64,000 bases of DNA from Rhodopseudomonas sp. P2A-2r (GTDB lineage: Bacteria; Pseudomonadota; Alphaproteobacteria; Rhizobiales; Xanthobacteraceae), in contig NZ_CP110389.1 of assembly GCF_026015985.1 (NCBI RefSeq), positions 5,364,001-5,428,000 on the forward strand, in the 5' to 3' direction. Each line of letters starts with the position of its first letter. Position 1 is the first letter of the stretch. Both the position numbers and the translations under genes were made by a program. A model generated the notes under the pieces. That model had not been told where the DNA came from, made no database searches, and worked only from the letters and a program-made list of their open reading frames with translations. Of the stretch, positions 1 through 64,000 are shown piece after piece.

Positions 1-67
1 TCGCGCCAGCGTGCTCTTGCCTGAGCCGCTGTTGCCGATGATGACGATCTCGCGGTCCTAAAATCAT
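1..67 (-). CDS. P-loop nucleoside kinase-like ATPase, N-terminal fragment, apparent frameshift
   Basis: The minus strand at the left edge encodes EIVIIGNSGSGKSTLAR, a Walker A motif close to the N-terminus in the style of small adenylate-kinase-like or FlaR-type P-loop ATPases; the rest lies outside the window. The frame carrying the P-loop has a TAG 14 codons upstream of the lysine and no ATG, GTG or TTG after it. The ATG at 65-67 is in another frame. Removing one base (for example one G of the GG at about position 55-56) would give M-I-L-D-R-E-I-V-I-I-G, which looks like a normal start. Either the sequence has a one-base error or the gene is damaged. The family assignment rests on the P-loop only. 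Confidence 0.45.
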   Translation of the reverse strand, partial: MILGPRDRHHRQQRLRQEHAGA

Positions 68-82
68 GGACCGCAGTTTACC

Positions 83-2134
83 TCACGCCGCGACCCTGTG
101 CGCGGCGATGATCTGCTCGGCGGCGCGGCCGGTGACTTCGGCCATGCGGTCGAAGGCGCGGACAAAGCTGCCGGCGCCCGCGGTGGCCGAACGCAGTTCG
201 ACGATCAGGTCGCCGATCTCCGCTTCCGGCAACATGGCGCGCACACGGTCCCAGCCCGGCCAACCCTCGCGGGTGTCGAAGCCGAGGATCTGGCCACGGC
301 GTCCTGACAGGATGGCATTGATCTTCGCCGTGGTCTCCGTGGGGCACGCCACTTCCACCACATGGATCGGCTCCAGCAGCACCGGCTGGCACTGCGGCAG
401 CCCCTCCGAGACGCCGATGCGCGCGGCGGTGCGGAACGCGAGATCCGACGAATCGACGCTGTGATAGGAGCCGTCGGTGAGCGTGACCTGCACGTCGATC
501 ACCGGGAAACCGAGCGGGCCACGGGCGAGCCCGTCGACCACGCCCTCGCCGACCGCCGGAATGTAGTTGCGCGGCACCGCGCCGCCCACCACCTTCTCGT
601 CGAAAGCAAAACCGCCGCCGCGCGGCAACGGCCGGATCTCCAATACCACGTCGCCGAACTGGCCGTGGCCGCCGGACTGCTTCTTGTGACGGCCGCGCAG
701 GGTGATCGGCTTGCGGATGGTCTCCTGGTAACCGATGGTTGGTGGCTGCGACCTGACGGTGACGCCGAAGCGGTCGTGCAGGCGCTCCAGCGCGACGCGC
801 AGATGCATTTCGCCCTGCCCCCACAGCACCACGTCATGGCTGCGCGCATTGTTGACGACGCTCAGCGAGGGGTCCTCCTCGTTCAGCTTCAACAGCGCCT
901 GGCCGAGCTTGACGTCATCCTTGCGGTCGGCCGCAGCCAGCGCCATGGCCAGCACCGGCGGCGTCGCCACCACGCTGAACAGCGCCCTGGGCGCGGTCTT
1001 GCCCGACGACAGCGTGTCGCCGGTCCTGATGTGCTCGAGCTTGCCCAGCGACACCACCTCGCCGGCTTCTGCCGCCGCGCGCTTGCTGTCGTGACCGGCA
1101 TCGGCGGCGAGTATGCCCGATACCCGACCGCTCTCACCGGACGAGGCCTGCAGCGTCACTCCGTCCTCAAGCCGGCCCGAGACGACCCGCGCCAGCGACA
1201 GCTTGCCGCCATGGGGCTGGTGCGTGGTCTTGATCACGCAGGCCAGCGCCTCCTTGCCCGCGGCGGGCACGCCGAGACGTTTCGCGGTCTCCGCAATCCC
1301 CGGCGCCTCGTGGCGCAGCGCCTTCAGGAGCCGCAGCACGCCGTTCTCGCGCAGCGCCGAGCCGAGCAGCACCGGGCAGATCACGCCCTCACGCAATTCG
1401 CGCGCGAGGTCGTCGAACACCGCATCGGCCGGTGGCACGATATCTTCGAGCAATTGCTCCATCAGCGCGTCGTCGTGATCGGCGAGTTTTTCGAGCATCG
1501 AGAAGCGCGCTTCCTTCTCGCGCGCGAGATCGCCGCCATCGAGTGCGATCACCTCGGACGCCTTATGCTCACGATAGACAAAGGCGCGCTCCAGCGCGAG
1601 ATCGACGAAGCCGGCGATCAGTTCGCCGTTCCAGATCGGGATCTGCCGCAGCACCAGCGGAATCCGCGACGCCGGCTGCAGCGTGTCGAGGGTTTCGCGC
1701 ACGCGCTTGCTGGCGCGGTCGATCTTGTTGAGAAACAGGAAGCGCGGAATCCCGAGATCCTCGAGTTCGCGCATGATCAGTTGCAGCTGCGGCAGCTTGC
1801 GCTCGTCGGCCTCGCAGACCACGACCGCAGCATCGACCGCCGGCAAGGCCGCGCGCATGTCATGGGCGAATTCCACCGAGCCTGGACAGTCGATGAAGGT
1901 GTAGCTGTCGCCCATGAAGGTGGTGCTGACGGCGGTGAGGCTGACGCCCATCTTGTGGTGCCGCGCCTCGGGGCTGGCATCGCCGACGCTTGAGCCGGCA
2001 TCGACGCTGCCGGCCCGCGGGATCGCCCCGGTGCGGGTCAGGATCGCTTCAAGCAGGGTGGTTTTTCCGCTCTGGAAAGGGCCCACCAGTGCAATGCACC
2101 GGGGCCCGCGGGGACTTCTCAGGTCTTGTCCCAT
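83..2134 (-). CDS. Elongation factor G-like protein (translation-factor GTPase)
   Basis: A 683-residue GTPase with EF-G architecture: G domain at the N-terminus (G1 GPFQSGKT at residues 18-25, G3 DCPG at 82-85, G4 NKID at 136-139), then EF-G domains II to V. The G1 loop and the switch I region (MGVSL where canonical EF-G has RGITI) differ from housekeeping FusA, so this is the divergent EF-G-like paralogue found in many alphaproteobacteria rather than the ribosomal translocase itself. Its exact cellular role is not settled. The start is supported by an AGGAGG about six bases upstream of the ATG. It is not in a str-type ribosomal operon, which also argues for a paralogue. Confidence 0.85.
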   Translation of the reverse strand: MGQDLRSPRGPRCIALVGPFQSGKTTLLEAILTRTGAIPRAGSVDAGSSVGDASPEARHHKMGVSLTAVSTTFMGDSYTFIDCPGSVEFAHDMRAALPAVDAAVVVCEADERKLPQLQLIMRELEDLGIPRFLFLNKIDRASKRVRETLDTLQPASRIPLVLRQIPIWNGELIAGFVDLALERAFVYREHKASEVIALDGGDLAREKEARFSMLEKLADHDDALMEQLLEDIVPPADAVFDDLARELREGVICPVLLGSALRENGVLRLLKALRHEAPGIAETAKRLGVPAAGKEALACVIKTTHQPHGGKLSLARVVSGRLEDGVTLQASSGESGRVSGILAADAGHDSKRAAAEAGEVVSLGKLEHIRTGDTLSSGKTAPRALFSVVATPPVLAMALAAADRKDDVKLGQALLKLNEEDPSLSVVNNARSHDVVLWGQGEMHLRVALERLHDRFGVTVRSQPPTIGYQETIRKPITLRGRHKKQSGGHGQFGDVVLEIRPLPRGGGFAFDEKVVGGAVPRNYIPAVGEGVVDGLARGPLGFPVIDVQVTLTDGSYHSVDSSDLAFRTAARIGVSEGLPQCQPVLLEPIHVVEVACPTETTAKINAILSGRRGQILGFDTREGWPGWDRVRAMLPEAEIGDLIVELRSATAGAGSFVRAFDRMAEVTGRAAEQIIAAHRVAA

Positions 2135-2238
2135 TGCCGCCTCCTGATCTGGAGCTCGGCCCGTGATTGGGTCGGCACGGGATCGTCCGCCCGCGCTGCG
2201 CTATTGGCAAGTCACAAACGTTGCTGCGCTGCAGGGGT

Positions 2239-2372
2239 GTTGTGTCCCGGACGCGATGCGGCATTCTTATGCCGCTTCGCAGATCCGGGACCGTCACAGA
2301 TACCGCCGCCCGTTACGGCCCCGGATGCAGCGCACCACGCCACTCCGCGGCGCGTTGCGCTGCATCCGGGGC
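2239..2372. repeat. Palindromic intergenic repeat, TCCCGGAC family, copy 1
   Basis: Two imperfect palindromes in tandem: GTCCCGGACGC paired with GATCCGGGAC, then GGCCCCGGATGCAGCGC paired with GCGCTGCATCCGGGGC. A second element with the same order of blocks lies at 42888-43034. Both sit between genes and contain no plausible gene. Dispersed palindromes of this kind are common in Bradyrhizobium-type genomes; whether they act as terminators, mRNA stabilisers or REP-like mobile relics cannot be told from here. Confidence 0.7.
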
Positions 2373-2395
2373 ACGGACATTCTGCGTGTTGCTGC

Positions 2396-2872
2396 TTATC
2401 GTCCCGGACGCAGCTCGAGGCTTTCCAGGCCGGCCGCGACGTTGACGCCGGTCGAGCCCTGCAGGCTGAGCGGCTGCAATGCGATGGAATTGGCGGAGCC
2501 GCCGACCAGGACATTGGCGCCGAGTCCGACGCCGAACGAGGCCGAGCCCTGGGCGCCGGCATAGTTGCCGGAGAGATCGCCGATGCCGGCGCGCTCGACC
2601 GGGGCAAACACCGCCCACGACAACGCGGTTTCCTGGGTGATGCCGAGGTCGAGTCCCACCTTGCGGATGGTGGCGACGTAGGGCTGGTCCGGACGACCGC
2701 TGGCCTGCAGCAGGCAGCCCAGATTGGTCACCGAGCCGACGACAAAGCCGACGCTCGCGCCGCCGCGGCAGTTGAGAACGCCGATCTGAACGGCCTGCGG
2801 CTGCTGCGCCTGCGCGGCGACGGCGACCAGCATGGCGGCAGCGGTGCCGAGAAGTAGCGAGAGGCGGCTCAT
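2396..2872 (-). CDS. DUF992 domain secreted protein
   Basis: A 158-residue protein with a Sec signal peptide (hydrophobic stretch ending in AAQAQ at about residue 23) and the DUF992 core: VGVLNCRGG-like opening (IGVLNCRGG), FVVGSVTNLGCLLQ, and a glycine-rich end with GLGANVLVGG. Two cysteines in the core could form a disulfide after export. The function of DUF992 is unknown; the fold is expected in the periplasm. It is a paralogue of the next gene upstream (3064-3582), same strand, separated by a terminator-like hairpin, so the two are probably separate transcripts from an old tandem duplication. Confidence 0.85.
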   Translation of the reverse strand: MSRLSLLLGTAAAMLVAVAAQAQQPQAVQIGVLNCRGGASVGFVVGSVTNLGCLLQASGRPDQPYVATIRKVGLDLGITQETALSWAVFAPVERAGIGDLSGNYAGAQGSASFGVGLGANVLVGGSANSIALQPLSLQGSTGVNVAAGLESLELRPGR

Positions 2873-3012
2873 AATATGATCTCCAAGGGGTCAGCGGTGT
2901 GATGCACAACGATGCGGGGCCGGCGCGACAGAATCCCTTGCCGATCCGCGGCGGTATCTAGTCACAGCAGCCGTGTCTGTTCAATGACGACGGGCGCAGC
3001 CGATCCCAACAA

Positions 3013-3040
3013 GCAAAAAGGCCCGCTTGCGCGGGCCTTT
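3013..3040 (-). terminator. Rho-independent terminator of the 3064-3582 gene
   Basis: A perfect ten-base-pair stem (AAAGGCCCGC with GCGGGCCTTT, loop TTGC) lies 24 bases after the stop codon of the upstream DUF992 gene. Read on the minus strand the stem runs into TTTTT then GCTTGTT, the classic intrinsic terminator layout. Confidence 0.8.
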
Positions 3041-3063
3041 CGTTAACCGTAACCGGTCGTCGA

Positions 3064-3582
3064 TTAGTGGTGACGATGATGACGGCGCGAGTGACGCTTG
3101 CCACGCACCGGCGCAGCGGGGGTCAGCTCGAGGTTGACGATGCCGGCTGCCACGTTGAGGCCGGTCTGGCCCTGAACGCTGATCGGCTGCAGGGTGTACT
3201 GATTGCCGTTGCCGCCGAGCAGGAAGTTGCCGCCGAAGCCGATGCCGACCGAGGCATTGGAGCCAACGCCGCCGTAGCTGCCGGCGAGACCGCCGCGGGG
3301 AACGCGCGCGTAGGGTGCGAAGGCGGTCCACTGAACGGTGGTGTTCTGGGTGAAGCCGAGATCGAGGCCGAAGCGCTTGATGTTGGCGACGTAACCTTCT
3401 GCACGGCCGCCTTCGCTCTGGAAGACGCAGTTCAGGGTCGCATTCGAGCCAACCACGAAGCTGACATTCTGGCCGCCGGTGCATTCGAGCACGCCGACGC
3501 GGACGCCCTGCTGCGCGTTCGCCGAAGCGAATGACGCGACGAGCGCAACGGTTGCGATACCGAACATTTTAGAGAAGTGCAT
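3064..3582 (-). CDS. DUF992 domain secreted protein, His/Arg-rich tail
   Basis: A 172-residue DUF992 paralogue of the neighbouring gene: signal peptide with cleavage expected after SANA (about residue 23), core motifs VGVLECTGG, SFVVGSNATLNCVF, GIGFGGNFLLGG and a conserved C-terminal strand pattern LNVAAGIVNLEL. Unlike its neighbour it ends in a basic tail (RGKRHSRRHHRHH), which could bind metal or an acidic surface; that is inference. The start has GGAG seven bases upstream. Function unknown. Confidence 0.85.
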   Translation of the reverse strand: MHFSKMFGIATVALVASFASANAQQGVRVGVLECTGGQNVSFVVGSNATLNCVFQSEGGRAEGYVANIKRFGLDLGFTQNTTVQWTAFAPYARVPRGGLAGSYGGVGSNASVGIGFGGNFLLGGNGNQYTLQPISVQGQTGLNVAAGIVNLELTPAAPVRGKRHSRRHHRHH

Positions 3583-3628
3583 AGATTTACTCCGCCTTTT
3601 TGGGATTCAAATTGCGTGGGCACAGGAA

Positions 3629-3694
3629 GGAAGCGCCGTGTCCAAAACAAGGCGCTTCCCAATAAACGGCGTCAAAAGGTCGCGATTTTTGACG
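3629..3694 (-). terminator. Two hairpins between aatA and the DUF992 gene, possible terminator
   Basis: Downstream of the aminotransferase stop codon there are two inverted repeats: CGTCAAAA with TTTTGACG (3670-3694) and GGAAGCGCC with GGCGCTTCC (3629-3659, 13-base loop). Neither is followed by a strong T run on the minus strand, so the terminator call is tentative. The AT-rich first hairpin could equally be a promoter-proximal element for the DUF992 gene. Confidence 0.35.
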
Positions 3695-3708
3695 TTTTAT
3701 ATTTTGAC

Positions 3709-4956
<1,248 letters not shown>

Positions 4957-4987
4957 TTATGAACGATCCTGTTGGGATCGGCGCACC

Positions 4988-5251
4988 CTAAAGCCCGCAA
5001 CGCAGCATCGCAAGAAGCTTGGGCAAAACACGCCGCATCAGACGGGCTTTTTTGCCGATTTTGTCCGGAGCGAGCGGCATCGATGGCAATTCAGTCGATT
5101 TTTCGCGAATGCCGCTGAGCGACAGCCTGACGGCCGCATAGGTCAGCGCTGCTGCATAGCGTTCGCGAAAGAGTGATCGCGGCGCCGCGCCGATGAACGT
5201 CGTGCCATCGTCGCGATGCGGCATGGCGCGGCGCATGGCATGATCTTTCAC
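4988..5251 (-). CDS. Possible small hypothetical protein
   Basis: A minus-strand reading frame of up to 87 residues fills part of the 430-base gap between aatA and the glutathione transferase. It has a basic C-terminus (KIGKKARLMRRVLPKLL) and a second possible start at residue 11. I recognise no domain and no strong ribosome-binding site. The rest of the gap shows no other gene. In this GC-rich sequence an open frame of this size can arise by chance, so this is a weak call. Confidence 0.25.
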   Translation of the reverse strand: MKDHAMRRAMPHRDDGTTFIGAAPRSLFRERYAAALTYAAVRLSLSGIREKSTELPSMPLAPDKIGKKARLMRRVLPKLLAMLRCGL

Positions 5252-5384
5252 GCCCTCTTCGCGTGGCGGTGGTTTTCGACTTTTTCCAGATCCGGGGCTT
5301 GCGACGCAAGGCCATCGGCATCATTGTTTGAACGCGTTGCGGGGGTACGCGCGCGTCAATCACCGATGAATCGAACGACCGCGA

Positions 5385-6041
5385 ATGTACAAGCTCTACT
5401 CCATGCAGCGATCCGGCAACAGCTACAAGGTCCGCCTTGCGCTGGCGTTTCTGGGCGCGCCCTATCGCGCCGTCGAGGTCGATATTCTGCGTGGCGAAAG
5501 CCGCACCCCTGACTTTCTCGCCATGAATCCGAGCGGCCAGGTGCCGCTGCTCGAGGTCGCCGAAGGCCGCTTCCTGGCCGAGTCCAATGCCATCCTGTGG
5601 TATGTGGCCATCGGCACGTCGCTGGCGCCGGAATCCCGCATGGACCGCGCCGAGGCGCTGCAGTGGATGTTCTTCGAACAGCACGCGCTGGAGCCGAATA
5701 TCGGCGCCGCCTATTTCTGGCTGTGCCTGGTCAAGGGCGGCCGCGATCTGCAGACCCACGCGCTGGAAGACTGGATGGAGCGCGGCTACGCGGCGCTGCA
5801 GGTGATGGATAACCATCTCAACACCAACGACTACTTCGCCGCCGGGCAGCTCACCATCGCCGACATCGCGCTGTACGGCTATACCCACGTCGCCGAGCAA
5901 TGCGATTTCGACCTGTCCACCTTCCCGTCGATCCGGCGCTGGCTGCGTCGCGTCGAGCAGGAACCCGGCTTCGTCTCCATGGCCGAACGCGCCGGCGCGG
6001 TTGCGGATCTCGATACCGCAGCAGCTGCCGCCGAGGCATAA
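5385..6041 (+). CDS. Glutathione S-transferase family protein
   Basis: A 218-residue cytosolic GST. The N-terminal thioredoxin-like domain opens with YKLYSMQRSGNSYKVRLAL, has NPSGQVPLLEV (the cis-proline before the glutathione-binding loop) and FLAESNAIL, where Glu-Ser contact the gamma-glutamyl group. The C-terminal helical domain contains TIADIALYGYTH, the usual N-capping box. It conjugates or transfers glutathione onto an unknown electrophile. No partner gene nearby indicates the substrate. Confidence 0.88.
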   Translation: MYKLYSMQRSGNSYKVRLALAFLGAPYRAVEVDILRGESRTPDFLAMNPSGQVPLLEVAEGRFLAESNAILWYVAIGTSLAPESRMDRAEALQWMFFEQHALEPNIGAAYFWLCLVKGGRDLQTHALEDWMERGYAALQVMDNHLNTNDYFAAGQLTIADIALYGYTHVAEQCDFDLSTFPSIRRWLRRVEQEPGFVSMAERAGAVADLDTAAAAAEA

Positions 6042-6183
6042 TTTCTTAAAATAGCGGGCATAACCGGCATTTACGCCCTCCTTTCGCCACGGTTGGCGGT
6101 TTTTCGCCCAAATATTGCCTGCCATCGCTGCAAAATCTGGAGGTACGCGGGTGATTCGCTCGTGTATTGAAGGATTTACGGCC

Positions 6184-6363
6184 ATGATACGGTCGCTTCG
6201 CCAAGGCCCCGGTTTCCAGCTTCGCCTTGCCCCGGTTGCTTCATCCCGGCTGACCAACGCCGTCGCTGCGGCGCTCGCCGTCGGCTGTCTGTCGCTCTGC
6301 CTCATCGTCACCCTCACCATGCTGTCGATCAGGGTAGCCACGGCGATGCCTGTCCTCGGCTGA
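6184..6363 (+). CDS. Possible small single-pass membrane protein
   Basis: A 59-residue frame starting at the ATG at 6184: a basic N-terminus (RSLRQGPGFQLR), then one hydrophobic segment from about residue 28 to 50 (AVAAALAVGCLSLCLIVTL). The positive-inside pattern suggests an inner-membrane anchor with the N-terminus in the cytoplasm. No family recognised and no clear ribosome-binding site; it may be chance coding in a high-GC gap. Confidence 0.35.
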   Translation: MIRSLRQGPGFQLRLAPVASSRLTNAVAAALAVGCLSLCLIVTLTMLSIRVATAMPVLG

Positions 6364-6466
6364 ACTCCTGACCTCTCCCCTCACGCACATCGTCTCCCTC
6401 TCGCGATCCACCGGGGATGATCGACGACGCCAGCGAACCACGGTCACGCCCGCGATGGAGACCAGG

Positions 6467-7624
6467 ATGAAGTCGCCAGTTGTCTGGGTCACCGCATCGC
6501 TGGCAGCCGCGATCATCGTGACCGCCACGTTCCTGATCGCCACCGGCACCCGCGGCGAGAATTCCTCGTTCGCCTCCTCCGCGGGACAACTCCAGGTGCA
6601 GACCGTCGCCGGCGGCCTCGTCAATCCGTGGGCGCTCGCCTTACTGCCCGACGGACGCATGCTGGTCACCGAGCGGCCTGGCCGCATGCGCCTTGTCACA
6701 CATGAAGGGCAGCTTTCGCCGCCGCTGAAAGGCGTGCCCGAGGTCTGGGCATCCGGCCAGGGCGGGCTGCTCGACGTCATCATCGATCGTTCTTTCGCTG
6801 ACAATAGCGACATCTATTTCTGCTACGCCCAACGCGCAGGCAACGGCGGCCGCACCGCGGTGGCGCGCGCGAAACTCAACGCGGCGGCCGGGCGGCTCGA
6901 CGACGTCAAGGTGATCTTCCGCCAGGACGGGCCGCTGTCGTCGGGCAATCACTACGGCTGCCGCATCGCGCAGAGCCCGGACGGCAAGCTGTTCGTCACG
7001 CTCGGTGAGCACTTTACGTATCGCGACGAGGCGCAGAATCTCGCCAATCATCTTGGCAAGCTGATCCGCATTGCGCCGGACGGCTCGGTCCCTTCGGACA
7101 ATCCGTTCGTCGGTCGCGACGGCGCCAGGCCCGAGATCTGGAGCTATGGCCACCGCAACGAACAGGGCCTCGCCTTCAATCCGGCGTCCGGCGAATTGTG
7201 GGAGACCGAGCACGGCCCGCGCGGCGGCGACGAGGTCAACATCATCAGCCCGGGCAAGAACTACGGCTGGCCGGTGATCGGTTTCGGCATCGACTACAAT
7301 GGCGCCAAGATCCACGGCAGCACGTCGAAGCCCGGCATGGAACAGCCGGTCAAGTATTGGGTGCCGTCGATCGCGCCGAGCGGCATGGCGTTCTACACCG
7401 GCGAACTGTTTCCGAAATGGCGCGGCAGCCTGTTCACCGGCGCGCTGGCCGGCCAGATGCTGGTGCGGCTGTCGCTCGACGGCAACAAGGTCACCGGCGA
7501 GGAACGCCTGCTGCGGGACCTCAACGAACGCATCCGCGATGTCCGGCAGGGACCGGACGGCGCATTGTATCTGCTGACGGACAGTACGGCCGGACGAATT
7601 CTTCGCGTGTCGCCGGCGAAGTAG
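6467..7624 (+). CDS. PQQ-dependent sugar dehydrogenase (soluble aldose dehydrogenase type)
   Basis: A 385-residue six-bladed beta-propeller of the GSDH/YliI family, which oxidises aldose sugars in the periplasm using pyrroloquinoline quinone. An uncleaved or cleaved N-terminal membrane segment (residues 4-27) exports it. Family marks: GGLVNPWALALLPDGRMLVTER at the first blade, GNHYGCRIAQSPDG containing the catalytic-type His, GHRNEQGLAFNP and the strongly conserved ETEHGPRGGDEVN that lines the cofactor site. The start at 6467 is preferred over the ATG twelve bases earlier because GGAG lies six bases before it. No PQQ biosynthesis genes are in the window, so cofactor supply must come from elsewhere. 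Confidence 0.88.
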   Translation: MKSPVVWVTASLAAAIIVTATFLIATGTRGENSSFASSAGQLQVQTVAGGLVNPWALALLPDGRMLVTERPGRMRLVTHEGQLSPPLKGVPEVWASGQGGLLDVIIDRSFADNSDIYFCYAQRAGNGGRTAVARAKLNAAAGRLDDVKVIFRQDGPLSSGNHYGCRIAQSPDGKLFVTLGEHFTYRDEAQNLANHLGKLIRIAPDGSVPSDNPFVGRDGARPEIWSYGHRNEQGLAFNPASGELWETEHGPRGGDEVNIISPGKNYGWPVIGFGIDYNGAKIHGSTSKPGMEQPVKYWVPSIAPSGMAFYTGELFPKWRGSLFTGALAGQMLVRLSLDGNKVTGEERLLRDLNERIRDVRQGPDGALYLLTDSTAGRILRVSPAK

Positions 7625-7833
7625 CAATCGTGGCCCGGCACCGCGTGCGGGCAACGCGACGGCGCCTCGAACCTTACCGGCTTCTTCCGATGTCGCGACC
7701 AATTGAATCGAAAAAACGGAAAAATGCGCCGGATCAATCCATCCGGCCCTAGGCATACCGACAAAAGAACTCGTGTACATCGCACCGTTCGTCATGGCGT
7801 CGCCCTAGTCTCTGGGCCACACGGGACAACACG

Positions 7834-8649
7834 ATGCCATTCAGCGCGCGCACCACGTCCGGACTTCTTCTGACCGCAACGGCGGCATTGGCCGCCATGG
7901 CGGCGAATCTGTACTTCGCCGTAACGCTGGATCTGGCGCCGTTGTTCGTCGGCCTCGTGGTCTGCGCCGCGGCGCTGGGCGGCATCGGCGCGGGCCTTGC
8001 CGGCGCGGCCATCGCGGTCGGCTGCGTTGTACTGCTGGCGCTCGTCCACGGCACGCCGTTGGGCTTCAGATTGGCTGACCTGATCGACATCGCGCTGCTG
8101 GCGATCGGCGCAACCATGGCAGCGATCGTCACCGGCATGTTGCACACCGCCGCGCACAAGGCATCGCGGCGCGAGCGCGCGCGTCATGCCACCGCACGGC
8201 GGCTCGCCGCTGCGCTCGACCAGACCACCATCGGCATCGTCCTGCTCGACGCCGACACCCGCGCCGAATTCATCAACCGGGCGTTTCGCGATCTGTTCGC
8301 GGTGCCGGACGCGCTCGCCGACAGCAACCCGCCCTTCATCGCGCTGATGTATCACGGCCGCGACACCCGCGCCTATGCGCTGCCGGACGACGAACTGGAC
8401 GGCTTTATCGCGCGGCGCACCGAAATGATCCGCGCCGGCGACACCACGCCGTGCGATATCAGGCTCAGCAGCGGCATCGTGGTGCGGCTGAGCTGCACGG
8501 CGCTGCCCGATGGCGGCCGCATGCTCAGCTACACGCCGATCACCGATCTGATCCGGCGCAGCGACAATCCCGCCGACTACGATCGTTACCTGGCGCTGCG
8601 CGGCACCGGCGACGTGTTCGCCGACGGCCATCTGCACGCCGCCGAATAG
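7834..8649 (+). CDS. Membrane-anchored PAS domain protein
   Basis: A 271-residue protein with three or four hydrophobic segments in residues 8-105 (for example LFVGLVVCAAALGGIGAGLAGAA) followed by a short basic linker and a PAS-like domain beginning around residue 125 (LDQTTIGIVLLDADTRAEFINRAF). There is no kinase, GGDEF, EAL or HTH output domain, so it is a stand-alone sensor or adaptor at the inner membrane. The DNA is followed 105 bases later by a strong terminator, which marks it as its own transcription unit. Ligand and partner unknown. Confidence 0.75.
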   Translation: MPFSARTTSGLLLTATAALAAMAANLYFAVTLDLAPLFVGLVVCAAALGGIGAGLAGAAIAVGCVVLLALVHGTPLGFRLADLIDIALLAIGATMAAIVTGMLHTAAHKASRRERARHATARRLAAALDQTTIGIVLLDADTRAEFINRAFRDLFAVPDALADSNPPFIALMYHGRDTRAYALPDDELDGFIARRTEMIRAGDTTPCDIRLSSGIVVRLSCTALPDGGRMLSYTPITDLIRRSDNPADYDRYLALRGTGDVFADGHLHAAE

Positions 8650-8754
8650 GCCGTGCGGCTGGGGATAACCAGGCGTGTCACAGCCGCGTAACAACCCCGG
8701 ACTAGCCTGCGCCTGCGTCCGGCCGCTTCCCCGTCGCCGACCGGATGTCCCCAA

Positions 8755-8799
8755 GCGGTCCCTGCCTGTCGCCGCGTCCGGCAGGGACCGCATTTTTTC
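8755..8799 (+). terminator. Strong Rho-independent terminator
   Basis: Perfect 12-base-pair stem GCGGTCCCTGCC / GGCAGGGACCGC (8755-8766 and 8780-8791), 13-base loop, followed by ATTTTTTC. It ends the transcript of the PAS membrane protein. Confidence 0.88.
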
Positions 8800-8877
8800 T
8801 CGCATCCCGCCGGGATAACTATCCGAGCTCCCTGCTCTGTCCTCGCGCTGCGGTCCGAAATCGCGGTACAAGGTGTC

Positions 8878-9714
8878 ATGATCCGCTTCATCGCCGTCCT
8901 CATCGTTGTCACGGTCCTGACCCTGCTGCTGCTGCCGCTGCAGTTGCTGGCCATCGCCTTCAACCTGCGCCTGCAGCGCAGCCTGCCGCATCTGTTTCAC
9001 CGCATCGTCTGCGCGCTGTTCGGCGTCCGCATTCGCCAGGTCGGCACCCGCACCATGGACTCGCCCGTGCTGATCCTGTCCAACCACGTTTCGTGGCTGG
9101 ACATCTGCGTCATCGGTGCATTGAACCCGGTGGTGTTCATCGCCAAGAGCGAGGTCGCGCGCTGGCCGGTGTTCGGCTTTCTGTCGAAGCTGCAGCGCAC
9201 CATCTTCATCGACCGCCAGGCCCGCCACAAGACCGGGGCGGCCACCCGCGAGATCGGCGACCGGCTGCTTGGCGGCGACGCCGTGGTGCTGTTCGCCGAA
9301 GGCACCTCCAGCGACGGCATCCGCATCCTGCCGTTCCGCTCGGCGCTGGTCGGCGCGGTGCATCATGCGCTCGGCAGCAGCACTCACCACAAGTCCATCA
9401 TCGTGCAGCCGATGTCGCTGGCCTATGTGCGCGTCGACGGCCTGCCGGTCGGACGCGCCTTTCGCGAGCGCGTGGCGTGGTATGGCGACGCCGACCTGAT
9501 CCCGCATTTCATCGGCGTGCTGGCCTCCGGCGCCATCGACATCACCGTGAGTTGGGGCGATGCGGTGGCCTATGACATGAGCGCCGACCGCAAGCAGATC
9601 GCCAGGGATGCGGAACTGGCGGTGCGCCGCATGACCACCGCGGCGCTGCGCGCCGGGGCGCCGAAGCAGGCGCCTGTTGCCACGGTCGACCCGCAGCCGC
9701 TGCCCGCCGCCTGA
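8878..9714 (+). CDS. 1-acylglycerol-3-phosphate acyltransferase family protein (PlsC/OlsA type)
   Basis: A 278-residue acyltransferase with an N-terminal membrane helix (residues 4-27) and the four PlsC boxes: NHVSWLD (the catalytic HX4D), FIDRQ, FAEGTSSDG and a later IIVQPMSLAY. It should transfer an acyl chain from acyl-ACP or acyl-CoA to a lysolipid at the inner membrane face. The EGTSSDG variant of the EGTR box is also seen in lyso-ornithine-lipid acyltransferases (OlsA), so the acceptor could be lyso-ornithine lipid rather than lysophosphatidate; there is no olsB next to it to decide. Start ATG preceded by AAGG. Confidence 0.85.
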   Translation: MIRFIAVLIVVTVLTLLLLPLQLLAIAFNLRLQRSLPHLFHRIVCALFGVRIRQVGTRTMDSPVLILSNHVSWLDICVIGALNPVVFIAKSEVARWPVFGFLSKLQRTIFIDRQARHKTGAATREIGDRLLGGDAVVLFAEGTSSDGIRILPFRSALVGAVHHALGSSTHHKSIIVQPMSLAYVRVDGLPVGRAFRERVAWYGDADLIPHFIGVLASGAIDITVSWGDAVAYDMSADRKQIARDAELAVRRMTTAALRAGAPKQAPVATVDPQPLPAA

Positions 9715-9807
9715 CCCGTCCGCGCGGCGGCCATGATGCAGTGCGTCTTGCCGCGGCGCGTGGTGCGCGCGATAAGACGAGGCTGTGACAACCTGATGGG
9801 ACCTTCC

Positions 9808-10749
9808 ATGCAACTTCGCAATCTCGGCGGCTCCGGCCTGCGCGTCTCCGCGGTCGGCCTCGGCTGCAACAATTTCGGCCAGCGCAGCGACCTCGAAGCC
9901 TCGCGAAAAGTGATCCACAAGGCGATCGACTGTGGCATCACGCTGTTCGACACCGCCGACATCTATGCCGGCATGGGCGGCTCGGAAACCGTGCTCGGCC
10001 AGGTGCTCGGCGATCGCCGCAAGGACATCGTGCTGGCGACGAAATTCTGCAAGCCGATGGCCACCGACGGCAGCAAGCAGGGCGCCTCGCGCCGCTACAT
10101 CATGAGCGCGGTCGAAGCCAGCCTGACCCGGCTGAAGACGGACTGGATCGACCTCTACCAGCAGCACGATTTCGACTCGCTGACGCCGATCGAGGAAACC
10201 CTGCGCGCGCTGGAAGACCTCGTGCGCCAGGGCAAGGTGCGTTACATCGGCAATTCCAACTTCCCGGCCTGGCGCATCGCCGAGGCCGAATTCACCGCGC
10301 GCGGCGCCGGCACCAGCCGCTTCGTGTCGTGCCAGGACGAATACAGCCTGCTGGTGCGCGACCACGAGAAGGAACTGATCCCGGCCGCGCAGCAATACAA
10401 TCTCGGCCTGCTGCCGTTTTTCCCGCTGGCCGGCGGCATGCTGACCGGCAAATACGCCGGCGCCACCAATGTCGACGCCAACACCCGCTTCGCCAAGGCG
10501 CCGGCGCTGCGCGACCGCTACTTGGTGCCGCGCAACGAAGCCATCGTCGACAAGCTCGCCGCCTTTGCCAGTGCGCGCGGCCACTCCATGCTCGAACTCG
10601 CCTTCTCCTGGCTCGCCGCGCGGCCGCAGGTGTCGAGCGTCATCGCCGGCGCCTCGACGCCGGAGCAGATCGAGCAGAACGTCAGAGCGATCGAATGGAA
10701 ACTCAGCGCCGAGGACATGGCCGAGATCGACACCATCACGCTGGTGTAG
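9808..10749 (+). CDS. Aldo/keto reductase
   Basis: A 313-residue NADPH-dependent (beta/alpha)8 oxidoreductase. Visible family marks: GLGCNNFGQ, catalytic Asp and Tyr in FDTADIYAG, Lys in LATKF, His in YQQHD, then RYIGNSNF and the cofactor-binding C-terminal SSVIAGASTPEQIEQN. The start at 9808 fits the usual N-terminus (MQLRNLGGSGLRVS); an in-frame ATG twelve bases earlier is possible. It is related to the YghZ/Tas group. Substrate unknown. It is followed by a block of palindromic repeats, not by a gene. Confidence 0.88.
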   Translation: MQLRNLGGSGLRVSAVGLGCNNFGQRSDLEASRKVIHKAIDCGITLFDTADIYAGMGGSETVLGQVLGDRRKDIVLATKFCKPMATDGSKQGASRRYIMSAVEASLTRLKTDWIDLYQQHDFDSLTPIEETLRALEDLVRQGKVRYIGNSNFPAWRIAEAEFTARGAGTSRFVSCQDEYSLLVRDHEKELIPAAQQYNLGLLPFFPLAGGMLTGKYAGATNVDANTRFAKAPALRDRYLVPRNEAIVDKLAAFASARGHSMLELAFSWLAARPQVSSVIAGASTPEQIEQNVRAIEWKLSAEDMAEIDTITLV

Positions 10750-10781
10750 TTGCACGCTGCTGCTGAAGGGCAGCACTTCCT

Positions 10782-10955
10782 TTCCCTCTCCCGCCGCGCG
10801 CAGCGCAGCTGCGCGCGGCGGGAGAGGGTGGACGCGCGCCCGCGCGGCCGGGAGAGGGGCGCAGCCGCATACGCCGCAAGCCCCTCTCCCGCCCTCACTT
10901 CGTTCGGGCACCCTCTCCCGCTGCGCAAAGCTGCGCTTTGCTGGGGAGAGGGGAA
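10782..10955. repeat. CCTCTCCC palindromic repeat cluster, copy 1
   Basis: Alternating CCCTCTCCC and GGGAGAGGG blocks frame GC-rich palindromes such as GCGCAGCTGCGC. The same pattern recurs at 29657, 51329, 55918, 58829 and 60494, always between genes and often just after a stop codon. No coding content. Confidence 0.8.
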
Positions 10956-10968
10956 GCACGAACCGCGC

Positions 10969-11313
10969 TTACCTCTCGCACTCTACCTCCGTCCCCACAT
11001 CCGCCGCATCCCGCCTCAGCGCTTGCATTTCGGCATAGACATACTCGATCAGCTCCTGCTCGACAGCATGGGGGAGCCTGACGCGCAGCACGGCGAAGCA
11101 GGCGAGATAGGCTGCCGGCCGGCAGTGCCGCGCACGGCGGCAGCGCTTATCCGGACAACGCACAAAGCCGCGATGCACGTCGGACACCTCGCGCTTGATC
11201 TGCAATTGCGCGCGCTCCCAGTCGGCGTCGGTCTGCCGCGCCAGCGCCGCCGCGCGCGCATCGACCGCGCGCTGTTTCAGAAATGCCTCGTCCCAGATCG
11301 TCGTCCTTGCCAT
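10969..11313 (-). CDS. Conserved hypothetical protein with Cys/His cluster
   Basis: A 114-residue protein starting MARTTIWDEAF, with GAGGAG eight bases upstream of the ATG. Residues 50-70 hold CPDKRCRRARHCRP, a compact Cys-His cluster that could bind zinc or iron. The C-terminal half is helical and acidic. I recognise it only as a small protein typical of Bradyrhizobium relatives; function unknown. It lies between two repeat blocks, and its frame continues upstream without a stop into the dispersed repeat, which is why longer starts were rejected. Confidence 0.6.
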   Translation of the reverse strand: MARTTIWDEAFLKQRAVDARAAALARQTDADWERAQLQIKREVSDVHRGFVRCPDKRCRRARHCRPAAYLACFAVLRVRLPHAVEQELIEYVYAEMQALRRDAADVGTEVECER

Positions 11314-11534
11314 GCCTCGCTCTCCTCTCGGATGATTGATCGCGGCACGCCGCCGCGGCCGGGCAAGCCTGTGCGTTGCCCGCAAAATGCTTTGCGTGAA
11401 GGTCTTGCCAGGGGGCCTCCCGAAACGAGGGAGGCGGAGCGCCGACAGGCGCAGCTTTTGTAGTAGTGGCCGCAGCGTGATCCCGACGCATCGGGAGGAG
11501 AGGCCGGGGAACGCCTTGTCAGCGCTCCCACCGT

Positions 11535-11776
11535 GGCGATTTTGGGCTCCAGGGCCGTGCTTCCGGGCCAGCACGTGGCTTGCGCCACTCCGGCGGGATT
11601 TCCCCGCCTTTCGCTGTCCGCGTCCAGCCACTCAAGGCAGACCCCCTTAGTAGGGTCGGACGGCCACACAGGGCCTCCCGAGTGCGCAAGGCAACGTCTG
11701 CCTCGCGCCCGCAGGCGCCACCGCCTCATCCCGCACTTCCAAGCGTCCCAGGAAACGCCCCTCAGTGGGATGAGGT
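11535..11776 (+). repeat. Dispersed ~250-base repeat, copy 1
   Basis: This stretch matches the reverse complement of 31601-31854 in at least seven ordered blocks, including CCGTGCTTCCGGG, CCGGCGGGATTTCCCCGCCT, AAGGCAGA, CGGACGGC, CCTCCCGAGTGC, CCCGCAGGCGCC and CGCCCCTC. Block order and spacing agree while the sequence between them has drifted. It carries no convincing gene in either copy. It lies between a small hypothetical gene and the brnTA module. Confidence 0.75.
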
Positions 11777-11918
11777 GACTAGGTTTATAATCCAAATCAA
11801 CGCAGCCGTCAATCCACGATGTGAAAATTATCCTCCACGCGGTTGGCATCCCCGCGAATCTCATTATTGTACACCCAACTATTTGACGTACCGGCTTTCC
11901 GGGTGCACATTTAGTTTC

Positions 11919-12176
11919 ATGGCCAAGCCCTTCGATCCCGCGAAAGACGCCATCAATCGCGCACGGCACAGGATTTCGCTGGATCGCGCGACCGACATGG
12001 TGATCGCGCGTTACATCGTCGACGAACGCGCGGACTATGGCGAAGTCCGCTACCGCGCGTGGGGCCATATCGATGGCAAAGCCTACTATCTCGCCTTCAC
12101 CGTTCGCGACGGCATCGTGCGGCCGATCAGCCTGCGCCGCGCTCATGCCAAGGAGATGAAACGACATGCCCCGTAA
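11919..12176 (+). CDS. brnT: BrnT family toxin (RelE-fold ribonuclease)
   Basis: An 85-residue BrnT/DUF497 protein: FDPAKDAINRARHRISL at the N-terminus, then YGEVRYRAWG and the basic C-terminal REW/RRA-type motif ISLRRAHAKEMKRH. Family members are RelE-like RNases that block translation and are neutralised by BrnA bound to the same operon. The antitoxin frame follows immediately. The toxin is intact by length and motifs. The region just upstream is AT-richer than average and probably holds the promoter autoregulated by BrnTA. Confidence 0.88.
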   Translation: MAKPFDPAKDAINRARHRISLDRATDMVIARYIVDERADYGEVRYRAWGHIDGKAYYLAFTVRDGIVRPISLRRAHAKEMKRHAP

Positions 12177-12512
12177 GAAGAAAGCCGGAACGGCACCCTC
12201 GACGACAACCCCGACTGGACGGCAGCCGATTTCGCGGCCTCAAAGCCCGCGGAGGACCTGCCGCCGGAAATCCTCGCGCAATTCAAGAACAGGATCGGCC
12301 GCCCGCGCCTCGACAATCCCAAGGTGCCGGTGAAGTTGCGGCTTGATGATGACGTGGTGGCGGCCCTGCGCGCCACCGGACCGGGCTGGCAGACGCGGAT
12401 CAACGACATGCTGAAAGCGCGCATCAAGCGAGGAAAGATTCAGTTCGTTGGACCGGGCGACAAGCGGAAGGCAACGCCGCCGCGCGTCGTGGCAAAGCGC
12501 AAGAGCGCGTGA
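12166..12512 (+). pseudogene. brnA: BrnA family antitoxin, N-terminal frameshift
   Basis: The natural start ATG (MPRKKKAG) overlaps the end of brnT by 11 bases, but that frame soon leaves the BrnA sequence. The BrnA body is in the next frame: LDDNPDWTAADFA, RIGRPRLDNPKV, then the ribbon-helix-helix region VKLRLDDDVVAALRATGPGWQTRIN. One missing base near 12190-12193 (ACGGCACC, where ACGGGCACC would restore the frame) explains the break. An internal ATG at 12324 could still give a 62-residue protein that retains the DNA-binding part but lacks most of the toxin-contact region. It may be a real lesion or a sequence error. Confidence 0.75.
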
Positions 12513-12631
12513 GCGGAAAGCAAACAACCCGCATGAGCGCAGAGATATGCAGGACTCGCCGAAGTCCCGGATATCGTTCTACTCTCCCGGCTATGTTGGC
12601 TTCTGTCGGTCATCCAAAATGGAGGCAACCG

Positions 12632-13960
12632 GTGTCGTATTTCAGGATCGCGCTCACATTCGTTGTCGTGACATGGACCCTGCCGTTTGCCGCTGTGGCG
12701 CAGACGGCAGACCCTTCCCTGCACGAGGCGCGCGACGTCAAGATATCGCAGCAAGCTGTCGATCCATTGGCGGGCGACGCGCTGTATGCCGACGTCGAGA
12801 CATACGACTCCTTCGGCATTCACAGGTACGGCAGCGTCGGCATTCAGCGGGCGATGGACTGGCTGGCCGACCGGCTGCGGACGGACGGGCTCACCATCGA
12901 GGAACAGCGCTTCTCGATCGGCAAGCAGTATTTTCTCGACGCGGCGTCCCTGACCGTCGGCGACAAGACCCTCGCCGTGCTGCCGCAATGGTGGATCCCG
13001 GAGGACAAAGCGAGCTTCAGCCTCTCCGCCCCGATCGCAAATGGCGGCGATGCAACGGGAAAATTTGTCCGGCTGCACATTCCCTATGACCAGGGCGCCT
13101 ATCTCAACAAGACACACCGGGAGCTGATCGCCGGCGCCATCGCCAAACACCCCGCTGCGGTGCTGCTCAGCATCGGCCACCCCAGCGGTGAAATCTTCAC
13201 TTACAACGTTGCGCAGACCGATGAACCGTGGCCGGTGCCGGTCATTCTTGTGGCGGCGAAAGACGAGCCGCTGCTCGAAGCCGCCGAGACCGCCGGAGCT
13301 TCGGTTTCGGCGTCGGTTCAAGGGCATTATGAAAAGGGCGTCGCCGGGCGAAACCTCATCGGACGGCTTGACCGCGGCAAGGACCGCACCGTCGTGGTCT
13401 CGACCCCGGTTTCCAGCTGGTTCACCAGCACCTGCGAACGAGGCCCGGGCATTGCGGCCTTTCTCGCCACCGCCAGCTACGCCGCAACATCATTGCCCGA
13501 TGCCAACTTCATCTTCGTAGCCACCACCGGGCACGAAATCGGCCATGGCGGCATGGAGTTGTTCCTGCATGACAAGGCGCCGAAGCCGGATCGGGTTGCT
13601 GCATGGATTCACTACGGCGCATCGCTTGCCTGCTATCAGCGCGTGCGCGACGGCGGAGACTGGCGCATCGTGCCGGAGGTCGATGCAAAAGCCCGCTTTA
13701 TCGGCGTCAGCGCAAGCCTCGCGGCGACCATTGATCGCCGGTTTCAAGATGTGCCGGCGGTCCGGATGCAGGGCAACCGGGCGGCGATCGGCGAGTTGCG
13801 CGACGTTTTTGCCGCGGGCTATCCGAATTTCATCGGCATTTTCGGCCTGCACCCGTTGTTTCATACCCCGATCGATCGCGCGGCGATGACAGGGCCCGCG
13901 CCGCTGCAAGTCGTGATGGGTGCCTTCGCCGCCGCACTGGACGAGATTGCCAAGAAGTAG
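12632..13960 (+). CDS. Secreted M28-like metallopeptidase homologue, probably lacking metal ligands
   Basis: A 442-residue exported protein. The GTG at 12632 is chosen because GGAGG lies six bases upstream and a clean signal peptide follows (FRIALTFVVVTWTLPFAAVA, cleavage after AVA). An N-terminal part resembles a PA-type insert domain; the C-terminal part resembles M28 aminopeptidases (VATTGHEIGHGGMELFL). Where M28 enzymes have the first zinc ligands (HxD and a nearby Asp), this protein has TPVSSWFTSTCERGPG, so the two-zinc site looks incomplete. It could be a non-catalytic homologue or use another metal arrangement. Periplasmic by its signal. Confidence 0.6.
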   Translation: MSYFRIALTFVVVTWTLPFAAVAQTADPSLHEARDVKISQQAVDPLAGDALYADVETYDSFGIHRYGSVGIQRAMDWLADRLRTDGLTIEEQRFSIGKQYFLDAASLTVGDKTLAVLPQWWIPEDKASFSLSAPIANGGDATGKFVRLHIPYDQGAYLNKTHRELIAGAIAKHPAAVLLSIGHPSGEIFTYNVAQTDEPWPVPVILVAAKDEPLLEAAETAGASVSASVQGHYEKGVAGRNLIGRLDRGKDRTVVVSTPVSSWFTSTCERGPGIAAFLATASYAATSLPDANFIFVATTGHEIGHGGMELFLHDKAPKPDRVAAWIHYGASLACYQRVRDGGDWRIVPEVDAKARFIGVSASLAATIDRRFQDVPAVRMQGNRAAIGELRDVFAAGYPNFIGIFGLHPLFHTPIDRAAMTGPAPLQVVMGAFAAALDEIAKK

Positions 13961-14087
13961 CGTCGGGGCATCGCAACGAGGACGCAGGCGGTCGGGTCCC
14001 TGAGCTCCCCATGGACCCCGCCTGCGATTTCCCGCACTCTGCGCCTCAGCCGCACCGGCGCAAGAATCACGTTCCCAAGGACTTCTC

Positions 14088-14525
14088 ATGATGACCTCCA
14101 CCCTGCGCACCGCCCTCGTCGCTGCCACCATCGCCCTCACGAGCCTCGCCGCCTCCGCCGCGCGCGCCGACAGCGGCACGGTTCGCATCAATGTGCTGAA
14201 GGGCGGCTGGTTCATCGGCGCGTCGGGCGGCTCGGGCACCCTGACGTTTCGCGGCCGGCAGTATCCGCTGTCGATCGGTGGCCTCAGCGCCGGCCTGGTG
14301 TTCGGCGCGTCGCAGACCTATCTGTCCGGTCGGGTGAGCCGCATCAACCGTCCTTCGGATGTCGCGGGCGTCTATGGCGCGGGCGGTGCCGGTGCTGCGG
14401 TCGGCCGCGGCGTCAGCGCCATCGTGCTGACCAACGAAAAGGGCGCGTTGCTGGAACTGAGCGGACGGCAGACCGGGCTGATGGTCAATGCCGACCTCAG
14501 CGGGCTGGCGATCTCGCTGCGCTAG
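14088..14525 (+). CDS. EipA/DUF1134-like secreted protein
   Basis: A 145-residue protein with a signal peptide ending in ASAARA at about residue 27. The mature part has GGSGTLTFRGRQYPLSIGGLS and GVYGAGGAGAAVGRG, the pattern seen in the DUF1134/EipA family of periplasmic beta-barrels required for envelope integrity in Brucella. It is shorter than typical EipA and more distant, so membership is likely but not certain. AAGGA precedes the start. It stands alone between the M28-like gene and a convergent membrane protein gene. Confidence 0.65.
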   Translation: MMTSTLRTALVAATIALTSLAASAARADSGTVRINVLKGGWFIGASGGSGTLTFRGRQYPLSIGGLSAGLVFGASQTYLSGRVSRINRPSDVAGVYGAGGAGAAVGRGVSAIVLTNEKGALLELSGRQTGLMVNADLSGLAISLR

Positions 14526-14543
14526 GCGCGCCGCACTGCGCCG

Positions 14544-16094
14544 CTACTGCGGCGCGGTGCGTTCGCTCACCAGCTGGACGACGAACCCCGACGGATCGAT
14601 GCGATACCTTGCAGACGCAGGACCGGCCCGCTTCAGAGCGGGCCGCAGCAGATAGCTGATCCGCTGCGTGGTGTTGTAGGGCGCCAGCCATTTCGGAATG
14701 ACAAACTCCGGCGTTTCCTCATCGACGATGGCCGCCTGCGGCGGCAACGACGCCAGCGAGAGCTGCAGATTCTGCATGTACTTCTTGGTGGCGACGATGT
14801 CCCAGGCATGAAACACATTGGTGCTCTGCCATTGCAGCACCCCGGCAATCGCCACGCCGGCGGCGACGGCCGACATGCGCAACAGCAAGGTGGGCCGCAG
14901 GCTGGATAGCGCGATCATGAGCACGACAATGAGCAGCGCGGAGGTCTCGAAATTGTAGCGCAGCGAGCTGCCGCTGCCGCTGCCGAACATCCCTGCCCTC
15001 TGGATCGCCACCGGGAGAATCCCCAGAACCACATAGGCCAGGTAGGTCGCCCACAGGATCGCGTTTCGCGGCTGCGCCCGGATGGTGACAATGGCGACGA
15101 CGACCAGCAACACCACCGCCCCGATCGCGGCAAAGGGTTGCGGGGCCGACGAGGCCTGCGAGCCCAGCCCGATGCTCGATGCCGCGGCGCCATCGGCAAA
15201 GGCATTCCAGACGAACAGCGCCACGTCGGCGACGCTGCCGCGCGGCGCGCTCATGCCGGGAGATACCACCACGACCATCGCCACATACAGCGCCAGCGCC
15301 AGCACGTGAAACTTGAAGCGCACGGCAGCCCGCCAGACATCGGAACGGCTGCCCAGCGGCGCCACGGACGCCCAATAAAATCCCGCCACCGGGATGATGG
15401 AAAAGATCGCCTTCGCCGTGAACGACAGGCCGATCGCATAGGCCACCGCCGACAGCAGGAAGCGCCCCTGCAGCGCGGCGTGGATCGCCAGCAACATCGT
15501 GGCCATGCACGACACCGTATGCAGCGCCGACGAACACCACAGCTGCATGTGAAGGGCCTGCAGCGAAAAGATATAGACGATCAGCAGCGCCACGATGCTC
15601 CAGCGCGACGTGGTGAAATGCATGGCGATCCGTACCAGCAGATACGACGACAGGACCGACAGCACGACGATATAGAACTGGGTCGCGACAAACGACACGC
15701 CGGCGAGCTCGAACTGCAACGCGTGCACGGCCCTGAAGCCAGGCGCCACCTGCCCGAACACATCGCGGAACAGGTATTTCAGCGTGAAGCCCATGTCCTG
15801 GTACACGATGAAACCGAAGAAATCGTCGGAAAACAGCCAGCTGTTGCGCACGCGGTAACAGATCAGCAGAACCTGCAGCGCCATCAGGACAGCGACGATG
15901 GGTCCAAGCGACCACGCCGTGGGTGCGACCAGCGAATGATTGATCTCTTCGGCCACAGCCCTCGCGGTCGCGTCCGCTGACGGGCACTCCCGTATCGTTT
16001 GGTCCATGTTCGGAGCGGGAACGACGCCGATGCCAGCACCGCCGAAGGACAACCTCCGGCTCACCGCTGTCATCAAACTGAAATATCGATGCAT
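14544..16094 (-). CDS. Polytopic inner-membrane protein, unknown function
   Basis: A roughly 516-residue protein with ten or so hydrophobic helices from about residue 65 onward, a soluble N-terminal region and a soluble C-terminal region after the last helix. The layout (many helices, loops with aromatic residues, a C-terminal periplasmic part) resembles GtrII-like or GT-C glycosyltransferases, and an SDDFFGF stretch in the first loop could be an acidic GT-C motif, but I cannot assign a family. Starts at 16163 (GTG), 16094 and 16007 are all possible; 16094 has GGAG upstream at long spacing. Convergent with the EipA-like gene. Confidence 0.65.
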   Translation of the reverse strand: MHRYFSLMTAVSRRLSFGGAGIGVVPAPNMDQTIRECPSADATARAVAEEINHSLVAPTAWSLGPIVAVLMALQVLLICYRVRNSWLFSDDFFGFIVYQDMGFTLKYLFRDVFGQVAPGFRAVHALQFELAGVSFVATQFYIVVLSVLSSYLLVRIAMHFTTSRWSIVALLIVYIFSLQALHMQLWCSSALHTVSCMATMLLAIHAALQGRFLLSAVAYAIGLSFTAKAIFSIIPVAGFYWASVAPLGSRSDVWRAAVRFKFHVLALALYVAMVVVVSPGMSAPRGSVADVALFVWNAFADGAAASSIGLGSQASSAPQPFAAIGAVVLLVVVAIVTIRAQPRNAILWATYLAYVVLGILPVAIQRAGMFGSGSGSSLRYNFETSALLIVVLMIALSSLRPTLLLRMSAVAAGVAIAGVLQWQSTNVFHAWDIVATKKYMQNLQLSLASLPPQAAIVDEETPEFVIPKWLAPYNTTQRISYLLRPALKRAGPASARYRIDPSGFVVQLVSERTAPQ

Positions 16095-16330
16095 GAGCCG
16101 GTCGGCTCCAAATAAAAAATGAAGAAACAGGGCAATAACAATAGGCGCAATCCTACCGCCCACGGCCAGCTACGCAAGGCGCCGTGGCAGAAAATGTATC
16201 AGGGATCGCTGTTTTCGGCCGGCACGCCGCCTGCGGCCGCCGGCAGGTCCGCTTGACCGCACCGACGACGCCGCTGAAGCAGAAGTCCAGGCGTGGGATC
16301 GCGCGCCCGCCGCGGCCTATGCGACCGGAA

Positions 16331-17545
16331 CTATGCCACCAGCCCCTTGGCCGGCTTCACCATGGCGCTGTCGGGGAAGACCGACTCGGCCAGCACGCGT
16401 TCCGACAGGCCGAGGTGGTCGTGCAGCACGCCTTTGAGGATGGCGCGCAGGTCGGTGGTCGGCGCGAGGTCGCGGGCCTCGAACAGGTTGGCCGGCTTGA
16501 GGCCGGGCCAGTCCGATATCACCCGGCCGCCCTTCACCGCGCCGCCGGCGAGCAGCGCCACGGTGCCGGTGCCGTGGTCGGTGCCGGCGGTGCCATTGAT
16601 CCGCGCGGTGCGGCCGAACTCGGTGGCGACCACGATCACGGTGTCGCGCCAGTGCGGGCCGAGGCCTTTCTCGAATTCCAGCAATGCGCCGTCGAGTCCG
16701 CCGAGCAGTTGCGCGAGGCGGCCGACCGGGCCGCCTTCGCCGGCATGGGTGTCCCAGCCATCGAACGCCAGCGCTGCGATGCGCGGACCGTCATCGGCGG
16801 CCATCAGCTTGGCGGCGCCGCGGGCGATCTGCTGCATCGCCGTGATGCCCTTGTCCGGTTTCATGGTGTCGCCCTTGGCGATCTTGTCGAGCTGCAGGCC
16901 CTGCGCCAGCGCGGCGCCGAGCGCCGGATCGCGACCGCGATAGAGCTCCATCAGCCGCTGCGCGGTGTCGTCGGCGGCGGTCGGCAGATTGACCGGCGCC
17001 CAGCCGACCGTCGGCGCGTTGCCGCGCAGGATCAGCGGCGTGGTCGGGCCGATCGCCAGCCCGCTCCTGACGCGCTGCCCCGCGGGCAGCGCGTCGATGG
17101 CGCGGTTGAGCCAGCCGGACTGCACCCGGCCGGGACCGGCGAAGCCGCTCTCCAGCACGTCCTGGCCGTCGAAATGCGAGCGCTCGCGATAGGCGGTGGC
17201 CACCGCGTGAACCACCGCGGCCTTCTTCTCGCGCACCATGCGGGTGAATTCCGGCATCGCCGGATGCATGGCGAAGAACGAATCCAGCATCGGCGCGGCA
17301 TTCGGGCCATCGGCGGTCAGCGCGATGGACCCATGCAGGCCGGCATAGTCGGGATCGCCCAGCGGCGCCACGGTGGCAAGACCATCCAAGGCACCGCGCA
17401 AAATCACCACGATCAGGCGGGGATCGCGGGCATCGGCGGCGCGGGCGAATTTCGGGATATAGGCCCAGGCGGCGAAGGCGGCGCCCCCGAGCAACAGGGA
17501 ACGGCGCGAACTGCGCAACGAGGTGCGGCTTTCACAGCAGTCCAT
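16331..17545 (-). CDS. DUF1501 family protein with Tat signal
   Basis: A 404-residue protein with a twin-arginine signal (SRRSLLLGGAAFAAWAY, residues 15-31). The mature part is a DUF1501 domain, an alkaline-phosphatase-superfamily relative: LRGALDGLATVAP, FDGWDTHAGEGGP and the conserved TEFGRTARINGTAGTDHGTGT near the metal-binding end. It is probably folded in the cytoplasm and exported with a metal. The second of two ATG codons is used because AGGAG lies six bases before it; the first ATG overlaps the stop of the DUF1800 gene. Translation is likely coupled with that gene, and the two families are found together widely, which implies a joint but unknown role. Confidence 0.85.
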   Translation of the reverse strand: MDCCESRTSLRSSRRSLLLGGAAFAAWAYIPKFARAADARDPRLIVVILRGALDGLATVAPLGDPDYAGLHGSIALTADGPNAAPMLDSFFAMHPAMPEFTRMVREKKAAVVHAVATAYRERSHFDGQDVLESGFAGPGRVQSGWLNRAIDALPAGQRVRSGLAIGPTTPLILRGNAPTVGWAPVNLPTAADDTAQRLMELYRGRDPALGAALAQGLQLDKIAKGDTMKPDKGITAMQQIARGAAKLMAADDGPRIAALAFDGWDTHAGEGGPVGRLAQLLGGLDGALLEFEKGLGPHWRDTVIVVATEFGRTARINGTAGTDHGTGTVALLAGGAVKGGRVISDWPGLKPANLFEARDLAPTTDLRAILKGVLHDHLGLSERVLAESVFPDSAMVKPAKGLVA

Positions 17546-17547
17546 GG

Positions 17548-19026
17548 TCATCTCCTCTGGAATTCCGGCGACATCAACAGCAGCGCCAGCGCCTGCTGAC
17601 GGGTCTCGGCACGCGCGATGGTCTGCCGCGTCTCGTTCGACGCCGCATCGCCGGCGATCACGTCGAGCAGTTCGCGCGCGTCGATGCTGTCGGCGATTTT
17701 CGACGACACCTGGGCGGCGAGATCGAGCCGCAGCTTCATGCCTTCCGGCGCGGCCCAGGCGGCGTTGCTGTCGGGAAAGCCGTTCGGACCCGGCGGCGTC
17801 CATAGCGGCTGGCCGAGCGTGTTGAGCCCGCCGATCACCTGATAGGGATTGTCGGGGATGCGCCCGAGCAGCCGGGCCGTGCCGATCAGGTATTCGTAGG
17901 GGCTGCGCACTTTGGTCAGCGGCGCGCTCCATGCCTCGTCGGAATCCAGCAGCGCCAGCGTCAGCGCGCGCAGGTCGCCGTCGGTGCTGCGGAACGTGGC
18001 CTGCAGTCTTGCGACCAGGGCCGGCGGCGGCGTGTCGGCGACGAAATGCGCGGCGAATTTCGTGGCGATGAATTTTGCCGTCGCCGGATGCCGCGCGATG
18101 TCCGCCAGCGCCGCCTCGCCCTGCCCGACGCCGTTGTCGTCATAGGTCTTGCCGAGCAGTACCTGCGGTCCGGGCTGATGCGCATTGGCGTTGAAGGCGA
18201 AGCTGCCGGGCACGCCGAGCTTGCCGTCGCGGCCGGCGAAGGTCCAGCCGGTGATGATGCGCGCCAGCGTGGTGACGTCATCCTGCGAATAGCCGCTGCC
18301 GACGCCCAGCGTATGCAGCTCCATGATCTCGCGCGCGAGATTTTCGTTGAGGCCGCGCTTGCCGTTTTGCCCCGCCTTTGATTGCGGGCCGATCGACTGC
18401 TGGTTGTCGAGGAAGAACAGCATCGCCGGATGCTGTTCCACCGCCTTCAGCATGTCGCTGAAGCGCCCGAGCACATGCGGGCGGATCGCCTCGCGCTCGA
18501 ACGAGCCGGCCCAGATCCGCGCCGGCTCGCCCTTGTTGGCGGAGATGCAGAAATGGTTCGACCAGAACACCACCAGCCGTTCGATGAAGCCGCATTCGGC
18601 GATGGTGGCGCGCTGGATCCGCGCCAGCGCCTCGTTGCGAAAGGTGTTCTGCACCACGTTGGGCGGTTGCGGCGGCATCGGCGGCGGTTTCGGCACATCG
18701 GGTTGCACGGTCATGGTTGCGGTGGGCGGCGGCGGCGCGTCGCCGGCGGCCACTTTCATCGGCTCCGGTGTGGCGGTTGCCACCTTGGCGGCGGCGGCGC
18801 GCGCCGCCTTGACCTCGTCCTGATAGGCGAACATGGCCTGACCGAGCGCCGGGGTGGATTGCAGCCCCGGCAGTTCCAGCAGCACGCCGCTGGGGCGGCC
18901 GAGTTCGGCCTTGACGAAGCCGCGCGGATCGGACGCCGCATTGAGGATGTCGCCGGAGGCGCCGCCGCGCGCGCCGAAGCCGAAACGATTCAGCGCCACC
19001 AGGCCGCCACGAGAATCACGCGCCAT
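17548..19026 (-). CDS. DUF1800 family protein
   Basis: A 492-residue DUF1800 protein. It opens with ALNRFGFGARGG, typical of the family, has a Pro/Thr-rich linker at about residues 85-125, then FWSNHFCISANKG, NENLAREIMELHTLGVG and TGWTFAG, the most conserved DUF1800 motifs. No clear signal peptide. The 3' end abuts the DUF1501 gene. The partner genes are nearly always adjacent in bacteria; biochemical function is unknown. Confidence 0.87.
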   Translation of the reverse strand: MARDSRGGLVALNRFGFGARGGASGDILNAASDPRGFVKAELGRPSGVLLELPGLQSTPALGQAMFAYQDEVKAARAAAAKVATATPEPMKVAAGDAPPPPTATMTVQPDVPKPPPMPPQPPNVVQNTFRNEALARIQRATIAECGFIERLVVFWSNHFCISANKGEPARIWAGSFEREAIRPHVLGRFSDMLKAVEQHPAMLFFLDNQQSIGPQSKAGQNGKRGLNENLAREIMELHTLGVGSGYSQDDVTTLARIITGWTFAGRDGKLGVPGSFAFNANAHQPGPQVLLGKTYDDNGVGQGEAALADIARHPATAKFIATKFAAHFVADTPPPALVARLQATFRSTDGDLRALTLALLDSDEAWSAPLTKVRSPYEYLIGTARLLGRIPDNPYQVIGGLNTLGQPLWTPPGPNGFPDSNAAWAAPEGMKLRLDLAAQVSSKIADSIDARELLDVIAGDAASNETRQTIARAETRQQALALLLMSPEFQRR

Positions 19027-19142
19027 CGAATGTCCTCTGAACAGTCTTCCCTTGCCGGTCGGCGCGGGTAGAGTCGGTGCCGAACCCTACGCCTGCAACG
19101 ATGAACCCGGCCTGAAAAAGCCGGTGAAAGTTGGCCCGCTTC

Positions 19143-19991
19143 ATGACAAATCGGACAGATGACCTGGCCTTGCCACGCAGCCTGACCTGCGAACGCTGCG
19201 GAACCGGGTTTTCCTGCACGCTGTCGGGCGATTGCTGGTGTATGGCGGAGCCGGTGCAACTGCCGATGCCGGCGGTCGGCGGTGGCGATTGCCTGTGCCC
19301 GGACTGCCTGCGCGCCGCGGCGAACGTCGCGTGGCAGGTCGATGCCGTGCTGCTGGACATGGACGGCACCCTGCTCGACACCGAGCGCGTCTATCTCGCC
19401 AGCCTGGACACGGCATTGCAGTCGATGGGCTACACCGACGGCGCCGCGTTGGGCCATGCCATGATCGGCATTCCCGGGCCGGAATGCGAGCTGATGCTGA
19501 TGAAGCACTATGGCGCGGATTTTCCGCTGTCGGCGCTCAACGACGCCTATGTCATCAGACGCGACGAGATGTTTCGCGCGGGCATGCCACTGAAGCCCGG
19601 CGCCGTCGAACTGCTCGATGCGCTGCGCACCGCCGCCTGCAAGGTGGCGCTGGTCACCTCGTCGGGCCGCGCCACCGCCGAAGCGCATCTCGCGGCCGGC
19701 GGCATCCGCGCGCATTTCGAGACCGTGCTGACCCGCGACGACGTCGCCCGCGGCAAGCCGTATCCCGACCTCTATCTGCTGGCGGCACAGCGGCTCGGCG
19801 TGCCGCCCGCGGCCTGCGTCGCCATCGAGGATTCCGGACCGGGCATCGCCGCCGCGCACGGCGCCGGCACGATCCCGATCATGGTGCCCGACATCCTGGC
19901 ACCCTCCGCCGAGACGATCGCACAATGCGCCGCTGTGGTTCCCGACCTGCATGCCGCGCTGGCGCTGCTGAAAACCCGCGGCGGGCTTTGA
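19143..19991 (+). CDS. Fusion of Cys-rich CWC domain and HAD-IA hydrolase
   Basis: A 282-residue protein of two parts. Residues 15-62 are a cysteine-rich CWC domain (CERCGTGFSC, GDCWC, CLCPDC), with seven cysteines likely to bind one or two zinc ions. From residue 69 onward it is a HAD subfamily IA phosphatase: LLDMDGTLLDTE (nucleophile and acid Asp), TSSGR (motif II), GKPYPD with the motif III Lys, and EDSGPGI (motif IV). It should hydrolyse a phosphomonoester such as a sugar phosphate or phosphoglycolate-like substrate in the cytosol. CWC domains normally occur as 60-70 residue proteins, so the fusion is notable. The junction is in frame with no internal stop. Confidence 0.83.
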   Translation: MTNRTDDLALPRSLTCERCGTGFSCTLSGDCWCMAEPVQLPMPAVGGGDCLCPDCLRAAANVAWQVDAVLLDMDGTLLDTERVYLASLDTALQSMGYTDGAALGHAMIGIPGPECELMLMKHYGADFPLSALNDAYVIRRDEMFRAGMPLKPGAVELLDALRTAACKVALVTSSGRATAEAHLAAGGIRAHFETVLTRDDVARGKPYPDLYLLAAQRLGVPPAACVAIEDSGPGIAAAHGAGTIPIMVPDILAPSAETIAQCAAVVPDLHAALALLKTRGGL

Positions 19992-20136
19992 AACCGCGTC
20001 ATTCCACGCGGCGTGGCATCGTGACGCTGTTGACCACATGCAGCGACGCCCATGCGTTGGCATTTCGTGAAGGTTTATGGCCGACCGTCGGCGAAACCCC
20101 ACAGCGCCATAGCCGCATGCGACGTCACGGAGACTC

Positions 20137-22146
20137 ATGAGATATTCATCTGCGATCACGTTCCTTCGTCCGATGCCGGTATCGCGCGTCGCAGCGCTCA
20201 CCGCAGTGGTTGCGGTCGCGCTGGTCGCCGTTCATGCGCCGGCGCACGCGACATCCCGCGACGATATCGCGGCCATCGCCGACGCCACGAAACTCGCGAT
20301 GTCCGGCAAGACGGCCGCGGCCACGCAGCGCCGCGACCAGATCCGCGATCCGCTCGGACGCCGCGTGGCGGAATGGGTGATCCTGCGCGCCAATGACAAT
20401 GACGCCGACTTCGCGCGCTACGCCGCCTTCATGCGCGACAATCCGGCGTGGCCGAGCATGGGATTGTTGCAGCGACGGGCAGAAGCACGGCTGTGGACCG
20501 AACGCGCCGAGAGCGGCACCGTGCTCGCCTTCTTTGCGCAGCGGGCGCCGCGCAGCGCGCTGGGCCGGCTGGCCATGGCGCGGGCGCAATGGACGCGCGG
20601 CCAGCACGCCGCCGCCACCGACTACGCGCGCCAGGCTTGGCGCAACGACGATCTCTCCGCCAGGCTCGAGGCCGACATTCTGGCAAGCTTCGGCGCCCGG
20701 CTTGACGCCGCCGACCACCGGGCGCGCATGCAGAACCGGCTCTACGCCAACGACCTGGCCACCGCGATGCGCGCCGCAAGGCGGCTCGGCGCCGCCGAGG
20801 TGGCCATTGTCACGGCGCGCACGGCGATGGTCCACAAGAGCCCGCGGGCCGGCGCGCTGCTGGCGGCGGTTCCGGCCGGCGCGCGCAGCGACCCGGCCTA
20901 TCTGTTCACGCGGATCCAGTGGCTGCGTCGCAACGACCACACTGCGCAGGCTGCGCAACTGATGGCGACCGCGCCGCGCACGTCCGCCGCGCTCGGCAAT
21001 GCCGACGCGTGGTGGCTGGAGCGGCGCGCGCTGGCGCGGCAACTGCTCGATGCCGGCGACGCCAGAGGCGCCTACCGCACCGCGCGCGATGCGGCGCCGG
21101 ACAAGCAGACCTATCAGGTCGATCGCGCCTTCATGGCCGGCTGGATCGCGCTGCGCTACCTGCACGACCAGAAGACGGCCGAACGGAATTTCGCCGAGAT
21201 CCTGAGCATCACCTCGCAGCCGACCTCGGTGGCGCGGGCGCATTACTGGCTCGGCCGCGTTGCCGGTGCCCGTCACAACACGCCGGCGGCGCGGCAGCAC
21301 TACCAGGCCGCGGCCGTGCACGGCACCGCCTATTACGGCCAGCTCGCCTGCGCCCGCCTCGGCTGCCGCAACACCCGCCTGCGCCAGCCGCCATCGCCCG
21401 GCAGCATCCAGTCGGCCAGCGCCGCGCATCGCGATCTCATCGGCGCCGCGGAACTGCTGTATCTCACCGGCAACCGCAAGCTGGTGGTGCCGTTCGTCGC
21501 CGATCTCGACGGCGTGAAGGACAGCCGCGCGCTGGTGCACATCGCCGAGGTGGCCGCGCGCCGCAACGACGCCGCCGCCATGCTGGCGATCGACCGCGCC
21601 GCGCTGAACCGCGGCATGGCGTTCGACAGCTATGCCTTCCCCGCGGCCGGCCTGCCGGCCTTTGCGCCGCTCGGCGCGAAAGCCGACAAGAGCCTCGTCT
21701 ATGCGATCACCCGCACCGAGAGCGCGTTCAATCCACGCATCACCTCGGGCGCCAGGGCCACCGGCTTCATGCAGGTCACGCCAGCGGCCGGCGAGACGCT
21801 GGCGCGGCGGATGGGCTTCGCTTTCGACGTCAAGCGACTGCACGAGGACTCCGCCTACAATCTGCGGCTCGGCTCCGCCGAGATCGTCAACCTGCTCAGC
21901 GACTACAACGGCAATCATGTGCTGGCGCTGATCGGCTACAATGCCGGGCGCGGCCGGGTGAAGGAATGGATCGCGCGCTACGGCGACCCGCGCCGGCCCG
22001 ATGTGGACGTGGTCGACTGGGTGGAGCGGATCCCGTTCGCGGAAACCCGCAACTACGTGCAGCGCGTGCTCGAAAACCTGCAGGTGTACCGCGCCCGCTT
22101 CGGCCAGCCGGCGCTCGGCATCGCCACCGACATGAACGCCGGCTGA
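20137..22146 (+). CDS. Soluble lytic murein transglycosylase (Slt70 type)
   Basis: A 669-residue periplasmic enzyme that cleaves the MurNAc-GlcNAc bond with formation of anhydro-MurNAc. A signal peptide spans about residues 15-39 (ending HAPAHA). A long alpha-helical superhelix of TPR-like repeats follows, then the C-terminal lysozyme-like catalytic domain: TRTESAFNPR with catalytic Glu at about residue 528, GFMQVTPAAGE, and LIGYNAGRGRV. GGAG precedes the start. It acts in peptidoglycan turnover. Length and domain order are normal for the family. Confidence 0.92.
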   Translation: MRYSSAITFLRPMPVSRVAALTAVVAVALVAVHAPAHATSRDDIAAIADATKLAMSGKTAAATQRRDQIRDPLGRRVAEWVILRANDNDADFARYAAFMRDNPAWPSMGLLQRRAEARLWTERAESGTVLAFFAQRAPRSALGRLAMARAQWTRGQHAAATDYARQAWRNDDLSARLEADILASFGARLDAADHRARMQNRLYANDLATAMRAARRLGAAEVAIVTARTAMVHKSPRAGALLAAVPAGARSDPAYLFTRIQWLRRNDHTAQAAQLMATAPRTSAALGNADAWWLERRALARQLLDAGDARGAYRTARDAAPDKQTYQVDRAFMAGWIALRYLHDQKTAERNFAEILSITSQPTSVARAHYWLGRVAGARHNTPAARQHYQAAAVHGTAYYGQLACARLGCRNTRLRQPPSPGSIQSASAAHRDLIGAAELLYLTGNRKLVVPFVADLDGVKDSRALVHIAEVAARRNDAAAMLAIDRAALNRGMAFDSYAFPAAGLPAFAPLGAKADKSLVYAITRTESAFNPRITSGARATGFMQVTPAAGETLARRMGFAFDVKRLHEDSAYNLRLGSAEIVNLLSDYNGNHVLALIGYNAGRGRVKEWIARYGDPRRPDVDVVDWVERIPFAETRNYVQRVLENLQVYRARFGQPALGIATDMNAG

Positions 22147-22208
22147 TTGCCTGGCTGGAATGCCGCAGGTTAGGATCGGTGTTCGATCCATTCAAAGATG
22201 CATGCGCG

Positions 22209-22727
22209 ATGACGTCCGCGACAAAACTTGCCACCCTGCTGTTCGTCACCATCAGCGCGATGCCGTCCGATGCCGCTTTGGCATCCTGCTACGGCCGCAA
22301 CGCCGGAGAGACCGAGACCCGGTTCAAGCTGAGCGGCGACGAAGCGCGCGATACAAGCACCGGACTGGTCTGGAAGCGATGCAGTCTCGGCACCCGCTGG
22401 GACGGCAAGCGGCGTTGCGAGGGCGAGCCGGCCGCCGCCAACTTCGCCGAGGCGCGCGCCGCGGCGGAGCAAGCCGGTGCGGGCTGGCGTGTGCCCTCCG
22501 GGCCCGAACTCGAAACCATCGTCGATACCGGCTGCGGACGTCCGGTGGTCGACACAGCGGTGTTTACGGATATCAGGCCCGACGCCGACGGCATGGCCAA
22601 ATACTGGACCACCAACGAGGTCGGCGCGGCGAACCTGGTCTACTACTTCGACTTCATGAACGGCGCCGCCGACGGCCACAGCCGCGGTTTTCAGCTCTCG
22701 GTGCGACTGGTGCGAACCGGACCGTGA
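22209..22727 (+). CDS. DUF1566 (Lcl C-terminal-like) secreted protein
   Basis: A 172-residue protein with a signal peptide ending near SDAALA (residue 25). The core has DTSTGLVWKRCSLG, FAEARAAAEQAGAGWRVPSGPELETIVD and YYFDFMNG...RGFQLSVRLVR, the hallmark order of DUF1566 domains, which share a fold with formylglycine-generating/C-type lectin-like proteins. Four cysteines may form disulfides. Probably periplasmic or surface. Function unknown. It starts 62 bases after the transglycosylase and may share its transcript. Confidence 0.75.
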   Translation: MTSATKLATLLFVTISAMPSDAALASCYGRNAGETETRFKLSGDEARDTSTGLVWKRCSLGTRWDGKRRCEGEPAAANFAEARAAAEQAGAGWRVPSGPELETIVDTGCGRPVVDTAVFTDIRPDADGMAKYWTTNEVGAANLVYYFDFMNGAADGHSRGFQLSVRLVRTGP

Positions 22728-22836
22728 GCCGCCGATGGGTCGGAACCAATCACCACTTTCGCGATTGGAGCGGTAACCGTCACCGGGTCGCAGCATGGTG
22801 CTGCGGCGCCGCTGATCGCCGCCATAGGAGACATCC

Positions 22837-23403
22837 GTGAAACTCAACCGCACCGCCATCATCGTTGGAAGCCTGCTGCTCGCCACGCCCGCGCTGGCGC
22901 AGTCGGTGGCCGAGAAGACCGGCGTCAACTCCACGCTCGGCATCAGCCCGGCCACCGCCGATTTCGTCAAGGAAGTCGCCATCAGCGACATGTTCGAACT
23001 GGAATCGAACAGACTGGCTCAGGACAAGGGCAATGCCGCGGAAAAGAAATTCGCATCGATGATGGTCACCGACCACACCAAGACCAGCACCGAGCTGAAG
23101 GCCCTGGTCAGCGGCGGCAAGGTTAAGGCCGAACTGCCGGCCGGGCTCGACGAGTCGCACCAGAAGAAGCTCGACACCCTGAAGGCCAAGACCGGCAAGG
23201 ACTTCAGCTCGGAATTCGACTCCATGCAGGTCAGCGCCCACAAGGATGCGGTGTCACTGTTCGAGCGCTACGCCAAGGGTGGCGACAATGCCGAGCTGAA
23301 GAGCTGGGCCGGCAAGACCCTGCCCGCACTGAAGCACCATCTGGAGATGGCGCAGGACCTCGCCAAGGCTCCGGCCACGGTGGGAAGCACCAAGACGAAG
23401 TAA
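22837..23403 (+). CDS. DUF4142 domain secreted protein
   Basis: A 188-residue protein with a signal peptide (ends PALAQ, about residue 21) and a DUF4142 helical bundle: ATADFVKEVAISDMFELESNRLAQ, FASMMVTDHTKTS and LKHHLEMAQDLAK. The His residues in the helices suggest metal or ligand binding, as in ferritin-like bundles; that is inference. The start is GTG with GGAG six bases upstream. Members are frequent in soil bacteria and often stress induced. Convergent with the GGDEF gene, with only ten bases between stops. Confidence 0.83.
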   Translation: MKLNRTAIIVGSLLLATPALAQSVAEKTGVNSTLGISPATADFVKEVAISDMFELESNRLAQDKGNAAEKKFASMMVTDHTKTSTELKALVSGGKVKAELPAGLDESHQKKLDTLKAKTGKDFSSEFDSMQVSAHKDAVSLFERYAKGGDNAELKSWAGKTLPALKHHLEMAQDLAKAPATVGSTKTK

Positions 23404-23413
23404 CCGGAATGCG

Positions 23414-24895
23414 TCAGGCCTGATCGCTGACGCTGCGGCGGTCGCAGTCGGCCTGCGCGTAATACTGCCGCTTGGCCTGCAGCATCAGCATGTCGGCGAG
23501 CTTGATGACCTGCTCCAGCCGGTCGCCCGGCCGGCTGGTGGCAATGCCGATCGACATGCTCAGCTCGAGGTCGGGATAGTACTGGTTGTTGACCTCGATC
23601 AGTTCCGCCAGCGAGGCCAGCACTGCGTCGCCGCCGGCGGCGTCGGTGCCGGGCAGCAGCACCGCGAATTCGTCACCGCCGATCCGCGCCACCGAGGCTG
23701 GCTTCTCCACCAGCGAGCCGAACACCTCGCCGGCCCGGCGCAACAGCGCGTCGCCGACGCTATGGCCGAGGTCGTCATTGGCGGTCTTCAGGCCGTTGAG
23801 GTCGGCGATGATGATGGTGACCGGGTGCAGTCCCCTGCGCTCGATCCGGTTGAGCTCGTCGACATAGAAGGCGCGATTCAGCGTCCGCGTCAGCACGTCG
23901 TGGGTGCCGAGATATTCGAGATAGGCTTCCGCCTTCTTGCGCGCGGTGATGTCGGTCAGCGCGACCTGCACCAGCGACCAGTCGCCTTCGTGGCTGGGCA
24001 GCACCGAGAACTGCAGCAACAGGTGCAGCTTGGTGCCGTCGAGCGCATAGTTCACCACCTCGCGCTGCTGGAACAGCTTGCCGTTCCACAGATCGACGAG
24101 CTGCTCGCGGAAATGCGGCCCCATCTCGTCGCGGAAGACATCGCCGAGGTGGCTCAGCAAGGTCGCCTTGTCCGGCGCGCCGAACAGTTCGAGCGTCCGC
24201 CCGTTGACGTCGAGCACGCGGATCTCGCTCATGCAGCGCTCAACGAACTCCTGGTGGACATCGGTGAACACGCGAAAATCCTCGACGCCGCGCGCGCGCA
24301 CCTCGTCGAGCAGACGTTTCACATCGCTGAAATCCTCGACCCACAACGACACCGGGGAATGGGCGAACAGGCCGAATGCGTAGTTCTCGCTGTCGACAAG
24401 GCGGCGCCGCGCGGTTTCCCGCTCGGTGACGTCCTCGATGGAGATCATCACCCGGTCCCATTTCTGCTCATGGCCGGGCAGCACGATGCCGTGGAGCTGG
24501 ACGTCGAGGCGTTCGCCGGTGAGCGTGTAGTTGACGGTGTTGCTGGAGAAGTGGGTGCGCCCGCTCCACAGCTGCGCCAGCTCCGAGACGTGGCTCTTGA
24601 AGGTGTCGTCGCGCATCACCAGGCTGAGGCTGACCATCAGATGGTCGAGATCGCGGGCGCCGAACAGCGACAGCGTCTTGCGGTTGACCTTGATGATGCG
24701 GATGTGCTGCGAACACTGCCGGACGCGTTCGGGGTTGGCGAGCAGGAACGTCTCGATATCGTCGACGCCCTGCGCATGCCATTGCTCGAACAGCGCCTTG
24801 ACGTCGCTGTAGTCCTCGATCCACAGCGAGACCGGCGCCAGATCGAACATCTTGGCGTCGTCGTTTGGATCGGTGAATAGAGCAGACATGGACAT
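23414..24895 (-). CDS. Diguanylate cyclase with two duplicated PAS-like domains
   Basis: A 493-residue cytosolic protein. Two homologous sensor domains (residues about 15-160 and 175-315) each start with SLW(I/V)ED(Y/F)SDVK and contain (K/D)VN(R/G)(K/R)TL(S/E)LFGA, so they arose by internal duplication. The C-terminal GGDEF domain keeps the active-site motif (RIGGDEFAVLL, near residue 406), which predicts synthesis of cyclic di-GMP. No RxxD inhibitory site is obvious just before the motif. No transmembrane segment, so it senses a cytoplasmic cue or ligand. It stands alone; no EAL partner nearby. Confidence 0.9.
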   Translation of the reverse strand: MSMSALFTDPNDDAKMFDLAPVSLWIEDYSDVKALFEQWHAQGVDDIETFLLANPERVRQCSQHIRIIKVNRKTLSLFGARDLDHLMVSLSLVMRDDTFKSHVSELAQLWSGRTHFSSNTVNYTLTGERLDVQLHGIVLPGHEQKWDRVMISIEDVTERETARRRLVDSENYAFGLFAHSPVSLWVEDFSDVKRLLDEVRARGVEDFRVFTDVHQEFVERCMSEIRVLDVNGRTLELFGAPDKATLLSHLGDVFRDEMGPHFREQLVDLWNGKLFQQREVVNYALDGTKLHLLLQFSVLPSHEGDWSLVQVALTDITARKKAEAYLEYLGTHDVLTRTLNRAFYVDELNRIERRGLHPVTIIIADLNGLKTANDDLGHSVGDALLRRAGEVFGSLVEKPASVARIGGDEFAVLLPGTDAAGGDAVLASLAELIEVNNQYYPDLELSMSIGIATSRPGDRLEQVIKLADMLMLQAKRQYYAQADCDRRSVSDQA

Positions 24896-24988
24896 CTTCG
24901 CAATCGGTGTTCGGGTGCGGTTCTACCGTTTCTTACGCACGACTTGTCAAGAAACTCTCAACCCGTGTGCGGCCGTCGGGCGGGCTCT

Positions 24989-25684
24989 TCACACCGCGTA
25001 TCCCGGCGAGTTCCGCGCCATCCCGCCAAAGGCATCGAGCATTCTTTCGCGCCATGCATAAATTGTATCGTCGGGCGCCAGCAGCTTGAACGGGCTGGTG
25101 GCCCGCGCCCACTGGAAGCCGCCGAACATGATGTAGTCGGCGTAGTTCGGCGTGTCGCCGCCGACATAGGCCTGCGTCTTCAGCGTCAGCCGCAACGGAT
25201 CGAGCGACTTGCGGAAACCGGCGACGACACTGTCGCGACCGGCCGAGACCTCTTCCAGCGTCTTGCCGAAGCGCGCTTCGCGGCTCTTGCGGAAATAGGC
25301 CTGATCGACCGGGCCGAGATGGCCGTGAATGTCGGCGACGATCATCGGGAATATGCCGGCGATCACCACCATGTCGCCCCACCAGTTCAGCATCCGGGCC
25401 ATCGCGCGGCCGCCCTCACCGCCGAACAGCGACGGACGGTCGGGATAGGTATCCTCGAGATAGTTGGCAATGGTCCAGGAGTCGGAGACGGCGCGGTCGC
25501 CGTCGAGCAGCACCGGCACCTTCTCGGAGCTGTGCGGGGCGATGGCCTCGCGCTCGGTGAAGCGCCACGGAATCGAGGCGACGTCGAGACCCTTGTGCGC
25601 CAGCGCCATCCGCGTGCGCCAGCAATACGGGCTGAACGGACGGGACTCGTCGGTGCCGACCAGTTCAAACAGTTGGATGGCCAT
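24989..25684 (-). CDS. Glutathione S-transferase family protein (Cys-type active site)
   Basis: A 231-residue GST. The thioredoxin-like domain has RPFSPYCWRTRMAL, with a serine and cysteine near the position of the catalytic residue, followed by KVPVLLDGDRAVSDSWTIANYLE. The C-terminal helical domain has a shorter NYADYIMFGGFQWA box. The SPYCW motif resembles the beta-etherase / LigE-LigF-like group of GSTs, so a role in glutathione-dependent ether or dehalogenation chemistry is possible, but there is no pathway context. AGGAAG precedes the start. Confidence 0.85.
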   Translation of the reverse strand: MAIQLFELVGTDESRPFSPYCWRTRMALAHKGLDVASIPWRFTEREAIAPHSSEKVPVLLDGDRAVSDSWTIANYLEDTYPDRPSLFGGEGGRAMARMLNWWGDMVVIAGIFPMIVADIHGHLGPVDQAYFRKSREARFGKTLEEVSAGRDSVVAGFRKSLDPLRLTLKTQAYVGGDTPNYADYIMFGGFQWARATSPFKLLAPDDTIYAWRERMLDAFGGMARNSPGYAV

Positions 25685-25771
25685 ACTTGCTTCCTGCCGG
25701 CGTCGATTGCCAAGCCATCATGCCCGCGCACGTCGCGGGCATTCATCTTGCTGCGATCCGTACACTAAAGG

Positions 25772-25803
25772 CGTGGATGGCCGGGACAAGCCCGGCCACG
25801 ACA
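25772..25803. repeat. Short palindrome, GGCCGGG type
   Basis: GGATGGCCGGGACAAGCCC with GGCCAC forms a hairpin with stem GGCCGGG / CCCGGCC. This short element is typical of alphaproteobacterial intergenic repeats. It is in the 282-base gap between the glutathione transferase and the EF-hand gene; the remainder of that gap shows no gene. Confidence 0.5.
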
Positions 25804-25966
25804 GGGCGGCCATGACGGCGCCGCGCGAAGGGCCTCAATTGGCTCCCCGACGGCCCGCGAATGGCAGGACAGCGCGCCGTGTGGTACTTTCATCTTGTAC
25901 GCGGGGTCGCCCTGCGGCAACTTGCAACCGAGAATTGCCCTCAAAAATTGCCCCTGGAGAGTCGCC

Positions 25967-26359
25967 ATGACCACGTCACGACGCGCTGTTTTGCTGTCCT
26001 TCGCCCTGGGTTTCGCCGGCCTTGCCACCGCGGAGGCGGCCTCGCCGCTGAAGCTGCTCGATCCCGACAAGGACGGCACCGTCGATCTGGCCGAAGCCAA
26101 GGCTGCCGCGTCCAAACTGTTCGACAAGCTCGACCGCGACAAGGACGGCACGCTGGAAGCCAAGGAGCTGCGCGGCCGGGTCAGCGCCAAGGAATTCGCC
26201 GCCGCCAATCCCGACAAGGATGGCACGCTCGACAAGAACGAATACATGACCATCGTCGAAGCCCGCTTCCGCGCTGCAGACCCCGACAATGACGGCACGC
26301 TGGATGCGAAGGAACTGGCGACGCCCGCCGGCCGCGCGTTGCTGAAGCTGCTGATGTGA
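25967..26359 (+). CDS. Secreted four-EF-hand calcium-binding protein
   Basis: A 130-residue protein. The N-terminus ([22 protein letters not shown]) is a signal peptide with a twin-arginine pair, so Tat or Sec export is possible. Four EF-hand loops follow: [36 protein letters not shown] and [12 protein letters not shown], each with acidic residues at the calcium positions and Glu at position 12. It should bind calcium in the periplasm. GGAG lies upstream of the start. Partner unknown. Confidence 0.87.
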
Positions 26360-26552
26360 GCCGGCAAGAGGCCTCCGACCGGCGCAAGACAGAGCTATCA
26401 ACACCGGGAGGGGCCCGGCTCGCTTGAAGGCGCCGGGCTCGGTCACCAGCGTCGGAACAGCGCAGCTGAACCGGCGAGAGACTGCGGGTCCGACCATCAA
26501 TCGGGTGATCGGGAGACCTTTTTCGACGGCCTTTTCCCCCCATATTGGTGTC

Positions 26553-29500
26553 ATGGCGAAAAATCCCGACTCCCCCAAGAAGACCGTCACCAAGCGCGCG
26601 AAGACCCCCGCGGCCAAACCCGGCGCAGGGCGGCCCGAGGTCAAGCCGATCGGCCCGGCACTTGCGGAACTGCTGAATCCCGCGATCAACCGCGGCGATG
26701 CCGGCATGGGTTCCGGCACCGGGCTGCAGCCGCCACCGGGCAATTCGCTGGAACGCCGCTCCGGCGGCGAGGCCGCGATCCATCGCGCCCGCGCCTCGAC
26801 GCCGAAGAAGTTCGAAGGCGACGCCGGCGCGCGCCCAACGCCGCTGCAGCCGTTTCCGCAGCCCGCAGTGGCACCCTACGCGCCCCGCCTGAGCGAACAG
26901 GCCTTCGAGGAGGCCCCGCAGGCGGTCTATGGCACCCATGCGGCGATTCCGGAACTCGATCCGGAACTGGCAAAACAGCTCGGCTTCACCACCGAGGAAG
27001 ACGACAACGCCGCACTGGCGCGTCCGCCGCGCAACAAGATGGAAGCCCTGGGCGTGCAGGCCACCGCCGACGCGCTGGAGGCGCTGGTGCGCGACGGCCG
27101 TCCGGAATTCAAGGACGAGAAGATCTGGGTGCCGCACCGCCCACCACGGCCGGAGAAATCCGAGGGTGGCGTGCCGTTCGTGATCAAGTCGGAATACGAG
27201 CCGAAGGGCGACCAGCCCACCGCCATCAAGGAACTGGTGGAGGGCGTACAGCGCAACGACCGCACCCAGGTGCTGCTCGGAGTCACCGGCTCCGGCAAGA
27301 CCTACACGATGGCCAAGGTGATCGAGGCGACGCAGCGCCCGGCGATCATCCTCGCGCCCAACAAGACGCTGGCGGCGCAGCTCTATGGCGAGTTCAAGAG
27401 CTTCTTCCCCGACAACGCCGTCGAGTATTTTGTCAGCTATTACGACTACTACCAGCCCGAGGCCTATGTGCCGCGGACCGACACCTATATCGAGAAGGAT
27501 TCGTCCATCAACGAGCAGATCGACCGCATGCGCCATTCGGCAACGCGCGCGCTGCTGGAGCGCGACGACGTCATCATCGTCGCGTCCGTCTCGTGCATCT
27601 ACGGTATCGGCTCGGTCGAGACCTACACCGCAATGACGTTTGCGCTTAAGAAGGGCGAGCGCATCGACCAGCGGCAATTGATCGCCGATCTGGTGGCGCT
27701 GCAGTACAAGCGCACCCAGCACGATTTTACCCGCGGCACCTTCCGTGTCAGAGGCGACGTCATCGATATCTTCCCGGCGCATTACGAAGACCGCGCCTGG
27801 CGCGTCAACCTGTTCGGCGACACCGTGGAGACCATCGAGGAATTCGACCCGCTCACCGGCCACAAGCAGGACGAGCTGGAATTCATCAAGATCTACGCCA
27901 ACTCGCATTACGTGACGCCGCGCCCGACCCTGATCCAGGCCATCAAGTCGATCAAGGCCGAACTGAAATGGCGGCTCGAGCAACTGCACGAACAGGGTCG
28001 CCTGCTGGAAGCGCAGCGGCTGGAGCAGCGCACCACCTTCGACATCGAGATGATGGAAGCCACCGGCTCCTGCGCCGGCATCGAGAACTACTCGCGCTAT
28101 CTCACCGGCCGCCGGCCGGGCGAACCGCCGCCGACCCTGTTCGAATACGTGCCGGACAATGCGCTGGTGTTCGCCGACGAGAGCCACGTGACCGTGCCGC
28201 AGATCGGCGGCATGTTCAAAGGCGACTTCCGGCGCAAGGCGACGCTTGCGGAATACGGCTTCCGCCTGCCCTCCTGCATGGACAACCGGCCGCTGCGTTT
28301 CGAGGAATGGGACATGATGCGCCCGCAGTCGGTCGCAGTGTCGGCCACGCCGAGCGCGTGGGAGCTCAACGAGAGCGGCGGCGTGTTCGTCGAGCAGGTC
28401 ATTCGCCCGACAGGACTGATCGATCCGCCGATCAACATCCGCCCTGCCCGCACCCAGGTCGACGATCTCGTCGGCGAGGTTCGCGCCACCGCCAACGCCG
28501 GCTATCGCAGCCTGATCACCGTGCTGACAAAACGCATGGCGGAGGATCTCACCGAATACCTGCACGAGCAGGGCATCCGCGTGCGCTACATGCACTCGGA
28601 CATCGACACCATCGAGCGCATCGAGATCATCAGGGATCTCCGCCTCGGCGCCTTCGACGCGTTGGTCGGCATCAACCTGCTGCGCGAGGGCCTCGACATT
28701 CCCGAATGCGCGCTGGTGGCGATCCTCGACGCGGACAAGGAAGGCTTTCTGCGCTCCGAGACCTCGCTGATCCAGACCATCGGCCGCGCCGCGCGCAACG
28801 TCGACGGCAAGGTGATCCTCTATGCCGACAGGGTGACGGGCTCCATGGAGCGCGCCATCGCCGAGACCGACCGGCGCCGCGAAAAGCAGGTCGAGTACAA
28901 CACGCTGCATGGCATCACGCCGGAGAGCATCAAGAAGTCGATCGGCGACATCATGAACTCGGTCTACGAGCGCGATCACGTGCTGGTGGAAATCGGCGGC
29001 GGCAAGGGCCATTCCTGGTCGGACGACGTCAGCAGCATCGGCCACAATTTCGAGGCGGTGCTGGCCGATCTCGAAACCCGCATGCGCGAGGCCGCCGCCG
29101 ACCTCAACTTCGAGGAAGCCGCGCGGCTGCGCGACGAGGTCAAGCGCCTGCGCGCCACCGAGCTGGCCGTGGTCGACGACCCCACCGCCAAGCAACGCAA
29201 GGTGGCCGGCGCCGCCGGTGCCTTCAAGGGCAACAAGCAGTTCGGCGCCTCCGCCAACATGCCGAAGCAATCGAGCGAGCGCGGCGGCAACAACACGCCA
29301 TCATCCAAAGTGCACAAGCCCGATCTCGACGAAATGGGTATCGCCGGCTGGCACGAGGTCAAGCCCGCGCGCGGCAACAAGGTCGCGCGCCCGCGCAAGC
29401 CGACGCTGGATGAGATGGGCCCGGGCACCGAGAGCAAGATCTATCAGCCGCAGAGCATGACGGAGTCGATGCCCAACGCGCTGCCGAAATCGCGCAAGAC

Positions 29501-29627
29501 TGCGCCTTCCGACGGAAGCAAGATCATCCAGCCCACCAACTCGCGGGAGTCCGGCCCGGAATTCGGACCGGTGGCAAGAAGCTCCGGCGGCGCGCCGGGG
29601 CATCGCGGCGGATGGAAGAAGCGATAG
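26553..29627 (+). CDS. uvrB: Excinuclease ABC subunit UvrB with long N- and C-terminal extensions
   Basis: A 1024-residue UvrB; the family norm is about 670-700. Residues 209-871 are the canonical helicase-like damage-verification subunit: [17 protein letters not shown], Walker A GVTGSGKT (243-250), [11 protein letters not shown] (beta-hairpin), DESHVTVPQ (Walker B), IGRAARN (motif VI), and the C-terminal UVR motif [16 protein letters not shown] that binds UvrC. The first ~208 residues are Pro/Ala/Lys-rich and probably disordered. The last ~153 residues contain repeated short motifs (KPDLDEMG / KPTLDEMG and SKIYQP / SKIIQP). The start at 26553 is the first ATG after a non-conserved stretch. 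Works with UvrA and UvrC in nucleotide excision repair. Confidence 0.93.
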
Positions 29628-29656
29628 CAGCGTGAGGTAAGGCACCGGCCGTCATG

Positions 29657-29715
29657 TCCCCTCTCCCCCGGCGAAGCGCAGCTTCGCGGGGTGGGAGAGG
29701 GTCAGGGAGAGGGGG
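29657..29715. repeat. CCTCTCCC palindromic repeat, copy 2
   Basis: CCCCTCTCCC, then the palindrome GCGAAGCGCAGCTTCGC, then GGGAGAGGG and GGGAGAGGGG. It starts 30 bases after the uvrB stop codon and could fold as a terminator-like structure, without a T run. Confidence 0.75.
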
Positions 29716-29798
29716 CGCCCCACGGAACGGCGTTCATGCCGGCATTGGACGGATACGTCGTTTCCGACGACTAACCGTCTTTAACCCCGGGGACCTTC

Positions 29799-30413
29799 AT
29801 GCCGCATCGTCGCTTCGCCCTGCCCGCCCTCATGCTCTTCCTCGCCACGCCCTCTTACGCCCAGCAACCAACCCCGCCGCTGACCCTCGCCTGCAGCGGC
29901 CCGTTCGCAAAAGATTCCTCCCACGGACGCCTTCAGCAGACCTTCGGCGCGCCGAACGTCGCGATCCAGAAAGTCGACGGTGCCGAGGGCGAGAGCTTTG
30001 AAGCCAGCGTTCTCTATCGCTCCACCCCGGAGAAGCGGCTGGAAGTCGCCTGGAGCGACGACAGGAAACGCAGCGGGCTCGCATCGGCCAGTGTGAAAAA
30101 GCCCTCCGCCTGGAGCGGCCCCGAAGGCATCCGCGTGGGCATGACGCTGGACGAGGTCACCCGCCTCAACGGTCAGCCGTTCAAACTCAACGGCTTCGAA
30201 TGGGACTACGGCGGCTTCGTCGTCGACCTCAAGGGCAAGCTCGCCATCCTGCCCGGCGGCTGCGCCATGACCCTGCGCTTCTCGCCCGGCATGGCGCTCG
30301 ACGCCAGGAAGCACGCCGGCCTGCTCGGCGAGAAGAAGCTGTCGTCGTCGGACGCCAAACTGCTGGCGGTGAAGCCGGTGCTGACGGAGTGGAGCGTGGG
30401 GTATGGGGAGTGA
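29799..30413 (+). CDS. Conserved secreted hypothetical protein
   Basis: A 204-residue protein with a signal peptide ending SYAQ (about residue 22). The mature part begins LTLACSGPFAKDSSH, has a paired cysteine later (GGCAMTL), and a central EGIRVGMTLDEVTRLNG typical of small periplasmic proteins with a BamE/SmpA-like beta-grasp helix turn. No family can be named with confidence. GGGGA precedes the start. It stands at the left border of an AT-richer accessory patch. Confidence 0.7.
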   Translation: MPHRRFALPALMLFLATPSYAQQPTPPLTLACSGPFAKDSSHGRLQQTFGAPNVAIQKVDGAEGESFEASVLYRSTPEKRLEVAWSDDRKRSGLASASVKKPSAWSGPEGIRVGMTLDEVTRLNGQPFKLNGFEWDYGGFVVDLKGKLAILPGGCAMTLRFSPGMALDARKHAGLLGEKKLSSSDAKLLAVKPVLTEWSVGYGE

Positions 30414-30487
30414 GGACGCGGCGTTTAGGTAACACAAGGATCAGCTTATCTACTGGCAATCTTGGTCAGCTCGTTTAGTTTGCAACG

Positions 30488-31255
30488 ATGAAGCTTGGAT
30501 TTGAAGAACCTCAATCCGCCTATTCGAGCAGTTCACAAAATGCGCGCTCGTGGACCGAGGCCTGGGTTAGCGCGTGGGCTTACTGCCCACACTGCGGAAA
30601 TGCCAAAGTTTCACAATTTCCGAACAACAGCCCTCTCGCGGATTTCTTCTGCACTTCATGCGATGAGGAATTCGAGCTTAAGAGTCAGAAAGGAAAATTC
30701 GGCAAGCGCGTTGTTGACGGCGCATTTAAGACCAAGGTCGAACGGCTTTCTGCGAGCAACAATCCCAAATTGCTTCTAATGAACTACGATCTGAAATCGC
30801 TTGCGGTCGTCAATCTGTTCATCATCCCGAAGCACTTTTTCGTCCGAGATACCATCGAGGAACGAAAGCCGTTAGCCGCCACTGCTCGGCGTGCTGGATG
30901 GATCGGATCGAACATCTTGCTCGGCCACGTGCCCGACACCGGCAAAATTCAAATTATCCGGGACGGCGTTATTCGCCCGAAAGACCTCGTGCTTAAGGAA
31001 TGGCAGAAGACGCTCTTTCTCAGAGAAGAGTCGCTCGAATCTCGCGGATGGTTGCTAGACGTTATGAAATGCGTTGAAGCGCTGGGCAAGCCGGAGTTCA
31101 CGCTCGACGATGTCTATGCGTTCGAACAGCATCTTAGCCATCGCTATCCCGACAACCAGAATGTTCGGCCGAAGATACGCCAGCAACTTCAATATCTCAG
31201 GGATCGTGGATTCGTTGAATTTGTCTCTCGAGGCAGTTATCGTCTGAGCAAATAG
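30488..31255 (+). CDS. DpnI-like type IIM restriction endonuclease (methyl-directed)
   Basis: A 255-residue homologue of DpnI, which cuts GATC only when the adenine is N6-methylated. It covers the full length. The N-terminal PD-(D/E)XK domain has paired zinc-ribbon cysteines (CPHC at 33-36, CTSC at 55-58) and the catalytic set Asp52...Glu63-x-Lys65 in LADFF and EFELKS, at the spacing of DpnI Asp53/Glu64/Lys66. KPLAATARRAGWIGSNI closely matches DpnI. The C-terminal winged-helix domain that reads m6A is present (EFTLDDVYAFE, RQQLQYLRDRGFVEF). No methyltransferase lies nearby, as expected for this type. Base composition is lower in GC than the neighbours, which suggests transfer. It would attack incoming Dam-methylated DNA. 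Confidence 0.92.
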   Translation: MKLGFEEPQSAYSSSSQNARSWTEAWVSAWAYCPHCGNAKVSQFPNNSPLADFFCTSCDEEFELKSQKGKFGKRVVDGAFKTKVERLSASNNPKLLLMNYDLKSLAVVNLFIIPKHFFVRDTIEERKPLAATARRAGWIGSNILLGHVPDTGKIQIIRDGVIRPKDLVLKEWQKTLFLREESLESRGWLLDVMKCVEALGKPEFTLDDVYAFEQHLSHRYPDNQNVRPKIRQQLQYLRDRGFVEFVSRGSYRLSK

Positions 31256-31265
31256 GAGCCGCGCC

Positions 31266-31538
31266 ATGGCTTGGTTTCTCAATCACTATAAGTGCGAACG
31301 CGGCAAGCGCCGGTGGGCTGACGAATGGTCTTGCATGTGCGACGATGAATGTCCGCATTGTGGCGCCCGGTACATGACGCCCCACACCAGCGAAGACCTC
31401 ACCACCCTGATTGAACAGGAAGGATCGAATTTCGTAGTCCGCTGGTCGCCCGAGACGGCGGAACACGATCCGGATTATCGGGTGCTCGGATACTTCCCGA
31501 CCGAGCAGGAGGCGATCGCGTTTCTGTCTGCAGACTGA
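31266..31538 (+). CDS. Small zinc-ribbon hypothetical protein
   Basis: A 90-residue protein that starts ten bases after the DpnI-like stop; the stop codon TAG is part of its TAGGAG ribosome-binding site, so the two are co-transcribed and probably translationally coupled. The N-terminal half has cysteines and WADEWSC, CMCDDECPHCGARY, a plausible zinc ribbon. The C-terminal half has VVRWSPETAEHDPDYRVLGYFPTEQEAIAFL. I recall similar small proteins without a restriction gene in related bacteria, so a role in restriction is not established. Function unknown. Confidence 0.75.
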   Translation: MAWFLNHYKCERGKRRWADEWSCMCDDECPHCGARYMTPHTSEDLTTLIEQEGSNFVVRWSPETAEHDPDYRVLGYFPTEQEAIAFLSAD

Positions 31539-31600
31539 CTTTTCACCATCCACATCTCGACAATATTCCTACAAGACTATATACCCCCCGTCGTCCTGCT

Positions 31601-31854
31601 CAAGAGGGGCGCTTCTCGAGGGCGCTCGTTGAGTGGAGCGGGATGCGGCGCCTGCGGGCGGGGTTCGCAGCCCTGCACTCGGGAGGCCGGGGGTCGCCGT
31701 CCGGGCCCACTACGGGGCTCTGCCTTCAATGGCCGGACGGGTGCGGGTGAAGGCGGGGAAATCCCGCCGGATCGATTGGCAGCTCCAACCCGCAAGGGGG
31801 CGAGCACAGTGCCTCCCGTACCCGGAAGCACGGTCCTCCGGACAGAAATCGCCG
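31601..31854 (-). repeat. Dispersed ~250-base repeat, copy 2 (inverted)
   Basis: Reverse complement of this stretch aligns in order with 11535-11776, sharing the blocks CCGTGCTTCCGGG, CCGGCGGGATTTCCCCGCCT, AAGGCAGA, CGGACGGC, CCTCCCGAGTGC, CCCGCAGGCGCC and CGCCCCTC. Open frames inside it are not conserved between the two copies, so it is treated as non-coding. Confidence 0.75.
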
Positions 31855-31859
31855 CCAGT

Positions 31860-32095
31860 CGCAGTCGCAGACTGCGTAAACTTGTCTGCGGGCCGCGCCG
31901 AAAGGCGCGCGCGCGCCGGGATGCGGCCATCGCAGGCCGCAGCGCGGAGCGCCACTGCTACAGTTCGCGCCTTTCGGCGCGCCGTCCCCCTCGTTGGGCG
32001 AGGGGCCGTCGGGAAAGGCGGTTTTGCGCGGCGGCGCGAAACCGACGGCGCGTGGGCGAAGCGAACCGACGCCGCCGGGATGTTTGACAATTGAA
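31860..32095. other. GC-rich intergenic region with palindromes, no gene seen
   Basis: This stretch continues from the dispersed repeat. It contains self-complementary runs such as GCGCCGAAAGGCGCGC and GCGCCTTTCGGCGCGC and ends in an AT-richer GATGTTTGACAATTGAATCGG. Several frames are open on both strands, but none has a start signal, domain or conserved pattern I can support. It may belong to a longer repeat unit of which only the left part is shared with the copy near 11.5 kb. Confidence 0.5.
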
Positions 32096-32145
32096 TCGGA
32101 ATGGCGAGGCAACGCACGCAGGCGCGACACACGCCGCTGTCATCG

Positions 32146-32242
32146 CCCGCGAAAGCGGGCGGCCCAGTAACCGACGGCGACCGTGATGAAACGCGGGCAC
32201 CTGCGTGTACTGGGTCCCCGCATAGGCGGGGACGACAGGTGG
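32146..32242. repeat. Palindromic repeat pair, CCCGCGAAAGCGGG type
   Basis: TCATCGCCCGCGAAAGCGGG and, inverted, CCCCGCATAGGCGGGGACGA, with CCCAGTA and TACTGGG as matching inner arms. The whole element is an interrupted palindrome of about 95 bases just after the thiolase stop codon (minus strand). A related short hairpin is at 57584-57605. Confidence 0.65.
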
Positions 32243-32248
32243 AGCTGC

Positions 32249-33502
32249 CTACACCCGCTCGATGATGATCGCCGGCGCCATGCCGCCGGCGGCGCACATG
32301 GTCACCAGGCCGCGCTTCAGGTTGCGGCGCTCGAGTTCGTCGAGCACGGTGCCGATCAGGATCGCCCCTGTCGCGCCGATGGGATGGCCAAGCGCGATGG
32401 AGCCGCCGTTGACGTTGACCTTGGCGCGGTCGAGCTTGAGGTCGCGGATGAACTTTTCAGCCACAACGGCAAAGGCCTCGTTGATCTCCCAGAGGTCGAT
32501 GTCATCGACAGTCAGCCCGGCTTTTGCGAGCACTTTTCGCGCAGCAGGGACCGGTGCGTTCAACATCAAGGTCGGGTCGTCGCCGATATTGGCCATGGCC
32601 ACGATGCGCGCGCGCGGCTTCAGGCCGTGCTTGTCGGCATAGTCCTTGGAGGTCAGCAGCAAGGCTGCGGCGCCGTCGACCACGCCCGACGAATTGCCGG
32701 CGTGATGAAAGTGCTCGATCTTGAGGTCGGGATATTTCTGGTTGATCTGCTTGCGATAGGTCGTGCCGTCCGCATCCAGCGGATGATCGGCAATGGCGGC
32801 GAAGGCCGGCTTCAGGCCGGCGAGGCCTTCGGCTGTGGTGTTGGGCCGCGGGAATTCATCCTTCGCCAGAACCACATTGCCTTCATCGTCCTTCACCGGA
32901 ATGAGGCTCTTGTCGAAGCGCCCTTCGGCGATGGCGACCGCGGCGCGGCGCTGGCTCTCCAGGCCGAGTGCATCGAGCGCTTCCCGCGAAATGCCTTCCA
33001 TGGAGGCGATGGCGTCGCCGCAGATGCCCTGATGCGACTGCGGATGCACCTGCGCGAGCCGCTTGTTGCCCGAGCCCATGCCGAGCGGCGGCTTGCCGGC
33101 GGCCATGTCCTCGGCGGCCATCGCTCCCGTGAGCGACATCATCTCGGTGCCGCCGGCGATCACCACATCTTCCATGCCGCTCATGATCTGCGCCGCCGCG
33201 AAGTTCACTGCGGTGATACCGCCGCCGCAGAACCGGTCCAGCGTCGTGCCGGACGCCTTGATATCGTAGCCGGCGTCGAGCGCGGCCATGCGGCCAAGGT
33301 CGCCGCCCTGCTTGCCGCGCTGGGTCGAGGTCGACCAGATGACGTCGTCGACATCCGCGGTATTGAGGTGGTTGCGCTCGGCGATGGCCTTGAGCACGGT
33401 AGCCGCGAGATGCTGCGGATGATGCTCGGCGAGCGCGCCCTTGCCGACCTTGCCGATGCCGCGCGGCGTGCGGACTGCGTCGATGATATAGGCGTCGGCC
33501 AT
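32249..33502 (-). CDS. Acetyl-CoA acyltransferase (thiolase)
   Basis: A 417-residue thiolase that forms or cleaves 3-ketoacyl-CoA. Catalytic residues are visible: nucleophile Cys92 in DRFCGGGITAVN, His373 in GHPIGATGA and the second Cys403 in MCAAGGMAPA; NEAFAV is also present. Length is slightly above the ~392 norm because of an insert after residue 200. The family includes both biosynthetic PhaA-type and degradative FadA-type enzymes; with no beta-oxidation or phaB gene beside it the direction is not clear. GGGAG precedes the start. Confidence 0.9.
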   Translation of the reverse strand: MADAYIIDAVRTPRGIGKVGKGALAEHHPQHLAATVLKAIAERNHLNTADVDDVIWSTSTQRGKQGGDLGRMAALDAGYDIKASGTTLDRFCGGGITAVNFAAAQIMSGMEDVVIAGGTEMMSLTGAMAAEDMAAGKPPLGMGSGNKRLAQVHPQSHQGICGDAIASMEGISREALDALGLESQRRAAVAIAEGRFDKSLIPVKDDEGNVVLAKDEFPRPNTTAEGLAGLKPAFAAIADHPLDADGTTYRKQINQKYPDLKIEHFHHAGNSSGVVDGAAALLLTSKDYADKHGLKPRARIVAMANIGDDPTLMLNAPVPAARKVLAKAGLTVDDIDLWEINEAFAVVAEKFIRDLKLDRAKVNVNGGSIALGHPIGATGAILIGTVLDELERRNLKRGLVTMCAAGGMAPAIIIERV

Positions 33503-33627
33503 GATGATCTCCCGAAGTGTTTTTGATATTTTTACGGTCGCGAGATTGGCCGACGCGGGCGCGAAGTCAAGCCTGACCGGCCACAGCGCAACTTCGCGTG
33601 GCGGAATATCCGCGCCGCCACCCGGCG

Positions 33628-34437
33628 CTATTTCTCGGCCGGCGCGACGTCGGCGACCTGCCCGCTGCGTGCCAGCGCCGCGGCGACGAAGCCCGACGCC
33701 TTCATCTCCTCAACAAAGGCCGCGAGATAGGCCGCGCCGGCCGCGCGCGGCTGGCCGTCAACGCGGGGCATCCCCATGGCCTGCTTGATCTCCTGGAAAT
33801 GACCGGACATCACCCGCATCTCCGGGTGGTCCTTGGCATAGGCGTCGAGCTGCTGGCGGACGCCGGCAGCGACGTCGAGCTTCTCGTCGAGAAACTTCCG
33901 GATCATCGCCGTGCCGCCGCCCACCTCCGCGCGCAGCACCGTGGCGCTCTTGATGGTGCGGGTCAGGTACAGATCGTAGGCCGAGCCGAGGCCGACGGCG
34001 ATTTTGATGCCGGGCTTGTCGACGTCGCCGACATACTGCAACGGCGAATCCTGCCGCACCATGTAGGTGCCCTCGATGATCACATAGGGCGCGGTGAACG
34101 TGATTTCGGCCGCGCGCGCCGGCTCGATCGCCATAAAGCCGATGTCCCAGACCCCGGCCTTGGCGCCCTCGAAGACCTTTCCCGCGGCCTCATAGGGCAC
34201 GAAGGCGACCGGCACGCCGAGCCGCTTCGCAAGCTCGGTGGCGAGATCGACAGAGACGCCGCGCGGCGCGCCGCCCTCGCCCTTCTGCGCCAGCACGCTG
34301 TTGCCGAAATTGATCGCAGCGCGCAGCTGTCCGGTCGGCGCGAGATCGCGCAGCACCTCCGCCGACGGCGCCGGCTGGGCGAAGGCCGGAGTTGCGGCGG
34401 CAACAAACAGCATGGCAATCCATCGCAATGAACGCAT
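33628..34437 (-). CDS. Periplasmic solute-binding protein (amino acid ABC transporter type, SBP_bac_3)
   Basis: A 269-residue exported protein (signal peptide ends TPAFAQ, residue 21). Bacterial solute-binding family 3 features: GQLRAAINFGNSVLA, GVSVDLATELAKRLGVPVAFVPYEAAGKVFEG, GVWDIGFMAIEPARAAEITFTAPYVIIEGTYMV, and a second lobe GIKIAVGLGSAYDLYLTR. It likely binds an amino acid or similar small polar molecule. There are no permease or ATPase genes next to it, so it is an orphan that may feed a transporter encoded elsewhere or serve a sensor. GAGG precedes the start. Confidence 0.85.
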   Translation of the reverse strand: MRSLRWIAMLFVAAATPAFAQPAPSAEVLRDLAPTGQLRAAINFGNSVLAQKGEGGAPRGVSVDLATELAKRLGVPVAFVPYEAAGKVFEGAKAGVWDIGFMAIEPARAAEITFTAPYVIIEGTYMVRQDSPLQYVGDVDKPGIKIAVGLGSAYDLYLTRTIKSATVLRAEVGGGTAMIRKFLDEKLDVAAGVRQQLDAYAKDHPEMRVMSGHFQEIKQAMGMPRVDGQPRAAGAAYLAAFVEEMKASGFVAAALARSGQVADVAPAEK

Positions 34438-34719
34438 GGCAAGACCTCTGACTCAGGCGGCGACCTTGCCTGCAATATCATCGCGCAACAATGCGCCTTT
34501 GCCGGCGCCGCTGCGCGTCGGACGATCGACCGGATCCGCTGCTCGCCGCCGCCGGCTGCAGCGGGAGAAATCGTCGCAAAAGGTACTCTGATGAGCCGAG
34601 AGGTTGCCGACGGACGCGAGCGCCCCGCCGCCGCGTACCGCCGTCAATGGAAGCTTAATGCACCTTCCGTAGGTTGACGGGCGTTCATTTGCACTCAATT
34701 CTTAACCGACGGTAATTTC

Positions 34720-36801
34720 ATGAAAATCGGTACCTTGCTGACCATCGCCATCGCCTCTCTGTCGGCCGCCGGCGGCGGGCTTGCGGTCTATGTCGCCGCG
34801 AGCCGTTACGAGACGATGGACAAGATTTCCAACGCGCAGGGGCGCCTCGAACTGGTTCGTACCGTCGGCGACATCCCGCGCTATCTCAATCCGGAACGCG
34901 GCTTCTCCACGAACATCCTGTACGGCCCCGCCGCGGTCGATCCGAAGGCGCGCGCGGAGCAGGACAAGTACCGCAAGCAGACCGACGGTGCCGTCGACAA
35001 GATGAACCGGCTCAGGACCACATCGCTCGGCGCGTTCGACGACAGCGCCGAGATTGCCGGCAAGATCGATGCGCTGAACGCTCAGTTCAAGGCGCTGCGC
35101 GCGGCCATCGACAAAGCGATCGAAGGCCCGGCGGAGGCCCGCCGCGATGCGGCCAAGAAGATCGTCGCCGACAACTCGATCTTCAACACCGCAGTCACCG
35201 CCCTGCTTGCCGAGCAGGTCCGCAAGATGGCTTCGCTGAACGGCGAGGCCTATCGCCAGGCAACCTACGCCAACGTCGCATGGACGCTGCGCGACATCGG
35301 CGGCCTCAATTCCAGCCTGCACAAGAATCTCGTCGGCGCCAACCGTGTGGCGACCGAGCAGGAGCGCCTGGACATTGCCCGCTCCCAGGGTGCCGCCGAT
35401 CAGATCCAGGCCTCGCTGCTCGAACTGCGCGGCAATCCCGCGACACCGGCCAATGTCGCGGCCGCGCTCAACAAGATGCAGGAAGTCTTCGTCGAACGCT
35501 TCGGTAAGGAGCTGAAGCTGGTCAAGGCCGGCGCCGTCAGCGGCAAATACGAACATGACGTCGACACCTATTTCGCCGAAACGCAGCTCGGTCTTGGCAC
35601 CGTGATCGGTGTACGCGACGCCTTCTACGACAACGCCGAGCAACTGCTGACCGCGGCCTATGGCAGCGCGCGTACGAGCTTCATCATCGCCCTGCTGGTG
35701 CTCGCAGCCGTCGTGGCCGCCAGTGCCGGCCTGATCGTGATGGTCCGGCGCCGGATCTGCCAGCCGATCGTCGACATCACCGCCGCCATGTCGCGCATTG
35801 CCGGCGGCGACGCGTCCGGCGACATCCCGGCCAGCAATCGCCGCGACGAGATCGGCGCGATGGCCGCCGCGGTCCAGGTCTTCAAGGACAACATGCTCAC
35901 CGCCGCCCGTCTGTCCACCGAGCAGGCGGCGGAGAACGACGCCAAGATGCGCCGCGCGCAACTGATCGACGACCTGACCCGCTCGTTCGAGTCGCGTATC
36001 GGCGAGCTGGTGGGCGGGCTGTCGTCGTCGTCGTCAACGATGGAAAACGCCGCGCGCTCCATGTCCTCGACGGCATCGACCACCAACCGGCAGGCGGGCG
36101 TCGTCGCCGAAGCCTCCGAACAGACATCGTCGAACGTCCAGATGGTGGCCAGCGCCACCGAGGAACTGACGTCCTCCATTTCCGAAATCAGCCGTCAGGT
36201 CGCGCAATCCGCGCAGATCTCGGCCCGCGCGGTCGAGGACGCGCGCCGCACCGGCGACACCGCCCAGTCGCTCGCCGCCGGCGCGCAGAAGATCGGCGAT
36301 GTGGTCACGCTGATCCAGAACATCGCCGCGCAGACCAACCTGCTGGCGCTCAACGCCACCATCGAGGCGGCCCGCGCCGGCGAGGCCGGGCGCGGCTTCG
36401 CCGTCGTCGCTTCGGAAGTGAAGTCGCTGGCCGGGCAGACCGCACAGGCCACCACCGAGATCTCCGCACAGGTCGCAGCCATCCAGGGCGCCAGTGACGA
36501 GACCGTTGCGGCGATCCGCAACGTGGTCAACGTGATCGCCGAGATCGAGCAGATCGGCAGTGCCATCGCCGCCGCCATCGAGCAGCAGGGCTCGGCGACC
36601 AAGGAAATCGCCCGCAACGTTCAGGAAGCCGCGCACGGCACTCAGAATGTCACCGCCAATATCTCCGACGTGCAGCAGGCGGCCAACGACACCGGCGCGG
36701 CGGCATCGCAAGTGCTCGGTGCAGCCGAGCAGCTGTCCCGGCAATCCACGGATCTCGCCAGCCAGGTCAATATTTTCCTCGCCGACGTCAGGGCCGCTTA
36801 G
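34720..36801 (+). CDS. Methyl-accepting chemotaxis protein
   Basis: A 693-residue chemoreceptor. TM1 at residues 5-26, a periplasmic helical sensor domain to about 318, TM2 at about 320-342 ([21 protein letters not shown]), a HAMP domain right after ([15 protein letters not shown] ... [16 protein letters not shown]), and a long cytoplasmic coiled coil with the signalling hairpin [21 protein letters not shown] and [15 protein letters not shown]. Glutamine/glutamate pairs on the flanking helices are the likely methylation sites. Ligand unknown. No CheRBW genes are nearby, which is normal for an orphan receptor. Confidence 0.93.
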
Positions 36802-36878
36802 GCAGCACGACGCAGAAGGATCGCGACGCGGCACCGCCGACCTGTTAGGATCATTGAAACAACCGGCGGGAATATCCG

Positions 36879-37163
36879 ATGTTGGTACAGACGGCTTGTG
36901 AAGCGCTGCGTTCGGGCCATGTGCTCGAACTGCAATATGACGGCACCTCACGACTGGTCGAGGTTCACACGGTCGGCTTCAACGCCGCCGACGAGCCGAT
37001 CGCCCACGTCTGGGAGCTCGGCCCCGAAGGCGTCGCAGGCTGGAAGATGCTGCCGCTCAAGGACGCCAGGGGCGCGCTGATCACCCACCGGAAATCGCTG
37101 GCGCCGCGGCCGGGCTACGAGCCTGGCGACCGCGAAATAAGCGTCATCACCTGCCAGCTCTAG
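36879..37163 (+). CDS. Small WYL-like hypothetical protein
   Basis: A 94-residue cytosolic protein. ALRSGHVLELQYDGTSRLVEVHTVGFNAADEPIAHVWE followed by GWKMLPLKDA resembles the SH3-like beta-barrel of WYL domains, which bind small ligands or nucleic acids in transcriptional regulators; no DNA-binding domain is attached here. The assignment is by pattern only. It begins 77 bases after the chemoreceptor. Confidence 0.6.
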   Translation: MLVQTACEALRSGHVLELQYDGTSRLVEVHTVGFNAADEPIAHVWELGPEGVAGWKMLPLKDARGALITHRKSLAPRPGYEPGDREISVITCQL

Positions 37164-37258
37164 CCTGCCGCGCGTCGCGCAAGCCCACATACAAACCCAT
37201 CTGCATTTGCTATGCGTCATCTGCGCCGAGTCCATCAACCGGGCGCAGGGAGACCGCG

Positions 37259-37399
37259 ATGGCTAAAGGTCAGATGAAGTCCAACAAGGAAAAGAAGAAA
37301 CCGAAGGCGGACAAGAACCTCAAGAAGGGCGGCGTCGCCAACGTCAACCCGTTCGCATCGAGCAAGACCCCGGCCGGCTCCGCACCGAACAAGAAGTAA
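37259..37399 (+). CDS. Small Lys-rich protein (46 aa)
   Basis: A 46-residue protein beginning MAKGQMKSNKEKKKPKADK. It is extremely basic, with many lysines, and lacks hydrophobic segments. GGGAG lies eight bases before the ATG. I recognise near-identical N-termini as a widespread small protein of Bradyrhizobium relatives; nucleic-acid or ribosome binding is a reasonable guess from composition only. Confidence 0.65.
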   Translation: MAKGQMKSNKEKKKPKADKNLKKGGVANVNPFASSKTPAGSAPNKK

Positions 37400-37417
37400 G
37401 CGTACGGCCCGGACCAG

Positions 37418-37798
37418 GTGTCCGACATCGGGCTGCACTGGAACGCGATCGACCTCATCGCGATCGCGCTGCTGGCCTGCTCGCCCGGTCTTCTGACCGG
37501 GCTTCTGCTGGGCGCCATCGCCTGGCGTGAACGCCGCGTCGGTGGTGCCGCGCTCGGCGCGCTGGCGGGCATCGCCCTCAATGCGGCGCTGCTGTTTTTC
37601 TGTTTCCGGTCGCGCATCGCGTTGGCCGACGGACTCGCCGGCGCCAGCCTGCTGGCGCTAAAGGTGAGCTTTCCCGGCATGTTACTGGGCGGCATGGCCG
37701 CGGCGTGGCGCTTCGGCGAGCGCTGGGTGGTTGCCGCCGTGGCGGGGGCCGTCACCGGCGGTGTCGCCTGGCTCGCCGGATGGTCCTGTCTCAAGTGA
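37418..37798 (+). CDS. Small polytopic membrane protein
   Basis: A 126-residue protein from a GTG start, with four hydrophobic segments (about residues 12-35, 42-62, 70-90 and 100-122), rich in Ala, Gly and Leu. Short charged loops. Nothing is recognisable beyond membrane topology. It follows the Lys-rich small gene by 18 bases and may share its transcript. Confidence 0.55.
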   Translation: MSDIGLHWNAIDLIAIALLACSPGLLTGLLLGAIAWRERRVGGAALGALAGIALNAALLFFCFRSRIALADGLAGASLLALKVSFPGMLLGGMAAAWRFGERWVVAAVAGAVTGGVAWLAGWSCLK

Positions 37799-37958
37799 CG
37801 CCCAGCCCGATGCGCCAAGGCCCGGTCAATACCCTGTGATCCACGATGTCGCGTTAAGGCTTTCCCAACCTTTGCCCCGCGCAAGGGTTGATCCCGACCG
37901 GTCCGACCTGACAAGAGTACCGCGGGAACGGGGAGAGCAGACACCAGAAGAGCCAATA

Positions 37959-38417
37959 ATGGACGATCTCCAGACGCGCCGATGCGTATCCGACTTTCTC
38001 GATGCCTTCTATGCGGGCGACACCGCGCGCCTCGCAAACTGCTGCCACGACGATATCGACAGCATCACCTATGCGCCGATCGAACTGTTCCCGCACCACG
38101 GCCAACACCGCGGCAAGGCCTGGGCGGCCGAGGCCATCCGCACCCAGCAGGAGCGCTATTCGAGCCGCCGCATCGAAATCACCTTCATGGCCGTGGACGG
38201 AGCGAAGGCTGCGACCATGCTCCAGGTGGCGCTGCAGAAACGCAGCGACCAGCGTATCCTCAGTTTCAAGATCGCCGACTTTTTCACCCTGCGCGATGGA
38301 CTCGTCTTCGAACATCGTTCGTTTTTCGATTCCTTCGACCTGGTGCAGCAGATACTCGGCCGCGACCTGACCCCCGACTACGCCAGCAGCGTCCGCCTCG
38401 CCATGCGTCCCGGCTAG
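37959..38417 (+). CDS. SnoaL-like / nuclear transport factor 2-fold protein
   Basis: A 152-residue protein with the NTF2-like cone fold pattern: VSDFLDAFYAGDTARLANCCHDDI, HGQHRGKAWAAEAI, and a C-terminal sheet ending FKIADFFTLRDGLVFEHRSFFDSFD. These domains bind small hydrophobic molecules or act as isomerases or hydratases. It is a paralogue of the gene at 38819-39250 (same start architecture, same FDLV(Q/E)Q(I/A)LG near the end), implying tandem duplication. Substrate unknown. Confidence 0.75.
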   Translation: MDDLQTRRCVSDFLDAFYAGDTARLANCCHDDIDSITYAPIELFPHHGQHRGKAWAAEAIRTQQERYSSRRIEITFMAVDGAKAATMLQVALQKRSDQRILSFKIADFFTLRDGLVFEHRSFFDSFDLVQQILGRDLTPDYASSVRLAMRPG

Positions 38418-38512
38418 CACTGCTGCGGCGGCAGATCCGCGCGACCGTTGAACCGGCCGCCCTGTTGCCACGACCGATTGGCCTTAGGCACCCATGAGAG
38501 CAATCAAATCGC

Positions 38513-38665
38513 ATGGCGCAGTCTGCCGGGCTGGTGCCCGAATTGACGCGCGGCGCGATCCTGTTGGGTGGGATTGCCGCCAGCGACGTGGAAATCGCCA
38601 TCGAGCATCTTGCAGCGCATGAAAATGACCGCTCACCGGTAACAAGAAACCACATCGAATACTAA
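38513..38665 (+). CDS. Possible 50-aa hypothetical protein
   Basis: A 50-residue frame between the two SnoaL-like genes: MAQSAGLVPELTRGAILLGGIAASDVEIAIEHL and a polar tail. The LTRGAILLGGI...DVEIAIEHL pattern looks like amphipathic helices rather than random translation, but there is no ribosome-binding site or known family to confirm it. Confidence 0.35.
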   Translation: MAQSAGLVPELTRGAILLGGIAASDVEIAIEHLAAHENDRSPVTRNHIEY

Positions 38666-38818
38666 AGTACCTACCTCTTCCTGCAATTGTGCAATGCACA
38701 AAAACGGATTGTATTTGAGCTAAACGAGATTATTCCAAGCTCAAACGATTGAACTTTCCGCGCCGCGTCGGCCCCAATATTGGCCGTGCGGCGCTATTTC
38801 ATTTCAGGATATGACCTC

Positions 38819-39250
38819 ATGACAGAGCACAGTCTCTGGCGTTTCTCGCGCGCGTTGCATCGTGCCATCAACGAACGTCAGCTGAAAGACCTCACCGACC
38901 TGATCGACGACAACATCGAATGGGCGGTTTACGGACCGATCGACATGTTTCCCTTCCTCGGCGCACGGCGCGGCAAGGCTGCAGTCATGCAGGTCTGCAA
39001 ACAGGTCGCAGACAACATCCGGATCCATCGTTTCGAACGCGAATCCGTGCTGCTCGGCGCCGATTCGGGGGCCTCGATCATGCGGTTTTCGCTCACGGCG
39101 CTGGATTCCAACCGCCCGATCAGCCTGCGACTGGCGCAGTTCGCCCAGTTCAAGGCCGGCATGCTGACCAGCATGCGGGTGGTGATCGATACGTTTGACC
39201 TGGTCGAACAGGCGTTGGGCCACCCGCTGCATCTGCCGCGGATCGCCTAA
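38819..39250 (+). CDS. SnoaL-like / NTF2-fold protein, second copy
   Basis: A 143-residue paralogue of the gene at 37959-38417. Shared features: helical start (RALHRAINERQLKDLTDLIDDNIEWAVYGPIDMFPF), then RRGKAAVMQVC, and SLRLAQFAQFKAGMLTSMRVVIDTFDLVEQALG. Divergence is large, so the duplication is old. The start at 38819 is chosen over an upstream frame opening because homology to the first copy begins here. Function unknown; cytosolic. Confidence 0.75.
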   Translation: MTEHSLWRFSRALHRAINERQLKDLTDLIDDNIEWAVYGPIDMFPFLGARRGKAAVMQVCKQVADNIRIHRFERESVLLGADSGASIMRFSLTALDSNRPISLRLAQFAQFKAGMLTSMRVVIDTFDLVEQALGHPLHLPRIA

Positions 39251-39378
39251 ACTCAGGCAAGCCTGAAGCAAGTGCTTGAACGTTGAATGTCCACCACGCA
39301 CTTTGCTGCGCTGCCACAATTCTGCCGGGCCTCAAGCGGTACTATTGGCTTCTCACGCCAACTCGCTGGGCGGCTCGC

Positions 39379-40278
39379 ATGGTGACGGCCTTGACCATCA
39401 AACTGACACGGGGCGCCGCAGTCGCGCTGCTCGCCGCAGGCGCAATCAGCGCGCCAGCCCGGGCACAGGATCCCTGGAGCATATTGGCACCGGCGGCAGC
39501 GCCGGACGATGCACCTGAAACCCACGATCAGCCGGCCGCAGTGCTGGATTTGCCGGAGCCGGACTGGAGCCTGCTCGATACCAGCACCAATGCCGCCGCA
39601 AAATCGTCGCCCCGCCAAGCGCGCGCCGGGCAGTCCGGCGACGCCACGGCGTGGACATCGCAGAACAAGGCCGACGGCTCCGCCGCCCTCTCCGTCAAGC
39701 AGCAGCTGGTGCCGTTCTGGGATGCCAGGATCGGTGCCGACATGAACGTGGCACGGAGCGCACCGAGCATGAGTACCTCCGACATGCTGCGACAGAAATA
39801 CGGACCCGACGGTTCACCATCGCAATCCGGCGGTACGGCCTGGGCGGCCGTGACCGCGCCGGGCGTGGGTTCGATCTGGGACAAGACCGCCATCGAGGCC
39901 CGCATCGATCCCGGCCAGGACCAGAGCAAACTCGCGACCTCGCTCAGCAAATCGATGCCGCTCGCCGGCGACCAGTATTCGCTGACCCTGCAGAACGGCT
40001 ACAACGTGGTGCAGCAGGCCGGCCTGCCGGTGATCGGCTTCAACGGACGCCCGACGCGCAGCTACGAGACCGATCAGTCGGCGAAGCTGCGCTTCAACGA
40101 GACCGGCACCAGCCTGGTGGCCGGCCAGTCGCTTTCGACCGTTGACGAAAAGTGGCTGCGCAAGGTGGGCGCGGAGCAACAGATCTTCGGCGGCGTCAAC
40201 ATTTCGGCGACGGTCAGCGAGACGCTGCAGGGCCCTGCCAACAAGAGCCTGACCGCAGGCTTCAAACACAGCTGGTAA
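39379..40278 (+). CDS. Secreted protein, possible outer-membrane beta-barrel
   Basis: A 299-residue protein with a signal peptide (RGAAVALLAAGAISAPARAQ, cleaved near residue 29). A Pro/Ala-rich low-complexity stretch follows, then a region of alternating polar and apolar residues and a final FKHSW; a terminal aromatic residue is typical of BAM-assembled outer-membrane barrels. Motifs such as DQYSLTLQNGYNVVQQ and FGGVNISATVSETLQG fit beta-strands. No named family. Function unknown. Confidence 0.6.
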   Translation: MVTALTIKLTRGAAVALLAAGAISAPARAQDPWSILAPAAAPDDAPETHDQPAAVLDLPEPDWSLLDTSTNAAAKSSPRQARAGQSGDATAWTSQNKADGSAALSVKQQLVPFWDARIGADMNVARSAPSMSTSDMLRQKYGPDGSPSQSGGTAWAAVTAPGVGSIWDKTAIEARIDPGQDQSKLATSLSKSMPLAGDQYSLTLQNGYNVVQQAGLPVIGFNGRPTRSYETDQSAKLRFNETGTSLVAGQSLSTVDEKWLRKVGAEQQIFGGVNISATVSETLQGPANKSLTAGFKHSW

Positions 40279-40448
40279 CCTGCTGGTAACCGTGCGCGGG
40301 TCAACTGCTACCGCGATCATGCAAAGAACGGGAGCGCGCCGCACATTGGCCGCGATCTCGTCAAATTCAGCTGCCCAGATAGTAAACTGAGTTTGTCGTG
40401 CGGGGGACAATCCGCGCTCGCTAGATGCGAACCAGCAAGGAAGAGCCG

Positions 40449-40874
40449 ATGAATGCAATACTTTCCGAAAAAACTGAATCGACCGTGGACAGCGATCTCG
40501 CCGCCGTCTCCGAAGTCGAGGCAGGGATCCGCGATTTCGTGCGCAACGACGTCGCCTATCTGCGCCGCCCGGTGCCGGGCATGCTGAACACACCGGGCAG
40601 CACCGACCTGCCGCTGGAGGCCAGCACCGAGGCCACCGTCAACAGCGTCAACTCGCTGATCCAGCGGGTCGCCGGCACCTCGCTCACCGAGATCGAAAAC
40701 CTGGTGGCGGAGCTGGAAAGCCTGCGCGACCTGCTGCATGCCGAAGGGCAGCGCGTGCAACGCGAAATCTCGGGCTATGCCCAGCTCAGCCAGGCGGCCA
40801 TGAAATCCACCCGGCTGATTGCCGACAATGTCGCGCAATGGAAGCGCACGGCGGACAATCTGCGCCAGCCCTGA
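40449..40874 (+). CDS. Coiled-coil hypothetical protein
   Basis: A 141-residue cytosolic protein with a predicted coiled coil from about residue 60 to 130 (LIQRVAGTSLTEIENLVAELESLRDLLHAEG). Acidic N-terminus. AGGAAG lies upstream of the ATG. It is followed 18 bases later by a strong terminator, so it is the end of a transcript. I know of no family. Confidence 0.65.
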   Translation: MNAILSEKTESTVDSDLAAVSEVEAGIRDFVRNDVAYLRRPVPGMLNTPGSTDLPLEASTEATVNSVNSLIQRVAGTSLTEIENLVAELESLRDLLHAEGQRVQREISGYAQLSQAAMKSTRLIADNVAQWKRTADNLRQP

Positions 40875-40892
40875 GCGACCTCCGGGTCCACG

Positions 40893-40935
40893 AAGAAAAC
40901 CGCCGGCTCCGTGGGGATCGCGGCGGTTTTCTTTT
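40893..40935 (+). terminator. Rho-independent terminator of the coiled-coil gene
   Basis: A perfect 13-base-pair stem AAGAAAACCGCCG / CGGCGGTTTTCTT with a 15-base loop, ending in TTTTCTTTTGAA on the plus strand, just after the stop codon at 40874. Confidence 0.85.
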
Positions 40936-41022
40936 GAATCCAATTGAACGCAATTTGTTCCAGCCGCGACCAAGCCCTGATGCGCGCAACGCAGCCGCAG
41001 TCCTTGTTGGGGGCAAACGATC

Positions 41023-41160
41023 GTGCAAACCATTCGGCCGAACACAACAGATCCGATCCCGCACCGGCCGTCGTCGCCCAGGATGGGAACGATTATCGTC
41101 CGATTCGTCGGCCTTCTGGTGATTGCGGTGGGGCTGCTGGCCTGGGCGTGGAGCCGCTGA
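41023..41160 (+). CDS. Possible tiny membrane protein
   Basis: A 45-residue frame from a GTG at 41023, or 25 residues from the ATG at 41083. The C-terminal part is one hydrophobic helix (IIVRFVGLLVIAVGLLAWAW) ending in SR, a shape typical of small single-pass inner-membrane proteins. The GTG has GGGGG nine bases upstream. Weakly supported. Confidence 0.35.
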   Translation: MQTIRPNTTDPIPHRPSSPRMGTIIVRFVGLLVIAVGLLAWAWSR

Positions 41161-41210
41161 TGGACCGGCTCACGCAATGCCGCTCGCGCGACATGGTTAG
41201 CAAAGTCTGA

Positions 41211-41354
41211 CTAGCGGCCGGCGACCGGGGCGTTGTCCAGCGAGTAGCCGCCGTCGGCATAACCCTTCACCACCATTCCCGTGACCAGCATCACTGCCAG
41301 CGTGATGCTGGCAAAGATGAAGCCTACAAATTTCAGTCCGGTGCGGTCAGCCAT
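41211..41354 (-). CDS. Small single-pass membrane protein
   Basis: A 47-residue protein (MADRTGLKFVGFIFA) with one transmembrane helix at about residues 7-30 (FVGFIFASITLAVMLVTGMVV) and a short polar tail. The start at 41354 has GGGG six bases upstream, better than two earlier in-frame ATGs. Probably inner membrane. Function unknown. Confidence 0.55.
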   Translation of the reverse strand: MADRTGLKFVGFIFASITLAVMLVTGMVVKGYADGGYSLDNAPVAGR

Positions 41355-41463
41355 TGTCATCCCCAAAGCGTATTCAGTCATCGTAGCGTAAGTATCAAGA
41401 CACTCTCGCAAGGTTCAGAACGCGTTAACGCGCGCCCTGTTCCCTTGAAGAAAATTGGATTGG

Positions 41464-41946
41464 TTAACCAGCGTCGCTCCGGCGCGGCACGAACGCCGTC
41501 GCCATGAAAGTCATCACCTGTTCGCCGTGCTGGTTGGTGACGATGTTGCGGGCCTGGACGATGCCCCAGCCCGGCCGCGTCGCGGTCGCGCGCACGGTCT
41601 CCACCTGGTTGGCGTAGCTGATCGTATCACCTGCCCTTACCGGCTTCAGCCAGCGCAACTCGCGAAACCCCGGCGACGGCCCCCATGTCGCCACCGTCTC
41701 GCCGGCGGCAATCTGCGCCGCGGTCTCCCGTTGGCCGTCGGCCACCAGCAGCTTCATGCCTACCGCCGCGACGTGCCAGCCCGACGCGACAAGCCCGCCG
41801 AACAGCGATCGTCGACCGGCGTCCTCGTCGAGATGAAACGGCTGCGGGTCGAACTGGGCAGCGAACTTCTTGATCAGCTCGGCGGTGAAGGTGAACGATC
41901 CCAGTTCGCGCCGATGGCCCACTTTGATGTCTTCGAGAAATCGCAT
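41464..41946 (-). CDS. MaoC-like dehydratase (hot-dog fold)
   Basis: A 160-residue MaoC/(R)-hydratase family protein. The active-site region is FDPQPFHLDEDAG followed by GGLVASGWHVAA, with the Asp and His that activate water for hydration of enoyl-CoA. It lies three bases after a paralogue on the same strand, so both are in one operon and could form a heterodimer, as seen with some two-subunit MaoC enzymes. Natural substrate unknown; other possibilities are mesaconyl-CoA or bile-acid-like enoyl-CoA hydratases. Confidence 0.85.
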   Translation of the reverse strand: MRFLEDIKVGHRRELGSFTFTAELIKKFAAQFDPQPFHLDEDAGRRSLFGGLVASGWHVAAVGMKLLVADGQRETAAQIAAGETVATWGPSPGFRELRWLKPVRAGDTISYANQVETVRATATRPGWGIVQARNIVTNQHGEQVMTFMATAFVPRRSDAG

Positions 41947-41949
41947 CGC

Positions 41950-42402
41950 TCAACCCTGGTCCATTGCAGCGGCGCGGCCAATGATGATCGGCGCGACCAT
42001 CTCCGCCACGGCCTGCCCGGCGGCGTTGCGCGTGCTGCACTTGAATGTCACGATTCCGGTCTCGGGACGGCTCTGCGACGGTCGCGCTTCCAGCACCTCA
42101 ACATCCATCGTGAGGTCGTCGCCGGGCCGAAACGGCGCCAGCCAGCGCATCTCGTTGACGCCGGGCGAGCCCATCGACGCGGTGTTGTGCAGGAAGCCGT
42201 CGAACATCATCCGCATCATCAGCGCACACATGTGCCATCCGGATCCTGCGAGGCCCTTGAGCATCGACTTGCTGGCGGCGGCTTCGTCGAGATGCATCGG
42301 CTGCGGATCGAATTCCGTGGCAAACGCGATGATCTCTTCGCGCGTCACATGGCGCGGCCCGAATGTGCCGAAATGTCCCGGCGGGAAATCTTCGAATGTC
42401 AT
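41950..42402 (-). CDS. MaoC-like dehydratase (hot-dog fold), second subunit or paralogue
   Basis: A 150-residue paralogue of the adjacent gene: TFEDFPPGHFGTFGPRHVTREEIIAFATEFDPQPMHLDEAAA followed by GLAGSGWHMCALMMR. Catalytic-type Asp and His are conserved in FDPQPMHLDE. Two starts (42408 and 42402) are possible; neither has a strong ribosome-binding site. It is the first gene of the two-gene operon. Confidence 0.83.
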   Translation of the reverse strand: MTFEDFPPGHFGTFGPRHVTREEIIAFATEFDPQPMHLDEAAASKSMLKGLAGSGWHMCALMMRMMFDGFLHNTASMGSPGVNEMRWLAPFRPGDDLTMDVEVLEARPSQSRPETGIVTFKCSTRNAAGQAVAEMVAPIIIGRAAAMDQG

Positions 42403-42578
42403 GGTCATGATGGGAATTGCCGGTGAGGAGGCCTGATTGTGGCCGCTATTTGCGTCATTCTCAAGCAACGCGGTCGCATGGCCTGCCCGCGATCTTGCCC
42501 GCAACAACCTTCAGCGATAGTGCCTGTACGGCCAGATTTTTGCATGTCACTTTCGCTGAATCGCCAGGAGAGCGTTCG

Positions 42579-42872
42579 ATGTTCGAGTTTCGAGATCTTT
42601 TTCAGTGGGACCGTTTCATCACGCCCACGATCATCAAGACGTTTTACTGGCTGATCATCGTGCTGATCCTGTTGTTCGGCGTCTCCGGCGTTTTCTCCGG
42701 CCTCGCCGCCATGGCCATCAGTCCGTTCGGCGGATTCATTATCGTTCTGTCGAGCATCGCCAGCGTCGTCGTCGGCATCGTCTTCTCGCGTATCGCCGCC
42801 GAATTCATCCTTATCGTCTTTCGTATCAACGAGCATCTCGGCGCCATTCGCGACCAGGGCCAGGTGCATTGA
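42579..42872 (+). CDS. DUF4282 domain membrane protein
   Basis: A 97-residue protein. FRDLFQWDRFITPTIIKTFYWL, two transmembrane helices (about residues 22-43 and 48-72) and FSRIAAEFILIVFRINEHL are the DUF4282 pattern. AGGAG lies eight bases before the ATG. Inner membrane; function unknown. A palindromic repeat follows 15 bases after the stop. Confidence 0.8.
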   Translation: MFEFRDLFQWDRFITPTIIKTFYWLIIVLILLFGVSGVFSGLAAMAISPFGGFIIVLSSIASVVVGIVFSRIAAEFILIVFRINEHLGAIRDQGQVH

Positions 42873-42887
42873 ACTATCGTATGCATC

Positions 42888-43034
42888 GTGTCCCGGACGC
42901 GCTGCGTCATTCTGAGGCGATGCGCTTGCATCGCCGCCATGCCGCTGCGCAGATCCGGGATCCAAGTAACTTCTTTGCAAGAACCGTGGCCCCGGATCTG
43001 CGGCGCACCGCTTCGCGCTGCGCAGCGTCCGGGG
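42888..43034. repeat. Palindromic intergenic repeat, TCCCGGAC family, copy 2
   Basis: Same block order as 2239-2372: GTGTCCCGGACGC, then GCGCAGATCCGGGA, then GGCCCCGGATCTGCGGCGCACC and GCGCTGCGCAGCGTCCGGGG. It sits between convergent genes (DUF4282 and ychF), where a bidirectional terminator would be useful, although no T runs are present. Confidence 0.7.
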
Positions 43035-43047
43035 AACAGATCAGCGT

Positions 43048-44145
43048 TTAGTTATTGAACCGGAAGTGCAGCACGTCGCCGTCGGCGACCACGTATTCCT
43101 TGCCTTCCAGCCGCAGCTTGCCGTTATCGCGCGCGCCGGATTCGCCGCCGAAGGCGATGTAGTCGTCATAGGCGATGGTCTCGGCGCGGATGAAACCTTT
43201 CTCGAAATCGGTATGGATTACCGCCGCCGCCTGCGGTGCCTTGGTGCCACGGGTGATGGTCCAGGCGCGGGCTTCCTTCGGACCGACGGTGAAATAGGTG
43301 ATCAGCTTCAGCAGCTGATAGCCGGCGCGGATCAGCTTATCGAGGCCGGCTTCTTCGAGACCCAGGGTCTCCAGGAATTCGGCGCGCTCGGCGCGCGACA
43401 GGGTGGCTATCTCGGATTCGATCTTGGCGGAGATGGCAACGGCGACGGCACCCTCTTTCGCGGCATGCTCGGCCACCAGCTTCGAATAGGCGTTGCCTGT
43501 GCCGGCGGAGCCTTCCTCGACGTTGCAGACATAGAGCACCGGCTTCGAGGTCAACAGGCCGAGCATGCCGAAGGCACGCTCCTCTTCCGGCTTGCGCTCG
43601 AGGAAGCGCGTCGGCTTGCCTTCGCGCAGCAGCACCAGCGCGCGCTGCACCAGGTCGAGCTGGTCCTTGGCGTCCTTGTCGTTTCCCTTGGCCTTCTTGG
43701 TCAGGTTGTCGACGCGCTTCTCGCAGGAGTCGAGATCGGCCAGCATCAGTTCGGTCTCGATGATCTCGATGTCGGCGAGCGGATCGATCTTGCCTTCCAC
43801 ATGCGTGATGTCGTCATCGACGAAGCAACGCACCACATGCGCCACGGCATCGACCTCGCGGATGGTCGCAAGGAACTGGTTGCCGAGGCCTTCGCCCTTG
43901 GAAGCGCCCTTCACCAGGCCGGCGATGTCCACGAAGGTCAGCCGCGTCGGGATGATCTGCTGCGATTTGCCGGCGGCGGCCAGCTTGTCGAGCCGCGGAT
44001 CGGGCACAGCGACTTCGCCGACATTCGGCTCGATGGTGCAGAACGGATAGTTCGCCGCCTGCGCGGCCGCCGTTTCCGTCAGCGCATTGAACAGCGTCGA
44101 TTTGCCGACATTCGGCAGCCCGACGATACCGCATTTGAATCCCAT
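43048..44145 (-). CDS. ychF: Ribosome-associated P-loop ATPase YchF/OLA1
   Basis: A 365-residue Obg-superfamily protein. Walker A GLPNVGKS (residues 9-16), switch DIAGLVKGASKGEGLGN, a G4-position NVEE in place of NKxD (which explains preference for ATP over GTP), and a C-terminal TGS domain (ITYFTVGPKEARAWTITRGTKAPQAAAVIH). Length is normal. It binds ribosomes and is linked to stress responses. It is the last gene of rplY-pth-ychF, a grouping seen in many proteobacteria. Confidence 0.95.
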   Translation of the reverse strand: MGFKCGIVGLPNVGKSTLFNALTETAAAQAANYPFCTIEPNVGEVAVPDPRLDKLAAAGKSQQIIPTRLTFVDIAGLVKGASKGEGLGNQFLATIREVDAVAHVVRCFVDDDITHVEGKIDPLADIEIIETELMLADLDSCEKRVDNLTKKAKGNDKDAKDQLDLVQRALVLLREGKPTRFLERKPEEERAFGMLGLLTSKPVLYVCNVEEGSAGTGNAYSKLVAEHAAKEGAVAVAISAKIESEIATLSRAERAEFLETLGLEEAGLDKLIRAGYQLLKLITYFTVGPKEARAWTITRGTKAPQAAAVIHTDFEKGFIRAETIAYDDYIAFGGESGARDNGKLRLEGKEYVVADGDVLHFRFNN

Positions 44146-44153
44146 GACCTGTC

Positions 44154-44777
44154 CTAAATCTTCGACGGCTTCGCGATGACGCCGTTGTCGTCTTTCGACG
44201 TGAAACCCTTGGCCTGCATCGTCAGATGCACCTTGTTCTGAAAGTTGGAGTCGCGATCCACCGCCAGCAGCCCGGCATTGTCGGCCACCGCGTCGATCAG
44301 CGCCTCCAGCGCCGGCCGCTCGCTCTTGGCAAAGTCGCTGAGCACGTGGTTATGCACCAGTTCCTTGACGCCGGGATGGCCGATACCCAGCCGCACCCGG
44401 CGATATTCGTTGCCGACATGGGCGGAGATCGAGCGCAACCCGTTGTGGCCGGCGATACCGCCGCCGACCTTCACGCGCACCTTGCCGTACGGCAATTCCA
44501 GCTCATCGTGGAACACCGCGATCTCGGCCGGCGTCAGCTTGAAGAAAGCAGCGGCTTCCTGCACCGCGCGCCCGGAGTCGTTCATGAACGTCAGCGGGCG
44601 CAGCAGGATCACGCGTTCGCGCTCCAGCGTGCCTTCCGAGGTCTCGCCCTGAAAGCGGCGGCGCCACGGTGCAAAACCGTGACGCCGTGCCAACTCGTCG
44701 ACAACCATGAACCCGATATTGTGCCGGTTGCCCTGGTATTTCGCGCCAGGGTTTCCGAGACCAACAAAGAGTCGCAC
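44154..44777 (-). CDS. pth: Peptidyl-tRNA hydrolase
   Basis: A 207-residue enzyme that recycles peptidyl-tRNA by hydrolysing the ester bond. Conserved features: [19 protein letters not shown] with catalytic His19, [25 protein letters not shown] and [13 protein letters not shown]. The start is GTG. It lies between rplY and ychF on the same strand with gaps of 21 and 8 bases. Essential in most bacteria. Confidence 0.95.
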
Positions 44778-44798
44778 GGCGCGGTTGTCCGCGGTCTC

Positions 44799-45551
44799 TT
44801 ACTTCTTCTTCGCGGGAGCCGCAGGCGCCTTGGCGGCGGCGGCAGGCGCCTTGGCACCGGCTGCGGGAGCCTTAGCACCGGCTGCGGGAGCCTTGGCACC
44901 AGCGGCAGGAGCCTTGGCACCAGCTGCGGCAGCTGCGGGCGCAGCAGCAGCACCAGCGGCAGGCGCGGCGGATTCTTCGCCATAGCCCGACGGCGGCACG
45001 ATGGTGACCAGGGTCACGTCCTCGGCGCTCTTCAGCGTCTTGACGCCCTTCGGCAAGGCGATGTCCGACATGTGCAGCGAGCCGCCGATGTCGAGCTGGC
45101 CGACGTCGGCTTCGACGAACTGCGGAATGCTGTCGGCCTCGGCTTCGAGTTCGAGCGTGTGGGTGACGACGTTGATGGTGCCGCCGCGCTTCACGCCCGG
45201 AGCGGTTTCCGCATTCTTCAGATGCAGGGGAACGCTGACGCGGATGGTGGCGCCGACGCCGAGGCGCAGGAAGTCCACATGCAGCGGGAAGTCCCTGACG
45301 GGATCGAGAGCGAAGTCGCGCGGAATCACGCGGTGCTTCGCGCCATCGAGCTCGATGTCGTAGATGGTGGTCAGGAAACGGCCGGCCAGAATGCGCTGGC
45401 GCAGCTCGGCATCATCGACCGAGATCGACACGGGGGGCTTGTTGTCACCATAGATCACACCCGGCACTCGGCCGGCGCGCCGTACAGCCCGTGCGGCCCC
45501 CTTGCCGCCTGCCGAACGTACGGTCGCCTTCAATTCCTTGACGGAAGCCAT
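44799..45551 (-). CDS. rplY: 50S ribosomal protein L25/CTC with Ala-Pro-Lys repeat tail
   Basis: A 250-residue CTC-type L25 that binds 5S rRNA. The N-terminal L25 domain (ATVRSAGGKGAARAVRRAGRVPGVIYG) is followed by the TL5/CTC C-terminal domain (to about residue 195). A tail of about 45 residues consists of repeats of APAAGAK and variants and ends in AKKK, encoded by a tandem DNA repeat at about 44820-44950. Such tails vary in length between strains. First gene of the operon with pth and ychF. Confidence 0.93.
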   Translation of the reverse strand: MASVKELKATVRSAGGKGAARAVRRAGRVPGVIYGDNKPPVSISVDDAELRQRILAGRFLTTIYDIELDGAKHRVIPRDFALDPVRDFPLHVDFLRLGVGATIRVSVPLHLKNAETAPGVKRGGTINVVTHTLELEAEADSIPQFVEADVGQLDIGGSLHMSDIALPKGVKTLKSAEDVTLVTIVPPSGYGEESAAPAAGAAAAPAAAAAGAKAPAAGAKAPAAGAKAPAAGAKAPAAAAKAPAAPAKKK

Positions 45552-45569
45552 CGTTTAAGTCCTTGTTTT

Positions 45570-45600
45570 CAAAAAGTTAAAGGCCGCAACGCGGCCCGTT
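45570..45600 (-). promoter_or_regulatory. Terminator-like hairpin in the rplY leader
   Basis: On the minus strand, just before rplY, GGCCGC-GTT-GCGGCC is followed by TTTAACTTTTT. A GC-rich stem with a T tract so close to a start codon looks like an attenuator of rplY or a barrier to upstream minus-strand transcription. Structure seen in sequence, function inferred. Confidence 0.4.
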
Positions 45601-45765
45601 TCGTCGTCGCAGCAAGCCTCCAGGGGTGCGGGGGCTGCAGACGTGCCGGGCTTTTAGCCCCAAAGGGGCGAAAACACAAGGAAACGTGGGGGAATTTTGC
45701 GGTTTGTACCCGGTATCCGGCGCGGGATAGGATTGCTCCATACCCTATCAGGTTCCGGGCCGGCG

Positions 45766-45960
45766 ATGAAAGTTCGCGACGCCATCCGCATGATCGAGGA
45801 CGACGACTGGTTTCTGGTCGCCACGCGGCGAAGCCGTCGGCAATATAAGCATTTGCTGAAGCCAGGCCGCGTTACGATCGCCGGTCACCTCTCCGATGAC
45901 CTTGCACCGGGGACGTTTGCCAGTATCTTAAAACAAGCTGGCCTGAAGGAGCGACGCTGA
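45766..45960 (+). CDS. hicA: HicA family toxin, probable catalytic-His substitution
   Basis: A 64-residue HicA/YcfA protein (double-stranded RNA-binding-like fold, mRNA interferase). The C-terminal part is a good match: VTIAGHLSDDLAPGTFASILKQAGL. In active members the N-terminal helix is followed by GSHRQ(F/Y)KHP with a catalytic His. Here the sequence is RRSRRQYKHLL: Arg24 replaces the His and Arg22 the Gly, and the Pro after KH is lost. The toxin may be inactive. It overlaps hicB by one base (TGATG). Confidence 0.8.
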   Translation: MKVRDAIRMIEDDDWFLVATRRSRRQYKHLLKPGRVTIAGHLSDDLAPGTFASILKQAGLKERR

Positions 45961-46166
45961 TGCGCTACGCGGTCGTGATCGAGAAGGCTGACGGCAATTA
46001 TTCTGCCTATGTGCCGGACCTGCCCGGTTGTATTGCGACAGGAGAAAGCGTGAAAGCCGTCGAAATCGAGATCCGCGACGCGATCCGTTTTCATATCGAC
46101 GGCCTGAAGGATGATGGCCTTCCGGTGCCGGCGCCGACCAGCATTGCGGAATACGTCGAGACCTGA
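45960..46166 (+). CDS. hicB: HicB family antitoxin
   Basis: A 68-residue antitoxin with the RNase H-like HicB fold: YAVVIEKADGNYSAYVPDLPGCIATGESVKAVEIEIRDAI and FHIDGLKDDGLPVPAPTS. There is no C-terminal HTH or ribbon-helix-helix domain, so this is the short form. It is intact although its toxin looks catalytically altered. Start and hicA stop overlap, giving translational coupling. Confidence 0.88.
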   Translation: MRYAVVIEKADGNYSAYVPDLPGCIATGESVKAVEIEIRDAIRFHIDGLKDDGLPVPAPTSIAEYVET

Positions 46167-46216
46167 GGGGGCCGGCAACCGCGGTCAATGCCCGGCCTTG
46201 GCCGTGGCGCTTCGTG

Positions 46217-46486
46217 TCAGATGCTCGGTGCCTCACCTGCCCCGAGCTTCGCTTCCAGCGCCGCGATACGCGCCTTCAGCGCCTCGTTCTCCTCGCGGGC
46301 GAGGCGCGCCATGTCCTTCACCGCCTCGAATTCCTCGCGCTTGACGATGTCGAGATCGCGCAGGATCTTCTCGGCCTGGTTGCGCACGACGGTGTCGACC
46401 TCGCGCTTGACGCCCTGGGCAGCCCCGGCGGCATCGTTCATCAGGCGGCCGATCTCGTCGAAAAACCGATTATTGGTCTGGGTCAT
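46217..46486 (-). CDS. ubiK: Accessory factor UbiK family protein (BMFP)
   Basis: An 89-residue protein with the membrane fusogenic BMFP pattern: NRFFDEIGRLMNDAAGAAQGVKREVDTVVRNQAEKIL, then a coiled coil EEFEAVKDMARLAREENEALKARIAALEAKL that mediates trimerisation. UbiK is an accessory factor for aerobic ubiquinone biosynthesis and binds UbiJ and lipids. GGAG lies upstream at longer spacing. Placed between hicB and lgt, transcribed oppositely to both. Confidence 0.85.
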   Translation of the reverse strand: MTQTNNRFFDEIGRLMNDAAGAAQGVKREVDTVVRNQAEKILRDLDIVKREEFEAVKDMARLAREENEALKARIAALEAKLGAGEAPSI

Positions 46487-46657
46487 GGTCGCGGAACTCC
46501 GGTCGGCGGCAACTGATGCCTGACAATGGCGATCCCGGCGGCGCAGATCAAGCCCGCGGCCCCCGGCAGGTGCGCCCCGCGCCACAGGCCCCGCCAAATT
46601 CGTCGCAAATGCCTGCTAGTGCTTTACCGCCGCGGCTTTGAATCGTAAGTCCAGACG

Positions 46658-47504
46658 ATGCACTTTCTCGCCATCACCTTTCCCGTCTTCGATCCCGTCG
46701 CCATCGCGCTCGGTCCCATCGTGATCCGCTGGTACGCGCTGGCCTATATCGGCGGCATCGTGCTCGGCTGGGCCTATGCCCGCGCGCTGATCAAGCGCGA
46801 GCGGCTGTGGGGCGGCCCCTCGCCGATCTCGCTGCTCGATTTCGACGATTTCATCCTGTGGGTGACGCTGGGCATTATTGTCGGCGGCCGCACCGGTTAT
46901 GTGCTGTTCTACAATCTCGACTTCTTCGTCGCCCATCCCGCCGAGATCCTCGAGCTGTGGAAGGGCGGCATGTCGTTCCATGGCGGCTTCATGGGCTGTG
47001 TGGTCGCGGTGATGGCGTTCTGCTGGAAGCGTAGCCTGCCGGTGCTGTCGCTCGGCGACCTCACCTGCGCGGTCGGGCCGATCGGGCTGCTGCTCGGGCG
47101 GCTGGCCAACTTCATCAACAGCGAATTGTGGGGCCGGCCGGCCGACGCCAGCGTGCCCTGGGCCATGGCGTTCCCCAATGGCGGGCCGCTGCCGCGCCAT
47201 CCCAGCCAGCTCTACGAGGCCGGCCTGGAAGGCATCGTGCTGTTCACCATCCTGGCGCTGATGATCCGCGCCGGCGCGCTGAAGCGCCCCGGCCTGATCC
47301 TCGGCAGTTTCATCTTTTTATGCGCTGGCGCGTATCGTCGGCGAATTCTTCCGTGAGCCGGACCCGCAACTGGGATTCCTGTGGGGCGGTCTCACCATGG
47401 GCATGCTGCTGTCGCTGCCGATGATTGTGGTTGGACTTGTTGTGATGATCACCGCCTGGCGCAGACCGCCGCTGCGGCCCGAGCCGAATTTGACAAGAGC
47501 ATGA
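46658..47504 (+). pseudogene. lgt: Prolipoprotein diacylglyceryl transferase, one-base frameshift near the 3' end
   Basis: Lgt transfers diacylglycerol from phosphatidylglycerol to the lipobox cysteine of preprolipoproteins in the inner membrane. The sequence is normal from residue 1 to about 218: [32 protein letters not shown] and the signature [26 protein letters not shown]. At 47315-47319 a run of five T shifts the frame and gives a stop at 47356. With four T, the protein continues as [21 protein letters not shown] and ends at 47504, two bases before midA. Lgt is usually essential, so a sequence error in the T run is likelier than a true null. Confidence 0.9.
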
Positions 47505-47505
47505 T

Positions 47506-48624
47506 GTGACCGAGTCCTCACCGCTGCAGGATGAAATCAAGCGCCTGATCAAGTCCGCCGGACCGATGCCGGTATGGCGTTACATGCAGCTGTGCCTGAC
47601 CCATCCGCAATACGGCTACTACGTCTCGCGCGATCCGCTGGGGCGCGAGGGTGACTTCACCACCGCGCCTGAAGTCAGCCAGATGTTCGGCGAGTTGCTG
47701 GGCCTGTGGGCCGCGTCGGTGTGGCGCGCGATCGGCTCGCCGCCGCTGCTGCACCTGATCGAGCTCGGCCCCGGCCGCGGCACCATGATGGCCGACGCGC
47801 TGCGCGCGTTGCGCGTGTTGCCGCCGCTGTACCAGGCGCTGAACATTCATCTGGTCGAGATCAACCCGGTGTTGCGCGAGAAGCAGAAGGCGACCCTGCA
47901 GGGCGCCCGCAACGTACAGTGGCACGACAGCATCGACAGCGTGCCGGCCGGCCCCTCGGTGATCCTCGCCAACGAATATTTCGACGTGCTGCCGGTGCAC
48001 CAGGCCATCAAGCGCGACACCGGCTGGCACGAGCGCACGGTGGAGATCACCGACGACGGCCGGCTGCAGTTCGGCGCCTCCGCCGATCCGATCCCGCGCT
48101 TCGAACAGCTGCTGCCGCCACTGGTGCGCGCGGCGCCAGTGGGCGCGGTGTTCGAATGGCGCCCCGATGTCGAGATGATGAAGATCGCCAGCCGCGTCCG
48201 CGACGACGGCGGCGCCGCGCTGATCATCGATTACGGCCATCTGCGCTCCGACGCCGGCGACACCTTCCAGGCCATCGCCCGCCACAGCTTCACCGATCCG
48301 CTGAAAAACCCCGGCCAGGTCGACGTGACCGCCCATGTGGACTTCCAGGCGCTCGGCCGTGCCGCCGAGGACGTCGGCGCCCGCGTGCACGGCCCGGTGA
48401 CCCAGGGCGATTTTCTGAGACGGCTGGGCATCGAGACCCGCGCGCTGACGCTGATGGCCAAGGCAAGCGTGGAGGTGTCGGAGGATATTTCCGGCGCCCT
48501 GAAACGCCTGACGGATTCCGGCCGCGGCGGCATGGGCTCGATGTTCAAGGTGATCGGCATCGCCGATCCCGCCATCCCCAACCTGGTGGCGCTCAGCGAC
48601 GACACCGAGGCAACCGCATCATGA
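47506..48624 (+). CDS. SAM-dependent methyltransferase, MidA/NDUFAF7 family
   Basis: A 372-residue protein. YMQLCLTHPQYGYYVSRDPLGREGDFTTAPEVSQMFGELLGLW and ELGPGRGTMMADALR (SAM site), ILANEYFDVLPVHQ, and IIDYGHLR are specific to the MidA (COG1565) family, which in mitochondria methylates NDUFS2 for complex I assembly. The bacterial substrate is likely an NADH dehydrogenase subunit or another protein arginine; inferred. GTG start, two bases after the reconstructed lgt stop. Its stop overlaps the pgeF start (ATGA). Confidence 0.9.
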   Translation: MTESSPLQDEIKRLIKSAGPMPVWRYMQLCLTHPQYGYYVSRDPLGREGDFTTAPEVSQMFGELLGLWAASVWRAIGSPPLLHLIELGPGRGTMMADALRALRVLPPLYQALNIHLVEINPVLREKQKATLQGARNVQWHDSIDSVPAGPSVILANEYFDVLPVHQAIKRDTGWHERTVEITDDGRLQFGASADPIPRFEQLLPPLVRAAPVGAVFEWRPDVEMMKIASRVRDDGGAALIIDYGHLRSDAGDTFQAIARHSFTDPLKNPGQVDVTAHVDFQALGRAAEDVGARVHGPVTQGDFLRRLGIETRALTLMAKASVEVSEDISGALKRLTDSGRGGMGSMFKVIGIADPAIPNLVALSDDTEATAS

Positions 48625-49387
48625 GCATTGCATCCCCCTGCTGGCGTCGACACCGGGCCTGCGCCACATCTTTTTCAGCCGCGACGGCGGCGTCTCCGAA
48701 GGCATCTATGCCGGCCTCAACGGCGGCCTCGGCTCCAGTGACGATCCTGCCCATGTGCTGGAAAACCGGCGGCGCATGGCGGTACGGATGGCCGTCGAGC
48801 CGCAGCATTTCCTGACCGCCCACCAGATCCACTCGGCCGACGTGGCCGTCGCCAAAACGCCGTGGGACAACGCGACGCGACCGCGCGCTGACGCCATCGT
48901 CACCGCGGTCGCTGGGCTGACGATTGGCGTCACCACCGCCGATTGCGGCCCGGTGCTGTTCGCCGACCCCAAGGCGCGCGTCATCGGCGCGGCGCATGCC
49001 GGCTGGAGAGGCGCCCTCAACGGCGTGCTGGAATCCACCATTCAAGCCATGGAAGACCTCGGCGCCGCCCGCGCCAACATGGTGGCGGCGATCGGGCCGC
49101 TGATCCGCCAGCCCAGCTACGAGGTCGGCGCCGAGTTCGTCGACAATTTCCTCGCGGCCGATGCCGGTTACGCCGGGTTCTTCGGTGCGTCGACGCAAGA
49201 AAACCACGCGATGTTCGATCTTGCCGGCTTTATCAAAATGCGGCTGCAGCGGGCCGGAGTGAGCGAGATCGACGATATCGGCATCGATACCTACGCCGAC
49301 GAGCGCTTCTACAGCTATCGCCGCTCGGTCCATCGCCGCGAGTCCGACTATGGCCGCCAGATCCACGCCATCGTGTTGGAACCCTGA
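48621..49387 (+). pseudogene. pgeF: Peptidoglycan editing factor PgeF (laccase-domain protein), one-base frameshift
   Basis: PgeF/YfiH proteins bind zinc and remove aberrant L-Ser-containing muropeptide precursors. The ATG at 48621 overlaps the midA stop, but a run of five C at 48634-48638 puts the rest in another frame. With a sixth C the protein would read MSIASPLLASTPGLRH and FFSRDGGVSEG, then continue into LTAHQIHSADV, TADCGPVLFAD, AAHAGWRGAL and the C-terminal DTYADERFYSYRR, all in one frame. The zinc ligands His, Cys, His are present. About 255 residues when corrected. Length and context otherwise normal. Confidence 0.88.
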
Positions 49388-49557
49388 TCTCTCCGGAAGT
49401 GCTTCAAGTTCAAAGCAAAATATCCGCGTGCCCGGAGCGGTTCGGTCACCTTGCGGGACATCGTGTCCGGGCTGCCCTAGACCTTAACGCATTTTAACGA
49501 TATCGCTCGACCCATCGGATGGCCTGCTGACGGCCGTCGTCGAAGTCGGGACGTTGC

Positions 49558-50202
49558 ATGCGCCTTGCCACACTGACAGCCAACCGAAGCGCACCGCGCC
49601 TTGCGCGCGCCGTGCTGGTGCTGGCGGCGCTGTGCGGGCTCGGCAGTTCGCTGGGCGGTTGCGCCAATGTCGGCAGCGCCGGCGGCCCCTCCAATGCGCA
49701 GGCCAGCATGGGCAGCCCGACCGGCGCCACCGTGGCCTTCGACTCCATCGACGGGCCGCCGCCGCAGCTGTTCGACCGCCTGGTCAGCCAGCTCGACAGC
49801 GAAGCGCGATTGCGCAACCTCGCTGTTGTTTCGCGACAGGATCCCGCTGCCTATCGGGTGCGCGGATACCTTGCGGCGCAGATCCGCGGCGGCAAGACCA
49901 CCATCGCCTGGGTCTGGGACGTCTATGACCGCGACCAGCAACGCGCGCTGCGCCTGTCCGGCGAGGAGCCCACCGGCAAGGCCGGCCGCGATGCCTGGGC
50001 CAATGTGGATGACGTGGTGCTGCGCAGGGTCGCGCAATCCGGCCTCACCGGGCTGAGCAACATGATCAACGGGACCGCACCGGAGGTTGCACCCGCTGCT
50101 CCCGCACCGCGCGGCGACGGGCCGGCGATTGCCAGCGCCGACGACCTGGTGCCGCATTCGACGGCAGTCGCCGAAAGCACACTAAGCTTCAGCGCGCGTT
50201 AA
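49558..50202 (+). CDS. Conserved lipoprotein
   Basis: A 214-residue protein with a lipobox: a hydrophobic segment at residues 17-33 ending LGGC, so Cys35 should be lipidated by Lgt. The central part has FDSIDGPPPQLFDRLVSQLDSEARLRNLAVVSRQDPAAYRVRGYLAAQ, then IAWVWDVYDRDQQRALRLSGEE. It resembles unknown-function outer-membrane lipoproteins of Rhizobiales. Ala/Pro-rich C-terminal tail. Function unknown. Confidence 0.75.
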   Translation: MRLATLTANRSAPRLARAVLVLAALCGLGSSLGGCANVGSAGGPSNAQASMGSPTGATVAFDSIDGPPPQLFDRLVSQLDSEARLRNLAVVSRQDPAAYRVRGYLAAQIRGGKTTIAWVWDVYDRDQQRALRLSGEEPTGKAGRDAWANVDDVVLRRVAQSGLTGLSNMINGTAPEVAPAAPAPRGDGPAIASADDLVPHSTAVAESTLSFSAR

Positions 50203-50356
50203 CGATCAAACCCTGAATTTGCGCAGGAAAACCGCGCCCAACGGGTTGCCAGCAGAGGCCCGTCCTTGATATCACCTCGCTCGTTCAATCCAGCGAGTCC
50301 ATGGGTAATCCGATATGCTGAACGTTGTGTCCACCAAGACCCGGGGAGACGCGTCG

Positions 50357-51310
50357 ATGTCGGCCAAGAACGGCTCCATCAAACTGGTCGCCGGCAATTC
50401 CAACCCGGCGCTGGCGCTGGAGATTGCCAACTGGCTTGAATTGCCGCTGACCAAGGCCAGCGTCCGGCGCTTCGCCGACATGGAAATCTTCGTCGAGATC
50501 CAGGAAAACGTCCGCGGCTCCGACATCTACATTATCCAGTCGACATCGTTCCCGACCAACGACCACCTGATGGAATTGCTGATCATCACCGACGCGCTGC
50601 GCCGCGCCTCGGCGCGCCGCATTACCGCTGTGGTGCCGTATTTCGGTTACGCGCGGCAGGACCGCAAGGTCGGCTCGCGCTCGCCGATCTCCGCCAAGCT
50701 GGTGGCCAACCTGATCACCCATGCCGGCGTCGATCGCGTCATGACCCTCGACCTCCACGCCGGCCAGATCCAGGGCTTCTTCGATATCCCGGTGGACAAT
50801 CTCTTTGCCTCGCCGGTGATGGTGCGCGACATCAAGGAAAAATTCGACCTCACCAAGGTGATGGTGGTCTCGCCCGACGTCGGCGGCGTGGTGCGCGCCC
50901 GCGGCCTCGCCAAGCGCATCAACGCGCCGCTGGCGATCGTCGACAAGCGCCGCGAACGTGCCGGCGAGTCCGAAGTGATGAATGTGATCGGCGAGGTCGA
51001 AGGCTACACCTGCATCCTGATCGACGACATCGTCGACTCCGGCGGTACGCTGGTCAACGCCGGCGACGCGCTGCTCGCCAACGGTGCCACGGATGTCTAC
51101 GCCTACATCACCCACGGCGTGTTGAGCGGCGGCGCCGCGGCGCGCATCGCCGGCTCCAGGCTAAAGGAACTGGTGATCACCGACTCGATCCAGCCCACCG
51201 ACGCCGTGGTCAAGGCGCCGAACATCCGCGTGCTGTCGATCGCCTCGCTGATCGGCGAAGCCATCGCCCGCACCGCCGCGGAAGAGTCGGTCTCTAGCCT
51301 GTTCGACTGA
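50357..51310 (+). CDS. prs: Ribose-phosphate pyrophosphokinase
   Basis: A 317-residue class I PRPP synthetase, making PRPP from ribose 5-phosphate and ATP for nucleotide, His and Trp synthesis. Motifs: [35 protein letters not shown] (ATP site), [28 protein letters not shown] (flexible loop) and the PRPP-binding [11 protein letters not shown]. The start at 50357 has GGGGAG eight bases upstream and matches family N-termini; an upstream ATG at 50315 is unlikely. Confidence 0.95.
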
Positions 51311-51328
51311 AACCAAGTCGCGCACTTT

Positions 51329-51508
51329 TCCCCCTCCCCCAGCAAAGCGAAGCTTTGCGCAGCGGGAGAGGGTGCCTTCGCAAAGCGAAGGCGGGAGAGG
51401 GCAAGACACACACGTAAGCCCCCTCTCCCCGTCTCAATCTCGCTTCGCTCGTTTGAGCCCCTCTCTCCCACGTTCGCGCAGCTGCGCTGCGCGCGGGGGA
51501 GAGGGGAA
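51329..51508. repeat. CCTCTCCC palindromic repeat cluster, copy 3
   Basis: Alternating CCCTCTCCC and GGGAGAGGG blocks with inner palindromes AAAGCGAAGCTTTGCG and GCGCAGCTGCGCTGCGC. It fills the whole gap between the convergent prs and RibH-like genes. Confidence 0.78.
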
Positions 51509-51517
51509 GAAAGAGTC

Positions 51518-52045
51518 CTACACAATCCCCGCCGCCACCTGACCGCGCAGCCGCTCGAGGCTGAGCAGGGTATTGGCGCAGGCTGCGGCCACCTCCACTC
51601 CCTTGGTGGCAAAATGCTGGCGCAGGAACTCCACACTCTCGTCAGTTGTGACGAGTTCTTCCGGCGTCACCACCGCGGAGAACACCGGCACCTCGGTGCG
51701 CAGCTGCACCTCCATCAGCGCCTTGATCACAGTATCGGCGACATAGCCGCGCACACCGCTGTCAACCACCAGGCCGGCGGCCACGATCGCAGTGTAGCGT
51801 CGGGTCTTGGCGAGGATCTGCACATGCAGCGGGAGTTCGAACGAGCCCGGCACCTCGAACAGGTCAACCTGGGAGGGCTGGATATGCCGCACCTCGATCT
51901 CCGCCAGGAACGACAGCCAGCACGGCGTGACGATGTCGCGATGCCACGACGATTGCACGAAGGCAACGCGCTGCGGCTTGGCGAAGCGTGGATGAGCGAC
52001 GCCGGCAGCTTCGGCTTCGGAGGCGTCGGGCGCGATCTCGTTCAT
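51518..52045 (-). CDS. 6,7-dimethyl-8-ribityllumazine synthase-like protein (RibH2 type), altered active site
   Basis: A 175-residue protein with lumazine synthase fold signatures: RVAFVQSSWHRDIVTPCW, LFEVPGSFELPLHVQ, YTAIVAAGLVV, and EVPVFSAVVTPEEL. It is closest to the type II (RibH2) decameric enzymes of Rhizobiales. Where Brucella RibH2 has a stretch around IYRHDFVATAVI with the His acting as base, this protein has VRGYVADTVI with two residues and the His missing (residues 97-106). It may be inactive or have another role such as flavin binding. No other rib gene is nearby, consistent with a second copy. Confidence 0.8.
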   Translation of the reverse strand: MNEIAPDASEAEAAGVAHPRFAKPQRVAFVQSSWHRDIVTPCWLSFLAEIEVRHIQPSQVDLFEVPGSFELPLHVQILAKTRRYTAIVAAGLVVDSGVRGYVADTVIKALMEVQLRTEVPVFSAVVTPEELVTTDESVEFLRQHFATKGVEVAAACANTLLSLERLRGQVAAGIV

Positions 52046-52495
52046 TGGATTTGCTCTCGGTGACCATCGGCAGGCTTTCCGGAACTATGCCGAAACCCTG
52101 CCGGCGCAGCAACCACCATCCACAGGATGAGCGGCATCGCGCCGTTCGCGCTTGCGCCCGTCGCACGGACTCACTTTGCATTGCCCGAATCAAATGGTTA
52201 ACGCGTCAAACCAGACTCGTGCCGCGTGAGCGCGACACCCGGGACTCGCATGCCGGGAATCCGATTCCGGTTTGTTCTCATCGCGATGCGATGAGCTGTG
52301 GATGATGTCATGTTTGCCTGTGGATGGATTCGCAGTGCCGTTGCGCCGATTCCGCAAATCACATCACTTCAAACTCGCAAGCTCCGAAGTAACGGAGACT
52401 GCAGCAAGCAGCGGCACACCGAGATTGTTGCGTATCGGCCTGCCGCGCGTATCAGCAAATTTGGGCGTATCCCACAAAGGCAAGGTCGAGACGGC
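52046..52495. other. Intergenic region, no gene seen
   Basis: This 450-base divergent gap separates the RibH-like gene (minus) and the YbjN gene (plus). Contains AT-richer stretches near 52190-52400 that could carry promoters for both sides, and a short palindrome CATCGCGATGCGATG at 52279. Frames present are not supported by starts or domains. Confidence 0.5.
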
Positions 52496-52996
52496 ATGTC
52501 CCTCCTCGAAGGCACTATCGATTCACGCAACAACCCGCTCGCCGTGGTGGAAGACATCGCCACCGATCACGACTGGTCGTTCGAGCGTTCCGGCGAGGAT
52601 GAAGTCACGATCATCTCGAAGGGCGACTGGACCGACTATCAACTCTCCTTCACGTGGATGAACGAGATCGAGGCGCTGCATCTGGCCTGCGCCTTCGACA
52701 TGAAGATCCCGACTGCGCGCCGCGCCGAGGTGCAGCGGCTGATCGCCGCGATCAACGAGCAGATGTGGGTCGGCCATTTCGATATCTGGACTCACACCGG
52801 CATGATCATGTTCCGGCAGGCCCTGGTACTGCCCGACGGCCTCACCGCCACCACCGCGCAATGCGAAGCCATGCTGGTCGGCGCCATCCATGCCTGCGAG
52901 CGCTACTATCCGGCGATGCAATTCGTGGTGTGGGCCGGCAAGTCGGCGTCGGAGGCGATGTCCGCGGCCATGTTCGATACCATGGGTGAGGCGTAA
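52496..52996 (+). CDS. YbjN domain-containing protein
   Basis: A 166-residue cytosolic protein with YbjN / type III secretion chaperone-like fold: NPLAVVEDIATDHDWSFERSGEDEVTIISKGDWTDYQLSFTW, then EALHLACAFDMKIP and INEQMWVGHFDIWTHTGMIMFRQALVLP. YbjN proteins modulate stress phenotypes or act as chaperones; the target here is unknown. It lies seven bases before the GNAT gene; this YbjN, GNAT, proC order probably forms one operon. Confidence 0.85.
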   Translation: MSLLEGTIDSRNNPLAVVEDIATDHDWSFERSGEDEVTIISKGDWTDYQLSFTWMNEIEALHLACAFDMKIPTARRAEVQRLIAAINEQMWVGHFDIWTHTGMIMFRQALVLPDGLTATTAQCEAMLVGAIHACERYYPAMQFVVWAGKSASEAMSAAMFDTMGEA

Positions 52997-53003
52997 GCTG
53001 ACC

Positions 53004-53438
53004 ATGACGACGCCGCAGCCGACCATTGTCGTTCCCGCCAAACCGAACGACAGCCACCGCGATGTCGTGGTGAAGGCGCTGATGGACTACAACGACAAGT
53101 CGGTCGGGCCGTCCGGCTATCAGCCGCTGGCGATCCTGATCAACGATCCGGTCACCGGCGAGCCGGCCGGCGGGCTGTGGGGCAAGACCGCCTACAACTG
53201 GTGCTTCGTCGAACTGTTCGTGATCCCCGAGCGATTCCGCGGCCAGGATCTCGGCGCCAGGGTGCTCGCCCAGGCCGAAGACATCGCGCGCGAACGCGGC
53301 TGCGTCGGCGTGTGGCTCGACACCTACTGGTTTCAGGCCCGCGCGTTCTACGAGAAGCAGGGCTACGAAGTGTTCGGCGCACTCGACGATTATCCGCGCG
53401 GCGGGGCGCGGTTCTTTATGAAAAAGAGCCTGGTCTAG
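53004..53438 (+). CDS. GNAT family N-acetyltransferase
   Basis: A 144-residue acetyltransferase. The acetyl-CoA pyrophosphate loop is in RFRGQDLGARVLAQAEDIA, preceded by the beta-strand VELFVIPE; WLDTYWFQARAFYEKQGYEVFGAL is motif B. It acetylates an amine of an unknown small molecule or protein. Starts seven bases after the YbjN stop. Confidence 0.87.
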   Translation: MTTPQPTIVVPAKPNDSHRDVVVKALMDYNDKSVGPSGYQPLAILINDPVTGEPAGGLWGKTAYNWCFVELFVIPERFRGQDLGARVLAQAEDIARERGCVGVWLDTYWFQARAFYEKQGYEVFGALDDYPRGGARFFMKKSLV

Positions 53439-53509
53439 CCCGCTGCGGGCTACCCTGCGGCATTTGCGGTGATATGGTCCCGGCGTATTTCGCTCCTCGG
53501 GATTTCGCT

Positions 53510-54343
53510 ATGACCTCATCGACTACGCAAGCGCTCACTCATATCACCGGCCCTATCGTGCTGGCCGGCGCCGGCAAGATGGGCGGCGCGCTGCTCACCG
53601 GCTGGCTGGCGCAGGGCCTCGACGGCGGCGACGTCGCGGTGATCGATCCGTTCCCGTCCGATGACATCAAGGCGCTCTCCGCGCGCGGCGTGCGTATCAA
53701 CCCCCTCGCCGCCGAGGTCGGCGCCGTCTCCACGCTCGTCGTCGCCGTGAAACCGCAGATGTTTCGCGAGACCGGCGCGATGCTCAGATCATTCGCCGGC
53801 CCGGACACGCTGGTGATCTCGATCATGGCCGGTACGCCGATCAAGACCATTTCCGATGTGTGCGACGGCAAGGTGGTGCGGGCGATGCCCAATACGCCGG
53901 CGGCGATCGGCCGCGGCATAACCGTGGCGGTCGCCGCGAGCGATGTCAGCAAAGCGCAGCGCGCCACCACCGACGCACTGCTGCGCGCCACCGGCGCAGT
54001 GGAATGGGTGGATGACGAGGCGCTGATGGATGCGGTCACCGCCGTGTCCGGCTCGGGGCCGGCCTATGTGTTCCTGCTGGCCGAAGAACTGGCCCGCGCC
54101 GGCGTCGCCGCCGGCCTGCCGCCCGAACTCGCGACAAAGCTGGCGCGCGCCACCGTGTCCGGCTCCGGCGAGTTGCTGCACCGCTCGGAACTGGACTCCG
54201 CGACCTTGCGGAAGAACGTCACCTCGCCCGGCGGCACCACGGCGGCTGCGCTTGAGGTGTTGATGGGCGCGGATGGCTTCCAACCGCTGCTGGAGCGCGC
54301 GGTGGCGGCTGCGACCAAGCGGTCGCGGGAATTGGCGAAGTAG
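53510..54343 (+). CDS. proC: Pyrroline-5-carboxylate reductase
   Basis: A 277-residue enzyme for the last step of proline biosynthesis: NAD(P)H-dependent reduction of 1-pyrroline-5-carboxylate. Rossmann start IVLAGAGKMGGALL, then VAVKPQ, VRAMPNTPAAIGRG and the C-terminal signature AVSGSGPAYVFLLAEEL ... LRKNVTSPGGTTAAAL. Normal length. An upstream ATG at 53474 is possible; the chosen one matches the typical N-terminus better. Confidence 0.94.
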   Translation: MTSSTTQALTHITGPIVLAGAGKMGGALLTGWLAQGLDGGDVAVIDPFPSDDIKALSARGVRINPLAAEVGAVSTLVVAVKPQMFRETGAMLRSFAGPDTLVISIMAGTPIKTISDVCDGKVVRAMPNTPAAIGRGITVAVAASDVSKAQRATTDALLRATGAVEWVDDEALMDAVTAVSGSGPAYVFLLAEELARAGVAAGLPPELATKLARATVSGSGELLHRSELDSATLRKNVTSPGGTTAAALEVLMGADGFQPLLERAVAAATKRSRELAK

Positions 54344-54350
54344 CAATCGC

Positions 54351-54487
54351 AAACTCACACGCCGTCATCCTGAGGTGCTCGCCGACTTCGGCGAGCCTCG
54401 AAGGATGCGGACGCAAGCGCTGGCAGCGCATCCTTCGAGGCCGTCGCAAGAGCGACGGCCTCGAAGGATGACGTTGGCGTGTGTGAA
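54351..54487. repeat. GTCATCC palindromic repeat element
   Basis: Outer arms ACACGCCGTCATCC and GGATGACGTTGGCGTGT are inverted repeats. Inside, GAGGTGCTCGCCGACTTCGGCGAGCCTC and GCATCCTTCGAGGCCGTCGC/GCGACGGCCTCGAAGGATG form further hairpins. This is a known style of dispersed element in Bradyrhizobium relatives. Located between convergent proC and the sensor kinase gene. Confidence 0.75.
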
Positions 54488-54504
54488 GAAAACGAAATCG
54501 CCAA

Positions 54505-55893
54505 CTACACCGGCACCCGCACCGTTGCGCGCAAGCCGCCCATCGGGCTGTCACCGAGCGTGATGTCGCCGCCATGGGAGCGCGCGATGTCGCGGGCGAT
54601 GGCAAGGCCGAGACCGGTGCCGCCTTCGTCCTGGTTGCGGGCGTCATCGAGCCGCAAAAACGGCTTGAACACCTCTTCGCGCATGTCGGCGGGAATGCCG
54701 GGGCCGTCGTCGTCGATAGTCACCGTCAGATAGCGATGGTCGCGATGCCCGGTGATGGCGATGGCGTTGGCGTGACGTGCTGCGTTCGAGACGAGGTTGC
54801 CGAGGCAGCGCTTGAACGAGGCCGGCTTCACCGTGACCACCGGCAGGCCATGGAATTGCACGGTGGCCGCATGGCCGTTGCGCTCGGCGTCGCTGCGCAA
54901 CTCCTCCAGCGCCGCCGCCATGTCGGTGGGCTGCGCCTGCTCGCCCGAGTCACCACGCGCGAAGGCCAGATAGGCCTCCAGCATGCCGGCCATCTCGTCG
55001 ACATCCTTGCGCATGTCGTCGATTTCCGGGCTGTCGCCGAGCAGCGCCAGCTCCAGCTTGAAGCGGGTGAGGATGGTGCGCAGGTCGTGGCTGACGCCGG
55101 CGAGCATCGCAGTGCGCTGCTCGATTGAGCGCTCGATGCGCGCCTTCATCTCGATGAAGGCATTGGCAGCGCGCCGCACCTCGCGGGCGCCGCGCGGCCG
55201 GAAGTTCGGCGCCTCGCGGCCCTTGCCGAAGCTCTCAGCGGCATCCGCCAGCCGCAGGATCGGGCGGATCTGATTGCGCAGGAACAGGATCGCGACGATC
55301 AGCAGAATCGATGAAGTACCGATCATCCAGAACAGGAAGATCTCCGAATTCGACGCATAGGCGGCGCTGCGCTGCGCGAAGATCCGCATCACCGCGCCGT
55401 CGAGCTGGATGCGGATCTCCACCACATTGGAGCGGCCGACGGTGTCGATCCAGAACGGCCGCGCGATCTGCCGGCCGATCTGCACCGACAGCGCCTGGTC
55501 GAGCAGCGAGAAGAACGGCTTCGGGCCCGGCGCCGGCAAATCGCCGGTCGGCAGGAAGTCCACCACCAGGCCGAGCCGTTGCTGGGCGATAGTGCGCAGC
55601 TGGGTGCGATCCTTGTCCTGCGGATAGACTGAATAGACATCGATCAGCGCCGCGATGTCCTGCACCACTGCCTGCGACAACCGCCGCGTCACCGTGTTCC
55701 AGTGCCGCTCCATGAACACGAAGGCGACCACTGACTGCAGGATCACCATCGGCACGATCATGATCAGCAGCGCGCGGGCATACAGCCCCTTGGGCATGAA
55801 GCTGTTGAAGCGGCGGCCCATCCAGCCATTGGCCGCGGAGACGCGCCGCCCTGCGGTGCGGATCAGCGTGAGGCTGGTGTCGAGGGTACTCAT
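54505..55893 (-). CDS. EnvZ-like sensor histidine kinase
   Basis: A 462-residue inner-membrane kinase. TM1 about residues 38-61, periplasmic sensor domain, TM2 about 184-206, HAMP (RNQIRPILRLADAAESFGKG), then the H-box AGVSHDLRTILTRFKLEL with phospho-acceptor His269, N-box NLVSNAARHA, and G boxes DDDGPGIP and EGGTGLGLAIA. The usual Pro after HDLRT is Ile here. It is downstream of an OmpR-type regulator on the same strand, its likely partner. Stimulus unknown; the family often senses osmotic or envelope conditions. Confidence 0.9.
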   Translation of the reverse strand: MSTLDTSLTLIRTAGRRVSAANGWMGRRFNSFMPKGLYARALLIMIVPMVILQSVVAFVFMERHWNTVTRRLSQAVVQDIAALIDVYSVYPQDKDRTQLRTIAQQRLGLVVDFLPTGDLPAPGPKPFFSLLDQALSVQIGRQIARPFWIDTVGRSNVVEIRIQLDGAVMRIFAQRSAAYASNSEIFLFWMIGTSSILLIVAILFLRNQIRPILRLADAAESFGKGREAPNFRPRGAREVRRAANAFIEMKARIERSIEQRTAMLAGVSHDLRTILTRFKLELALLGDSPEIDDMRKDVDEMAGMLEAYLAFARGDSGEQAQPTDMAAALEELRSDAERNGHAATVQFHGLPVVTVKPASFKRCLGNLVSNAARHANAIAITGHRDHRYLTVTIDDDGPGIPADMREEVFKPFLRLDDARNQDEGGTGLGLAIARDIARSHGGDITLGDSPMGGLRATVRVPV

Positions 55894-55917
55894 GGGCGGG
55901 CCCCAAACGCAGACGTC

Positions 55918-56094
55918 ACCTCGCCCCGCTTGCGGGGAGAGGTCGGAGCCTGAGCGCAGCGAAGGCTCTGGGTGAGGGGAGCCAGCGAGTGAAACGCCGA
56001 CTCCCCCTCACCCGCCTCGAACGCGCTTCGCGCCTTCGAGACGACCTCTCCCCGCCTAGCGAAGCTTCGCTTCGCGCGGCGGGGCGAGGTGAAG
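55918..56094. repeat. CCTCTCCC/CCTCGCCCC palindromic repeat cluster, copy 4
   Basis: CACCTCGCCCCGCTTGCGGGG, GGGTGAGGGGAG, CTCCCCCTCACCC and CGGGGCGAGGTGAAG blocks with inner palindromes such as GAAGCTTCGCTTCGCG. Separates the response regulator gene from the sensor kinase gene, so it lies inside the presumed operon. Confidence 0.75.
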
Positions 56095-56133
56095 CAAGGT
56101 CGCTTCGGGCAAATGGATCGCCTTGGAGAAAGT

Positions 56134-56853
56134 TCACGGCGCCGCGACCAGGCGATAGCCGATGCCGCGCACCGCCTGCAGGAACAGCGGATTGGCGGGA
56201 TCGAGCTCGATCTTGCGGCGCAGCCGGTTGATCTGCACGTCCACCGCGCGCTCGTTGACGGTGCCGTCGCCGCCGGTCAGCGCGCCCCGCGGCACGGTCT
56301 CGCCGGGCGCGGCGGCCAGCACGCGCAGCATCTCGCGCTCGCGGTCGGTGAGATGAACGATCTCCTCGCCGTGGCGCAGCTCGCCGCGCTCCAGGTGATA
56401 GATGTACGGCCCGAAGGCGATCGACTCCAGCCGCTCGACCGGCGCCGGGGCGCTGCGCTTGAGGATATTGCCGATGCGCAGCACCAGTTCGCGCGGCTCG
56501 AACGGCTTTGCGACATAGTCGTCGGCGCCGATTTGCAGGCCCTCAATGCGCGCCTCAGCCTCGTGGCGTGCGGTGAGCATGATGATCGGCACGGCCGACG
56601 AGGTGCGGATGAAGCGCGCCAGTTCGAAGCCGGTCTCGCCGGGCATCATCACGTCGAGGATCAGCATGTCGAAGTTCAGCCCGAGCAGCTTGGCGCGGGC
56701 ATCCTTGGCGCTCGCGGCGGTCGTGACGCGATAGCCCTCGCCGGCCAGGAAGCGCGACAGCAAGTCGCGGATACGCCGGTCATCGTCGACCAGCAGCAGG
56801 TGCGGCGCGTCGTCCGACGGCTGCGGCGTTCGTTTGGCAGCGAGGTTCAGCAT
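56134..56853 (-). CDS. OmpR/PetR-like response regulator
   Basis: A 239-residue two-domain regulator. Receiver: LLLVDDDRRIRDLL, phospho-acceptor Asp67 in LDVMMPG, T/S in MLTAR, Lys in AKPFEPREL. C-terminal winged helix of OmpR type: LTDREREMLRVLAAAPG, VQINRLRRKIE, VRGIGYRL. The second of two consecutive ATGs fits an AAGGGA spacing. The arrangement MarR gene then OmpR-type gene recalls petP-petR of Rhodobacter capsulatus. Followed by an EnvZ-like kinase. Confidence 0.9.
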   Translation of the reverse strand: MLNLAAKRTPQPSDDAPHLLLVDDDRRIRDLLSRFLAGEGYRVTTAASAKDARAKLLGLNFDMLILDVMMPGETGFELARFIRTSSAVPIIMLTARHEAEARIEGLQIGADDYVAKPFEPRELVLRIGNILKRSAPAPVERLESIAFGPYIYHLERGELRHGEEIVHLTDREREMLRVLAAAPGETVPRGALTGGDGTVNERAVDVQINRLRRKIELDPANPLFLQAVRGIGYRLVAAP

Positions 56854-56863
56854 CATTCCCTTG

Positions 56864-57415
56864 CTATCCCGCGGTTCGTTCGGGCCCGGCCCCGAGGATG
56901 CCCTGCAGCACCTTGTCGGGATCGCCGCGATCAATCATTCCGATCAGAAAGCGGTTCACCGCCTCGACCTCCGCCGGCTTGAAGTCCCGCAGCGCCCGCG
57001 TGATGCGATCGGTCTGCAGGCCTGCCAGTTGCGCCACCAGCGCTTCGCCCTTGGCGGTGGCGAAAAGAAGACGCTGCCGCCGGTCGGCGGCGCCGGCCTT
57101 CTGGACGATATACCCTTCGTCGAGCAATTGCTTCAGAACCCGGCCCAGCGACTGCTTGGTGATGCGCAGCACGTCGAGCAGGTCGGCCACTTTCAGCCCG
57201 GGATAGCGGTAGACGAAATGGACCACGCGGTGATGCGCCCGGCCGAAGCCGAAGGCATCCAGCACGTGATCGGGATCGCCGACGAAGTCGCGATAGGCGA
57301 AGAACAACAGCTCGATGACGTCCCAGCGCGGTTTCGGCGCCCCATCCGGGGACGGCCCGCCAGCGACCGCGTCAGGCGATCGTGAAGCGGCGTTCTTGAA
57401 ATTTATGTCAGGCAT
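56864..57415 (-). CDS. MarR family transcriptional regulator (PetP-like)
   Basis: A 183-residue winged-helix regulator of the MarR family: DVIELLFFAYRDFVGDPDHVLDAFGFGRAHHRVVHFVYRYPGLKVADLLDVLRITKQSLGRVL is typical of the alphaproteobacterial PetP-type subgroup; the recognition helix is ITKQSLGRVLKQL and the wing QKAGAADRRQRLL. Its stop is ten bases from the response regulator start, so they are co-transcribed. The start at 57415 (MPDINFKN) or 57454 cannot be decided from the ribosome-binding sites. Dimeric DNA-binding protein; ligand unknown. Confidence 0.88.
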   Translation of the reverse strand: MPDINFKNAASRSPDAVAGGPSPDGAPKPRWDVIELLFFAYRDFVGDPDHVLDAFGFGRAHHRVVHFVYRYPGLKVADLLDVLRITKQSLGRVLKQLLDEGYIVQKAGAADRRQRLLFATAKGEALVAQLAGLQTDRITRALRDFKPAEVEAVNRFLIGMIDRGDPDKVLQGILGAGPERTAG

Positions 57416-57583
57416 ATTGACATATCTTGGGTTCAATCTTACAAAACGACCCATCGCGACGAAATATTAGAACCTTCGCCGCGCGGCGGTCAGAAACGCC
57501 CGATACAACGGATACGCAGCCTGGCTGCGCATCCACCACCGGCGATTGTCGCGTGACAACCGTCTCACCATACTGAATTTCGC

Positions 57584-57605
57584 GTCATCCGCAAAAGCGG
57601 GTGAC
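57584..57605. repeat. Short hairpin, CCGCAAAAGCGG type
   Basis: GTCATCCGC-AAAA-GCGGGTGAC, a nine-base stem with one G-T pair. It resembles the outer arm of the element at 32146-32242 and sits in the divergent MarR/ilvE intergenic region (57455-57697), which otherwise shows no gene. Confidence 0.4.
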
Positions 57606-57697
57606 CGGCAACAATACTGTGTTGCAGAGCGCGAAGTGAGCGTAGAAACACCGACGCTGCCGCCCAGCCGCTGCGCCGCAAGCCAGGAGTTAGGTCC

Positions 57698-58810
57698 ATG
57701 GGAATTTCGTTCGACAAAATCGATGGCGCGGCCTTGCTGAAGTTCGACGTTCAGCCCGAAGCAAATCCGGTGACCGAAGAGCATCGCGCGGCAAAGCTGG
57801 TGAACCCCGGCTTCGGCCGGGTCTTCACCGAACACATGGCGATCGTCCGCTACAACGAGGTGGAAGGCTGGCATGGCGCGCGCATCGGGTCCCGCGCCAG
57901 TTTCCCGCTCGACCCGGCCACCGCCGTTCTGCACTACGCGCAGGAGATTTTCGAAGGCCTGAAGGCCTACCGGCGCGACGACGGCGGCGTGAACCTGTTC
58001 CGCCCCGACGCCAATGCCCGGCGTTTCAGGAACTCGGCCGAGCGCATGGCGATGGCGCCGCTGCCCGAACCGACCTTCGTCGAAGCCGTCGAGCAACTCG
58101 TGCGCATCGACAGCGCCTGGATTCCAGGTGGCGAAGGCAGCCTCTATCTGCGGCCGTTCATGATCGCCAGCGAGATCTTCCTCGGTGTGAAGCCCTCGGC
58201 GGAGTACATCTTCGCCGTCATCGCCTCCCCGGTCGGCTCCTATTTCAAGGGCGGCCCGGCGCCGGTGTCGATCTGGGTGTCGGAGAACTACACGCGCGCC
58301 TCGGTCGGCGGCACCGGCGCCGTCAAGTGCGGCGGTAATTACGCCGCGAGCCTGCGCGCGCAGGCCGAAGCCATCGATCACGGCTGCGACCAGGTGGTTT
58401 TCCTCGATGCGCTGGAGCGCCGCTACATCGAGGAGCTCGGCGGCATGAACGTGTTCTTCGTGTTCGACGACGGCTCGCTCTCGACGCCGCCGCTCGGCAC
58501 CATCCTGCCCGGCATCACCCGCGATTCGATCATCGCGCTGGCGCGCGACGCGGGCCGGACGGTGCGCGAGGAGGCCTACACGATCCAGCAGTGGCGCGCC
58601 GATGCCGCCAGCGGCAAGTTGAAAGAGGCGTTCGCCTGCGGCACCGCCGCGGTGATCTCGCCGATCGGCACGGTGCGCTCCGCGAGCGGCGACTTCACCA
58701 TCAACGGCGGCGTCGCCGGCGAGGTCGCGATGGGCCTGCGCAAGCAGCTGGTCGATATCCAGTACGGCCGCGCGCCCGACCCGCATAACTGGATCCGCAA
58801 GGTGATCTGA
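57698..58810 (+). CDS. ilvE: Branched-chain amino acid aminotransferase
   Basis: A 370-residue class IV PLP enzyme that transaminates Leu, Ile and Val with 2-oxoglutarate. PLP Lys210 in GAVKCGGNYAAS; other marks are ALHYAQEIFEGLKAY-like (VLHYAQEIFEGLKAY), YLRPFMIAS, EELGGMNVFFVF and the phosphate-binding GTAAVISPIG. This is the longer type with normal length. AGGAG eight bases upstream of the ATG. Cytosolic. Confidence 0.95.
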   Translation: MGISFDKIDGAALLKFDVQPEANPVTEEHRAAKLVNPGFGRVFTEHMAIVRYNEVEGWHGARIGSRASFPLDPATAVLHYAQEIFEGLKAYRRDDGGVNLFRPDANARRFRNSAERMAMAPLPEPTFVEAVEQLVRIDSAWIPGGEGSLYLRPFMIASEIFLGVKPSAEYIFAVIASPVGSYFKGGPAPVSIWVSENYTRASVGGTGAVKCGGNYAASLRAQAEAIDHGCDQVVFLDALERRYIEELGGMNVFFVFDDGSLSTPPLGTILPGITRDSIIALARDAGRTVREEAYTIQQWRADAASGKLKEAFACGTAAVISPIGTVRSASGDFTINGGVAGEVAMGLRKQLVDIQYGRAPDPHNWIRKVI

Positions 58811-58828
58811 GCGAAAGCGCCTCTTCTT

Positions 58829-59008
58829 CCCCTCTCCCCGGCGCCGCGCAGCGGCGTTGGTGGGAGAGGGTGGATCGAAGGCGCGAAGCGCATTCGAGCC
58901 GGTAGAGGGAGCTCTTGTTTCCGAGTGAGTGCGCCCCCTCTCCCGTCTTCGCTTCGCGAAGCCACCCTCTCCACCTTCGCGCAGCTTCGCTGCGCGCGGG
59001 AGAGGGAA
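58829..59008. repeat. CCTCTCCC palindromic repeat cluster, copy 5
   Basis: Blocks CCCCTCTCCCC, GGGAGAGGG, CCCCCTCTCCC, CCCTCTCC and GGGAGAGGG with inner GCGCAGCTTCGCTGCGCGC. It fills the gap between convergent ilvE and the MATE transporter gene. Confidence 0.78.
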
Positions 59009-59032
59009 AGACAACAGCGTTCGCGGCGGCAA

Positions 59033-60427
59033 CTACACTCCCACCAGCCCGAGCCGCGCCCGCTGCGTCCATCGCCTGATCATCATGATCGCGACCACGA
59101 CGAGCCCGGCGGCCAGCCCGATCCAGATGCCGACGCCGCCGAAGCCGAGCTGGAAGGCGAACAGCAGGCTGAGCGACATGCCGAATCCCCAATAGCCGAG
59201 CAGCGCGAACAGCATCGGCATCCTGGTATCCTGCAGGCCGCGCAGCATGCCGGCGCCGACCGACTGCGCGCCGTCGGCGATCTGGAACACGGCGGCGCAA
59301 AACAGGAACGACACCGCGAAATTGACGACGGCAGCGTTTGCGGCGTCGCCCGTGTCGATGAAGGCGCCGATCAGCGTCCGCGGCGCCAGGATCATCAGCG
59401 CGCTCATGGAGGCCATGAAGACAATGGCAAGCGCGAAGGCGGTCCAGCCGGCGCGCGTGACGCCATCGCGGTCGCCGGCGCCGTGGGCGCGGCCGACCCG
59501 CACCGTGGCCGCCTGGCTCAGGCCCATGGGCACCATGAAGGTGACCGAAGCGATCTGGATCGCGATGGTATGCGCAGCGATCGCTGCAGTGCCGAACTGG
59601 CCCATCAGGAACACCGCGGCATTGAACACCGTGATCTCGAACGCCATGGTCGCGCCGATCGGCAGGCCGAGCCGCCACAGTTTCAGGAAGCGCGGCCAGT
59701 CGGCGCGCCACCAGCGCCCGAACAGATGGTAGCGGCGGAATCTGCTGTTGAAGCTGACCACCACCGCGAAGGCGACGAACAGAAACAGGTTCGACAGCGT
59801 GGTGGCGAGGCCGGAGCCGCGAAGCCCCAGCGCCGGCAAGCCGAGATGACCGAACACCAGAACCCAGTTCGCGACAATGTTGAAGGCAATGGTGACGGCG
59901 GTCACCACCAGTGCCCACGTCGGCCGCTGCAGCGCTGCCACGAAAGAGCGCAGCGCAATGAACCCAAGTGTCGGCAGAAAGCCCCATTGCAGCAGGCGCA
60001 CGAAGGTCTGCGCGTCGGCCGCCGCCTGCGGCTCCTGGCCGAACAGCAGCAGAACCTGTTCCGTGTGCCACAGCACGATCCACGCCGGCACCGAAATGAT
60101 GACGGCCGACCACAGACCCTGCCGGAACGTGCGCCGGATATCGCGCACCACATGCAGCTTGCGGCCCACGGCGTCCGCCATCATCGGCGACGTCGCGGTG
60201 ATGAGGCCGATGGCGAAGATCAGGATCGCCAGATACAGGTTCACGCCGAGCGCCGCGGCCGCCAAGGCCGAGGCGCCCAGCCGGCCCAGCACCAGCACGT
60301 CGGTGGTGGTCAGCGCGATCTGCGCCAGATTCGTCAGCACCAACGGCCAGCCGAGCGCCAGCATCGCGCGGAACTCGCCGAGCCAGGCCGCGCGCGTAAA
60401 AGCTTGGGATTTATCCGTGCTCAACAT
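59033..60427 (-). CDS. MATE family efflux transporter
   Basis: A 464-residue inner-membrane transporter with twelve hydrophobic helices in two six-helix halves, as in NorM: LGWPLVLTNLAQIALTTTDVLVLGRLGASALAA at the start and MGLSQAATVRVGRAHGAGD in the second half. It should export cationic drugs or metabolites with Na+ or H+. The conserved helix-1 Asp region reads TTTDV. No regulator next to it. Length normal. Confidence 0.92.
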   Translation of the reverse strand: MLSTDKSQAFTRAAWLGEFRAMLALGWPLVLTNLAQIALTTTDVLVLGRLGASALAAAALGVNLYLAILIFAIGLITATSPMMADAVGRKLHVVRDIRRTFRQGLWSAVIISVPAWIVLWHTEQVLLLFGQEPQAAADAQTFVRLLQWGFLPTLGFIALRSFVAALQRPTWALVVTAVTIAFNIVANWVLVFGHLGLPALGLRGSGLATTLSNLFLFVAFAVVVSFNSRFRRYHLFGRWWRADWPRFLKLWRLGLPIGATMAFEITVFNAAVFLMGQFGTAAIAAHTIAIQIASVTFMVPMGLSQAATVRVGRAHGAGDRDGVTRAGWTAFALAIVFMASMSALMILAPRTLIGAFIDTGDAANAAVVNFAVSFLFCAAVFQIADGAQSVGAGMLRGLQDTRMPMLFALLGYWGFGMSLSLLFAFQLGFGGVGIWIGLAAGLVVVAIMMIRRWTQRARLGLVGV

Positions 60428-60493
60428 GAGGAGCTTGTAGGACGGGCGGAGCGCTGGCGAAACCCGTTACAGCTGCACGACCGCAATGACGGA

Positions 60494-60537
60494 TCCCTCT
60501 CCCCCGGCGCCGCGCAGCGGCGTGGCCGGGAGAAGGA
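60494..60537. repeat. CCTCTCCC palindromic repeat, copy 6
   Basis: CCCTCTCCCCCGGCGCCGCGCAGCGGCGTGGCCGGGAGAAGG: a single GGCGCCGC/GCGGCG palindrome inside CCCTCTCCC and GGGAGAAGG arms. Lies just downstream of the prmB stop codon. Confidence 0.65.
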
Positions 60538-60565
60538 CCAAAACATCGGCGCCTTGGTTCGTTCG

Positions 60566-61546
60566 TTAGCTGGCCGCCGGCAGCCAGAACACTTCGCCCT
60601 CGGAGTCCTCGGTGTCGAGCCACAGGAATCCGGCGTCCGGATAGGCATATTCCAGCGTGGGCTGGCAGCGGCCGACCTCGCACAGCAGGCCGCCGCCGGG
60701 ATTAAGGTGATCGCCGGCCTCTTCGACGATGCGCCTGACAAGGTCGATGCCGTCGTCGCCGCCATCGAACGCCATGCGCGGCTCGAACAGGCATTCGCGC
60801 GGCAGGTCGGCCATGCCCTGCGCATCCACATAGGGCGGATTGCTGATGATCAGGTCGTAGCGGGTGTCGCGCAGCGGCTTGTACAGGTCGCCCTGGTACA
60901 GCGTGATGCGCTCCTCCAGCCCGTAATCCGCGACATTGCGTGCCGCGACCGCGAGCGCGTCCTTCGACAGGTCAACGGCGTCGATGCGTGCATTCGGAAA
61001 CGCCCGGGCGGCTAGGATCGCCAAGCATCCGGAGCCGGTGCACAGATCGAGCACGGACTCCACCGCGAGGGGATCGTCGATCAGCGAGCCGTCCTCTCCG
61101 GAAAAATGCGAGTCCAGCAATTCACCGATGAAGGACCGCGGCACGATGGTGCGCTCGTCCACATAGAACGGCATGCCGTGCATATAGATCCTGTTGACCA
61201 GGTAGGCGGCAGGTTTTCGCGTGCTGACGCGTTTGTCGATCACGTCGAGAATTTGCCGCGCTTCCACCGCGGTGACGCGGGCGGTGGCAAAGGTCTCGAA
61301 CTGGTCTGGATGCAGATGCAGGACTTCGCAGACGATGAAGGCGGCCTCGGCCACCGGATCGGTGGTGCCGTGGGCGAACACCAGCTTCGCCGCAACGAAG
61401 CGGCTGACCCCATAGCGGACGAAATCGAACAGCGTGACCAGTTCGCCGATGCCGACTTTTGGCGCGGCGGCGACCTTGGCCGGCTTCGCCGGGGCGGGTT
61501 TGCGCTTCACTACCTTCTTCGCCGCGACCTTTGTCTTTTTAGCCAT
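60566..61546 (-). CDS. prmB: 50S ribosomal protein L3 N(5)-glutamine methyltransferase
   Basis: A 326-residue SAM-dependent enzyme that methylates a glutamine of ribosomal protein L3. A Lys/Ala/Pro-rich N-terminal tail (residues 1-30) is followed by the PrmB helical domain and Rossmann core: VLDLCTGSGCLAI (SAM site) and the active-site NPPYVD. GMPFYVDERTIVPRSFIGE distinguishes PrmB from PrmC. It shares one base with the moaE stop (TGATG), so translation is coupled. Last gene of the minus-strand cluster. Confidence 0.92.
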   Translation of the reverse strand: MAKKTKVAAKKVVKRKPAPAKPAKVAAAPKVGIGELVTLFDFVRYGVSRFVAAKLVFAHGTTDPVAEAAFIVCEVLHLHPDQFETFATARVTAVEARQILDVIDKRVSTRKPAAYLVNRIYMHGMPFYVDERTIVPRSFIGELLDSHFSGEDGSLIDDPLAVESVLDLCTGSGCLAILAARAFPNARIDAVDLSKDALAVAARNVADYGLEERITLYQGDLYKPLRDTRYDLIISNPPYVDAQGMADLPRECLFEPRMAFDGGDDGIDLVRRIVEEAGDHLNPGGGLLCEVGRCQPTLEYAYPDAGFLWLDTEDSEGEVFWLPAAS

Positions 61547-62019
61547 CAGGATTTGGTCCAGCGCGCGGCGGCCGCATCGTCGTGGCTCTTGGCCTCGATC
61601 CAGCCGGAGCCCTCGGCGGTCTCCTCGCGCTTCCAGAACGGCGCGTGTGCCTTGAGATAGTCCATCAGAAACTCCGCCGCCTGAAATGCCGCCTGGCGAT
61701 GCGCCGACGCGGTCAGCACCACCATGATGTTTTCGCCGGGGACGATCCGCCCGACGCGGTGAATGACGGTGAGGCCGGTGAGCGGCCAGCGCGTCATGGC
61801 CTCGTCAGCGTGACGGGCGATCTCGGCTTCCGCCATGCCGGGATAGTGCTCCAGCATCAGCGCCGTGGTGGCGTCGCCCTGCCCGCTGTCGTTGCCGCGG
61901 CAGATGCCGCTGAAGGTCACGACTGCGCCGATATCGGTGCGGCCGTCGGTCAGCGCGGCGATCTCCTGCGCGATGTCGAAATCGGCCTGCTGGATGCGGA
62001 TGGTGGCGGCGGTCGTCAT
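61546..62019 (-). CDS. moaE: Molybdopterin synthase catalytic subunit
   Basis: A 157-residue MoaE: GAVVTFSGICRGND, LEHYPGMAEAEI, HRVGRIVPGENIMVVLTASAHRQAAFQAAEFLMDYLKAHAPFWKRE, which includes the active-site Lys residues. With the thiocarboxylated MoaD it inserts two sulfurs into precursor Z (cyclic pyranopterin) to form molybdopterin. Seven bases after moaD. Confidence 0.94.
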   Translation of the reverse strand: MTTAATIRIQQADFDIAQEIAALTDGRTDIGAVVTFSGICRGNDSGQGDATTALMLEHYPGMAEAEIARHADEAMTRWPLTGLTVIHRVGRIVPGENIMVVLTASAHRQAAFQAAEFLMDYLKAHAPFWKREETAEGSGWIEAKSHDDAAAARWTKS

Positions 62020-62026
62020 GACGACG

Positions 62027-62278
62027 CTAGCCGCCGGTCATCGGCGGGAAGAAGGCGATCTCGCGCGCGCCGGCGATCATGGTCTCCGGCTTGACGTGGG
62101 TGTGGTCGATGGCGGCGCGGATCACCTTCGGCGTCTCGAAAGCGTACGCATATTGCTCGCCGCGCGTGGTCAGCCAGCCGATCAGGTCGCCCACCGTCTG
62201 CACGGCGGCCGGCGGCTCGACGATTTCTTCGGCCTTGCCGATACGCTCGCGCACCCAGGCAAAATACAGAACCTTCAT
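62027..62278 (-). CDS. moaD: Molybdopterin synthase sulfur carrier subunit
   Basis: An 83-residue ubiquitin-fold protein (KVLYFAWVRERIGKAEE, REIAFFPPMTGG) ending in Gly-Gly, the site of adenylation and thiocarboxylation. Works with MoaE. Its ATG overlaps the pgsA stop (ATGA). Confidence 0.94.
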   Translation of the reverse strand: MKVLYFAWVRERIGKAEEIVEPPAAVQTVGDLIGWLTTRGEQYAYAFETPKVIRAAIDHTHVKPETMIAGAREIAFFPPMTGG

Positions 62279-62889
62279 GCATCCTCCGCGATGAGGTGAT
62301 GAATGCCGGAGCGGAAATAGTCGTAGCCGGTGTAGATGGTCAGCAGCGCCGACAGCCAGAGCAGCACGATCCCCGTCAGGGTCGTGAACGGCAACACCAT
62401 GTCGCCTGCTTCACCAGCCAGCAGGAACCCGATGGCGACCAGCTGCATCGTGGTCTTCCACTTGGCCAACTTGGTCACCGGCACGCTGACGCGCAAGGCG
62501 GCGAGATATTCGCGCAGGCCCGACACCAGGATCTCGCGGCACAGGATCACGACGGCGGCCCACAGCGTCCAGCCGTGAATGCTGGTATCCGCCGCCAGCA
62601 TCAGCAGGCAGGACGCCACCAGCAGCTTGTCGGCGATCGGGTCGAGCATGCGGCCGAAGGCCGAATGCTGGTCCCACATCCGCGCGATATAGCCATCGAG
62701 AAAATCGGTAATCCCGGCGGCGATGAACACCGCCAGCGCCACCCAGCGCAGCCAGAGCGGGCCGTCCTGGACCGACTGGGCGTACAGGCATCCGACCACC
62801 ACCGGGATTGCGGCGATGCGGGCATAGGTCAGCAGATTCGGCAGGGACAGCGCGGAGTTCACAGTCCCTCGTGTGGTTGCAGCGGTCAT
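62275..62889 (-). CDS. pgsA: CDP-diacylglycerol-glycerol-3-phosphate 3-phosphatidyltransferase
   Basis: A 204-residue inner-membrane enzyme that makes phosphatidylglycerol phosphate. The CDP-alcohol phosphatidyltransferase motif DG-x2-AR-x8-G-x3-D-x3-D is complete (DGYIAR at about 70 to ADK). Starts with SLPNLLTYARI and has about five hydrophobic helices. The ATG at 62889 fits family starts; one at 62910 is also in frame. Coupled to moaD by a four-base overlap. Confidence 0.93.
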   Translation of the reverse strand: MTAATTRGTVNSALSLPNLLTYARIAAIPVVVGCLYAQSVQDGPLWLRWVALAVFIAAGITDFLDGYIARMWDQHSAFGRMLDPIADKLLVASCLLMLAADTSIHGWTLWAAVVILCREILVSGLREYLAALRVSVPVTKLAKWKTTMQLVAIGFLLAGEAGDMVLPFTTLTGIVLLWLSALLTIYTGYDYFRSGIHHLIAEDA

Positions 62890-63030
62890 TCGTCTTACCA
62901 ATACTGCCAAGGCGCGGAGGTCAACCGCCCCCGGGAAATCTTATAGGCCGGACCGACGACATTCGCGCGGGACTTTCGTGTCGCCGGCGCATTACTTTAC
63001 GTCCATCTTCGGACGGTGGTCGGCAACCTC

Positions 63031-64000
63031 TCAGCTGCCCTGAGCGTGGAAAAAATCGAAAATCTTGCGCGCGCTTTCCGCCGAGATGCCGGGAACCTTG
63101 CCGAGATCGCCCACCGAGGCGCGTTCGATCTCCTTCAGCGTGCCGAAATGGTGCAGCAGCGCCCGCTTGCGGGTCGGCCCGATGCCGGGGATTTCCTGCA
63201 GGCCGGCCTCGCGAATATCCTTCTTGCGCAGCTTGCGGTGGGAACCGATCACGAAACGATGGGCTTCGTCGCGCAGCCGCTGAATGAAATACAGCACCGG
63301 GTCGCGCGGCTGCAGCTTGATCGCCGGGCGGTCCGGCATGAACAGGGTTTCCTGGCCGGCGTCGCGTTCCGGCCCCTTCGCGACCGACATCAGCGTCACG
63401 TCGGTCAGCGCCAGCTGGTCGAAGATCTCCTTGACCGCGTTGAGCTGGCCACGGCCGCCGTCGATGATCACCAGGTCCGGCCACTGCGGGAAATCCTCGT
63501 CCTTGGCCTTGGCCACGCCGTCCTGCGGCGGCGCCAGCAGCCGCTTGAAGCGGCGCTGCAGCACCTCCTTCATCATCGCGTAATCGTCGCCCGGCGTCAG
63601 ACCCTCCGACTTGATGTTGAACTTGCGATACTGGTTCTTCATGAAGCCGTCGGGCCCGGCCACGATCATCGCGCCGACCGCATTGGTGCCCTGGATATGG
63701 CTGTTGTCGTAGACTTCGATGCGCTTCGGCACGTGCGGGAGGCCGAGCGCGGTGACCATGCCCTGCAGCAGCCGCGCCTGGGTGGCGGTGTCTGCCAGCT
63801 TGCGGCCAAGCGCCTCACGGGCATTGGTCAGCGCATGGGTCACCAGTTCCTTTTTCTCGCCGCGCTGCGGGCAGATCACCTCGACCTTGAAGCCGGCCTT
63901 GATGGTCAGCGCGCTGGCCAGCACGTCGCTGTCCTCGATGCCATGCGACAGCAGGATCAGCTTGGGGGCGGCTTGTCGTCGTAGAACTGCGCCAGGAACG
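63031..64000 (-). CDS. uvrC: Excinuclease ABC subunit UvrC, C-terminal part, with a one-base frameshift
   Basis: UvrC makes both incisions in nucleotide excision repair. This C-terminal part has the RNase H-like 5'-nuclease domain ([19 protein letters not shown] and [13 protein letters not shown] carry acidic ligands) and two helix-hairpin-helix units ([27 protein letters not shown]). The gene runs off the right edge. Just inside the edge the frame [12 protein letters not shown] breaks at a run of five C (minus strand; G at 63964-63968): a sixth C would give [15 protein letters not shown] and join both parts. As written, the intact frame reaches only to about 63963. Confidence 0.9.

Follow-up and report, generated by a model that had tools for sequence, protein, structure and literature searches.

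A DpnI-like endonuclease gene and a small putative zinc-ribbon gene as a probable two-gene restriction module at an apparently exchangeable site downstream of uvrB in Rhodopseudomonas sp. P2A-2r

Is a DpnI-like gene in an alphaproteobacterium an orphan that was recently gained, as a sequence-only reading of this locus had it, or does it belong with a neighbor at a site where it has long been at home? The gene lies at 30488..31255 on the forward strand of the window, i.e., the whole 64,000-nucleotide stretch analyzed, and its uninterrupted reading frame yields a product of 255 aa with a PD-(D/E)xK domain and a winged helix. The nuclease domain PF06044 matches residues 9-180 nearly end to end at 222.6 bits (Pfam cut-off 26.7) and the winged-helix domain PF17726 matches residues 184-252 at 107.9 bits (cut-off 23). 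The PADLOC model mREase_II (methyl-directed type II restriction enzyme) scores 318 bits, and solved DpnI (PDB 4esj, 4kyw) aligns with residues 9-252 (E 7e-77, 261 bits). In an alignment of 25 hand-picked homologues, of which three come from the phylum sample and lie outside the host's family, D52, E63 and K65, which we take to be the catalytic D-E-x-K residues, are invariant, as are C33, C36, C55, C58 and W138, and the recognition-helix stretch KIRQQLQxLR is mostly so. The initial identification as DpnI, with its Asp-Glu-x-Lys site, both Cys pairs and the winged helix, is thus borne out; judged by its sequence, the enzyme is an ordinary member of the known DpnI family.

The description of the gene as an orphan did not hold, since a conserved second gene lies directly downstream. 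This gene, p90 (31266..31538, forward strand), begins 10 nt 3′ of the DpnI stop and encodes 90 aa. In a survey of the host's family, PF06044 is present in 20 of 296 genomes (2 of 18 in the host's genus); 17 of the 20 are full length, one is split over two contigs (G245), one is a contig-end fragment (G259) and one is a divergent partial match (G267). At E 0.001, p90 was found in 37 of the same 296 genomes, 23 with strong matches, by a cut of our own choosing (E at most 1e-32), and 14 with weaker, diverged or ribbon-only matches, none of which carries DpnI. Strong p90 occurs in 17 of the 18 genomes with an evident DpnI versus 6 of the 278 others. Counting all 20 DpnI genomes the figures are 17/20 versus 6/276, and with the E 0.001 cut they are 17/18 versus 20/278. 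In those 17 genomes p90 adjoins DpnI, downstream and on the same strand. The p90 of G118 is a shortened copy, and no p90 was found within 1.27 kb after the DpnI of G047.

When GTDB genomes were scanned with the p90 alignment, 51 named loci were obtained, at least 12 of them from genomes also in the family survey, so the two surveys overlap. DpnI stands beside p90 in 42 of these loci, a count that takes in DpnI copies truncated at contig ends (L111 and L128 among them) and the frame-split L104; a BglII-type gene is found in 2 and neither enzyme in 7. L101 entered the list through a second p90 copy, which lies 4 kb away. DpnI precedes p90 in 40 of the 42 loci and follows it in two (L142, L143), with a gap of 4-53 nt in 44 of 47 loci and a largest gap of 169. 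The pair is adjacent at uvrB and also elsewhere, in Mesorhizobium, Devosia and Rhizobiaceae loci, and between L088 and L099 a block 89-98% identical spans DpnI plus p90, with the DNA on both sides at background similarity. These genome comparisons show that p90 follows DpnI closely and has evidently been kept and moved with it. We therefore consider it probable, with good confidence, that dpnI and p90 constitute a two-gene restriction module at an exchangeable site downstream of uvrB; this confidence applies to the module and not to any particular role of p90. Farther from the host's family, p90 was found in none of the 288 other genomes of the class sample, and no full-length DpnI was found in 384 other class-sample genomes, which gave four weak or partial matches (that of G461 is probably a genuine gene truncated at the edge of its contig). 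In the phylum sample, DpnI occurs in three genomes of another family of the class (f65) and in further taxa. p90 was found at none of the 14 PF06044-matching loci of the class and phylum samples, several of which match weakly or have short flanks.

p90 has no match in four family libraries (Pfam, NCBIfam, PADLOC, PHROGs), and we found no earlier description of it as far as the literature was searched. A protein search returned 543 homologues and, among the 120 of these that were listed, a few carry source names such as "predicted nucleic acid-binding Zn-ribbon protein". An alignment of 72 p90 sequences, which leaves out the window copy, has two CxxC knuckles with C10, C13 and C29 invariant and C32 conserved in at least 90%. 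Position 13 is Cys in all 72 but Gly in the window p90, which leaves the window copy with three of the four likely zinc ligands. The AlphaFold (AF2) model of the family, built on a protein near-identical to the window p90 (P0121), has a pLDDT of 94 with six strands and one helix. Alignment and model together suggest a Cys4 zinc ribbon joined to a small beta-alpha domain. The controller (C) proteins of restriction-modification systems were considered as a match and rejected, since the model has no helix-turn-helix and a Pfam search as loose as E 10 gave no match. Divergence is more rapid in p90 than in DpnI, e.g., 26% versus 4% between L115 and L118. Two other forms of the family were seen. On a contig labelled Planctomycetota (L145, 6001-6471) a p90-like zinc ribbon is fused to another domain, DUF3768-like by eye, and in another genus diverged relatives are flanked by two genes that were named by eye as ABC transporter and RNase H-like (L049, L050, L051); the latter are possibly a housekeeping branch of the family.

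Signals for the expression of the two genes were sought in the flanking sequence. A promoter-like block, CTGGCAAT, followed by a -10-like TAGTTT (TANNNT), occupies 30453..30481 on the forward strand. In 18 aligned upstream regions (the window and 17 chosen loci) the TA of the hexamer is invariant and its last T is conserved in at least 90%. The hexamer ends 6 nt before the DpnI ATG, and such closeness suggests that the dpnI mRNA may be leaderless. For p90, a Shine-Dalgarno-like AGGAG (31254..31258, forward strand) overlaps the DpnI stop codon, and a loose pattern finds such a motif before p90 in 29 of 47 loci.

By homology to DpnI, the winged helix of the enzyme would read N6-methyladenine in GATC and the D-E-x-K site would cut DNA so methylated. 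Dam-type-methylated DNA would be destroyed and host DNA spared, because the Gm6ATC mark is probably missing there. The host genome is a single contig of 6.74 Mb. A check of it for Dam, proposed at the outset, found no Dam-type methylase by two family searches, PF02086 (Dam-type; positive in 4 of 14 control genomes) and PF05869 (positive in 1 of 14), neither of which gave a match in the whole genome; PF05063 also gave no match in the host genome, with little weight since its control was silent too. No methyltransferase was found among the neighboring ORFs scanned, in agreement with the sequence-only reading, and the two PF01555 methylase genes of the host are both distant from the window. The GANTC-type (CcrM) methylation expected of this host also finds its candidate, as one of the two looks, by eye, like CcrM. 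At L001 1378-2277 (host ~6.08 Mb) the CcrM-like ORF ends at 299 aa and CcrM-like C-terminal sequence goes on in another frame, which is either a real frameshift or a sequencing error. If the second PF01555 methylase (L002) were to produce Gm6ATC, DpnI would be dangerous to the host. The safety of a resident DpnI is therefore supported, short of proof. Avoidance between DpnI and Dam is not demonstrable in the family, with PF02086 in 40 of 296 genomes and an overlap of 2 of 20 (Fisher p = 1.0). Several observations count against the module. One genome (G199) has a real-looking PF02086 gene together with DpnI, and the Sinorhizobium phage methylases characterized in the accessible part of one source are specific for GANTC rather than GATC (PMC5537653). 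The DpnI of G047 without p90, the p90 genes with neither enzyme (see below), the missing zinc ligand of the window copy and the more rapid divergence of p90 also weigh on that side.

What p90 might do can be approached through the other company it keeps. In three loci of the family survey (L029, L041, L044), two of which are the BglII-type loci among the 51 named ones, a gene matching PF09195 (BglII-type) at 112-146 bits lies directly before p90. These loci resemble the present one in the same small p90 directly downstream; they differ in an enzyme of another Pfam endonuclease family and, in L041, in a PF01555 methyltransferase upstream. Since the two endonucleases paired with p90 belong to different Pfam families, and since p90 was not found at the DpnI loci of other taxa, it would not be an obligate subunit. 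It may instead be a zinc-ribbon accessory acting on DNA or at the level of expression, for which the proposed targets are the substrate, DNA ends, and DNA or RNA of its own operon. There are also p90 genes with neither enzyme, in loci that were judged systematically for DpnI and BglII-type genes. Among the seven such named loci, L113, L126 and L132 have a near full-length or shortened p90, and L145, L147, L148 and L149 match the first 42-55 residues only; four strong copies in the family survey (G005, G050, G052, G172) likewise have neither enzyme nearby. Upstream of the p90 at L132 (G052) there is still a match of 19 aa to the DpnI N-terminus (63%, E 0.002), which would fit loss of the enzyme.

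To modulate or restrain the nuclease is the likeliest single role for p90, although we hold even this one tentatively. An immunity or restraint factor against nuclease toxicity, sometimes retained after loss of the enzyme, would fit the solitary p90 genes of L113, L126 and L132, the short DpnI match at the last of these, and the short gap after the enzyme gene. A host without a known target for the enzyme would, however, need little restraint, and p90 diverges faster than the enzyme it would have to restrain, so that we regard an immunity function as a plausible minority reading.

The genomic setting of the pair was examined next to its gene content. The left flank is uvrB (26424..29627, forward strand, named by eye). 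Of the 20 family DpnI genomes 14, and of the 42 named DpnI loci 27, have a uvrB relative upstream of the enzyme gene and on its strand, at a distance of 38 nt to ~4 kb; in the 15 named loci without it, the available upstream sequence is <1.3 kb in five and ~5 kb or more in ten. Between uvrB and DpnI is a 204-aa ORF (29799..30413, forward strand) that lacks a Pfam or NCBIfam match and has relatives or pieces close to uvrB in four genomes of the genus (L183, L184, L186, L187). The right flank is a thiolase-like ORF (32249..33502, reverse strand, named by eye), common to the genus relatives L175 and L177 by tblastn. Between uvrB and the thiolase-like ORF, the place that DpnI-p90 has in the window is taken by a PrlF antitoxin gene in L175 and by an FRG-domain, PDC-S15-like gene in L177. 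Sixteen of the 18 genus genomes have no DpnI match, and in the uvrB flanks of 14 that were retrieved neither DpnI nor p90 was found. In 13 genus relatives, 57 ORFs lie within 3.5 kb after uvrB, of which 41 were scanned for families, and five of the 13 have genes matching defense or toxin-antitoxin families. Besides L175 and L177, these comprise L179 (2678-4405), with a reverse transcriptase carrying a C-terminal RNase H domain (PADLOC RT_UG17, 131 bits), and L187, with an OLD-like ATPase, both only candidates because the PADLOC reverse transcriptase and ATPase models are broad. The single YhaV match is most likely the ORF following PrlF in L175, and a second PrlF match is most likely an L186 ORF that is 75% identical to the L175 ORF. 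The remaining scanned relatives have ordinary or unidentified genes after uvrB. The site looks exchangeable because five of 13 genus relatives carry other defense or toxin-antitoxin genes there.

The claim that the locus is bordered by repeats stands in part. One dispersed non-coding repeat does lie 3′ of p90 (31559..31771, forward strand), at one of its 16 places in the host genome; the other 15 copies are 73-80% identical, and it has no Rfam match. Otherwise there are just weak, imperfect inverted pairs straddling the DpnI gene (e.g., 31 nt at 74% and 20 nt at 90%, by a repeat finder), which are probably due to chance in GC-rich DNA. DNA similar to the dispersed repeat was also seen in the uvrB flanks of L177, L184, L186 and L187. 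At two loci the last 150-160 nt of uvrB are repeated just before DpnI, with 91% identity in L112 (5020-5178, locus strand) and 77% in L082 (5708-5850, reverse-complement count); these duplications are a possible trace of cassette entry and suggestive only. In a 441-aa predicted protein (P0032), a UVR domain, UvrB-like by eye, is in frame with a DpnI.

A recent gain had been proposed from the low GC of the region, and this argument fails. GC is indeed 53-57% in two 1-kb windows over the DpnI gene versus ~65% around them. Among 58 loci entered, 27 had DpnI, p90 and uvrB long enough for comparison; DpnI is more AT-rich than uvrB in all 27 (mean GC 54.6% versus 65.8%), and its distances correlate with those of uvrB (r 0.92, or 0.75 for the 23 closest loci) better than p90 distances do (r 0.64 and 0.40). 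Low GC is thus a standing trait and no sign of recent arrival, since it is found in 27 of 27 loci and divergence tracks uvrB. The patchy presence of DpnI, in the family as in the genus, makes local gain or loss at the site likely. A recent foreign arrival of the gene in this particular strain would agree with its restriction to two of 18 genus genomes, with the PrlF antitoxin gene at the same site in L175 (G222), the genus member whose uvrB end is most similar, and with the DpnI of the same-genus G206, which lacks uvrB within 5.2 kb upstream (L125). It is nevertheless unlikely in view of the GC and divergence pattern, and the closest homologue among the matches listed is from Tardiphaga, at 85%. 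These comparisons fit a locus that is for the most part old in its lineage and frequently absent, with some exchange.

Several known systems share features with the module. DpnI of Streptococcus pneumoniae is alike in the aligned residues 9-252, catalytic residues, Cys pairs and winged helix; it differs in that the window enzyme has p90 behind it and lies 3′ of uvrB. In Neisseria, drg (dam-replacing gene) is a DpnI homologue in a cassette site beside leuS, with GmeATC cleavage reported in the part of the source available (PMC4269198). Both are DpnI homologues with GC below that of the genome, in an exchangeable place by a conserved gene (PMC4269198); here, uvrB rather than leuS is the conserved neighbor, and the enzyme has a putative zinc-ribbon gene beside it. 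With different cassettes between the same conserved uvrB and thiolase flanks, the uvrB site is also similar to a "minimal mobile element", a concept considered for drg (PMC4269198), or to a defense hot spot. Winged-helix fusion endonucleases, described as N6-methyladenine-dependent type IV systems, also use a winged helix as methyladenine sensor, and 87% of the cases inspected had no methyltransferase in three genes on either side (PMC11037411). They are unlike the present enzyme in their varied nuclease domains, and a small zinc-ribbon partner is unmentioned in the accessible portion of that source (PMC11037411).

Alternatively, p90 might promote cleavage as a DNA-binding zinc-ribbon protein that assists target search or processing by restriction enzymes with a GATC core. 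Pneumococcal DpnI works alone, p90 was found at none of the 14 PF06044 loci of other taxa (again with several weak matches or little flank), and it persists where neither enzyme is present, all of which make this role doubtful. That p90 is a neutral hitch-hiker in a defense hot spot, unrelated to DpnI, is improbable: other genes do swap at the uvrB site and some p90 copies stand alone, but the pair occurs together at several genomic sites and in both gene orders (reversed in L142 and L143), and the conserved block shared by L088 and L099 ends at p90.

The module of dpnI and p90 thus remains the reading we favor, and its second gene may be of wider interest. Type II enzymes, DpnI among them, are regarded as working without a partner. 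It is conceivable, at somewhat under even odds in our judgement, that p90 founds an undescribed companion family, a zinc ribbon serving DpnI-type and BglII-type enzymes, the known relatives of which would share a GATC core, and restraining or aiding them on DNA. A conserved partner of two kinds of restriction enzyme, if true, would represent a layer of control or assistance missed by defense catalogues, p90 having no PADLOC match. The uvrB-adjacent site would in turn be a place for finding further defense genes in Bradyrhizobium and relatives, and such strains may cut incoming plasmids that were prepared in Dam+ E. coli.
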